Shown in pieces: positions 1 to 35,891 of a stretch of 35,891 nt of DNA. The notes under the pieces were generated by a model. It worked only from the letters and a program-made list of their open reading frames with translations. It made no database searches and was not told the origin of the DNA. The stretch is from a virus. The DNA lies in the IMG/VR virus record IMGVR_UViG_3300005841_000060, positions 1-35,891 of that record; one strand, 5' to 3'. The stretch's first letter is position 1; each line of letters begins with the position of its first letter. The translations under genes were made by a program, and so were the position numbers.

Positions 1-69
1 ACTTACTGCCCATTTTGCGGAAAACCATACGAGGAAACAAATGACACTGGAAAACCCGAAGCGACTTGA
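1..69 (+). CDS. C-terminal end of a zinc-ribbon protein (partial)
   Basis: The window opens inside a reading frame that runs from base 1 to a TGA at 67-69. The visible 22 residues begin TYCPFCGKPYEE, a CxxC knuckle typical of the last zinc ribbon of a small metal-binding protein. The start and most of the gene lie outside the window, so no function can be given. It overlaps the next gene by 29 bases in another frame, in keeping with tight packing here. It could also be a short stand-alone zinc-ribbon peptide. Confidence 0.5.
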   Translation, partial: TYCPFCGKPYEETNDTGKPEAT

Positions 70-379
70 TTTTTCTTTTAACTGGAATAACAAACTCGAC
101 TGTTCCTGCTTCACTACGATACGGCGACATAACCCGGAAAAATATAAACCGGATGTGGTTTTTGAAATCTTCCTGAAAGAGCAAATGAAGGGAAGGGGAT
201 ACGTTGTCCGGGTGAAAACATTTCGCCTTGAACTGCTGGATGATTTCGAGGCGTTCCTCGATACGGGGTACTCCTCGGAGGAAACCTTGGGGATCATCCA
301 TAAAATGTATCCGGACGCTACGCTCGAAACTCTTTTTGATCTGGTTTTAATTAAGAGGCTGAAAGAATGGAAACCGTAA
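41..379 (+). CDS. Small ASCH/PUA-like phage protein
   Basis: A 112-residue soluble protein. The start ATG at 41 follows GAGGAAAC, a fair ribosome-binding site. The N-terminal half has the pattern CFTTIRRHNPEKYKPDVVFEI followed by alternating beta strands and a segment DDFEAFLDTGYSSEE. This resembles small phage proteins with an ASCH/PUA-like fold, in which an Arg/Lys-rich strand precedes a 'K.GDv.ei' strand and which are thought to bind RNA or modified nucleotides. I see no catalytic motif. It heads a unit with a membrane peptide and an SNF2 helicase. The fold call is a pattern impression; an unrelated hypothetical protein is possible. Confidence 0.6.
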   Translation: MTLENPKRLDFSFNWNNKLDCSCFTTIRRHNPEKYKPDVVFEIFLKEQMKGRGYVVRVKTFRLELLDDFEAFLDTGYSSEETLGIIHKMYPDATLETLFDLVLIKRLKEWKP

Positions 380-519
380 AGCCCTTTTATCTCCAGGGTA
401 CGGACGGCCCAATGACACCGGAGACGATTACGGCGCTCAAGGCCGTGGCCTGGGTAGACTGTTTCCTGATCCTGGCCATCGTTTTTATTTTCGTTTTCAA
501 GAGGGAGCTTTTTAAATGA
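367..519 (+). CDS. 50-residue single-pass membrane peptide
   Basis: A short frame starts at ATG 367, 13 bases before the upstream stop, and ends TGA 517-519, overlapping the ATG of the helicase gene at 516. After a polar N-terminus of about 25 residues there is one hydrophobic segment, about residues 27-45 (VAWVDCFLILAIVFIFVF), then KRELFK, giving a likely N-out/C-in single-pass peptide. The overlaps on both sides and the membrane segment argue that it is real. Its role is unknown; holin-like or superinfection-related membrane peptides are possible. Confidence 0.6.
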   Translation: METVKPFYLQGTDGPMTPETITALKAVAWVDCFLILAIVFIFVFKRELFK

Positions 520-2168
520 ATCAGATTTACTTGGATCAAGACCAAATGATTTTCAAGTTTCGCTACGATCCGCAAATCGTAGAGGATATAAAAATCTCGA
601 TCCGTGGGCGAAGGTGGGATCCGGCTTTGAAAGTTTGGACGGCGCCGGCCGCAAAGGTCGACGACAAAATCCTTGAGCGTTTCCGGAAAGCCTATGGGTT
701 CATGGTGGATAAGAAAATCGGGCTCCCACCCGCTGTCCTGCCCAAAGTACCTCCGCAAATTAAAACCGATTATAAGCTACCGCCCGGAGTGGTGAAGGGG
801 ACTCTACGCGAATACCAGCTCGCCGGAGTCGAGTACGCCCTCAACCATCCCAAGTGCTTGATCGCTGACGAAATGGGAACGGGAAAGACCCTGCAAAGTC
901 TCGCGGCCGTAACCGCCTCCGATTCTTTTCCGGCCCTGGTGATCTGTCCGGCGAGCCTCAAATACAACTGGCAACGAGAAATAAATAAATGGATCGAAGG
1001 AAAATCGGTTCGGATTCTTTCGTCGGGTGACTCAATATGGGAGCTGGTTCCGTTTGATTTTCACGTCGTGAACTACGACATCCTGGGAAAAATAAACTTT
1101 GCGAACATTCAATTTAAATCGGTGATCTGTGACGAAAGCCATTATTTGAAATCAGCTTCCACCCTCCGAAGTGACAACGTTCAAAAGATTTTGAAGGGGG
1201 TCGAGCGGGCGATTTTCCTTTCGGGAACTCCGATCCTGAATCGTCCTTCGGAGCTGGTGAACCAATTAAAACTTCTCGGAGTGCTGGACAAGTTCGGCGG
1301 CTACTGGAAGTTCGTTCGGAGGTATTGCCGGGCCTACCATTCGAACTACGGGATCAACACGGACGGGGCCGCAAACCTGGACGAGCTATCCATCCGTCTC
1401 AAAACCATCGTAATGATCCGAAGAGAAAAATCCGAAGTGGTGAAAGAACTCCCCGAGAAAATCCGAAGCGACATCGAAGTCGAGATCGACAATATGAGGG
1501 AGTATAAATCGGCAGAGGACGACATTGTCGAGTTCATCCGAAGAGAGAAAGGCGACGCCGCCAGCGCCCGGGCCGCGGCCGCTGAAACACTTGTCCGGAT
1601 TGAAAAACTCAAACAGCTTTCGACAAAGGGAAAGATGAAAGCGGCCGTGACCTGGCTCGAAGATTTTATCGAGACTGGGAAAAAGATCGTGGTCTTCGTG
1701 ACGCATACCGACGCCGCCCGGGAGCTTGCGGCCAAGTTCAACTGGCCGAAAATCATCGGAGAGACGCCGGCCGAAGAAAGACAACGCGCCGTCGATCGCT
1801 TCCAGGATGATCCGGATTTAAAAGGGATCGTTCTCAATATCAAGGCCGGAGGCGTGGGGCTAACCCTTACGGCCGCAAGTGACACGCTCTTCCTCGAGCT
1901 GGGATGGAGCGCCGGAGAAATGGATCAAGCGGAGGATCGAACGCACCGCATCGGTCAAATTAACAGTGTGACGTGCCATTATTTTTTAGGGAAAGGAACC
2001 ATCGACGAAACGATCTACGCCTTGATTGAAAGCAAGCGTGGGGTTTATCGTGAGGCGATGGGAGAGAAAATCACGGTCAAGACTTCGAAAAGTATCTTTT
2101 CGGACTTGGTTCGTGGAATGGGGGGAAAGGATGATTTTGACGGACTGGACGAAGTCGATTACAATTAA
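516..2168 (+). CDS. SNF2-family DNA helicase/translocase with HARP-like N-terminus
   Basis: A 550-residue superfamily 2 ATPase. Residues 1-65 (WDPALKVWTAP and flanks) resemble the HARP domain of SMARCAL1-type annealing helicases. The helicase core follows: Walker A DEMGTGKT at 118-125, Walker B DESH at 206-209, motif III FLSGTPI near 234-240, and motif VI EDRTHRIGQ near 477-485 with the arginine fingers. SNF2 proteins translocate on double-stranded DNA without classical strand unwinding. Phage members are linked to replication, recombination or fork remodelling. The gene ends shortly before a strong terminator, so it closes its transcription unit. The family is certain; the exact role in infection is inferred. 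Confidence 0.93.
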   Translation: MNQIYLDQDQMIFKFRYDPQIVEDIKISIRGRRWDPALKVWTAPAAKVDDKILERFRKAYGFMVDKKIGLPPAVLPKVPPQIKTDYKLPPGVVKGTLREYQLAGVEYALNHPKCLIADEMGTGKTLQSLAAVTASDSFPALVICPASLKYNWQREINKWIEGKSVRILSSGDSIWELVPFDFHVVNYDILGKINFANIQFKSVICDESHYLKSASTLRSDNVQKILKGVERAIFLSGTPILNRPSELVNQLKLLGVLDKFGGYWKFVRRYCRAYHSNYGINTDGAANLDELSIRLKTIVMIRREKSEVVKELPEKIRSDIEVEIDNMREYKSAEDDIVEFIRREKGDAASARAAAAETLVRIEKLKQLSTKGKMKAAVTWLEDFIETGKKIVVFVTHTDAARELAAKFNWPKIIGETPAEERQRAVDRFQDDPDLKGIVLNIKAGGVGLTLTAASDTLFLELGWSAGEMDQAEDRTHRIGQINSVTCHYFLGKGTIDETIYALIESKRGVYREAMGEKITVKTSKSIFSDLVRGMGGKDDFDGLDEVDYN

Positions 2169-2197
2169 AATCGGTTGTCACTTTTTTCCTCCTTGAT

Positions 2198-2231
2198 GCC
2201 CTGGGACTGATCCTCCCAGGGCGTTTTTTTT
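2198..2231 (+). terminator. Rho-independent terminator after the SNF2 gene
   Basis: A perfect 9-bp stem, GCCCTGGGA (2198-2206) and TCCCAGGGC (2214-2222), encloses a 7-base loop and is followed by G then eight T at 2224-2231. This is a textbook intrinsic terminator. It separates the helicase unit from the replication block that starts at 2252. Confidence 0.92.
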
Positions 2232-2251
2232 AAATAAGAGAGAGGGAAAAA

Positions 2252-3256
2252 ATGACGAGAATCAACAAAGAGATCACGCGGGAAGCCTTCCTTCCCAACA
2301 CAACCCAAGTACCAAACGTCATTCTTGACTGGATGATGGCAGAGCTTTCCGGAGCTGAATTCAAAGTCCTGATGTTTTTTGTCAGGCAACGATACGGATT
2401 TAATTTCTTCACGGGAAGTTTTCAATACTCGATCGGTGAGATCATGGAGGGAGTCACGAGACAGTTCGTGAACGAATCCGGAGAGAAGGAAATCAAAAAG
2501 GTATGCGCTGGAACGGGTCTTAAAAAGGACGCCGTGCTGGGCGCCCTGGAGTCCTTGGCGGGCGACGGAGCAATCAAAATTGTCGCCAGAGGGAACCGAA
2601 AACAGGTGAACACCTACCAGCTTGGGATGTTCGACCTAGTCGGAAAAAACGACAAGGGCTTGTCGGAAAAACCGCATAGCCCTAGTCGGAAAAATCGACA
2701 AGAGCTTGTCGGAAAAAACGACAACCCCTTGTCGGAAAAACCGACACTCTTAGGAAACCAAGGGGAAACCAATAGAAACCAAGAGGAAATAGGATGCGCC
2801 CAGGAGAGCGCACACCCGACTTCCCCTGAACCGCCTTTCGAGGATCAGGCCAGCTTTCCAGGCTTCGAAGAGAGAGAAGCGCCCCCCCCTGTTTCGGACA
2901 GCCCCCCCCCGAACAAAAAGACGCCGGGCCAGCAAGTGGTTTCTTTTTACTGGGATCGTCACGTTTCCGAAACGACCCGAAAGCCATTGATAGATTTCTC
3001 GGCCGAAGTCAGAATAGCCGAGCGCGTGATGAAAAAATACTCGCTGTCGGCTGAGGACTTGTTTTCAATGCTCGATCTTTTTTTCAAGGACGCCTATCAA
3101 GCCAAGCGGGGTTATAAGCTAAACTATTTTTATTCCTCGCTGAACGAATATAATTTGAAACGGGAAGGCGTTAGCTACGCCGCGACCTCCGGAAAAGATA
3201 TTGCTCGGCGCGTGGCTGAGAAGCGGCGCCAGGCTCGGGAAACTCAAAATGGATAA
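2252..3256 (+). CDS. Replication initiator (phage O-like winged helix)
   Basis: A 334-residue protein; start ATG 2252 follows GAGAGAGGGAAAAA. Residues 1-120 (NTTQVPNVILDWMMAELSGAEFKVLMFFVRQRYGF and onward) match the winged-helix DNA-binding domain of lambda O-like/RepA-like initiators. Residues about 130-167 are encoded by five 23-bp DNA repeats (see the iteron entry), as lambda O carries ori inside its gene. A Pro/Glu-rich linker (about 180-225) follows, with C8 and C9 tracts. A helical C-terminal domain (about 228-334) probably contacts the helicase or its loader. The stop overlaps the next start. The expected job is to bind the iterons and load the replisome. No DnaB-type helicase is in view, so a host or distant helicase is presumably recruited. 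Confidence 0.8.
   Translation: MTRINKEITREAFLPNTTQVPNVILDWMMAELSGAEFKVLMFFVRQRYGFNFFTGSFQYSIGEIMEGVTRQFVNESGEKEIKKVCAGTGLKKDAVLGALESLAGDGAIKIVARGNRKQVNTYQLGMFDLVGKNDKGLSEKPHSPSRKNRQELVGKNDNPLSEKPTLLGNQGETNRNQEEIGCAQESAHPTSPEPPFEDQASFPGFEEREAPPPVSDSPPPNKKTPGQQVVSFYWDRHVSETTRKPLIDFSAEVRIAERVMKKYSLSAEDLFSMLDLFFKDAYQAKRGYKLNYFYSSLNEYNLKREGVSYAATSGKDIARRVAEKRRQARETQNG
2639..2753 (+). repeat. Five tandem 23-bp iterons, probable replication origin
   Basis: Units start at 2639, 2662, 2685, 2708 and 2731. Each begins GTCGGAAAAA, and four of five contain the interrupted palindrome GTCG-N7-CGAC around an A-tract (GTCGGAAAAAACGAC in units 1 and 4). Unit 2 has a degenerate right arm. Because 23 is not a multiple of 3, the same DNA is read in three frames in turn (GKND, SEKP, RKNR, GKND, SEKP). 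Selection therefore appears to act on the DNA and not on the protein. Iterons within an initiator gene are the hallmark of lambdoid-type origins. Confidence 0.85.
2754..2782 (+). repeat. Three purine-rich GAAACCAA repeats beside the iterons
   Basis: GAAACCAA occurs at 2754-2761, 2765-2772 and 2775-2782, spaced 11 and 10 bases apart, close to one helical turn. The stretch lies directly downstream of the last iteron in a purine-rich strand, the place where lambda-type origins have their unwinding region. A second protein site or a bend or unwinding element is plausible. Confidence 0.5.
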
Positions 3257-3644
3257 AGACGAACTCATTTCTGAATCTGTCCGGAGACTCTTCGCCTCCC
3301 GTGACAAAGTGCCTTCGGAAGAGGTGCTAGAAGTTTTTTGCGAAGAGCTGGACGGGTACGACCCGCGCGACATCGTGAAGGCGATCAAGAGGGCCATCCG
3401 TTCGGGTGGGCCTTTCATTGCCGATGTCGAAAAAATAATTGATTTTATCGAAGAGGAAAGGGGCCGGCCCAGGACACCCCAGGAGGTCTTTCAAGAAAAG
3501 AAAATGTTTTTGGCGAGAATGGCTATCGAGAATGGAGTCGAGATTCAAGGACTCGAATCCGAAATAAAAAAACTTAAAGGGGAAAACAATGTCAGGAAAC
3601 TTACTCAATCAGACGCTGGGCAAAATACTTCCAAAGGGGAATGA
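3249..3644 (+). CDS. Possible helicase loader (G39P-like)
   Basis: A 131-residue protein. ATG 3249 overlaps the initiator stop (3254-3256) and is preferred to an upstream in-frame ATG at 3201 that would overlap by 56 bases. Residues 15-65 (SEEVLEVFCEELDGYDPRDI.., IRSGGPFIADVEKIIDFI) form a helical block in which 'phe-ile-ala-asp-val-glu-lys-ile' resembles the 'PP.i.ei' signature of SPP1 G39P-like loaders. The C-terminal 50 residues are charged and helical. Position right after the initiator supports a role in helicase loading. The match is weak, and a generic replication accessory protein is possible. Confidence 0.65.
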   Translation: MDKDELISESVRRLFASRDKVPSEEVLEVFCEELDGYDPRDIVKAIKRAIRSGGPFIADVEKIIDFIEEERGRPRTPQEVFQEKKMFLARMAIENGVEIQGLESEIKKLKGENNVRKLTQSDAGQNTSKGE

Positions 3645-4065
3645 AGGCGAGGACGCAATGGCGATCCTCGGACGAATTATTAAGGAACGATTTAAGCCGG
3701 CCGGGGTGAACTGCGATCGTTGCGGTTCGGAACATTTCCTCTGGATCGGTGAAGACAAAGAAGAATACGACAATGAAACCAATCGCCACATCCAATATGT
3801 GAAAGGGAAGCCGGTTAAATGCCTGGTCTGCTCCTCCAGAATGACCGATCTCCTTTGCGAATACGATCGGCTGATGATGCTCGACCGGATCGCCCGCCGA
3901 CCGCAGGGGAAAAAAGAACTGGAGGAGAATTATAAATACGTCATTGAGAAAGCCAAAACCCAGTACGACAAGCACCGGAAGTTTTTCGACGGGCTCCTGG
4001 AGAAATACAAGTTCAGCCTGAGTGATTTTTATCGAAGCATGGAGCAACGCGAACGCGCGTATTGA
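3589..4065 (+). CDS. Zinc-ribbon protein in the replication block
   Basis: A 158-residue protein starting at ATG 3589 after AAAGGGGAAAACA, overlapping the previous gene by 56 bases. Residues 42-45 (CDRC) and 78-81 (CLVC) form two CxxC knuckles of a zinc ribbon separated by a 30-residue beta-rich insert. The C-terminal half is a long charged helix. No enzymatic motif is visible. Zinc ribbons of this kind occur in primase and DNA- or RNA-binding accessory proteins. Neighbours suggest replication, but I cannot name the function. Confidence 0.7.
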   Translation: MSGNLLNQTLGKILPKGNEGEDAMAILGRIIKERFKPAGVNCDRCGSEHFLWIGEDKEEYDNETNRHIQYVKGKPVKCLVCSSRMTDLLCEYDRLMMLDRIARRPQGKKELEENYKYVIEKAKTQYDKHRKFFDGLLEKYKFSLSDFYRSMEQRERAY

Positions 4066-4089
4066 CAGTACAGGAAATTGTAGTAAAAT
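4062..4089 (+). promoter_or_regulatory. Sigma70-like promoter before the resolvase gene
   Basis: A perfect -35 TTGACA (4062-4067), a 16-bp spacer and -10 TAAAAT (4084-4089). It begins at the stop codon of the preceding gene. The -10 ends only 7 bases before the ATG at 4097, so a transcript from it would have almost no leader. The GGG of the ribosome-binding site (AAAGGGA, 4090-4096) would be used only by read-through mRNA. Confidence 0.65.
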
Positions 4090-4096
4090 AAAGGGA

Positions 4097-4600
4097 ATGA
4101 ATCTTTATCTCGGGATCGACAACGGTGTGACCGGGAGCTACGCGCTCTTGGATGAAAAGGGTATCGTCCTCTTCCACGGAAAGATGCCAACCAAATCCGA
4201 GCTGAGTTACACCAAGGCCAAGCAAAATATCACCCGGCTCGATTATCCGAAATGGTTAATTTTGCTTCATCGTTTCGAGAATGAAACGGAGGCGGGTTCT
4301 AGGATCGTTGCGACGATTGAAAGGCCGATGGTGAATCCGATGCGCTTCAAAGCGAGTGTGTCGGCTGTTCGCTGTCTTGAGGCTGTTCTCATTGGCTTGG
4401 AATGTATCCGGGCCACGATCATTTATCTGGACTCGAAAGCCTGGCAACGCGATATGCTCCCGAAGGGGATCGAAAAAGACGAACTCAAGGTGGCGTCCTT
4501 CCAGGTTGCCAGCCGGCTTTTTCCGAAACAGGAAACCATAACAAAAGATATTTCAGACTCAATTTTGATGGCCGAATGGTCTAGGAGAAAAAATCTATGA
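4097..4600 (+). CDS. RuvC-like Holliday junction resolvase (RNase H fold)
   Basis: A 167-residue protein. ATG 4097 is chosen over the upstream ATG 4022 because it has AAAGGGA before it and begins directly with the first beta strand (MNLYLGIDNG). Candidate metal ligands follow the RuvC order: D8 in LGIDNG, E75 in ATIERP, and D151/D154 in KDISDSILMAEW. Length fits phage RuvC-type resolvases. The enzyme should cut branched DNA during recombination or before packaging. It has its own promoter and overlaps the next gene as ATGA. Confidence 0.85.
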   Translation: MNLYLGIDNGVTGSYALLDEKGIVLFHGKMPTKSELSYTKAKQNITRLDYPKWLILLHRFENETEAGSRIVATIERPMVNPMRFKASVSAVRCLEAVLIGLECIRATIIYLDSKAWQRDMLPKGIEKDELKVASFQVASRLFPKQETITKDISDSILMAEWSRRKNL

Positions 4601-4950
4601 ACGACAAAGAGCGCTTAGAAGTTGCCGGCAAACTTGTCCAGAAATCCCATCTCTTGAAGGATCAAAAGAAATCTATTTCGGAGGACATCAAGGGAACCGA
4701 AACTCAAATGGAGACGGCAATAATCGATCAGGACGAAAATGTCGACCTGCGAAAGCTCCTGTCGAAAGCCAAAAAGAAAATGGGGGAGCGTTCCGAATTG
4801 AGTAAGGAACTCATCCTTGTGAATCAGGCGCTTGAACAGGTGATCCTTGGGAAAGGCGACTTCGATAAAAGCCAGATCGACTTCTCCGATCTTGAGGACG
4901 AGATCGAAGACATGGACGAAGAGGACGAAGTCCTGAATGCAAAGGCGTAA
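4597..4950 (+). CDS. Coiled-coil acidic protein of unknown function
   Basis: A 117-residue protein coupled to the resolvase by an ATGA overlap. It is almost entirely helical, with heptad-like spacing of Leu/Val through residues 5-90, and ends in an acidic tail (DLEDEIEDMDEEDEV). No Cys or His cluster and no enzymatic motif are visible. Such small acidic coiled-coil proteins are common in phage replication blocks, but no function can be assigned. It overlaps the next gene by 14 bases. Confidence 0.75.
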   Translation: MNDKERLEVAGKLVQKSHLLKDQKKSISEDIKGTETQMETAIIDQDENVDLRKLLSKAKKKMGERSELSKELILVNQALEQVILGKGDFDKSQIDFSDLEDEIEDMDEEDEVLNAKA

Positions 4951-5305
4951 ACCGGGAATCCCAAACCGTGAAGTCAAACTAGAATACCTTCTCAGAAAAC
5001 AAAAAGGACTCTGCGCTATAAATCTCCGGCAAGGTATTTATTTCAAGCTTTCTAACTCGACCAAGATTGATCTTCACCACGCCCGGATGCACAATACAGA
5101 CGTGAATAATTTCAAGTATCCGGACGTTGTCCATAGCCCTTTTGTTCTTGAGGCCGTGGATCACGACGCGCACATGAACCCGAGAGGAAAGGTTCGGACG
5201 TTCGGGGACTACCGGGCACACCGTCTCCAAGTTTTCCTTACGCGCCCGCACCACTCAAAGATTTTGGAATGGACTCGAAACCCCGTGGGGAATATGCTCG
5301 GATGA
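4937..5305 (+). CDS. HNH-like small endonuclease (degenerate)
   Basis: A 122-residue basic protein. Residues 18-82 follow the layout of HNH/Holliday-junction-like nucleases: LRKQKGLCAINL, then KIDLHHARMHN with the Asp-His-His that normally ends the first strand, then a helix PFVLEAVDHDAHMN with the terminal His. The second CxxC cysteine and a clear Asn of the canonical motif are not obvious, so metal binding may differ or activity may be lost. It is flanked by recombination genes. Alternative: an unrelated His-rich protein. Confidence 0.6.
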   Translation: MQRRKPGIPNREVKLEYLLRKQKGLCAINLRQGIYFKLSNSTKIDLHHARMHNTDVNNFKYPDVVHSPFVLEAVDHDAHMNPRGKVRTFGDYRAHRLQVFLTRPHHSKILEWTRNPVGNMLG

Positions 5306-6051
5306 AAAACTTCATGCCCGATCCGCTCTTCCAGCGGAGCCGCATACTTTACGCAATGCAGAACACTGAACGCAATAAGAAAAAACGAAAAGAGCATCGG
5401 TGCTTCCTTTTCATGGTCGTGTTCTTTTTCGTGCTGTTATTCGCGGGGAGCCTTTTCCCGATTACGAAAAAGGAACTTGGAAACGTTGTCTCGGACTCCG
5501 ACCTGGCCTACAAAGAAATGTCCGACGCCCAGGTCATGCGCTTCTTGAAACAATTTCCCAGGAACCGAATGACGGAGGCTCAAGCCTCCTTTATCAATTC
5601 GACTTGCCGAAAGGAAAATGTCGGGGTGATATGGGCCTTCTCGCGGGTTCAGAATGAGCAAGGGCTCGTAGTCAATTTTGAAAACTTCAAGTACGAGTGG
5701 AAGATCGAAAGACTTTTTTCCTACGGCCTGGATATTTACGACAAGACGACCGGGACTTATCCCTATGTGGGATTCTCGAATCAGGTCACGGCCGCGGTTC
5801 ACCGCATGAGAGAGTTCGCCGACGAATGGCGATCGGGGACGGCCGCTTACGTCGAGGGCTGGGGCGATGTCGTTTGCGCGAACGCCGCCACCTATTCCCT
5901 CCACCGCTACAACTGCGTGTGGGGTGCGGCAAGTAACTGGGGAGTTTATAATATCGGCAATGAGCTTTTCGTCATTATCCTCCGTGATTTTCAAAAACGC
6001 TGGCTTTCAATCACGGAAGCAAAATCAAGACTTCTAGGAGGTTTTTCATGA
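5302..6051 (+). CDS. Membrane-anchored lysozyme/glucosaminidase-like protein
   Basis: A 249-residue protein. The ATG at 5302 overlaps the previous stop by 4 bases (ATGA) and is preferred to ATG 5269. A Lys/Arg-rich stretch (24-33) precedes one transmembrane segment (about 34-54), placing residues 55-249 outside the cytoplasmic membrane. The outer domain has the lysozyme-superfamily look: helix VGVIWAFSRVQNEQGLV with a candidate catalytic Glu, then YPYVGFSNQVTAAVHRMREF. This recalls glucosaminidase or transglycosylase domains. A lytic role (signal-anchor endolysin) is plausible but unproven; a virion or host-wall modifying enzyme is the alternative. Confidence 0.65.
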   Translation: MKNFMPDPLFQRSRILYAMQNTERNKKKRKEHRCFLFMVVFFFVLLFAGSLFPITKKELGNVVSDSDLAYKEMSDAQVMRFLKQFPRNRMTEAQASFINSTCRKENVGVIWAFSRVQNEQGLVVNFENFKYEWKIERLFSYGLDIYDKTTGTYPYVGFSNQVTAAVHRMREFADEWRSGTAAYVEGWGDVVCANAATYSLHRYNCVWGAASNWGVYNIGNELFVIILRDFQKRWLSITEAKSRLLGGFS

Positions 6052-6533
6052 AGTCATTTTTAATTGCTCTCGTCACTCTTTTCGCGGCTCTCTCCGCACA
6101 AGGCTTGACGAGATTCGCTGGGCCGCAAGGTTCGACGATTCAGATCGACCGCCCGGCTTACGCCTATGGTGCGATCAATCCGTCCAACTCCGAATGGAGC
6201 GGCGGGGCCGTATGGGTCAAGGCTGGGAACTACAAAGTTACTCACGTCTATTCCCCTTACGTCCAACATTCCAAAGGCTGGTCTTGGATCGAAGGATTCA
6301 AGAAAAACGCTGACGGCACCTGGTCGACCGATCAGGACTCAATCGGTTATCAGGGAATGGCTTCCCTGGCTGAACCCAACAAGCGGGAAACCGTTATCAC
6401 GGGCGCGGCGATCTTTCCGAACGAAAAAGTTACATTCACGGGCTTCTGGCCTCAGTGGGTGGGAATTGAAATCGACGGCAAGACCTACGAGTTCTTTTAC
6501 GGAAACGGAACCGCTGGAGCCAAGCTACAATAA
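6048..6533 (+). CDS. Secreted protein of unknown function
   Basis: A 161-residue protein. The ATG at 6048 follows a perfect AGGAGG (6036-6041) and overlaps the previous stop. It starts with a classical signal peptide (MKSFLIALVTLFAALSAQG), cut probably after residue 17-19. The mature part is rich in Trp, Tyr and Gly (SEWSGGAVWVK, GWSWIEGF, GFWPQWVGIEIDG) and looks like a beta sandwich. No catalytic motif is seen. It is paired with the membrane-anchored lysozyme-like protein and ends the operon before a terminator, so an envelope-related or periplasmic role is likely. Confidence 0.75.
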   Translation: MKSFLIALVTLFAALSAQGLTRFAGPQGSTIQIDRPAYAYGAINPSNSEWSGGAVWVKAGNYKVTHVYSPYVQHSKGWSWIEGFKKNADGTWSTDQDSIGYQGMASLAEPNKRETVITGAAIFPNEKVTFTGFWPQWVGIEIDGKTYEFFYGNGTAGAKLQ

Positions 6534-6564
6534 TCCCCGAACGAGAGAGAGTTCGAGAGTACAG

Positions 6565-6594
6565 AAAGGGGCGCATGAGCGCCCTTTTTTGTTT
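6565..6594 (+). terminator. Rho-independent terminator closing the replication block
   Basis: Stem GGGCGC (6569-6574) and GCGCCC (6579-6584) with an ATGA tetraloop, extended by A/T pairs, is followed by TTTTTTGTTTT. It is an intrinsic terminator 32 bases after the secreted-protein gene and just ahead of the promoter of the 7-deazaguanine operon. Confidence 0.9.
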
Positions 6595-6603
6595 TATGGG
6601 ATA

Positions 6604-6632
6604 TTGAAGTTTCCACAGAAATCTTGTAAAAT
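6604..6632 (+). promoter_or_regulatory. Promoter of the 7-deazaguanine modification operon
   Basis: -35 TTGAAG (6604-6609), a 17-bp spacer and -10 TAAAAT (6627-6632), placed between a terminator and queD. The -10 context GTAAAATAAAGG is shared with the promoter at 4062-4089. AAAGGAAA (6633-6640) precedes the ATG at 6647, so a transcript starting about 7 bases after the -10 would have a very short leader. Confidence 0.75.
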
Positions 6633-6646
6633 AAAGGAAATCAAAA

Positions 6647-7081
6647 ATGCTTTCTTGTACGAAAAAATACTCCGACATTCCCTTTGCCCACCGACAGCCG
6701 AAGCATGACGGCCATTGTCGTTTGATCCACGGGCACAACTGGGCGTTTGAGTTTGAGTTCACGGCCGAAGTGACGGACGAAAATGGTTTCGTCGCTGACT
6801 TCGGAAAACTTAAAGACCTGAAAGAGTGGGTGAACCGTTTCGATCACGCGCTTGCCCTGAATGAAAACGACCCGCTCGTCGACTTTCTTCAAAAATTAGA
6901 TAGGCCCATCGGTGTGATTGCGAAAATCATTACTGTTCCGGATGCCTCTTGCGAGGGGCTCGCCCAGCTTGCTTACGCCGTCGCCTCCGGAATTGTCGAG
7001 AGTGTGACTCAGAAGCGGGCGAAAGTTTCCAGGGTGACGATTTACGAAGACTCCAAGAACTCGGCAACTTATATTCCATGA
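6647..7081 (+). CDS. queD: 6-carboxy-5,6,7,8-tetrahydropterin synthase
   Basis: A 144-residue member of the PTPS/QueD family. It converts 7,8-dihydroneopterin triphosphate to 6-carboxytetrahydropterin in preQ0 synthesis. Zinc ligands H15, H28 and H30 (FAHRQ, LIHGHNW) are present. The catalytic Cys is C24, with the D66-H67 pair (RFDHALAL) and E134 (YEDSKNSATY). Length is normal for phage and bacterial QueD. It is the first gene after its own promoter and overlaps queE as ATGA. The order queD-queE-folE-queC is a complete preQ0 pathway. Confidence 0.95.
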   Translation: MLSCTKKYSDIPFAHRQPKHDGHCRLIHGHNWAFEFEFTAEVTDENGFVADFGKLKDLKEWVNRFDHALALNENDPLVDFLQKLDRPIGVIAKIITVPDASCEGLAQLAYAVASGIVESVTQKRAKVSRVTIYEDSKNSATYIP

Positions 7082-7782
7082 CGCCAACCTATCCGATTTA
7101 CGAACATTTCAAATCCTTTCAGGGTGAAGGCGTCTATATGGGCCAGCCTTCTTTTTTTATTCGGACGATGGGCTGTCCGGTCGGGTGCGAGTGGTGCGAC
7201 TCGGCCGGAACCTGGAAACCGGAACACGCTCCAAAAGATTTACAGCGCATGACGACCGCGGAGCTTGTGAGCCTGATCGAGCAAAGCGAATGTCGCCGGG
7301 TGATCGTGACGGGCGGGGAGCCGGCCATCCATGACTGGCGTCCTCTCCTTGAGGCTTCCCGGGCCGCGCTTCCCAGTGTTCTTTTCCACATGGAGACATC
7401 CGGAGCTTTCCAGATCAAGGGGGAGTTCGACTGGATCACCCTTTCGCCGAAATGGAAAAAGACTCCGATCGTCGAGACTTGGAATCAGGCAAGCGAAATA
7501 AAAATCATCGTGGACAAAGTCGGGGCCGTGAAAGAGTGGCTAGATTTTATTGCCGACAATTTCGCTCTACCGATCCATTCCAATCATCCCGATCTTCCGA
7601 TATGGCTTCACCCTGAATGGACTCAGCGGGCCAACTGGGAAATCCTGGAAGAGATCGTCACGGCGATCAAGACATCCGATCAAAACATTTACGATCTCCG
7701 GGCCGGCTACCAGCTTCACAAACTTTTCCAGGCCGACAATCTCGACCCGAACGCTCGTCCCGTGGTGCCGGTGTATGGCTGA
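7078..7782 (+). CDS. queE: 7-carboxy-7-deazaguanine synthase (radical SAM)
   Basis: A 234-residue radical SAM enzyme. ATG 7078 overlaps the queD stop by 4 bases and is preferred to an upstream ATG at 6949. The cluster-binding motif CPVGCEWC (C33, C37, C40; CX3CX2C) and the SAM-binding VTGGEPAIHDW are intact. The N-terminal YEHFKSFQGEGVYMGQPSFFIR is the usual QueE substrate segment. It contracts 6-carboxytetrahydropterin to 7-carboxy-7-deazaguanine. It overlaps the next gene by 8 bases, indicating translational coupling. Confidence 0.95.
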   Translation: MTPTYPIYEHFKSFQGEGVYMGQPSFFIRTMGCPVGCEWCDSAGTWKPEHAPKDLQRMTTAELVSLIEQSECRRVIVTGGEPAIHDWRPLLEASRAALPSVLFHMETSGAFQIKGEFDWITLSPKWKKTPIVETWNQASEIKIIVDKVGAVKEWLDFIADNFALPIHSNHPDLPIWLHPEWTQRANWEILEEIVTAIKTSDQNIYDLRAGYQLHKLFQADNLDPNARPVVPVYG

Positions 7783-8626
7783 AAAGATTTTCCTTTCCTG
7801 GGAAGAGGTTCGGACTCTCATCAAGCGCCGGATACCCCAAGGGCTTCGCGTCCATGGTGTTCCGCGTGGCGGGGCGATCGTAGCGGAGATTTACGGCGGG
7901 AACGTTCCGGTGCATGAGGCGCAAGCCCTGGTCGACGATCTTGTGGACTCGGGAGTAACCCGCGACCGATGGTCTAAAAAATATCCAAATAAGCCCATGC
8001 ACGTTCTGATTGATAAACAAGAGGACGAGGCCTTCAAAAACAAGTGGGTCGTCTTCCCCTGGGAAGTAACCGAAGAGGGTGACAAATCCATTTCGGAAAA
8101 CGTCGTTAGGGTGCTTGAATACTTGGGAGAGGATGCGGGCCGGGAAGGTCTTCAAGAGACACCGGCCCGCTATATAAAGTTTTTGGAAGAGTTCACTTCG
8201 CCGGAAGATTTCAAAATGACAACCTTCGACGGAGAGAGTTACGACGAAATGGTCGTTCAGTCCGGCATCCCGTTCTTTTCCCTTTGCGAACACCACATGG
8301 TTCCGTTCTTCGGGACGGCCGCTGTCGCCTACATCCCAGGGAAAAAGATTGTCGGGCTTTCCAAACTGGCGCGGACGGTGGAATGGTTCTCGCGCCGCCT
8401 CCAGAATCAGGAGCGCATCACCCAACAGATCGCCCATAAAATCCAAGAGACGCTTTCGCCCCTGGGTGTGGCCGTGGTGATCCGGGCTCGGCACCTCTGC
8501 ATGGAAATGAGAGGCGTCAAGAAACACGACACCTGGACAACGACTTCAAAACTGATGGGCCGATTCAAAGAGAGCGCCGAGGCCCGGGCCGAGTTCTTCA
8601 AAATCATAGAAGGGGATATGCGATGA
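7775..8626 (+). CDS. folE: Phosphoribosyltransferase-GTP cyclohydrolase I fusion
   Basis: A 283-residue two-domain protein starting at ATG 7775. Residues 107-283 are GTP cyclohydrolase I, making 7,8-dihydroneopterin triphosphate from GTP, the first step to preQ0. Zinc ligands C171, H174 and C242 (SLCEHHMVPFFG, RHLCMEMRGV) are intact. Residues 1-100 are a type I phosphoribosyltransferase-like domain: VPRGG (29-33), the PRPP loop LVDDLVDSGVT (52-62) and VVFPWE (92-97). Ordinary FolE lacks this domain. It may feed purine nucleotide to FolE, possibly by salvaging the guanine that DpdA releases from DNA. That role is inference; a structural or regulatory use is the alternative. Confidence 0.93.
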   Translation: MAEKIFLSWEEVRTLIKRRIPQGLRVHGVPRGGAIVAEIYGGNVPVHEAQALVDDLVDSGVTRDRWSKKYPNKPMHVLIDKQEDEAFKNKWVVFPWEVTEEGDKSISENVVRVLEYLGEDAGREGLQETPARYIKFLEEFTSPEDFKMTTFDGESYDEMVVQSGIPFFSLCEHHMVPFFGTAAVAYIPGKKIVGLSKLARTVEWFSRRLQNQERITQQIAHKIQETLSPLGVAVVIRARHLCMEMRGVKKHDTWTTTSKLMGRFKESAEARAEFFKIIEGDMR

Positions 8627-9267
8627 GCGCTTTAATTATTCTTTCGGGTGGAATGGATTCGGTGACGTGCCTGCACCATCACAAGCAAGCGGGGATCACC
8701 CACGCCCTCAATTTCGACTACGGCTCGAAGCACAACGCCATGGAGCAAGAAAAGGCCCGGGTGAACTGCGACAAGCTGGGGATCGACTTCAAAATCATTT
8801 CACTGGATTTCATCGGTAAGTATTTCAAATCCGATCTCCTGAAAAGCGGCGACGATGTTCCGGAAGGACACTACGCCGAAGAAAGCATGAAGCGCACCGT
8901 CGTCCCTTTCCGAAACGCCATCATGCTTTCGATCGCCACCGGCTACGCCGAGAGCTTGAAACTCGATCGGGTCTACATTGCCAACCACGCTGGCGACCAC
9001 ACGATCTATCCGGACTGCCGGCTGGACTTCGTGAAGGCGTTCGGCGATTCGATGAAGCTCGGAACCTGGGCAGGGGTGAGCTTGATCGCCCCGTATACCC
9101 TTTTGACCAAGCGGCAGATCGCCGAGATCGGAAAACAAATCGGAGTGGACTACGCCGAGACTTACACCTGCTACCGGGGCGGCTTGAAGCACTGCGGGAA
9201 GTGCGGATCCTGTACGGAGAGGAAAGAGGCACTTTTCGGATTCGATCCCACCCAATACGAAGCCTGA
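8623..9267 (+). CDS. queC: 7-cyano-7-deazaguanine (preQ0) synthase
   Basis: A 214-residue PP-loop ATPase joined to the upstream gene by ATGA overlap. The PP-loop SGGMDS (8-13) binds ATP. Four zinc cysteines lie at C183, C191, C194 and C197 (TCYRGGLKHCGKCGSC). It turns 7-carboxy-7-deazaguanine into preQ0 with ammonia and ATP. It is plain QueC, with no fused glutamine amidotransferase-like (Gat-QueC) part. This speaks for preQ0 itself, not an amidino derivative, as the end product of the phage pathway. Confidence 0.95.
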   Translation: MSALIILSGGMDSVTCLHHHKQAGITHALNFDYGSKHNAMEQEKARVNCDKLGIDFKIISLDFIGKYFKSDLLKSGDDVPEGHYAEESMKRTVVPFRNAIMLSIATGYAESLKLDRVYIANHAGDHTIYPDCRLDFVKAFGDSMKLGTWAGVSLIAPYTLLTKRQIAEIGKQIGVDYAETYTCYRGGLKHCGKCGSCTERKEALFGFDPTQYEA

Positions 9268-9284
9268 ACGGATGGGCTTGCGGA

Positions 9285-10046
9285 GTGAAACTTTATTTTG
9301 CCGGCCTTACCCTCCCAACCTGGGAACGAAATAAAAGGCTTTCGCCGAGTATTCTTTTAAGCTATGTCGAAAAAAACAAAATCCTCCGGTTCTTCGAAAA
9401 GACCAAAGAGAAAATCTTTCTCGACTCCGGAGCGTTCACCGCGTTTAACTCGGGCAAGGAAATCAATATCGACGAGTACGCCGATTTCATTAAGAAGCAC
9501 CGAGCCCGCCTCGATGTCGCCGCGACGCTTGACTCAATCGGAGATTACCAAAAAACTGCTGAGAATACTTCGTCCCTTGAAAAAAAAGGATGCGAGGTTC
9601 TTCCAGTCTTTCATTTCGGCTCTCCGCTATCTGAACTCGAAAGGCTTGTTAGAAAATACGATTACATCGCTCTCGGAGGACTCGTCCCGCTTGCGCTCCG
9701 CGTTAAGCGCCTTCGAGGTTGGCTCGATCTCTGTTTTTCAAAGATCGGAGGAAAAGTCCGAGTCCACGGGTTCGGGATCAATGCCTTCTGGGCGTGGCGC
9801 CGATACCCCTTCTACTCCGTGGACGCCACGTCCTGGGTACAGTGGGGGGCTTTCAAACGCGCCGTTGTCTTCGAGGGACTTCTCAGGGGCTTCCGCATCG
9901 TGAGTAAAGCCGACCGAGAACTCAAGTCCATGATCTGTTACGACGACTCCGGGGAATCGCTGGAGGATTTCAATATCGCCTCCTACCACAAAGCGGCCGG
10001 CGCAATCACTGAACTGTGGGAAAAAAAGGGGATCAAATGGCCGTAG
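9285..10046 (+). CDS. dpdA: DpdA-type DNA guanine transglycosylase
   Basis: A 253-residue protein with a TIM-barrel pattern of the tRNA-guanine transglycosylase superfamily, phage DpdA branch. FLDSGAF (45-51; candidate catalytic D47), PVFH (107-110), YIALGG (127-132), HGFG (161-164) and YSVDATSW (177-184; candidate nucleophile D180) fall in the expected order. It should swap guanine in DNA for preQ0. GTG 9285 is chosen because homology begins at KLYFAGLT and upstream codons (from 9201) overlap queC; the start is not certain. It lies directly after queC and overlaps the ParB-like gene by 10 bases. Confidence 0.88.
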   Translation: MKLYFAGLTLPTWERNKRLSPSILLSYVEKNKILRFFEKTKEKIFLDSGAFTAFNSGKEINIDEYADFIKKHRARLDVAATLDSIGDYQKTAENTSSLEKKGCEVLPVFHFGSPLSELERLVRKYDYIALGGLVPLALRVKRLRGWLDLCFSKIGGKVRVHGFGINAFWAWRRYPFYSVDATSWVQWGAFKRAVVFEGLLRGFRIVSKADRELKSMICYDDSGESLEDFNIASYHKAAGAITELWEKKGIKWP

Positions 10047-10753
10047 TCTTCGACCCGAAAAAACTCAAAGTCGTCCCGATCGGGGAAGTCCTTCCCAACC
10101 CCTGGAACCCGAAGCCAGGCGCCCGGAAGTCCAAAGAGTTCCAAGAGGTCAAGAAATCCATCAAGGACAAGGGCCTTCGCCTTCCGATCATCGTTCGGGA
10201 AAAAGGAAATGGCTACGAGATCGTGGACGGGGAACAGCGCTTCACCGCGGCCCAGGACTTGGGATTCAAAGAGGTCGTCGTCTACAACGAGGGAAAGCTC
10301 TCCGATCAGCAAGCGAAAGAACTCACGATCGCTTTCCAGACTCAGGTGCCGTTTTCCGAGTACGACCTCGGTCGCTTGGTCAAAGAACTGTCCACGAAGT
10401 ACGAGCACTACCAGCTTCCATATTCCAAAGAAAAGGTTGCGGAGCTGGTGGGACTGGTGGACTTCTCCTGGAACGAATACGTCACAAACTTCCTCGAGAT
10501 CGACGACAAGAACGCCAAGGCCCACGAAACCGTCTTCCGCGCCACCAAAGAGGAAATCGAAAAGATCAGGGACACAATCGGGATCAAGGCTGAGAAAAAG
10601 GGGGAGATCGTGAAGATCAACCGCATCCTCCGATTCCGGCTGGAGCGAACTACTCAGGAGCGCTTGGAAAAGGTTCTCAAAGGAATTATGCTTAAAAAGG
10701 GTACGAGAGATCCGAATGCGGCTTTCCTCGCCCTGCTGGACGGTGTGAAATGA
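10037..10753 (+). CDS. ParB/sulfiredoxin-fold protein, DpdB-like partner
   Basis: A 238-residue protein. ATG 10037 follows AAAGGGGATCAA. Residues 10-90 carry the ParB N-terminal nuclease/CTPase-like fold: VLPNPWNPKPGAR, LPIIVREK and the signature VDGEQRFTAAQDLG (63-76). The rest is helical. In the bacterial dpd cluster a ParB-like ATPase (DpdB) is needed with DpdA for base insertion. Close coupling to dpdA here suggests the same job, such as opening or selecting DNA for base exchange. A plasmid-type partition role is unlikely, since no ParA gene is present. Confidence 0.82.
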   Translation: MAVVFDPKKLKVVPIGEVLPNPWNPKPGARKSKEFQEVKKSIKDKGLRLPIIVREKGNGYEIVDGEQRFTAAQDLGFKEVVVYNEGKLSDQQAKELTIAFQTQVPFSEYDLGRLVKELSTKYEHYQLPYSKEKVAELVGLVDFSWNEYVTNFLEIDDKNAKAHETVFRATKEEIEKIRDTIGIKAEKKGEIVKINRILRFRLERTTQERLEKVLKGIMLKKGTRDPNAAFLALLDGVK

Positions 10754-11004
10754 AAACTCGAAGACTTGGAAAAATTATTATCTCCGACGCCTTCTGGAGA
10801 GATGGCTATCAAGACCTGGCCTACGTCACCAAGGGGTGTGCGATTCTCCGGGCCGAACACCGGCTCGACCTGGGCGCAATCGAGTACATCGCCTACCATC
10901 CGGACTTCGACGAAATCACGATAGGGGAGATCGTTCCGGAGTACGTCGCTCAGTTCACGGCCCAGGAATCGGGGAACCCGACGATCAAATGGATTCGGCA
11001 ATGA
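10750..11004 (+). CDS. Small protein at the end of the modification operon
   Basis: An 84-residue protein coupled to the ParB-like gene by ATGA. It shows two short beta blocks (GKIIISDAFWRDG, IEYIAYHPDFDEI) and acidic patches. I do not recognise the family. Its coupling places it with the modification genes, and it might be a DpdA/DpdB accessory factor. It could equally be the first gene of the packaging module, since it overlaps the next gene too. Confidence 0.7.
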   Translation: MKTRRLGKIIISDAFWRDGYQDLAYVTKGCAILRAEHRLDLGAIEYIAYHPDFDEITIGEIVPEYVAQFTAQESGNPTIKWIRQ

Positions 11005-11249
11005 AAACAGAAAGCGAAATCTACCTCGAAATCGAAAAATGTCCTGGCCTACTTGGAGGGCCGGAGACATGGTTCGTTACCTTCCGCGGGGCCTGGGCTA
11101 CTTCCCGCTTCCTCCTGGTGGCGCTGGTGAAGGGCTGGCTCTCTTGGAGGCGATGCGTTCGGGAAATTGAAAGGGAGAGAGTCGGGCGGCTTAAACGGAT
11201 TCTTTCAAGCTGGGTAAAGACAATGCCCGCTTCTGGACGGCCACAATGA
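11001..11249 (+). CDS. Small basic protein upstream of terminase
   Basis: An 82-residue protein bounded by ATGA overlaps on both sides, which supports it as a real gene. It has a moderately hydrophobic stretch (ATSRFLLVALVKGWLSW, about 33-49) followed by an Arg-rich C-terminus (RRCVREIERERVGRLKRI). It may be membrane-associated or bind nucleic acid. No family is recognised. Confidence 0.6.
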   Translation: MKTESEIYLEIEKCPGLLGGPETWFVTFRGAWATSRFLLVALVKGWLSWRRCVREIERERVGRLKRILSSWVKTMPASGRPQ

Positions 11250-11671
11250 AATACTCCCCGGAAACCGTCAAAACGATCTGCGATCACATCCTGATCGGCC
11301 TGTCTCAGAAGGACGCCGCGCTCATGGCCGGCATTTCGGAATCAGTTTTCTACCTGTGGAAATCCCAAGCGGAGGCCGGCGACCCTGAAAAATTGGAGTT
11401 TTTGGAGTCTCTAAAAAAGGCCGAGGCTCAATTAAAAGCCTCCTCACTCATGGAGATCACCAAACAGGGGAAAGAGAACAAGAGCTGGCAAGCGATCGCC
11501 TGGATTTTAGAGCGCAAGTTTCCCAAAGAGTTTGGCCGCTGGGATCGCACAAGTCTTGAAATCGTGGACAATGCTACTTTGAGCGAAACCGATGAATACA
11601 CGAAAGAAGAACTCTCGGAGCTTTGGGCCATCGACAAGGCAAGGCGAAACCGGGAAAAAACTCCCGCGTAA
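11246..11671 (+). CDS. Terminase small subunit
   Basis: A 141-residue protein. An N-terminal helix-turn-helix (residues about 5-40: ICDHILIGLSQKDAALMAGISESVFYLWKSQ) is the DNA-recognition domain typical of TerS. A helical oligomerisation core follows (LEFLESLKKAEAQLKASSLMEI.., WQAIAWILERKFPKEFG). It recognises the packaging site and activates TerL. The gene overlaps the large subunit gene by 80 bases in another frame, a usual TerS-TerL arrangement. Confidence 0.88.
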   Translation: MKYSPETVKTICDHILIGLSQKDAALMAGISESVFYLWKSQAEAGDPEKLEFLESLKKAEAQLKASSLMEITKQGKENKSWQAIAWILERKFPKEFGRWDRTSLEIVDNATLSETDEYTKEELSELWAIDKARRNREKTPA

Positions 11672-13151
11672 ACCCACATCGGAGTGGCTTGCAAAATGGG
11701 CTTGTGAACAGAGCTACTACGAGTTCTTCCTCCAGGCCTGGGTAATTCTTGAGCCAGAAACAAAGTTCGTCGATAACTGGCACGTCAAATACCTTTGCGA
11801 TGAACTGCAAGAGATCGTCGAGCGCATAGGCGCCGGCGAGCCTCGCCTCCACAATTTAATCGTCAACGTCCCTCCCCGATCGGTGAAATCCACCGTGACG
11901 ACGATCGCGCTCAATGCCTGGGCGTGGATCAAGTTTCCCTGGATGAAGTTCATCACCATTTCCTACGGGGGGGACTTGGCCGTCGGACATTCGGTCGCCA
12001 CCCGGGACTTGATCGTTTCAACCTGGTATCAAAAAAACTGGGGAGGACGTTTCCGGCTCAAGGGAGATCAGAACGTCAAATCCTGGTTCGGAAACAACAA
12101 GGGCGGTTTCCGGAAATCCGCTGGGGTCGGCGGGCCGATTCACGGGAAGGGCGGGGACATCATAATCATGGACGACGGACTCGACCCGAAGCGGGCGAAC
12201 TCCGAAGTCGAACGGGAAGGGGTGGCGAGGTTTTGGGACGGAACGGTTTCGACCCGGCTCAACAACTTGAAGACGGGAACGCGGATCGTGATCGAGCAAA
12301 GGCTTCACGAGAGCGATCTCACCGGCCACATCCTGGAAACGAATCCGAGTAAGTACAAACACATCCGCATACCGGCCGAGGACAAGTTCGACATCAATCC
12401 TCCGGAGCTGAAAAAGTTTTACAAGGCTGGGCTTTTCTTCCCGGCCCGGTTCGGTCGAAAGGAACTCGACGACATCCTGGCCGATCTCAAGCCGACCGGA
12501 TACGCCAACCAGTTTGGACAAAGCCCTTCGCCCGCTGACGGGATTATTTTCAAGGCTCCCTGGATGGTCAAGCGCTGGACGAAAGCGACACTTCCGGAGT
12601 TTGAAAAGATCGTTTGCTCCTGGGACTTGACCTTCGGCTCAGACGACGAAGAGTCCGGCGAAAGCCTCAATGCCGGGGGAGTGTGGGGAATCGCCCGCCC
12701 GGACATTTATCTGCTTTGGGCTGAGGCTTCCAAAATGGAGTTCACGGAACAGGTGAAGGCGATTCTCAGGCTCCGGGGAATGTACGCGAACACCGACTTG
12801 ATCCTGATCGAGAACAAGGCCGCGGGCGCCCCTGCGATCTCAACGCTCCGGAAAACAATTCCCGGTGTCATGGCCTGGCCACCCAAGGGCTCAACGACGA
12901 TGGGATCGAAAATCGTTCGCGCGTCCAGTGTGACCGGATACTTCGAAGGCGGGAACGTTTATCTTCCGGACGAGAACGAGCCCGGCATGGCTTGGGTAGT
13001 CGAGTACGTCAAACAGCTCCTTTCCTTCCCGAAGGGAAAGCTAAACGATTTCGTGGACATGACCAGTCAATTCCTGAACTGGTTCCGGATGGCGAACGTC
13101 GTTCGTGATAGACGGCCGCGCGAACGGTATGTAGAAACGACAAACGTTTAG
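11592..13151 (+). CDS. Terminase large subunit
   Basis: A 519-residue packaging ATPase-nuclease. Walker A VPPRSVKST (93-101), of the PPRxxKS type found in many phage terminases, and Walker B DIIIMDD (189-195) are clear. The RNase H-like nuclease domain shows CSWDLTFGSDD near 342-352, LILIENKAAG near 396-405 and LNDFVDMTSQF near the end, supplying the acidic residues. No in-frame start closer than ATG 11592 exists before conserved sequence, so the 80-base overlap with TerS stands. It pumps DNA into the prohead and cuts it. Confidence 0.95.
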   Translation: MNTRKKNSRSFGPSTRQGETGKKLPRKPTSEWLAKWACEQSYYEFFLQAWVILEPETKFVDNWHVKYLCDELQEIVERIGAGEPRLHNLIVNVPPRSVKSTVTTIALNAWAWIKFPWMKFITISYGGDLAVGHSVATRDLIVSTWYQKNWGGRFRLKGDQNVKSWFGNNKGGFRKSAGVGGPIHGKGGDIIIMDDGLDPKRANSEVEREGVARFWDGTVSTRLNNLKTGTRIVIEQRLHESDLTGHILETNPSKYKHIRIPAEDKFDINPPELKKFYKAGLFFPARFGRKELDDILADLKPTGYANQFGQSPSPADGIIFKAPWMVKRWTKATLPEFEKIVCSWDLTFGSDDEESGESLNAGGVWGIARPDIYLLWAEASKMEFTEQVKAILRLRGMYANTDLILIENKAAGAPAISTLRKTIPGVMAWPPKGSTTMGSKIVRASSVTGYFEGGNVYLPDENEPGMAWVVEYVKQLLSFPKGKLNDFVDMTSQFLNWFRMANVVRDRRPRERYVETTNV

Positions 13152-13160
13152 TGCTACAAT
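13152..13160 (+). promoter_or_regulatory. Extended -10 element abutting the portal start
   Basis: TGCTACAAT at 13152-13160 matches an extended -10 (TGn-TATAAT, one mismatch). It ends 6 bases before the portal ATG at 13167. No Shine-Dalgarno sequence lies between (TCCCCT). A transcript from here would be essentially leaderless. The -35 position holds only TAGAAA (13132-13137, 17-bp spacing). Confidence 0.4.
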
Positions 13161-13166
13161 TCCCCT

Positions 13167-14747
13167 ATGCCAAAAACGATTTCACCAAGAAAACCCGCTG
13201 GCGCTCCGTCGCCGGTGAATAAATCTTCCGTCTACGATCTCATGGAGCCGCAGGACGCCGGTGTAACTGCCTCGAAGGGTTCTCGCGGGATTCAAGTCGT
13301 TCATTTTTCACAAATCATGCCGGTGTCCGCGAAGGACAAAACGGGAATGGAAGTTCGCGGTTCAATCGAGTACCCGTATTTTTATTTGACGCCCGACGAG
13401 CGCGTCGAACTCTTTCGGCTTTGCTCTCCGGTTTTCTCTTTGGTCACTGGCCGGATGAACCGAGTCTCGGCGATGGACTGGGACGTCGTGAGCGAAGAAA
13501 AGGCCGAAGAGGAAATCGCTTTCCACATCAAAAATCTTTTCGACCGCTGGAAGGAACTCAGAGGGCAAACCACTCTCGCCATGAGAATAGCCCGCGCCCG
13601 CATCCTGGCGAAAATAATGACGGAGTTACCGGAGTTACTTCCCGACGGATCAAACTTCGAGGCCGTCCTTCTCCGCTGGAAGCGCCGACAGCAATTCAAG
13701 TCGAAGGGCGAATGCGAGAACGTCGAACAGTGGCTTGAACAGCCGAACGTCCACATGAACTTCCAGGAGTTCAGAAAGGTCTACGTCATGGACGCCCTAG
13801 TTCACGGGAACGCCTCCGTCTTCAAACAAGTGAATCCGGATTCGACCCTGCTCGAAAACTTCTACCTCTTCCCGGGTGGAACTGTTTTCCCGCTCCGGAC
13901 GAAATATATCGGGGGCTACGAAGTTTTTATTCAGCAAATCCTCGGTGCTTCTCCCCAGGCGTTCTACGAGGACGAGTGCGCGTTCTGTCCTTACGCTCCG
14001 TCGAGTGTTCGGGCTTACGGATTCGTCCCGCTGGAAAGCCTGATCAACAAAACCGCCGAAACTCTTTTCTTCGACAAGCTCATGGCCGAGCAAGCCGACG
14101 GCACCAAGCCTCCGGAAAAGGTCGTGATCTTCGGGGAGAAAGATTCGCTCGACCCGACGAACACGGCCGTCGGCGGGCTACCGATGCCGAAAGAGGAACA
14201 GCGCCGAATCGAAGTCGCTCTCACGGAATCGAAAAAAGCCGCGATCCGAACTCTCTCCGGAGTCGGCCAGCCGATCGTTCTCGACTTGTCCAAAGAAAAT
14301 ACGATGGATGTCCAGATGCGCCGGCAGGATCAACTCGACAAGGCAATCGCGATGGTCTTCAATGCCTCGAACAACGAGATCAACCAAACCGGAAGCGATG
14401 GCACCAGCGGCCGCGCGACGAGTGAGACGAACGCCGACATCGACCAAGGCAAGGGAATTATGCCCATGGTGACGATGCTCGAAAACTTTTTGAATCAGGA
14501 CATCATTCCCTACCGCTTCGGCTCGGGATACCGTTTCAAGTTTCGGCATGAGAAAAGCGAGACAGAAGAGATCGCCAAGCTCACCGCCAAGGTTCAGAGC
14601 GGGCTCTACTCCGTGAACGAACTCCGCGTGTCGGAGCTGAACGAATCCCCATTCGAGGGAGAGCAATACGACTTCCCCCAGGGCTCCCAGGTGCCGACGC
14701 CCGGAGCGAATCCTCAAAATCCCGTGTTCACAAAAACTCTTAAATAA
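13167..14747 (+). CDS. Portal protein
   Basis: A 526-residue protein directly after TerL. The pattern fits Mu/P2-unrelated large portal families: an extended N-terminal arm, YPYFYLTPDERVELFRLCSPVFSLVTGRMNRV in the wing, a stem-loop region with YAPSSVRAYGFVPLESLI, and a C-terminal crown with ASNNEINQTGSDG and TAKVQSGLYSVNELRV. It forms the dodecameric ring for DNA entry and tail attachment. There is no Shine-Dalgarno before the ATG, but the TAG of TerL precedes in frame and no other start is near. Confidence 0.88.
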   Translation: MPKTISPRKPAGAPSPVNKSSVYDLMEPQDAGVTASKGSRGIQVVHFSQIMPVSAKDKTGMEVRGSIEYPYFYLTPDERVELFRLCSPVFSLVTGRMNRVSAMDWDVVSEEKAEEEIAFHIKNLFDRWKELRGQTTLAMRIARARILAKIMTELPELLPDGSNFEAVLLRWKRRQQFKSKGECENVEQWLEQPNVHMNFQEFRKVYVMDALVHGNASVFKQVNPDSTLLENFYLFPGGTVFPLRTKYIGGYEVFIQQILGASPQAFYEDECAFCPYAPSSVRAYGFVPLESLINKTAETLFFDKLMAEQADGTKPPEKVVIFGEKDSLDPTNTAVGGLPMPKEEQRRIEVALTESKKAAIRTLSGVGQPIVLDLSKENTMDVQMRRQDQLDKAIAMVFNASNNEINQTGSDGTSGRATSETNADIDQGKGIMPMVTMLENFLNQDIIPYRFGSGYRFKFRHEKSETEEIAKLTAKVQSGLYSVNELRVSELNESPFEGEQYDFPQGSQVPTPGANPQNPVFTKTLK

Positions 14748-14752
14748 TAAAA

Positions 14753-14992
14753 ATGAAAATAGCTGAAATCGAAAATCCTGATCTGGTGATTGCTAAAGAT
14801 CAAAAGGAATACTTGCCAATCCCATGCCATCGCTTTGATGGTGAGGACGGAAGGATTGCTTTCTCTTGGAAGCTTTCTTTTTTGGAAAGATTGATAGTTC
14901 TTTTTACAGGAACTATATGGCATCAGGTTTTGACTTTTAAAGCAAAGTTTCAGCCTCAGCTTTTAACTGTTAAAAAGCCAGAGGGATTATGA
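14753..14992 (+). CDS. Small A+T-rich insert gene in the head module
   Basis: A 79-residue protein (LPIPCHRFDGEDGRIAFSWKLSFLERLIVLFTGTIWHQVLTF). It matches the pattern of a small phage family with a 'W+lt/s..ERl..l..G.iW..vl' core, found scattered in many phage genomes without known function. By hand count its G+C is about 38%, against about 60% in the next gene, and its codons differ (Leu TTG/CTT, Lys AAA/AAG mixed). It has a poor ribosome site and sits between portal and MuF genes, so it looks like a recently acquired cargo gene (moron-like). Confidence 0.8.
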   Translation: MKIAEIENPDLVIAKDQKEYLPIPCHRFDGEDGRIAFSWKLSFLERLIVLFTGTIWHQVLTFKAKFQPQLLTVKKPEGL

Positions 14993-15219
14993 ATCACTTG
15001 GAACTCGCCGAACTGGAAAATGAGCCGATGGCCCTTGACCCGGCCGCACTCAAACGAAACGCCACCCGTCAAGAACTCGCGGAGGCGATTTTAAACAGCC
15101 CTGCAAAGCGCATGGACGGGGAGCTCTTCGAGACTTACAAAATCAGGATGCGGATTCGGAACACCCTGATCAAAGCCCACCGCAGGGGAATCTTCTGCGC
15201 CACGACCCATGCCACTTGA
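14989..15219 (+). CDS. Small head-module protein, unknown
   Basis: A 76-residue protein coupled by ATGA to the A+T-rich gene and overlapping the next gene by 11 bases. It is mostly helical and charged (LELAELENEPMALDPAAL, ELFETYKIRMRIRNTLIKAHRRG). Base composition is back to the genome norm. No family is recognised. Confidence 0.65.
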   Translation: MNHLELAELENEPMALDPAALKRNATRQELAEAILNSPAKRMDGELFETYKIRMRIRNTLIKAHRRGIFCATTHAT

Positions 15220-15397
15220 GCAAGCCGACAAGAAAATCTCGCAGGACGAGTTTTCAGAAATGACCGGGCCGCTTGCGCTTGACCTCCAGGCGATGTTTCA
15301 AATTGGAATGGAAAAGATGATCGACGACTTGAAGGCGGGCGCCCTGGACGGCCAGGACGTTGAAAAGATTTTTGACGGCATCCTTAAAAATATCTAA
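15209..15397 (+). CDS. Small acidic helical protein, unknown
   Basis: A 62-residue acidic helical protein (FSEMTGPLALDLQAMFQIGMEKMIDDLKAG). It ends one base before the start of the MuF-like gene. The tight junction and composition support it as real. No function is recognised; a small head accessory role is possible. Confidence 0.65.
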   Translation: MPLEQADKKISQDEFSEMTGPLALDLQAMFQIGMEKMIDDLKAGALDGQDVEKIFDGILKNI

Positions 15398-16207
15398 ATG
15401 GCGAAGGTTCACCTCGATCGGCTGAAATCCCGCTTCGGTTACGAAGGGGAAAAACTCCGTCTCCTATCCGCGAAAATCATTGCTCAGAACGCCGAGAACA
15501 TCAGCAATAACCTGGCCCGCCGCACCAAGTCCCAATGGGAAAAGAGCGTGAAGAAAATCACCGGGGCCAAGCGGGTGATCGTTCCGGATGTCGCCGACGT
15601 TCTCCCGAAGAGCGCCGTCTTCATGGTCAAGGCCGCGGAGAAAGGAAAACTCATCACGGACACCCTTCGGGACGACTTGACCGCGAAGCTCCGGGCGACC
15701 CTGGAGAAAATCAAATCCGCGAAAGACCCGCTCTACCTCCAGCGCCCAGGGCAGAAGGGGAGACTCAACCCCAAGCACGTTTCCGCTTTCGAGGACGCGA
15801 TCACTGAGGTCTACGCCGGATATGTGAAGCGCGACCCGGCCTACGGGATGCCGTCGAACATCCATTCCATCGCCGTGACTGAAATGCGGAGTTCAACCAA
15901 CCTTGTGAAGTATTCCTACGGGAAGGCGATCCAAGATAAAAACCCGCACGTCGAAGTTTTCAAGCGCTGGATTCACAATAAAAACCTTTCCAAAAACCCG
16001 CGCCGCGGCCATCAAATGACCCACCTCCAGACCGTTCCGTTCAATGGTTCCTTCGAGGTTCCGAATTATGTGAGCGGGAAAGGACACGCTCTTGTCTTCA
16101 AGGGTGTCACCCGAATGGCGATGCCGCACGACCCGTCGGCTCCTCCCGAACAGACGATCGGGTGCAACTGCGAAATCCAACTTTTGGCAAAAGAACGAAA
16201 GCAATAG
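15398..16207 (+). CDS. MuF/SPP1 gp7-like minor head protein
   Basis: A 269-residue protein. The N-terminal two thirds are helical. The C-terminal part carries the MuF-type signature: AVTEMRSSTNLVKYSYGKA, then KRWIHNKNLSKNPRRGHQMTHLQTVPFNG, a MPHDPSAPPEQTIGCNCEIQLL ending with the CxC that closes the domain. Such proteins sit inside the head near the portal and help morphogenesis or DNA ejection. Position after the portal fits. Some MuF proteins carry toxin domains, but none is visible here. Confidence 0.85.
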   Translation: MAKVHLDRLKSRFGYEGEKLRLLSAKIIAQNAENISNNLARRTKSQWEKSVKKITGAKRVIVPDVADVLPKSAVFMVKAAEKGKLITDTLRDDLTAKLRATLEKIKSAKDPLYLQRPGQKGRLNPKHVSAFEDAITEVYAGYVKRDPAYGMPSNIHSIAVTEMRSSTNLVKYSYGKAIQDKNPHVEVFKRWIHNKNLSKNPRRGHQMTHLQTVPFNGSFEVPNYVSGKGHALVFKGVTRMAMPHDPSAPPEQTIGCNCEIQLLAKERKQ

Positions 16208-16233
16208 ACAATCCCTACAAAAAACTTTACACT
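16205..16233 (+). promoter_or_regulatory. Sigma70-like promoter before prohead protease
   Basis: -35 TAGACA (16205-16210), a 17-bp spacer and -10 TACACT (16228-16233), in the 38-base gap between the MuF-like and protease genes. The ATG at 16246 follows 12 bases later, so the leader would be very short and the GGAG at 16235-16238 would lie at the transcript start. It could boost the protease-scaffold-capsid genes. Confidence 0.5.
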
Positions 16234-16245
16234 TGGAGTAATTCA

Positions 16246-17193
16246 ATGGTTCCTAAAATCCAAAAGATCAGATTCGACTTTCAGCCCCGCGACATTGAAA
16301 AGGGGCTTCACGTCATTGAGAAGGACGAGGACGGAAAGAAAAAACGTTATCTCGTCGGGATTTCATCCGGCCTGGAGATCGACCACCACGGCGAACGGAT
16401 GTCTAAAAACGCCATCCAAAGTTTTCACAAGCAAGCTCAATCCGGAGAGGTTCTCCTTTTTCCCGATGTACACGGAATCAAATCGACCGAGGACATCGGC
16501 CGACTTGAAAAAAGTGAAATCGACGAAAACGGAAACTGGATCACAACGTACCGCCTTTACGATGGCTCGGAGGGAGCGCAATCCTTCCAGGTCGAAAAAG
16601 CGAACGCGATGTGGAATCAGATTACCGGAAAAGCACAGTACGCAAAGCCCATCCTCAAGGGCTTTTCCATCGAAGGGATCGTACCGGAAGGCGCGATCAA
16701 AGAACAGAACGATGACAAGGGCTTTATGCGCCGAGTCATTGACGATGTTCAACTCGACGGTGTTGTAGTCGTTCCGCGGCCCGCTTACAAAACGAGCGTG
16801 GCCGCGGCCGTCTATAAAGCGCTCGGCGAAAAGTCGCTGGCGACCGTCACCAAAATTGCACGCAAATCTCTCATGGACTCGATCCAAGAGGAACAGATGA
16901 AGGGGAAGTTCTACGATCTGTCGTGGAAGCTCGATTCTGCTCTCAGGGATCAAATCGGTGAAATCATGAAGGACTCTCAGATCGCTGAAAAGCAATCAGC
17001 GCTCGAGGCCGTATTCGACGAATACAAGTCCATCATGGTCAACCTGGTCTTAGAATCGGCGGCTCTTTTTCAAGATGATGAAAAAGGCGATGCGACAAAA
17101 AGCCAAGGACAGCTCAGGAGAACGGTTCTCTTGAAAAGTCTTGAGGGTGAGTTACGGAGATTGCGAAACTCAATCCTAACGGAAAAGGAATAA
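16246..17193 (+). CDS. Prohead maturation protease (XkdF/S78-like)
   Basis: A 315-residue protein. ATG 16246 has GGAG 7 bases upstream; the longer frame from 16162 is rejected because it overlaps the MuF gene. The fold pattern matches prohead proteases: LVGISSGLEIDHHGERMSKNAI near the N-terminus, candidate catalytic His H76 (FPDVHG), Ser S141 (LKGFSIEGIV) and VVVPRPAYKTSV closing the domain. The C-terminal third (190-315) is helical and may serve as an internal scaffold part. It is followed by scaffold and capsid genes, the usual order. Confidence 0.8.
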   Translation: MVPKIQKIRFDFQPRDIEKGLHVIEKDEDGKKKRYLVGISSGLEIDHHGERMSKNAIQSFHKQAQSGEVLLFPDVHGIKSTEDIGRLEKSEIDENGNWITTYRLYDGSEGAQSFQVEKANAMWNQITGKAQYAKPILKGFSIEGIVPEGAIKEQNDDKGFMRRVIDDVQLDGVVVVPRPAYKTSVAAAVYKALGEKSLATVTKIARKSLMDSIQEEQMKGKFYDLSWKLDSALRDQIGEIMKDSQIAEKQSALEAVFDEYKSIMVNLVLESAALFQDDEKGDATKSQGQLRRTVLLKSLEGELRRLRNSILTEKE

Positions 17194-17196
17194 ATC

Positions 17197-17943
17197 ATGA
17201 AAGGAAAGACCCAAACGCAAGTCGTGAAAAAGGAACTCTCGCCCGACGAGAAAACCCTTCTCAACAACTGCATGACCATGCTCCAGGAAATCGCCCAGAT
17301 GAACGCCGGAGACACCTCCGGTGAAGCTGACGCGAACGCGGCGAAGGACGACGAAAGCGACGAAGTGACGAACAAGGAATCGAATCCTGGCGACACCGAC
17401 GCGGCCGGCCGTGATCCCGAAGACAAGAAAAAGAAATCGGAAAACAAGGTCGACGAAAACGCCGGCACTGCTTCCGACGACGCCGAAGAGCGCATCGAAG
17501 GTGTCCAAGCCGACACTTCCATTGCCGGTGCCAACGAAGCCAAAAAAGCGCTCGCCGCTCTCCTGGCCCTTGTCGGCAAATCGGCCGCTCCCGTTCAAAC
17601 CGTTGGCAAGCAAGCCATCGACCCCAACCTCGTACTCATGAAAGGAATGCTCGAAGAAATCAAGGCGATGAAGTCGCAAAATGAAGCTTTGGCAAACACC
17701 ATGGGCGCCCTGCTGGAAGGAATCGGGATCAGCGAAAAATCGTTTGAAGACTTGGAGAAAGCCAAGTCCAGCGAGAAAGTCGCGAAGTCCAAAGGCTCTG
17801 TCCCTGCGGAATCGGCAAAGGCTCTCGAAGAGCTGATCGAAGGAATGGTCGCGAAAGCCGCTGGTGCTGGAAAAGCTCCGACGACTCCGGCCGACTCCAA
17901 AACTCTTACGAAGGGACTCATGCGAACCCTTCGCGGGATTTAA
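17197..17943 (+). CDS. Capsid scaffold protein
   Basis: A 248-residue, highly charged and Ala-rich protein between protease and capsid genes. Residues 35-105 form a disordered acidic/lysine-rich stretch (EADANAAKDDESDEVTNKES). Residues 110-205 are helical, likely coiled coil. The end (about 212-248) is basic (LTKGLMRTLRGI), as expected for the capsid-binding tail of scaffolds. No enzymatic motif is visible. Role by position and composition. Confidence 0.7.
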   Translation: MKGKTQTQVVKKELSPDEKTLLNNCMTMLQEIAQMNAGDTSGEADANAAKDDESDEVTNKESNPGDTDAAGRDPEDKKKKSENKVDENAGTASDDAEERIEGVQADTSIAGANEAKKALAALLALVGKSAAPVQTVGKQAIDPNLVLMKGMLEEIKAMKSQNEALANTMGALLEGIGISEKSFEDLEKAKSSEKVAKSKGSVPAESAKALEELIEGMVAKAAGAGKAPTTPADSKTLTKGLMRTLRGI

Positions 17944-17944
17944 T

Positions 17945-17965
17945 TTACAGCCCAAAAGACTGTAA
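17945..17965 (+). other. Hairpin in the leader of the capsid gene
   Basis: An inverted repeat TTACAG (17945-17950) and CTGTAA (17960-17965) encloses 9 bases in the 58-base gap before the capsid gene. There is no T-run, so it is not a terminator. It could stabilise or process the capsid mRNA, or be an operator-like site. The element is small and could be chance. Confidence 0.35.
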
Positions 17966-18001
17966 GCAACTCGCACGACAAAATCTATTAGGAGACTAAC
18001 A

Positions 18002-19372
18002 ATGAACAGAACGTTCAAAATGTTCAATCAATTCGCTGGGGACGATACCGCGAAGAGCTTGATCCAAAAAGCCCTCACCACGGCTTCCGGTTCTGGCGGG
18101 GCTCTCATCCGTCAAAACCTCGAAGCGCTCATCACCTCCCTGGTCGTGAAACTTTCCCCCGAGCTTGCGCTCGTGGTCGGCAAGTCCATCACCGGAAACG
18201 TGCATGAGTTCAACCGCTTGACTGCTCTCCCCACTCCGGGTGGCGCTGTCGGCGAAGGTTCCACCACTCCCCGCAAACAGGCTTCCTATGTGCGCGACAG
18301 CGTGACTCTGAAAGTCGTTCGCCGGATCGGTGAGATCACCAACTTCCTCGTTGACTCTGTCGAAGAGGATGTCGCCGCGCAGGACTTGGAAAACCACGTC
18401 CTCGCCCAAATCTACGACCTCGTTTATTACATCGTGTACGGCAACGCCGACGCGAACACTTACGAGTTCTCGGGTCTGGATCATTTCATTAAGACGAACC
18501 GCGTTAACTCCGCGGCCGCTGGTACTGTCTTCGCCCTGACTGATCTTGACGACGCAATCGCCAAGAGCAATCGCAAAGGCGGGGCCAAGCACCGAAGGGC
18601 GTTCATTATGTCGCCGGAACTACTTTCCAAGGCAAACAGCCTTGTGACTTATTTCCGCTTGACCCAACCGAACACCCCTGGAATCGAAGCGATCGAAATC
18701 AACGGCGGCTGGAAACTCCAGGCTTACCGCGGAATCCCGATCATCGAATCCACCTACACCCGGCCCTTGGGCACGATGGGAACTGTTACTCCTTCCGCTG
18801 TTGTCGGTGGTGGCTCCTTGGCCGCTACGACCTACTTCGGACGTGTGGCTCCTGTCACCCTCGATGGCGAACAACAAGCCTCGGCTCAGTTTACGCAAAT
18901 CATTGCGTCCGCTGAAACCCTCCGCTTGACGTTTACCGCTTTCACGGGCGCTCTCAGTTACAAAGTCTACCTCGGCACCACGACCGGCACGGCGAACACG
19001 AAGTTCTGGAAACAGGTTTCGGCTTTCACCTACGACGGCACGGGCGCTGTGACTGGCAACGTGACTGTGATCGACCTCACCGCCGCGGCTCCTGCCGCTG
19101 ACGTTCCTACGGAAATGCAACTTGATCTTCCCTTCGTGAATGGCACAACCAATCCCGAAGAGATTTTCTATCTCTGGGACTTGGACGAAATCCAAGGCCT
19201 CGGCAAGTTTCCGTACACCAACAAGGCGGGCGACCGGATGAACGGAATTATCTCCGTGAAACCCCTCGCCGAAACCGACGACAACATTCCCTGGCTGATT
19301 CGTACCTACGGGGCTTTGACTCCGTCTTACGAAGCGACCTCGGTTCTGTATCGCGGCCGGAAGGTGGCGTAA
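18002..19372 (+). CDS. Major capsid protein with inserted beta domain
   Basis: A 456-residue protein with AGGAGAC before ATG 18002. Residues 1-250 look like a HK97-fold capsid protein: helical N-arm, VTLKVVRRIGEITNFLVDSVEED (101-123), FIMSPELLSKANSLV (201-215), WKLQAYRGIPIIEST (237-251). The fold resumes at EEIFYLWDLDEIQGLGKFPYTN (about 386 on). Between them, residues about 256-384 are Thr/Ala/Gly-rich beta sequence with a fibronectin III-like core (LRLTFTAFTGALSYKVYLGTTTG). This looks like a surface domain inserted in the shell protein, replacing a separate decoration protein. Confidence 0.88.
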   Translation: MNRTFKMFNQFAGDDTAKSLIQKALTTASGSGGALIRQNLEALITSLVVKLSPELALVVGKSITGNVHEFNRLTALPTPGGAVGEGSTTPRKQASYVRDSVTLKVVRRIGEITNFLVDSVEEDVAAQDLENHVLAQIYDLVYYIVYGNADANTYEFSGLDHFIKTNRVNSAAAGTVFALTDLDDAIAKSNRKGGAKHRRAFIMSPELLSKANSLVTYFRLTQPNTPGIEAIEINGGWKLQAYRGIPIIESTYTRPLGTMGTVTPSAVVGGGSLAATTYFGRVAPVTLDGEQQASAQFTQIIASAETLRLTFTAFTGALSYKVYLGTTTGTANTKFWKQVSAFTYDGTGAVTGNVTVIDLTAAAPAADVPTEMQLDLPFVNGTTNPEEIFYLWDLDEIQGLGKFPYTNKAGDRMNGIISVKPLAETDDNIPWLIRTYGALTPSYEATSVLYRGRKVA

Positions 19373-19373
19373 C

Positions 19374-19583
19374 ATGAGACTCCAACATCCCAACTTTTCC
19401 GGCACGTCGACGATGTTCTTCCACGATGGACAAGGGAAGGAAACTTCCCTCGCCATCAAGGACGGCGTCGTGAGCGTGGACGATTCGGACGTGAACACAC
19501 TCCGAAAACTTAAAGACGAGGGTTTCACCCAAGTCGGAGAGTCGAAAAAAGCGAAAGCAAAAGACGAAAAAGACGGCGAGTAA
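19374..19583 (+). CDS. Small head protein after capsid gene
   Basis: A 69-residue protein beginning one base after the capsid stop codon. It has a beta-rich N-terminus (STMFFHDGQGKETSLAIKDGVVSVDD), a short helix (DVNTLRKLKDEGFTQV) and a Lys/Glu tail (KKAKAKDEKDGE). Small proteins of this shape commonly follow the capsid gene in myoviruses; role unknown, possibly head stabilisation or connection. Confidence 0.7.
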   Translation: MRLQHPNFSGTSTMFFHDGQGKETSLAIKDGVVSVDDSDVNTLRKLKDEGFTQVGESKKAKAKDEKDGE

Positions 19584-19598
19584 TCGCCGGTCATAGGC

Positions 19599-20237
19599 AT
19601 GGGCATCCCGACTCCAGAAGAAGTGGTCGAGTTTTTAGCCGACTTCGGCGTAACTTGTAAGCAAGAGGATTCGGGATGCTCTACCTTTGTTTCTAAAAAA
19701 CAAATCCAAGCAATTATTTCCAACCGAGTGATCCCTTTTATCGAGGGGAAAGTCGGTTTCAAAATCGGCGAGGTTCTCCAGTACGTCGAATACTACGACG
19801 GGAACGGCTCCGATGTTCTGACTTTAAACAGACGCCCGATCGTGGCGCTGATCGATCTTTCCTTTGTTGCCGGCTCCGAGTACCCGATCAATGTCGGGTC
19901 TATTGTCGTGAACGCCGCCGAGGGCCTTCTCAAATCTCGCGCTTCCATTTCCGAGGGAATCGAACGCCGCTATTTTTCCAAGGGACGCCGAAACATCAAA
20001 ATCACCTACACGGCCGGCTACGCTGAGACGCCCGCCGACCTTTGCTCGGCCATCCTGCTCCTGGCCGCAAACCACGTTCTCCAGCAAATCGCAAACCGAA
20101 CCGGAGGCGGGAACATCCAGACCCAGGCTTTCACCCGCGACTTCGGGCCGCGTGGAAAATGGGGAATCGTCCGAACGGAATATGTGGCGGAAGCTACGGA
20201 AATCATCCGGGGCTACTGCACGGGTGTCGTCGGGTGA
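19599..20237 (+). CDS. Head-tail adaptor (gp6-like connector)
   Basis: A 212-residue protein with the gp6/gp15-type adaptor pattern: an N-terminal helix (TPEEVVEFLADFG), a helix SKKQIQAIISNRVIPFIEGKVG, and beta strands with NIKITYTAGYAETPADLCSAILLLAANHVLQQI. The 'Y.aGY...P.dl..A...l' segment is the family signature. It binds the portal and extends the connector. It is coupled to the next gene through a GTGA overlap. Confidence 0.8.
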   Translation: MGIPTPEEVVEFLADFGVTCKQEDSGCSTFVSKKQIQAIISNRVIPFIEGKVGFKIGEVLQYVEYYDGNGSDVLTLNRRPIVALIDLSFVAGSEYPINVGSIVVNAAEGLLKSRASISEGIERRYFSKGRRNIKITYTAGYAETPADLCSAILLLAANHVLQQIANRTGGGNIQTQAFTRDFGPRGKWGIVRTEYVAEATEIIRGYCTGVVG

Positions 20238-20656
20238 GTAGCAAGGCCGTTTCCTTTGAGGCTTGCCAGGCCATGAAGGAAATCCAACAACTCGCGTGCG
20301 AGAACGGCGCCTCGATCGAAATCAATCTCCGCGAGGAGCCGGACATCGCCCGGGACAAATACCAGAGTATCAACCGGCGCGACGAGGGAAAAAAGTTCTC
20401 TGCTCACGCAAACCCACTGAATTACAGCCCGAGCTTTTACGATCTCCAGCGGGCCGGCCTGAAAGAAAATAGTCGGGTGATCGCTGTCGTCCCGCATCAG
20501 GATTTCATAAACAACGACGCCGGCTTCAACGATATTGAGATCAAGCGCTCCACGGTGCAGACCGCGACGGGCCGCTATGAGATCGTGGACAAATCCCTCA
20601 CGGGGCAATACGGGGACACCTACCTCTACATCAACCTGGGGCTTTCCAAGTTATGA
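20234..20656 (+). CDS. Putative head closure (stopper) protein
   Basis: A 140-residue protein. GTG 20234 overlaps the adaptor stop (GTGA) and is preferred to in-frame ATG 20042, which would lie deep inside the adaptor gene. It looks beta-rich in its second half (SRVIAVVPHQDF, IEIKRSTVQTATGRYEIVDKS). It sits between the adaptor and a gp10-like protein, the usual place of the head-closure protein. No strong sequence signature; role by position. Confidence 0.7.
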   Translation: MSSKAVSFEACQAMKEIQQLACENGASIEINLREEPDIARDKYQSINRRDEGKKFSAHANPLNYSPSFYDLQRAGLKENSRVIAVVPHQDFINNDAGFNDIEIKRSTVQTATGRYEIVDKSLTGQYGDTYLYINLGLSKL

Positions 20657-21267
20657 GTTCGAAAATAACTTTCTCAGGGGATTTTAAAAAGAGGCTTGCG
20701 AAACTTCCGGCCCTGATGAATGGGCTCATCCGCGCGAAGCTCAAAAAAGATGCCGTCGAACTGGTAAAAATCTTCCACGACGGAATTAAGCGCAATACAC
20801 TTTCCTTGCAGAAGCTCTCCAGGGTCAGTATAGATGCCAAAGGCCGGATGAACTTCCCTGCTCCGGAAACCCCGCTCTACGGCCGCGGCGACGAGAAAAA
20901 AGAAAAATCCTACATGAACCTCCTCCGGATCAAGGAAACGAAAGCCGGGTACACCGTCCAGCCTTCGATCGGCCGGCACTGGAAAAGCAATCTCCGGCTC
21001 AAGGACTTATTTCACGTCCATGAGTACGGCGCTCTGATCGCCCAGGGCGAGGGCGCGACGGCCCGCATGATCCGCATTCCCCCGCGGCCCGCCTTCCTGA
21101 AATCCTACCAGCTTTGGGGAAAAAAACGGATCAAAGATGAAACCTCGAAGACGGTGAAAAACGCCATTCAGAAATACCTGGCCGACGGCAAGGCGAATCA
21201 TATCGCCGAATCGAAAGCGGCCCTCGATCGTGGGATTGATTCTTATTTCCGGAGGCTGACAGAGTGA
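20653..21267 (+). CDS. HK97 gp10-like neck/tail completion protein
   Basis: A 204-residue basic protein coupled by ATGA. The pattern fits the gp10-like family: N-terminal helix FKKRLAKLPALMNGLIRAKLKKDAVELVKIF, then a beta part, and LFHVHEYGALIAQGEGATARMIRIPPRPAFLKSYQ, with the typical 'hEyG....iPpRPFl' ending. It takes part in joining head and tail. The C-terminal helix is Lys-rich. Confidence 0.78.
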   Translation: MSSKITFSGDFKKRLAKLPALMNGLIRAKLKKDAVELVKIFHDGIKRNTLSLQKLSRVSIDAKGRMNFPAPETPLYGRGDEKKEKSYMNLLRIKETKAGYTVQPSIGRHWKSNLRLKDLFHVHEYGALIAQGEGATARMIRIPPRPAFLKSYQLWGKKRIKDETSKTVKNAIQKYLADGKANHIAESKAALDRGIDSYFRRLTE

Positions 21268-22481
21268 ACACCGTCGTCGACCTCCTTTCCGATCCGACGG
21301 GCTGGACTGCTTCGGTCGGGGCTTCGATCGAGCCCGTAAACCAACACGCCCAGCTTATCGCCGGGAACAATTCGGCAAGCCTGGTTTTCAAGTTTACCGA
21401 AGAGGACGCCTACGTCGAAAAGACTTTCTCGACTCCGATCGACATAACGGGTTTTCCCCAGATCGTTCTCCATGCCTGGAGCCGGTTTTTCAAAACTCAC
21501 TCCTACGAAAAACCCGCTGATTTTTATTACGACATCGACTTCGGGGATTCGGTGAAACGACTACTCCAGGTGCGGCCGACCTGGGAATACTCGGAGATCG
21601 ACGTCGGCGCTCTGGTCTCCATTACGAAAATCCGGATCACCTCCCGGCAAAACATTTCTGATTACTTGGTAGTTTCCAACTGCCTCGCGTGCGTGGACGA
21701 ACTCCCGATTGATATTTTCCGGGGAGTGAAAGAGCAAATCGAGTGGGAGATCAATCAGAACCTGGGAGACGGAATCCTGGTCGGAACGTGTGACACCGAT
21801 CAAGGGCAGAAAACCCTTTCCCTGAAAACCACGGACGAAACGAAGGAACTCAATTTCGTCGAGAAACACGCCGTCGTGAAACTGAAAAAGAACTCGACCT
21901 CCGAACGTCACCAGCTTTGGGATTTTCTCGATCGGAAATGGTCAATGACTTCACTTTACGACGGGAAGGAAATCCTCAATTCGATGAACGGGGCCAGTGT
22001 TTATCTGACGCTCCCGGTCGAGTTCGGACAAAACGAAAAGGAAATCCTTTCCCCTGGGATCGTGATCTGGGGGCTTATCGGTGAGCCGTTCGAACGGACA
22101 AGCAAGCTCGACGAGCAAGTCGATTCTTTCCAAGAGGATCAGGCCAGCATCCGGAGAGACGGCCAGCCGATCCGCTGGACGATTCAAATTGACGTGAACA
22201 GCCGGAGCGCCGAACTCGCCGCGATCATGTCGCACCACGTCCGGAGAGTCCTTTCCAAGAACAAAATCTGGGTGAACGGAAAGAAAGTGACGATCAATTT
22301 CCTCGGAGCGCCGACCGACGAGGCTCCAAGCCAGGCTTACGGCCAGGAAATAAAATTGACTTATCAGGCTTCCGTTGAAATAATTGAGGATGTGTACAAT
22401 CGCTCAGTCGCTTTCTTGGCGAATCAGGCCGCTTTAACTGTGAACATTTCAAAGAATCTCATCAACCATTTAGGGGACTAA
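21264..22481 (+). CDS. Tail terminator-region structural protein with beta-sandwich N-domain
   Basis: A 405-residue protein coupled by ATGA. Residues 1-155 resemble a carbohydrate-binding-like beta sandwich (GWTASVGASIEPVNQHAQLIAGNNSASLVFKF, FPQIVLHAWSRFF). A middle part (160-290) and a C-terminal part (about 300-405: IQIDVNSRSAELAAIMSHHVRRVLSKNKIWVNG..) follow. The last part recalls tail terminator proteins ('i.i.v.s.....a..l...v...l'). It occupies the tail-terminator slot just ahead of the sheath. The fusion makes it unusually long. Function is by position. Confidence 0.65.
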   Translation: MNTVVDLLSDPTGWTASVGASIEPVNQHAQLIAGNNSASLVFKFTEEDAYVEKTFSTPIDITGFPQIVLHAWSRFFKTHSYEKPADFYYDIDFGDSVKRLLQVRPTWEYSEIDVGALVSITKIRITSRQNISDYLVVSNCLACVDELPIDIFRGVKEQIEWEINQNLGDGILVGTCDTDQGQKTLSLKTTDETKELNFVEKHAVVKLKKNSTSERHQLWDFLDRKWSMTSLYDGKEILNSMNGASVYLTLPVEFGQNEKEILSPGIVIWGLIGEPFERTSKLDEQVDSFQEDQASIRRDGQPIRWTIQIDVNSRSAELAAIMSHHVRRVLSKNKIWVNGKKVTINFLGAPTDEAPSQAYGQEIKLTYQASVEIIEDVYNRSVAFLANQAALTVNISKNLINHLGD

Positions 22482-22484
22482 ACT

Positions 22485-22718
22485 ATGGGCGACGAAAAGA
22501 TCGGACAAGACGAAAAGAAAAAGACCTCCAACGTCGAGGGCAATTACAAGGGCGGTTCAACTGTCCGGATTGTCTTCAAAGAAAACCGCACAATCGACAT
22601 CCGGCTCAACGGCGAATGGCTTCGCTTTGGGCCTTACGAAGAAAAAGAAATCCAAAAATCATTACTCACCGACAAAAACTGGCCTCACGAGAGCCGATAC
22701 TTTACGGTGAAGGAGTAA
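22485..22718 (+). CDS. Small protein before the sheath gene
   Basis: A 77-residue protein. After a charged N-terminus it has beta strands (STVRIVFKENRTIDIRLNGEWLRFGPYEEKEI) and ends 6 bases before the tail sheath start. Its pattern fits the short phage proteins found next to sheath genes, but no family is named. It is probably structural or an assembly helper. Confidence 0.7.
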   Translation: MGDEKIGQDEKKKTSNVEGNYKGGSTVRIVFKENRTIDIRLNGEWLRFGPYEEKEIQKSLLTDKNWPHESRYFTVKE

Positions 22719-22724
22719 AGCACC

Positions 22725-24536
22725 ATGTCACAAGCAAGACGACTTCTCGGAGTATTCGGCGCCAACAATCCGACCAAGAGCGCCGCGTCGGTTACGCCGG
22801 CCGACTTCCTGATCGGTGGGATCATTGGTCAATTCGAGCGAAAGTTCGACAAGGCGATCGAGATCAACAACACGCGCCAGGCTGAAATTATTTTCGGCCT
22901 TCACAACAACGCGGCCTACTACGGCTGGGACGCCCTCAATTCCTTTTTCCAAAACCTCGCCGGAGTCTCCGCGAAACTGTTCGTGAAATCCCATGTGGGC
23001 TACACGGGCTCCGCAATCGACGCCGTCCAGGGTTTTGCAAACTTGCTCGATGGTTCCTCCGCAAATACCCTGAAACTTAAAGCCGCTTGGCAGGACGTGA
23101 CGGAGTACGGGGCGAACACCAACCGCACCGGGTACACGATCACGAACGGCTTCCGCTTCGAAACCCTCCTTGCGGCGACTGTCGCGGCCGCGGCGACGAG
23201 CGCCCAGCTTGATTCGATCATCGGCGTTCGCGTTGGCGACCTTCTCCGGTTCAATGTGACGAGCGGGCCGGTCTACAAAAAAATCACCGCGATCAATGAA
23301 AGCACCCGCTTTGTTTCCTGGACGGGGGCCTTCGATGGTTCCTTGACCGGAGCGATCGGCGACGCCGTGAAGGTTCTCGGCTTCCAACTTAAAACCTACC
23401 GGAAAACTATCGGCGGGATCGTTTCCGAAGTCGATGTCGAACTCGGAAAAATCTGGTGTACGATGGAACCGGAAGTCACCGAGTTCTACGTCACGAACAT
23501 TTTCAAATCCTCCAACTACCTCGCCGCCGAAGACCTGGCAAGCGTTTCCGTTCTCAACCTGAGCTTCCCGGTCGATGTCGCATCGGTGGCTTACTTGACG
23601 AGCGGAGCCGATGGAACCGCCCCGACGACCGCCGCGCACTGGTCGCGCGATCTTGTGGCCTTCGACACCCTGCCTGTCCGGTTCATGGGGAATCCGGAGA
23701 CGACCAACCAAACGATTCAATCGGCTGGGGAAACCTACTGCCAGAGCCGAACGGACAATCCGAAGTGGCTCTTCACGATCACGGCCGACAGGACAAAGGC
23801 CCAGCTCATCACGATCGGCCAAAGTCTCCAGCGAAGCGACGCCCACCTGGGAATCCTGGTCGCTCACTGGATGCAAATCGCCGATCCCTTCTCGACCTCC
23901 CCGATCGCGCCGCCCCGCTCCGTTCCGAATCTCGGCTTCGTCATGGCCGACTGGATGCGGAGTATCGGACTCGACGGGATTCACTACATCCCGGCCCGGA
24001 AAGAGCGCCCGCTCTTCGGTGCTGTTGGAATCGTCGGGGATCAATTCCTTAATGACCAAGACCGAACGGACTTGTCCAATGCCGGCGTGAACGTGATTCA
24101 GTTCTCCGCTGGAAGCGGCTTTGTGATCCGAAACTTCTTCACCCTTTCGACGGCCGAAGAGTTTCAGTTCGCAAATGGGCTTCTCATGCGCGACTTCATC
24201 AAAGTTTCCGCTGTGGACAGCCTCCAGACCTCCGAGAACAAGCCGAACAACTTCAAGCGGATCACCGCCGACCGCATGGCGATCCTCAATTTCCTTCACC
24301 GGCTTTGGAGATCGGGCTCGACCGGAACTGTTCCCGAGGGCGAAACCTTCGGTCAAAGTTTTGGAACCGATGGCGCCCCGACTCAGCCCGCCGATCACTT
24401 CGAGGTTCAGGCCGACGAAATCAACAACCCTCAGACCTCGATCAACAACGGAGAACGCAATCTCGATGTTTGGTTCACTTTCCCCGCGCCGGCCGGAAGC
24501 ATCCGAATTGGCGTCGGAATCTTACTCAGGAGTTAA
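22725..24536 (+). CDS. Tail sheath protein
   Basis: A 603-residue protein with GGAG upstream. The N-terminal region (FLIGGIIGQFERKFDKAIEINNTRQAEIIFG) and the C-terminal domain (SENKPNNFKRITADRMAILNFLHRLWRSG) follow the contractile-sheath pattern. The middle holds variable surface domains (residues about 130-260). The GVNVIQFSAGSGFVIRNFFTLST segment is the typical start of the conserved C-terminal core. It forms the contracting outer tube and places the phage among myoviruses. Confidence 0.92.
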   Translation: MSQARRLLGVFGANNPTKSAASVTPADFLIGGIIGQFERKFDKAIEINNTRQAEIIFGLHNNAAYYGWDALNSFFQNLAGVSAKLFVKSHVGYTGSAIDAVQGFANLLDGSSANTLKLKAAWQDVTEYGANTNRTGYTITNGFRFETLLAATVAAAATSAQLDSIIGVRVGDLLRFNVTSGPVYKKITAINESTRFVSWTGAFDGSLTGAIGDAVKVLGFQLKTYRKTIGGIVSEVDVELGKIWCTMEPEVTEFYVTNIFKSSNYLAAEDLASVSVLNLSFPVDVASVAYLTSGADGTAPTTAAHWSRDLVAFDTLPVRFMGNPETTNQTIQSAGETYCQSRTDNPKWLFTITADRTKAQLITIGQSLQRSDAHLGILVAHWMQIADPFSTSPIAPPRSVPNLGFVMADWMRSIGLDGIHYIPARKERPLFGAVGIVGDQFLNDQDRTDLSNAGVNVIQFSAGSGFVIRNFFTLSTAEEFQFANGLLMRDFIKVSAVDSLQTSENKPNNFKRITADRMAILNFLHRLWRSGSTGTVPEGETFGQSFGTDGAPTQPADHFEVQADEINNPQTSINNGERNLDVWFTFPAPAGSIRIGVGILLRS

Positions 24537-24539
24537 GCC

Positions 24540-24962
24540 ATGCAAAACAACGATCAAGCCGAGAAACAGATACTTATCGTCGAGGGTGAAATCCTCGAGG
24601 GGCTTACGAACCTGAACGAACTCACCTCGGAAGAGGGGACGGTCGAGGTTCCGGAGTTTGGAAAAAAAAGAATCATTTCGAACGGGGTGAAAACCATTCC
24701 CCCGATCGAAGGAACGGTCAAGGTTCGCCGAAACTCCAAGACGATGAAACTTCTCGCTGACTGGTACAACCTGGATCAGACGAAAGACTGCATCGTCGTC
24801 ACCACGGACGCCGACGGCCAAGAAATCAAACGAAACCTTTACCCGGACTGCGAATGCGTCATGGCGACCAAGAGCGGAGCCTACGACGCCGCCAATCCCA
24901 CCTTCGCGCAAGAAAAGTTTCGCTTACTCCCCTGGGACGTAATCGAAATACCGGTTCAGTAA
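24540..24962 (+). CDS. Tail tube protein
   Basis: A 140-residue protein directly after the sheath gene, with AGGAG before ATG 24540. It has the beta-rich tube fold: EGTVEVPEFGKKRII, IEGTVKVRRNSKTMKLLADWYN, RNLYPDCECVMATKS and a final FRLLPWDVIEIPVQ. Stacked hexamers form the inner tube. The sheath-tube-chaperone-tape measure order supports the call. Confidence 0.85.
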   Translation: MQNNDQAEKQILIVEGEILEGLTNLNELTSEEGTVEVPEFGKKRIISNGVKTIPPIEGTVKVRRNSKTMKLLADWYNLDQTKDCIVVTTDADGQEIKRNLYPDCECVMATKSGAYDAANPTFAQEKFRLLPWDVIEIPVQ

Positions 24963-24966
24963 GAAC

Positions 24967-25875
24967 ATGAGACTGGTCATTCCAATCTTCCAGGGTGGAA
25001 GTCCGATCTCATCGGTCAACTTTTGCCAGCCCTCACCCGGGGCTTTGGCCGACGTTTCCAACGCCGCAGAGAATGGGAACTACTACGAGGCCGTCCGGAG
25101 CTTCGTAGCGGGATCCATTCAGGACGTGGACGATCAGCCCGTCGATCGCCAGCGGGCAAAGGCTGTGGCGGGTGCTATGCCCTTCCAGAGCGCGATGCAA
25201 GCCATCATTGAGATTTCCAAGGCTATCAAGGGCGACGACGCCGTCTCAGGGGTCTACGAGTGCCCAGAGTGCGGGGAAAAGAACTACGCCCAGAAAAAAG
25301 GGGACATCGACCTCCGCGACCACACCGACGATCTGGAGCGCATTTACATGGAGGGCCAGGAGGAAACGTTCGCCGTTGACCTGGAGACTCCGGCCGAAGT
25401 CCAGGACATCAAAGGGGAAATCCTCACAAGTGTGTCAAAATTACACTTTCGTTGGCCCACCCTGAACGACTGCGTGAAGTGCGCCGCGATGTCTCAGCGC
25501 GACAAGAACCGCCTCCAGATGGCGATTTTTGCCGAGTGCATCGTGAAGTGCAATAACGATACGCCGGACGCCAAGTGGAAAAACCGATACGGGAAACTCA
25601 TTTTCGAGCGCATGGACTTGGGCGACTACAAACGGATTACGGCCGCGTTCAACCGCTACCGAATCAATCTGGAGGTCGCAAGAGTGTGTCGGGACTGCGA
25701 CAGCCCCTTCGAAGAGGAAATCAACGTAAGAAGTTTTTTCGTCTCGGCCCTTCGGACGGGGGCTCCGGAGGGCGCCTCGAATGGCCCGAGCAAATCATCG
25801 CCGGAGTCCTCGCCGGACAACTCGACTTCGACGAAAACACGATTCTCGACCGCGCGCTCTTCGTCCAAAGAGTGA
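24967..25875 (+). CDS. Tail assembly chaperone, zero-frame product
   Basis: A 302-residue protein between tube and tape measure. Two CxxC pairs (C99/C102 in CPECGEK and C241/C244 in CRDCDSP) could form one zinc site, an architecture like T4 gp26-type baseplate/tail assembly proteins. Up to residue 258 it looks like a folded protein. The remaining 44 residues are Ser/Pro/Thr-rich and look unselected. They lie beyond a slippery TTTTTTC (25734-25740), so this is the short product of a -1 frameshifting gene. It guides tail tube and tape measure assembly. Confidence 0.82.
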   Translation: MRLVIPIFQGGSPISSVNFCQPSPGALADVSNAAENGNYYEAVRSFVAGSIQDVDDQPVDRQRAKAVAGAMPFQSAMQAIIEISKAIKGDDAVSGVYECPECGEKNYAQKKGDIDLRDHTDDLERIYMEGQEETFAVDLETPAEVQDIKGEILTSVSKLHFRWPTLNDCVKCAAMSQRDKNRLQMAIFAECIVKCNNDTPDAKWKNRYGKLIFERMDLGDYKRITAAFNRYRINLEVARVCRDCDSPFEEEINVRSFFVSALRTGAPEGASNGPSKSSPESSPDNSTSTKTRFSTARSSSKE

Positions 25876-25985
25876 TCCCAGGATTTCAACACGCCTACCT
25901 GATGCACTGCCGATGGAATTATTTTGACAAAATATACCTGAAAGCTGTAACAATAAACCAAGAGAACAAGCCGGATAAAAAATAA
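24967..25985 (+). CDS. Tail assembly chaperone, -1 frameshift fusion product
   Basis: If ribosomes slip back one base on T TTT TTC at 25734-25740, the chain leaves residue F258 and continues RLGPSDGGSGG into the -1 frame up to TAA 25983-25985, adding 81 residues (339 in total). The -1 extension (PEQIIAGVLAGQLDFDEN, ILDRALFVQRVIPGFQHAY) looks like real folded protein, unlike the zero-frame tail. Its stop overlaps the tape measure ATG by one base (TAATG). A gpG/gpGT-like pair just upstream of the tape measure gene is known across tailed phages. Confidence 0.82.
25734..25772 (+). other. Programmed -1 ribosomal frameshift signal
   Basis: Slippery heptamer T TTT TTC at 25734-25740 is in the correct phase (zero-frame codons AGT TTT TTC). 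After a 7-base spacer follows an 8-bp stem, CCCTTCGG (25748-25755) pairing with CCGGAGGG (25765-25772) around a 9-base loop, with one G-U pair. Heptamer, spacing and stem all match the classic X XXY YYZ signal. Confidence 0.85.
25924..25953 (+). promoter_or_regulatory. Possible promoter before the tape measure gene
   Basis: -35 TTGACA (25924-25929), an 18-bp spacer and -10 TAACAA (25948-25953), or AACAAT one base on. It lies inside the frameshift extension, 31 bases before the tape measure ATG. The -35 is perfect but the -10 is weak. Confidence 0.4.
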
Positions 25986-27400
25986 TGGAACGGGTTCAGT
26001 TTCTTTTCGGCACGGAAATGTTCGAACAGAGTGTGAAAAAGGTTTCCAAACTTTTCAACTCGATCGAAAAGGTAGCGGAGAAAACCGCAAAGGGAATCGA
26101 CAAAGAGTTCAATAAGGCCGCGAAGGACATCACTAAACTGCCCGGGGCGATCGGCAAATCCTTCTCCCTCCTGGGCAAAGGCTTTGGAGACGTCCGAGAC
26201 AAGATTTTCGGCAAGAGAAAGGCCGCGGCCGCTACGGAGCCTTCCCCAGTAGCGGAGAAAGTGGGCAAGGCCGCATCCGGAGGGGGTGGACTGGGTGAAA
26301 TGATGGGTGGAGGGCTTACGAAGCTCCTGGGGCCGCTTGCCGCTGTTGGGGCCGGCCTGTTCTCGATCTCGACGATTATGAAAGGCATTCCGGAGATCGG
26401 GGAGACTTTCGCCATTGCCGGAAGCATCATCATGCGGAACTTTTTCGAGCCGCTCAGAAAGGAAATCCTCCCCATCCTCCAAAAGATTTTGAACTGGGTA
26501 ACTGCCCACCGAACCGACTTCGTGAAGTGGGGCTCGGTGCTGGTGAACGTTTTCCGAACTGTCTTGACGGCCGCGAAGGTTCTCTACACCTTCCTTTCCG
26601 GGGCCGTGGCGGGACTTTTTCAGGGGCTTTCGAAATACTTCGGGGCTTCGACTAAAAATATCGAGGATCTTTTCAACCTTCTCCTTTTGAAAGTGACCGT
26701 AATTCTCCTTTTTCTCGAGCCCTACATAAAAAAAATCGGTGAGGTGATCGGCTCCCTCCTGGAAGCGCTGGTCGGCTTTTACAAAAACTATATCGAAGCC
26801 TACCTCGGTGGGCGATTTTTTAAACTGATCAAAGAGATCGTCGGCGCCCTGGGCGAACTCTGGACGGCGATCACGAATATCAATGTCTTGGGCGTGACCT
26901 TGGGCGACGTTTTCAATAAGGTCGGACTTATAATCGGGAGTGTTGTCGGTGTGGCTTTCGAGAATCTTTTGATCACCCTTAAAACGGTTTTGAAAGTGGC
27001 GACCGATCTCATCAACCTGGATTTTAAAAAACTGGGTTCGGATATCGTGGGGGCTGGGAAGGACATCGCCGGGAACTACCTCGGCCGCGGAAAAACCATT
27101 TTCAACGCCGTGACCCAAAAACAAAGCAAGGTCGAGGACGCGATCGTGAAATCCGATGGCTCGATCATCCATACGAGCCCGAGCGACACTATCATTGCGA
27201 CGAAAAATACTCCGATGGTCAATCCTGGGATGGGCGGGGCGGGCGGCGCTCCGGTGAGTATCGGTTCGATCGTGGGACAAATTATTCTGAGTGTGACCGA
27301 AGGGAACGCCAAGAACGCCGGCCAAAACTTCGCTGATGGTCTTTCGGACAAAATCCGTGCTATCCTCCGAAAAGAAATGGCTGTCTCAGGGGCTTACTGA
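25985..27400 (+). CDS. Tape measure protein
   Basis: A 471-residue protein. The N-terminus is helical and Lys-rich (residues 1-80), followed by a Gly-rich linker (about 97-110), then long hydrophobic helices (LLGPLAAVGAGLFSI, VTVILLFLEP, IIGSVVGVAFENLLI) typical of tape measures. Near the C-terminus, DGSIIHTSPSDTIIATKNTP resembles a segment often found at tape measure ends. At about 0.15 nm per residue it predicts a tail near 70 nm. Start overlaps the frameshift stop; the stop overlaps the next gene. Confidence 0.82.
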   Translation: MERVQFLFGTEMFEQSVKKVSKLFNSIEKVAEKTAKGIDKEFNKAAKDITKLPGAIGKSFSLLGKGFGDVRDKIFGKRKAAAATEPSPVAEKVGKAASGGGGLGEMMGGGLTKLLGPLAAVGAGLFSISTIMKGIPEIGETFAIAGSIIMRNFFEPLRKEILPILQKILNWVTAHRTDFVKWGSVLVNVFRTVLTAAKVLYTFLSGAVAGLFQGLSKYFGASTKNIEDLFNLLLLKVTVILLFLEPYIKKIGEVIGSLLEALVGFYKNYIEAYLGGRFFKLIKEIVGALGELWTAITNINVLGVTLGDVFNKVGLIIGSVVGVAFENLLITLKTVLKVATDLINLDFKKLGSDIVGAGKDIAGNYLGRGKTIFNAVTQKQSKVEDAIVKSDGSIIHTSPSDTIIATKNTPMVNPGMGGAGGAPVSIGSIVGQIILSVTEGNAKNAGQNFADGLSDKIRAILRKEMAVSGAY

Positions 27401-27999
27401 TGGGCGCAACGATCACCCGCGGCGACGTGGGCCACTACAACTTCGCCCTCCCCTTCATGCTGGTGGATATTTCGAACGGAATTGTGATCATGTCGAAGCC
27501 GATCCCTAGCGACATTGCCGACAACAAAAACATTGTCATTACCGAAACGCCGATCCCTGGTCTTGATTTTTCACCGATCAATCAGAGTGGGCAGGGGAAC
27601 CGAAAAATCTCCTTCACCCTCCCGATCATTAAGCGAAACAACACGATCGGAAATACGCTCCAGCTAAAACAGTTTGAAAACCTCCGGCAAAAAGCCTTCG
27701 GCCTGGCCTCGATCTTCCTTCGCCAAGGACAATTTACTCCAGGCCCGAAGGTTCTTTTTAACTGGGGGATCGGAAGCATCCCGCTTATCTGGTACGTTTC
27801 GAAATGCGACTTCAACCACAAAGCGGAGTTCGTGAATCAGCTCGGCAATCCGCAATGGACGGACGTTTCCCTGGAGCTGATTCTCGACGAGGAAAACCCT
27901 TTGAATATCGGAGAGGGGATTTTCAGAAAACTTTCCTCGATGCTCGGCACGGCCCTTGGTTTTGCCGATGCCTTCCAGCCGGACAAACGGACTTACTAA
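27400..27999 (+). CDS. Baseplate/tail protein after tape measure
   Basis: A 199-residue protein starting on the last base of the tape measure stop. It is beta-rich, with PGLDFSPINQSGQGNRKISFTLPIIKRNN and VLFNWGIGSIPLIWYVSKCDFNHKAEF. This resembles XkdP-type or T4 gp53-type baseplate proteins that link tube end and hub. No LysM motif is clear. Position between tape measure and hub supports a baseplate role; the exact family is unsure. Confidence 0.7.
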   Translation: MGATITRGDVGHYNFALPFMLVDISNGIVIMSKPIPSDIADNKNIVITETPIPGLDFSPINQSGQGNRKISFTLPIIKRNNTIGNTLQLKQFENLRQKAFGLASIFLRQGQFTPGPKVLFNWGIGSIPLIWYVSKCDFNHKAEFVNQLGNPQWTDVSLELILDEENPLNIGEGIFRKLSSMLGTALGFADAFQPDKRTY

Positions 28000-28278
28000 A
28001 TGCGGAACATTTCGACGGAAATTATCGTTTTTACGAACGCGGCCGGGCAGGTTCTCCCTGTTCGGGAAATGGTGGAAATCCCCGAGTATCTCACGGCCGT
28101 AAAACTGAAAAATCAAAAAGGTTTTATGCCGGACGAGATCATTACTCGGCAGGATGTGGCCGGCCCCAAGGCAGAGTTTCAAACGTACCAAATTATCGAA
28201 GCGAACATCGTCGAGATCGTGGATAGTGATTTCGATTTTGAACGGCTCGACGTGATCCGGATACCTGTCAGAACGTAA
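28000..28278 (+). CDS. Small baseplate-region protein
   Basis: A 92-residue protein with no gap to either neighbour. Sequence is beta-rich and acidic at the end (IIVFTNAAGQVLPVREMVEIPEYLTAVKL, IEANIVEIVDSDFDFERLDVIRIP). By place it may act as the small tail X-like hub adaptor, but no LysM signature is visible. Family not recognised. Confidence 0.65.
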   Translation: MRNISTEIIVFTNAAGQVLPVREMVEIPEYLTAVKLKNQKGFMPDEIITRQDVAGPKAEFQTYQIIEANIVEIVDSDFDFERLDVIRIPVRT

Positions 28279-29487
28279 ATGGATTTCAAAGCCGACAATG
28301 CTTTTTTCAAGGTAACGCTCGACGGTTCCGATTACCACGTCCTTTCCCCGAACGTAAAAAGCCTCACGCTCACGGAAGAGCTGAACAAAGGAATCATAGG
28401 TTCGCTTTCCCTGAACGATCCGAACTACGTCGCTCATTCCAAAATCCGGACTGGGACTCAAATCCTGATCACCTGGGGGTACGGGCTTTCATTTCCGACT
28501 TCTATTTTCCCGCGGTCGATCGGGGAGATCACCGGGCTTCCCCAGAGAACGATCAAGGCCATCGTCCAGGCGCCGGCTGGGAATGGTCAAGAGAACGGGG
28601 ACGTGGGCTACGACATCAATTTTTACGAACGGGAAATGAGGGACGACCGGCTCACCCGCGTCTTTACGAACGGGGACAATTCCAACCTCGTCCGGCAAGT
28701 CATGGGGGAAATGGGCGTCTCGGATATGGAAATCAATTTTGAAAAGGGAAGCGAGGCGATCACCGATCAAACCCCTGTCCGGCAACACGGAACGAATCAC
28801 AATTTCCTGGTTGAACTCGCGGAGCGTTTCCACGCCGCCTACCGGGTGACGACGATCGGAAGCCACAAGCTAGGCATTTTCGTTGACTTTAAAAAACTTG
28901 GGACGAGTACCTTCGCTAAAAAATTGAGCGGAGCCTTCGGAACCAAGCGCACGCTGTCCTGGCGAACCGATGTCGCAAACGTGACGAAGTGGAACTTTAA
29001 CGAAAACTTTGGAGAGGGTGGGACGGGTGACTCGGTGACAATCCGAGTGGACGCCCAGGGAAACAGGACTTTCGATCGAAAGGTTATCGAGGGCGGGAGC
29101 ATTGTCACCTGGCGCCTGGAGCCGGATCGGGTAAAGGCCGAACTCATAAAAAATAAAGACCTGGGAACGCAAGTCGAGTTTGTTGCGCGGATCGCCGAGA
29201 CGAAAACCTTTGAAGAGGTCAAGAGATTTTTTTCCAGGGTGGAAGAGCGCACCGCGCCGCAGGGGCCGGGATATGAGATCGGGCTCTCGATGTTCGGCGA
29301 CCCTTTCCTCACGCCGCCCATGGAGGTTGTTTTCGACAAAAGCTTCCCTTCTCAGCTCTACGCGCCGGAGCTTTTTTACTTCGTCCGAAAAATTACCCAC
29401 ACGATTGATTCAAAATACTCGATGGAAGTAAGCGTCGAGGGCGTTTACAGCGATCAGGCTTTCTTGAAGATCGCTCCGGTTCGATAA
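28279..29487 (+). CDS. Baseplate hub protein (gp27/gpD-like)
   Basis: A 402-residue protein. Its N-terminal part (FFKVTLDGSDYHVLSPNVKSLTLTEELNKGIIGSLSLNDPN) and the middle (HGTNHNFLVELAERFHAAYRVT) follow the gp27/late-control gpD hub pattern, with 'N...fL..lA...g..y.v'. The C-terminus has strands for the second barrel. It forms the trimer that holds the spike under the tube. It overlaps the spike gene by one base. Confidence 0.82.
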   Translation: MDFKADNAFFKVTLDGSDYHVLSPNVKSLTLTEELNKGIIGSLSLNDPNYVAHSKIRTGTQILITWGYGLSFPTSIFPRSIGEITGLPQRTIKAIVQAPAGNGQENGDVGYDINFYEREMRDDRLTRVFTNGDNSNLVRQVMGEMGVSDMEINFEKGSEAITDQTPVRQHGTNHNFLVELAERFHAAYRVTTIGSHKLGIFVDFKKLGTSTFAKKLSGAFGTKRTLSWRTDVANVTKWNFNENFGEGGTGDSVTIRVDAQGNRTFDRKVIEGGSIVTWRLEPDRVKAELIKNKDLGTQVEFVARIAETKTFEEVKRFFSRVEERTAPQGPGYEIGLSMFGDPFLTPPMEVVFDKSFPSQLYAPELFYFVRKITHTIDSKYSMEVSVEGVYSDQAFLKIAPVR

Positions 29488-30122
29488 TGGCTAGAAGTCT
29501 CTACGATCAGATCAGGGACATCGTTCTCCAAGAGACGATGTATCTCCGGATTTACTCCGCAAAGGTCGTAGACATAGACGACCCGCAAAGTCGAGGCCGC
29601 ATCCAGGTTCGCGTTCTCGACTTGACGTGGGGCCAAGAGGGGGACAACAATGCAGAGTTTATCGACTGGGCTGTTCCCCGAAATGTGAATGGGCTCCTCA
29701 CCCCAAAAGTCGGTGACTCCGTGGACGTTTATTTTGTCGGCGGGAGAAAAGAAAATCTTGCCTACCTGGGAACCAATCACGAAGTCGAATCGAATCGCCC
29801 GACCTCCTACGAGGAAAACACCGATCAAGTTATTTTTGAAAGCCGGGCGGTCGAAGGGAAATCTATTGTTTACGACGAGGCCGAAGAGATTTTAAAACTC
29901 ATCGGTGACGCCGAGTCATACGTCAAGGGCGATACTTTCAAAACTGAGCTGGACAAAATAATTGCCCTTCTTGGACAAGTAAAAACGAGCCTCACTTCGT
30001 TTGTTCCGACCGGAACGCCGGCCGACGCCGCCACCTGGGCCTCGGTCGTGACGACTCCGCTCACCCCTCTACAAAATGGCTCTTCGTCGGATATACTTTC
30101 AGAAGAAATAAAAGGGGTCTGA
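29487..30122 (+). CDS. Baseplate spike protein (gpV/gp5 OB-fold)
   Basis: A 211-residue protein. Residues 20-95 have the OB-fold of gpV/gp5: LRIYSAKVVDIDDPQSRGRIQVRVLDLTWG, then WAVPRNVNGLLTPKVGDSVDVYFVGGRKENLAYLG. This is the standard 'DP...GRv.v' pattern. A short C-terminal extension (100-211) follows without an obvious beta-helix or lysozyme domain, so the spike tip would be short or supplied elsewhere. Confidence 0.87.
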   Translation: MARSLYDQIRDIVLQETMYLRIYSAKVVDIDDPQSRGRIQVRVLDLTWGQEGDNNAEFIDWAVPRNVNGLLTPKVGDSVDVYFVGGRKENLAYLGTNHEVESNRPTSYEENTDQVIFESRAVEGKSIVYDEAEEILKLIGDAESYVKGDTFKTELDKIIALLGQVKTSLTSFVPTGTPADAATWASVVTTPLTPLQNGSSSDILSEEIKGV

Positions 30123-30123
30123 A

Positions 30124-30513
30124 ATGAACTTCGATGATCTCCAAGACGTAGGGATTTTTTTCAACTGGGGCCAGGACGTGGCCGCGGAGATCGAACACTC
30201 CGTCGCGGCCGCTATACTCCAGCCAAAAAGAAGCCTATACTACGACAGGGAAGAGGGAGCGGGAATTGCGAACCGCGAGAACTATCCGAACGCCGTTTAT
30301 CTCCGAATCATGGGGGCTTTCGACATCGTGAACGCAATTACTTTTTTGAATACCCAAGTGACGGACGGACGAGACGCAAACCCCGATCGAAGAGTGGCGA
30401 TCAGCCAGACCTCAATCAATTTCCGGCAGAAGGGCGGGGACTTGGACATTGAAGCGCTTTACATTCCCTACAAAGATTTTACGAATCCAAATACTGTGAG
30501 TGTGACCGTATGA
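30124..30513 (+). CDS. Baseplate wedge protein (gp25-like)
   Basis: A 129-residue protein between spike and gpJ-like genes. Pattern: GQDVAAEIEHSVAAAILQPKRSLYYDREEGAGIANREN, with a region NPDRRVAISQTSINFRQKGGDLDIEALYIPY, consistent with the gp25/gpW-like wedge fold, or the XkdS-type equivalent. It overlaps the J-like gene by 4 bases. Confidence 0.75.
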   Translation: MNFDDLQDVGIFFNWGQDVAAEIEHSVAAAILQPKRSLYYDREEGAGIANRENYPNAVYLRIMGAFDIVNAITFLNTQVTDGRDANPDRRVAISQTSINFRQKGGDLDIEALYIPYKDFTNPNTVSVTV

Positions 30514-32243
30514 CCGGGCCAATTCAAAGTCAGTCGAACGACTACACCCAAATCCTGAATGACTTAAACTCCGACGCGGAGCTGATCGACAAACCGAATT
30601 GGTTCAAGCGAATGATCGCCGGGATCGGTGACACGATTTCGACCTGGCTCAATGCGGCCGCAAACAACAACCTTCTCCGAACCGCTTTCACTCGCCGGGC
30701 CGTCCAAGACCTTCTGGAGCTGATCGACTACTTTTTGGCTCCGGCTTCCACTTCGAGTGGCACCCTTCTTTTTTATGTGAACCCGGCCGCGTCCTTGCCG
30801 ATCACTTTCAACCCGTCGGACATGATCGCGCTCTTCCCGGGGTCTTCGGATAAAACCCAAAAGAGATTCGAGGCTCGGGTCAGCGTGACGATGAACGCTT
30901 TCTCGGAAACTTTCACCGCGAACGCTGGAACTGATCTTTTGACGGTGGCTCGGGATTATTTGACCGGGGAGCGGGTGCGAGTGAGTTCGGCCGGAACCCT
31001 GCCGGCGCCTTTGACCGCGGCGACGAATTATTACGCCATCCGAGTTTCGGCGACCACGATTCGGCTTGCAACGACCGTGGCGAATGCTTTCTCAAACACT
31101 TTTATCGACATCACCACGGCTGGAACCGGGATTCATACGATCACCCTCCATTCGTTCCGCGCCTCCGCTTTTCAGCAAACCTCCAAGGCCAATTTCATTA
31201 CGGTCGGGACTTCAAACGGAACAGATATTTTTCAGCGCTACGAACTGCCCGATCTTTCGATCATCCAAGAGACTGTCGAGGTTGTGATCAATGGGGTGGG
31301 TTGGACAAGAGTCTCTTCGTTGATTAGTTCGATTTCGACGGACAAGCATTATCTTCTTCGCTACCGAACGAACGGGATCGCCTACGTCGAGTTTGGAAAT
31401 GGAATCTACGGACAAATCCCGGGAGCCTTTGACGTGACCGCGAAATACGCGACCGGAGGCGGGAGTATTTCAAATATCTCCGGGCTCAATTCGATCACTT
31501 CCTACCTGGCCGCGCACGTCTCAATTCAGGGTGTGACGAACGCCACGAAAATGACCGGGGGCGGGGAAGCGGAAAGTATCGACAGTGGAAAGGTCGTCGG
31601 CCCGCTTCTCCTTAAATCAAAAGATCGTTTCGTTACTACGGAGGACGGCCGCGCCCTGGCGCTTAACTTCGGAGGGCTTACTCTGGTGAAGGTCAATCGG
31701 AACGCCTACGGTGCGGGGACGTGCCAAGTGCTTGCTGTTCCAAAGGGTGGCGGGTTCATGTCCACGCCGTTCAAAGGTTTGCTTGACACCTTTCTCACCG
31801 ATCGAACGATTTTGGAATCAATCGACGTTCGGGTAGAGGATCACACCCTCCTGACGCAAAACCTGAATATCACCGTCACGCTCCAAACAGGTTTCATCCT
31901 GGCGAACGTTTCCCCTTTCGTGAGCCTCGCGGCCCGGCTTTCGACGACGGATGTCGGACAAGAGGTGAAAGATATTTTTTCCGAGAACGGGATTCTCGAA
32001 GCAATTTCTTTCATCAACGACAAATGGGGGTACAGTTTCACCTCCGCGAACTCCGTTGAAATTACGAATATCATCAACCGCTTCAAGGCCACCGACTTCG
32101 GACTGGACATCCAGCTTTCCGACATTCTTTCCGTGATCGACCAAATCACGGGCGTGGATTTTGTGACAATTAACTCCCCAAGTTTTCCTATCGTGGTGGG
32201 CGACAACGAACTCACGGTCGATGGGACTATGACGGTCGTCTAA
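30510..32243 (+). CDS. Baseplate wedge protein (gpJ/gp6-like)
   Basis: A 577-residue protein. The N-terminal helical part (LNDLNSDAELIDKPNWFKRMIAGIGDTISTWLNAAAN) and the centre (HYLLRYRTNGIAYVEFGNGIYGQIPGA, then DVTAKYATGGGSISNI) show the gpJ signature 'f..fGdG..G..P..g..i...Y..GGG..gnv'. Residues about 120-215 form a Thr/Ala-rich inserted beta domain. The C-terminus (ITGVDFVTINSPSFPIVVGDNELTV) is typical of the family. It builds the baseplate wedge with the gp25-like and I-like proteins. Confidence 0.9.
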   Translation: MTGPIQSQSNDYTQILNDLNSDAELIDKPNWFKRMIAGIGDTISTWLNAAANNNLLRTAFTRRAVQDLLELIDYFLAPASTSSGTLLFYVNPAASLPITFNPSDMIALFPGSSDKTQKRFEARVSVTMNAFSETFTANAGTDLLTVARDYLTGERVRVSSAGTLPAPLTAATNYYAIRVSATTIRLATTVANAFSNTFIDITTAGTGIHTITLHSFRASAFQQTSKANFITVGTSNGTDIFQRYELPDLSIIQETVEVVINGVGWTRVSSLISSISTDKHYLLRYRTNGIAYVEFGNGIYGQIPGAFDVTAKYATGGGSISNISGLNSITSYLAAHVSIQGVTNATKMTGGGEAESIDSGKVVGPLLLKSKDRFVTTEDGRALALNFGGLTLVKVNRNAYGAGTCQVLAVPKGGGFMSTPFKGLLDTFLTDRTILESIDVRVEDHTLLTQNLNITVTLQTGFILANVSPFVSLAARLSTTDVGQEVKDIFSENGILEAISFINDKWGYSFTSANSVEITNIINRFKATDFGLDIQLSDILSVIDQITGVDFVTINSPSFPIVVGDNELTVDGTMTVV

Positions 32244-32876
32244 ATGCTTCCAGTACCGGCGAGGGATTTCACACCAAAGATTTTTAAGTCCACTCCGGAC
32301 TTGCTGGCGCTCCAGGCCAAACTCGACAAGTTCAATCTCGGATGGAAAAAAGACGTCCTAACCTTCCTCCAGTTTTTCGATCCGGTGAAGGCTCCTTCGG
32401 TTATTCTGGACGAGCTGGGTTATTATTTCAACGCGGGAATTAAAGCAAGCGACAACGAGGACACCAAAAGGAAAAAGATCGCGCGGGCCGTGGCGACCCA
32501 CAAAAAACTCGGAGAATGGGCGAACGATATAAAAATCCGGATCGACGACATCACCGGGCTGAACACGCTCCTTTTTAATGATATTGGCGGGGATCATTTC
32601 ATTATTTGCGATGGTGGAACGACTCCACCCTTTGCCGCTTACTACTGGTCGGCAATCGGAAACGACGAGATCGACACGAACCTGGGGCCGACAATCGACG
32701 GTGGGGAGTCGGCCGGAAACGCCTGGAATGTTTTTATTGACTTCACGGCAAACATTTCCGCTCCCCAGCTTGCGGCTGTGATCGCAATTTTCGAAGAGGA
32801 TTTCATTCCGGCTTACTTGGTGATACACTTGGGCTACGTCACGGGAATTGTTTTCAACGAACTGGCGGTGATTTAA
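32244..32876 (+). CDS. Baseplate wedge protein (gpI-like)
   Basis: A 210-residue protein directly after the J-like gene. DPVKAPSVILDELGYYFNAG (residues 49-68) followed by KRKKIARAVATHKKLGEW is the gpI signature 'aP...L..La......w......rr.li......h...GT'. The C-terminal half is beta-rich and may hold the fibre attachment site. It links wedge and tail fibres. Confidence 0.82.
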   Translation: MLPVPARDFTPKIFKSTPDLLALQAKLDKFNLGWKKDVLTFLQFFDPVKAPSVILDELGYYFNAGIKASDNEDTKRKKIARAVATHKKLGEWANDIKIRIDDITGLNTLLFNDIGGDHFIICDGGTTPPFAAYYWSAIGNDEIDTNLGPTIDGGESAGNAWNVFIDFTANISAPQLAAVIAIFEEDFIPAYLVIHLGYVTGIVFNELAVI

Positions 32877-32877
32877 A

Positions 32878-33540
32878 ATGGAAATTGATAGACACCACAA
32901 CTGGGCTTACGACGGCGGCGCTCCCGATATTCCTCATTTCGTCGGCGATAGATGGTACGGCCAGGACATCGTCCGAGACTTGCAATGGCTTGAGAACGAG
33001 ACGCGTAGAATCACCGATATTTTAACGGCCGTCCCTGTTCTGTTTTCCGGTGGCCGCTTCGTCCAGGGAGTCGGCGACACTTTGGACACGGTTCAGACGA
33101 TTGGCTATCACTACGCCGATATAAAAATCCCAGCTTCCTACGCATCTCTTCCACCGACAGTGACGACGGTTCAAAAACTTGTTCGCGTCCTGATGCCACC
33201 TCAGACCAATTTCCCGATCGCCTCCGCAACACTGGATGGTTCGACGGTCAATTATGTAAAACTTCTCTATGCCGAAACTTCGAGCCCGACCCGGGGACGA
33301 GCAAAAAAAGCTGGCACATACGTCTTCGCTGTTTTCCCTTCTTTCAGTTTGACCGTGGACGCCGTGGCGCCGGCCGGCCAAGAGATTCTTCTCGGAACGC
33401 TGATAGGAAATACTGGCGGGCCTTACACGATCACCTATGCGAATCCGCATGGAGATTCAACGGGAATCGTTTTTCATAACAATCAGATTTCAAACGACTC
33501 CGCGCACCATGCTAGACGCATGGCGCTACCCGGAAACTAA
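32878..33540 (+). CDS. Tail fibre/baseplate-attached structural protein
   Basis: A 220-residue protein. N-terminal residues 1-45 (RHHNWAYDGGAPDIPHFVGDRWYGQDIVRDLQWLENETRR) look like a virion attachment segment seen at the start of some phage fibre proteins. The rest is beta-rich (YHYADIKIPASYASLPPTVTTV, GTYVFAVFPSFSLTV) and ends with HHARRMALPGN. Role in adhesion is inferred from position after gpI-like. Confidence 0.7.
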   Translation: MEIDRHHNWAYDGGAPDIPHFVGDRWYGQDIVRDLQWLENETRRITDILTAVPVLFSGGRFVQGVGDTLDTVQTIGYHYADIKIPASYASLPPTVTTVQKLVRVLMPPQTNFPIASATLDGSTVNYVKLLYAETSSPTRGRAKKAGTYVFAVFPSFSLTVDAVAPAGQEILLGTLIGNTGGPYTITYANPHGDSTGIVFHNNQISNDSAHHARRMALPGN

Positions 33541-33551
33541 GAGAGGAAAAA

Positions 33552-33929
33552 ATGGTATCACAGGCCAAGATTTTATTTGCAAATGATTCTCAAGGAACCG
33601 GGACTCCCGCGATTGTATCGCTTGGAACAAATTACCTTCTCTATACCTGTCCACCGGGGAAAGAGGTTCAAATGAGAATCAAAGCCGTAAACCGGAACTC
33701 ATTTGTTTCGGCGAACGTTGCGGCTTTCATGTGGCTGTTTCAGGTGCGGGCCGGGTTCTCTCCGCCAAACTCTGACTCGATGATCTTCAACGATTTCATT
33801 CAACCGGATGGAAAGCCAATCGTCACTGACTGGCTTTATCTTGGGCCTGGTGATGAGATATGGACGAGGTTCGATTCGGCTTTTGCAATCGTTGGGATTA
33901 TTGGCGACGGTTTTGAAATCACTCCGTAA
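33552..33929 (+). CDS. Small beta-sandwich virion protein A
   Basis: A 125-residue protein with GAGAGGAAAAA before ATG 33552. Sequence suggests a jelly-roll or Ig-like sandwich (TNYLLYTCPPGKEVQMRIKAVNR, VTDWLYLGPGDEIWTRFDSA). The 'l.p.dei' near the end resembles small phage tail decoration proteins. It lies in the adhesion module next to a second protein of similar size. No family named. Confidence 0.7.
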   Translation: MVSQAKILFANDSQGTGTPAIVSLGTNYLLYTCPPGKEVQMRIKAVNRNSFVSANVAAFMWLFQVRAGFSPPNSDSMIFNDFIQPDGKPIVTDWLYLGPGDEIWTRFDSAFAIVGIIGDGFEITP

Positions 33930-33938
33930 GGAAACACC

Positions 33939-34283
33939 ATGCAGATCCCATTAAAACAGCTCTTTGTTCAAAACTTCGCTTCGAGCGCATCGTTCACTGT
34001 TCCGCCCGGAGTTCGCACTCTCTATATTTCGGGAAGTGGCGGCGATGCAAACGAAAACGCATCCAATAACAATAGGGGTGGAAACTCAACCGTCGATACG
34101 AACGAATGGGTCGCGTTCGGCGCCGCTGTTCTTGATCAGAATAATAGGAAAGCGGCTTTCGCGGCCCAGGTTTCCAGTATGGTTCCATTTGACACTCAGG
34201 GAGCTGGATCGCTTGCTGTCGTCGTTGGCGCTGGCGTTGTCGGTGCGGCAAATGGCTGGGTCACAATCGCTTGGTACGCTTAA
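33939..34283 (+). CDS. Small Gly/Ala-rich virion protein B
   Basis: A 114-residue protein. It is rich in Gly, Ala, Ser and Asn, with ASFTVPPGVRTLYISGSGGDANENASNNNRGGN then GSLAVVVGAGVVGAANGWVTIAWYA. The 'tvPpGv..l.v...GgG' beginning and 'G..Gg.G.v.i.W' ending recall glycine-rich tail fibre tips. It may be a separate fibre-tip protein. Assignment is by composition and place. Confidence 0.68.
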   Translation: MQIPLKQLFVQNFASSASFTVPPGVRTLYISGSGGDANENASNNNRGGNSTVDTNEWVAFGAAVLDQNNRKAAFAAQVSSMVPFDTQGAGSLAVVVGAGVVGAANGWVTIAWYA

Positions 34284-34294
34284 AGAGGTAGAAA

Positions 34295-34489
34295 ATGGCT
34301 GAATCAAATATCAAGATTTACGGACTTGTGAAAGGCGGGAAAATGGAAAACAAGATCGTCGCTGATAAAAAGTTTTGCGACGAAAACCTTGTGGACAAGT
34401 ACGACTACATCGTCGACATGACGAGCAAGACCGGCGAGATCGGCTGGACGTACAATCCTCAAACGAAAGAGTTTACCGCTCCGGCCTAA
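34295..34489 (+). CDS. Small tail-fibre-region protein
   Basis: A 64-residue protein with AGAGGTAGAAA upstream. It ends ...GEIGWTYNPQTKEFTAPA, the 'G.iGw.yd...g.F..P' pattern found at the N-terminus of many tail-fibre assembly or DUF4376-linked proteins. Here that part is a separate small gene, overlapping the next gene by one base, which carries the DUF4376-like part. The two may work together. Confidence 0.72.
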   Translation: MAESNIKIYGLVKGGKMENKIVADKKFCDENLVDKYDYIVDMTSKTGEIGWTYNPQTKEFTAPA

Positions 34490-34845
34490 TGGGAATCTCT
34501 GAACTCAGGTCAAAAGCCGTTGAAATCGTCGATGAAAAAACAAGACAAATTATCGCCCGCGGCTTTTCGTTCGATGGGAACCAGTTCAGCCTTTCGATCG
34601 AAGCTCAGAAAAACTTTCTCTGGATGTACGTTCTTTTTCTGCGCGGCGCTCTCTTGGACGGAACGAGCATAACAACCATGGACGACAATGCGTACCCTCT
34701 CCGGACTGCAAAGATGCTGGGATTTTTCGACTCGGCAAACAACGCAGTGGCGTTCGCCCTTTCATCCGGACGTGACCTGAAAGACAAAATCGTGAACTCA
34801 AACGACGAAAAGTTTCTCGAAACCTTTTACGATCCGAGGGAATAA
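34489..34845 (+). CDS. DUF4376-like tail fibre-associated protein
   Basis: A 118-residue protein. ATG 34489 overlaps the stop of the upstream gene (TAATG) and is preferred to ATG 34375. Pattern: ELRSKAVEIVDEKTRQIIARGFSFDGNQFSLSIEAQKNF, then ITTMDDNAYPLRTAKMLGFFDSANNAVAFALSSGRDLKDKI, matching the DUF4376 layout of phage fibre-associated proteins. It probably helps fold or attach the fibre encoded just downstream. Confidence 0.75.
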   Translation: MGISELRSKAVEIVDEKTRQIIARGFSFDGNQFSLSIEAQKNFLWMYVLFLRGALLDGTSITTMDDNAYPLRTAKMLGFFDSANNAVAFALSSGRDLKDKIVNSNDEKFLETFYDPRE

Positions 34846-34848
34846 AAT

Positions 34849-35891
34849 ATGGCAAGTCCTAGTCCCATTTTTTCAGCGGCCACTCTTGGGGCCATTCCTT
34901 CATCAGAGAAAGGCGCCGCCAGTGGCGTAGCAACTCTCGATCCTTCCGCGAAACTTCCGCTTGCCCAACTCCCGGCCCACAAGTCGTCTCACGCGAATGG
35001 TGGAAGTGATCCGCTGACGCCGGCTGACATCCTGGCGATCCCTGCCGCGGAAAAAGCGGCCGCGAACGGTGTCGCAACCCTGGGGGCTGATTCGAAAATC
35101 CCTTCGGCGCAAATACCGGCTATCGCAATCACGGATGTTTTCCCCGTGGCTTCCCAGGCCGCGATGCTTGCGCTCACCGCCCAGCGCGGCGATGTGGCCG
35201 TCCGGAGCGATATTTCCAAAACTTTTATTCTTTCGACGGATAGCCCGACGGTTCTCGCTGACTGGCTTGAAATCACGACGCCATTTCAGTTTGGCTACAC
35301 CGCTGGAACGATCCCCATCGGAACAGGCCCAAATACTTTGTCGCCCCTCGCAGTGGGAGTTGCCGGCCAAACTCTCAAGTTTTTAGAAAGTGGTCTCCCT
35401 GGATGGGAAGACAAAGTCAATCTTGCAAGAGAGCTTATTCTCGACGAGGACTGGCTCGGTGACGCCGTTAGTAAATTGCGATGGCTGGATGCTGACTCGG
35501 GCACCGGTGTTTCCGATACCGAAGGAACTCTTGTCGATGCGAACCATCCAGGTGTTCTCCAGTTGGCTACCGGAACGACAAACGGTGGCGTGGCCGCCCG
35601 GACACTCATCGGTGTGACCTCCGGATCAGCGACAACCGGATTGAAGCTCGGCGGCGGGCGCCTTCTTTTCCGCTGGCGTGTTTACATCCCTTCCCTTGCG
35701 ACGGTCACGAACGACTATCGGATTGATCTCGGGCTTGTGGCGAGTACGAACCTCACTCCTGATCAAGTCAAAATCCAGTACAGCCGCGCCACAAGTTTGA
35801 ACTGGCTCCTGATCACCCAGGCCGCTGGAGTGGGAACGACGGTCGATACCGGAATCCCGGTCACGGCTGGAGGATGGATCACCGTCGGTGT
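34849..35891 (+). CDS. Tail fibre protein, N-terminal part (runs off window)
   Basis: A frame open from ATG 34849 to the window end (347 codons seen). Two copies of a fibre repeat are visible: EKGAASGVATLDPSAKLPLAQLP (from 34906; given here in two parts, EKGAASGVATLD and PSAKLPLAQLP) and EKAAANGVATLG then ADSKIPSAQIP (from 35049). The 'GvA.Ld...kip..qlP' repeat is typical of phage tail-fibre shafts. Later sequence (GTTNGGVAARTLIGV, LFRWRVYIPSLATVTNDYRIDLGL) looks like a beta-sandwich domain of the type that binds surfaces. The 3' end is missing. Confidence 0.8.
   Translation, partial: MASPSPIFSAATLGAIPSSEKGAASGVATLDPSAKLPLAQLPAHKSSHANGGSDPLTPADILAIPAAEKAAANGVATLGADSKIPSAQIPAIAITDVFPVASQAAMLALTAQRGDVAVRSDISKTFILSTDSPTVLADWLEITTPFQFGYTAGTIPIGTGPNTLSPLAVGVAGQTLKFLESGLPGWEDKVNLARELILDEDWLGDAVSKLRWLDADSGTGVSDTEGTLVDANHPGVLQLATGTTNGGVAARTLIGVTSGSATTGLKLGGGRLLFRWRVYIPSLATVTNDYRIDLGLVASTNLTPDQVKIQYSRATSLNWLLITQAAGVGTTVDTGIPVTAGGWITVG

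Follow-up and report, generated by a model that had tools for sequence, protein, structure and literature searches.

The closest described systems are those of Escherichia phage CAjan and Mycobacterium phage Rosebush, for which it was experimentally established that FolE, QueD, QueE, QueC and DpdA lead to dPreQ0 (PMC6884629). The locus analyzed here resembles both in having FolE, QueD, QueE, a QueC without a GATase domain and DpdA, in lacking an amidotransferase or a reductase, and in its predicted base, and thus its minimal gene set and the product of that set are already published (PMC6884629). It differs from them in three features that set the operon apart as a variant: FolE carries an N-terminal domain of the xanthine-guanine phosphoribosyltransferase (XGPRT) type fused to it, DpdA is short and divergent, and dpdA is overlapped by a ParB-like gene. 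None of the terms phosphoribosyl, fusion and ParB occurs in the 2019 paper on the phage dPreQ0 systems (PMC6884629). In the bacterial DpdA-DpdB-DpdC system, DpdB is described as a ParB-like ATPase for preQ0 insertion and PF03883 is the family given for DpdC (PMC12839542).

The window, which is the whole stretch of DNA analyzed, is a virus record of 35,891 bp. It agrees in every shared base with a longer IMG/VR contig (51,090 bp), and a sequence of 127 bp, equal to window positions 24570-24696, is repeated at both ends of this contig. These identical ends indicate that the genome measures 50,963 bp and is circular or circularly permuted, and this looks like the whole genome of the phage. The phage is contractile-tailed and encodes a sheath, a baseplate wedge, a portal and a terminase small subunit, as well as an SNF2-type helicase and an O-like replication protein. 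Searches for DNA polymerase with PF00476 and PF00136 gave no match, but as they also failed to find the polymerase annotated in phage JG054, this negative is not taken as absence. The features of the locus are as follows:

6562..6591, + strand: intrinsic terminator of the upstream unit, a hairpin and then U6
6604..6632, + strand: sigma-70-like promoter match, TTGAAG-17-TAAAAT, 9/12 positions, at chance level
6647..7081, + strand: queD, 6-carboxytetrahydropterin synthase (PF01242, 4.7e-24; phrog_2389, 5.4e-33)
7078..7782, + strand: queE, radical SAM 7-carboxy-7-deazaguanine synthase (phrog_2076, 1.5e-31)
7775..8626, + strand: FolE fusion of two domains, an XGPRT-type domain and then GTP cyclohydrolase I
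7775..8077, + strand: predicted XGPRT/Gpt-type phosphoribosyltransferase (PRT) domain, residues 1-101 of the fusion (profile and AlphaFold model)
8081..8626, + strand: FolE (GTP cyclohydrolase I) domain, residues 103-283 (PF01227, 2.5e-65)
8623..9267, + strand: queC, 7-cyano-7-deazaguanine (preQ0) synthase, no GATase domain (PF06508, 7.6e-58)
9285..10046, + strand: dpdA, short (253 aa) DNA-guanine transglycosylase (phrog_887, 1.2e-45)
10037..10753, + strand: ParB-like gene adjacent to dpdA (PF02195, ParB_N, 1.3e-13)
10750..11004, + strand: small overlapping ORF without an assigned function

The initial annotation described these genes as one transcription unit led by a promoter that lies between a terminator and queD. 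The terminator is real: its hairpin (-20.8 kcal/mol, z -6.3) was equaled in stability by none of 200 shuffles and is followed by U6. The promoter did not hold up, as two matches were found compared with a mean of 2.8 in shuffles. The six genes queD, queE, folE fusion, queC, dpdA and the ParB-like gene do lie on one strand at the coordinates listed, with overlaps of 4-10 nt at the QueD/QueE, QueE/FolE, FolE/QueC and DpdA/ParB junctions; QueC and DpdA are 17 nt apart. Neither is there a boundary at 11004, where the unit was proposed to end, since small genes and terminase genes continue past this point with overlaps. With a chance-level promoter and a gene string that runs on, one transcription unit for the six genes is no more than plausible. 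The small ORF at 10750..11004 received no assignment from Pfam, PHROGs, PADLOC or NCBIfam.

Analysis of the protein sequences shows that FolE, QueD, QueE and QueC, the enzymes of a dPreQ0-type pathway, are all present with intact key residues, as had been claimed. The QueD metal and catalytic motif (FAHR..CRLIHGH..FDH) can be read directly in the sequence. QueE keeps its CxxxCxxC and GGEP motifs and matches TIGR04322 at 4.6e-26, which is under the model cut-off, while QueC scores over the cut-off of TIGR00364 and keeps the PP-loop SGGMDS and the four-Cys zinc site. In the FolE domain, the AlphaFold model of which matches GCH1 structures with a Z of 23.0, the zinc and catalytic residues C171, H173, H174, H240 and C242 are invariant in 29 relatives.

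The DpdA product has no Pfam match; both this protein and the PRT domain go unrecognized in the window by Pfam alone, and PHROGs, profiles and structure were needed. Its AlphaFold2 model (pLDDT 91.7) matches tRNA-guanine transglycosylases for archaeosine and queuine over residues 1-251, with a Z of 18.7 to the archaeosine enzyme 1iq8. The predicted fold spans the whole chain, with 244 of the 253 residues aligned to the TGT barrel at an rmsd of 3.5. This structure search, which the initial annotation had named as a possible refutation, places the 9285-10046 product in the TGT/DpdA superfamily. The best PDB sequence for a profile of 43 relatives is the bacterial DNA-guanine transglycosylase 7ui4, a weak match (E 0.0012) in which the GG and SxDS motifs align; D47, D83, H110, GG131-132, H161 and D180 are invariant in the 43 relatives. 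Based on PHROGs, the 7ui4 profile match and the model, the product is confirmed as a predicted DpdA. The bacterial DpdA equivalog NF041059 gives 19.4 bits against a cut-off of 200 bits, and by its sequence the phage protein is a divergent relative outside this equivalog. Its subfamily consists of short proteins that have an LWxxxGxxW motif at the C-terminus. A Flavobacterium phage has an annotated DpdA that the DpdA profile search missed, and the negatives of this search in other phages are not taken as proof.

The ParB-like gene, correctly placed next to dpdA by the initial annotation and supported by its ParB_N match, has a resemblance to DpdB that was missed there. In sampled loci a ParB-like gene accompanies 19 of 20 short LWxxxGxxW-type dpdA genes, and a ParB gene lies at most 300 bases from DpdA in 35/94 and 34/68 loci of two samples. 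As in the bacterial DpdA-DpdB-DpdC system, DpdA here stands beside a ParB-like protein; unlike in that system, there is no match to DpdC-type PF03883 or to DpdD, and the DpdB model NF041060 does not match the ParB-like protein up to E 10. Its likeness to DpdB lies only in its ParB fold class and its place next to DpdA, and by sequence it is not a member of that family. By analogy in position and fold class, it probably helps DpdA to act on DNA.

Taken by its families, the pathway would start with FolE, which opens GTP; QueD and QueE would then form 7-carboxy-7-deazaguanine and QueC would make preQ0. DpdA would exchange preQ0 for guanine in the phage DNA after its synthesis, and the virion DNA would carry dPreQ0 and resist restriction. 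The absence of QueF, Gat-QueC and DpdC from the window, as noted earlier, holds, and family searches show the same for the 51-kb contig: on both, the sole QueF match is the weak one of FolE itself, PF03883 has no match, and the GATase-type QueC model matches the QueC half only. With none of these enzymes found, dPreQ0 is the predicted base. The route proposed in the initial annotation, from GTP through preQ0 to DNA, is supported by the protein families, the DpdA fold and the published rule, and we consider it highly probable that the operon as a whole serves dPreQ0 DNA modification. On sequence grounds, we infer preQ0 insertion, dPreQ0 as the final base and protection from restriction in this uncultured phage.

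The initial annotation named the FolE half of the fusion correctly and left its partner unnamed. A profile of 14 relatives of this partner domain matches XGPRT chains at 4.4e-10, and its model (residues 3-101) superimposes on E. coli XGPRT 4jls, which has a guanine analogue bound, with a Z of 10.9 and an rmsd of 2.7 over 99 aligned residues. Residues 1-101 have a type I PRT fold with PPi and PRPP loops. Residues G32, G33, D54, D55, D58, G60, W91 and E97 are invariant in 29 fusions, and T62 and K81 are kept in 28 of the 29. Among these residues are what we take to be the PPi loop, the PRPP loop, the general-base Asp and the purine-contact Lys and Trp, following the residue roles in E. coli XGPRT. 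The fold and the ligand residues are common to the domain and the E. coli and Yersinia XGPRT (Gpt), yet the domain is joined to FolE and has ~100 residues compared with ~150. Residues 1-101 lack the flexible catalytic loop that would separate the PPi loop from the PRPP loop: the spacing of these two loops is mostly 20-31 residues in fused domains as against ~50 in most separate XGPRTs, and in this phage there are 20 residues between RGG and DD. For this reason we call it an XGPRT-type domain and not a full XGPRT, and it might bind its ligands without turnover. The separate full-length PRTs of related clusters are plain Gpt-family proteins (4z1o, 1.5e-16; the NCBIfam xanthine phosphoribosyltransferase model, 8.3e-30, under cut-off), and their profile aligns with that of the fused domains at 1.8e-19. 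Based on profile and model, the fusion partner of FolE is a compact XGPRT-type domain.

Looking at other genomes, 46 of 84 loci with DpdA and FolE have the PRT, fused in 38 and separate, often directly beside folE, in 8; this sample holds the best-scoring scan matches listed and selected phage records, some of them near-duplicates, and its fractions are not population frequencies. A scan with the fusion as a single protein recovered the same phage only, and alignment-based scans were needed. With just the PRT domain as seed, a scan gave 80 viral loci, in 79 of which the domain is fused to FolE. DpdA is present in all 69 loci that are not cut by contig ends; of the other 11, L115 stops immediately behind FolE and the rest have contig ends within ~2.6 kb upstream, where DpdA often lies. 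As a control, 43 of 48 PRT matches in cellular genomes have neither FolE nor DpdA in the locus, and the remaining 5 are fused and lie inside deazaguanine clusters. The fusion, followed by DpdA, is also found in Nipunavirus and related phages (JG054, NP1, VpKK5, Bhz54 and MMDA13), where it is labelled GTP cyclohydrolase only. This group differs in the order QueE-QueC-QueD-FolE-DpdA, in a longer DpdA and in having DNA polymerase genes next, and the QueC gene of JG054 is much longer. The fusion is not described in the literature searched, a search that did not extend to several central 7-deazaguanine and Dpd papers.

A question that is raised by the fusion is what a phosphoribosyltransferase would do in this pathway. 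Each exchange of the TGT type releases one guanine. With PRPP, the PRT domain would convert the guanine freed by DpdA to GMP, a step back towards the GTP on which the fused FolE acts. Such recycling fits the single guanine freed per exchange, the guanine/xanthine class of the domain and its near-constant company with DpdA. Based on the family, the conserved residues and this nearly exclusive association, we tentatively propose guanine recycling by the PRT domain in this phage. With still more reserve, many phages may have a dedicated guanine-recycling arm in DpdA-dependent modification, with an XGPRT-type domain that is usually fused to FolE.

The main rival to guanine recycling is that the domain is a catalytically reduced sensor, in which binding of PRPP, guanine or GMP tunes FolE allosterically. 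GTP would then be diverted to preQ0 only if the purine supply allows. The loss of the flexible-loop region from fused domains in which all ligand-binding residues are invariant points this way, as does the constant placement of the domain at the FolE N-terminus. However, the domain retains the general-base Asp as well as the purine Lys, and several similar clusters have separate full-length XGPRT genes in place of the fusion, which a cis-acting domain does not explain. Such genes adjoin folE in four of the loci (L035, L038, L040 and L041) and in Brevundimonas and Flavobacterium phages, which argues for an enzyme and not merely for a domain that acts on FolE in cis. We regard a sensor as possible but doubtful. 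Phages 9g, CAjan and Rosebush, with measured 7-deazaguanines, are absent among the PRT matches, and the domain is thus not required for modification; in a Campylobacter and a Brevundimonas phage, XGPRT-type genes occur where QueC was found and DpdA went undetected by the weak DpdA search. Given these cases and the missing loop, the domain may instead be a sensor or serve salvage in some other way.

Another option concerns the base itself, which could be a derivative (dADG, dG+ or dPreQ1) that the host or an unrecognized phage enzyme makes. The genome has several small ORFs without an assignment, and Salmonella phage 7-11 carried dADG where gene content predicted none or preQ0 (PMC6884629), but with QueF, GATase-QueC and PF03883 not found in the 51-kb contig a derivative is unlikely. 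Less probable again is a second route beside DpdA, in which preQ0 or a different 7-deazaguanine base would be the substrate of the PRT domain and the resulting nucleotide would be reduced, phosphorylated and incorporated by a DNA polymerase. The phages with XGPRT-type genes and QueC in which DpdA was not detected would fit this route, and in one of them the XGPRT-type gene lies beside ribonucleotide reductase and dNMP kinase genes. Yet DpdA, which uses the free base, is present in every uncut fused locus of the PRT-seeded scan, a PRT that consumes preQ0 would compete with it, and no reductase or dNMP kinase is among the ORFs searched in this genome. Finally, an operon that supplies host or phage tRNA queuosine or folate is very improbable, for although the steps from FolE to QueC are common to queuosine synthesis and FolE to folate synthesis (PMC6884629), the transglycosylase is DpdA by PHROGs, profile and synteny with phage DNA-modification clusters.

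The operon is a further case of a known anti-restriction strategy, with what is apparently the whole genome to hand. The recurrent ParB-like neighbor opens a DpdB-type role in phages to testing, and the sequence of the fusion can be used as a marker when metagenomes are searched for DpdA-type modification. In the measured dPreQ0 phages ~7-10 bases per 100 nucleotides are modified (PMC6884629). Through the FolE-XGPRT fusion, the exchange of bases in DNA is connected with purine salvage, and, if the domain is active, this would explain the fate of the guanine that is displaced when a phage replaces a considerable part of its guanines.

The IMG/VR contig 3300026088_000003, with a size of 51,090 bp, was found by contig comparison to match the window without a difference in all bases that the two share, and both of its ends consist of the same 127 bases, which lie at window positions 24570-24696. 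Judging from these identical ends, the phage genome is therefore probably a circle of 50,963 bp or a circularly permuted molecule.

The FolE of Providencia phage PSTCR7 (L007:6734-7750) carries a different N-terminal extension of ~160 residues, in which PRT motifs are absent, and two DpdA-like genes per cluster are found in L049, L068, and L117. In Brevundimonas phage MaInes, the genes for a dNMP kinase, FolE and a xanthine phosphoribosyltransferase are consecutive (L107:6635-8468) behind the ribonucleotide reductase genes, and the QueC gene lies elsewhere; DpdA was not detected in this phage by a profile search that also missed the annotated DpdA of a Flavobacterium phage. MaInes may use a nucleotide-level route. 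PRT-FolE/DpdA clusters also appear within metagenome-assembled genomes labeled Anaerolinea, Thermoplasmata archaeon and Zixibacteria (L190-L193), and are perhaps proviruses or viral contigs binned with their hosts.

The SNF2-type helicase at window positions 516-2168 also scores against the bacterial DpdE and ZorD models; it probably corresponds to phrog_62, a helicase common in phages, and not to a Dpd component. Beyond the window, the same phage genome encodes an ORF (L028:3042-3632) whose start is DnaJ-like and which contains the N-terminal anti-restriction domain of ArdC (PF08401, 4.3e-16); this ORF is possibly a second anti-restriction measure of the phage.
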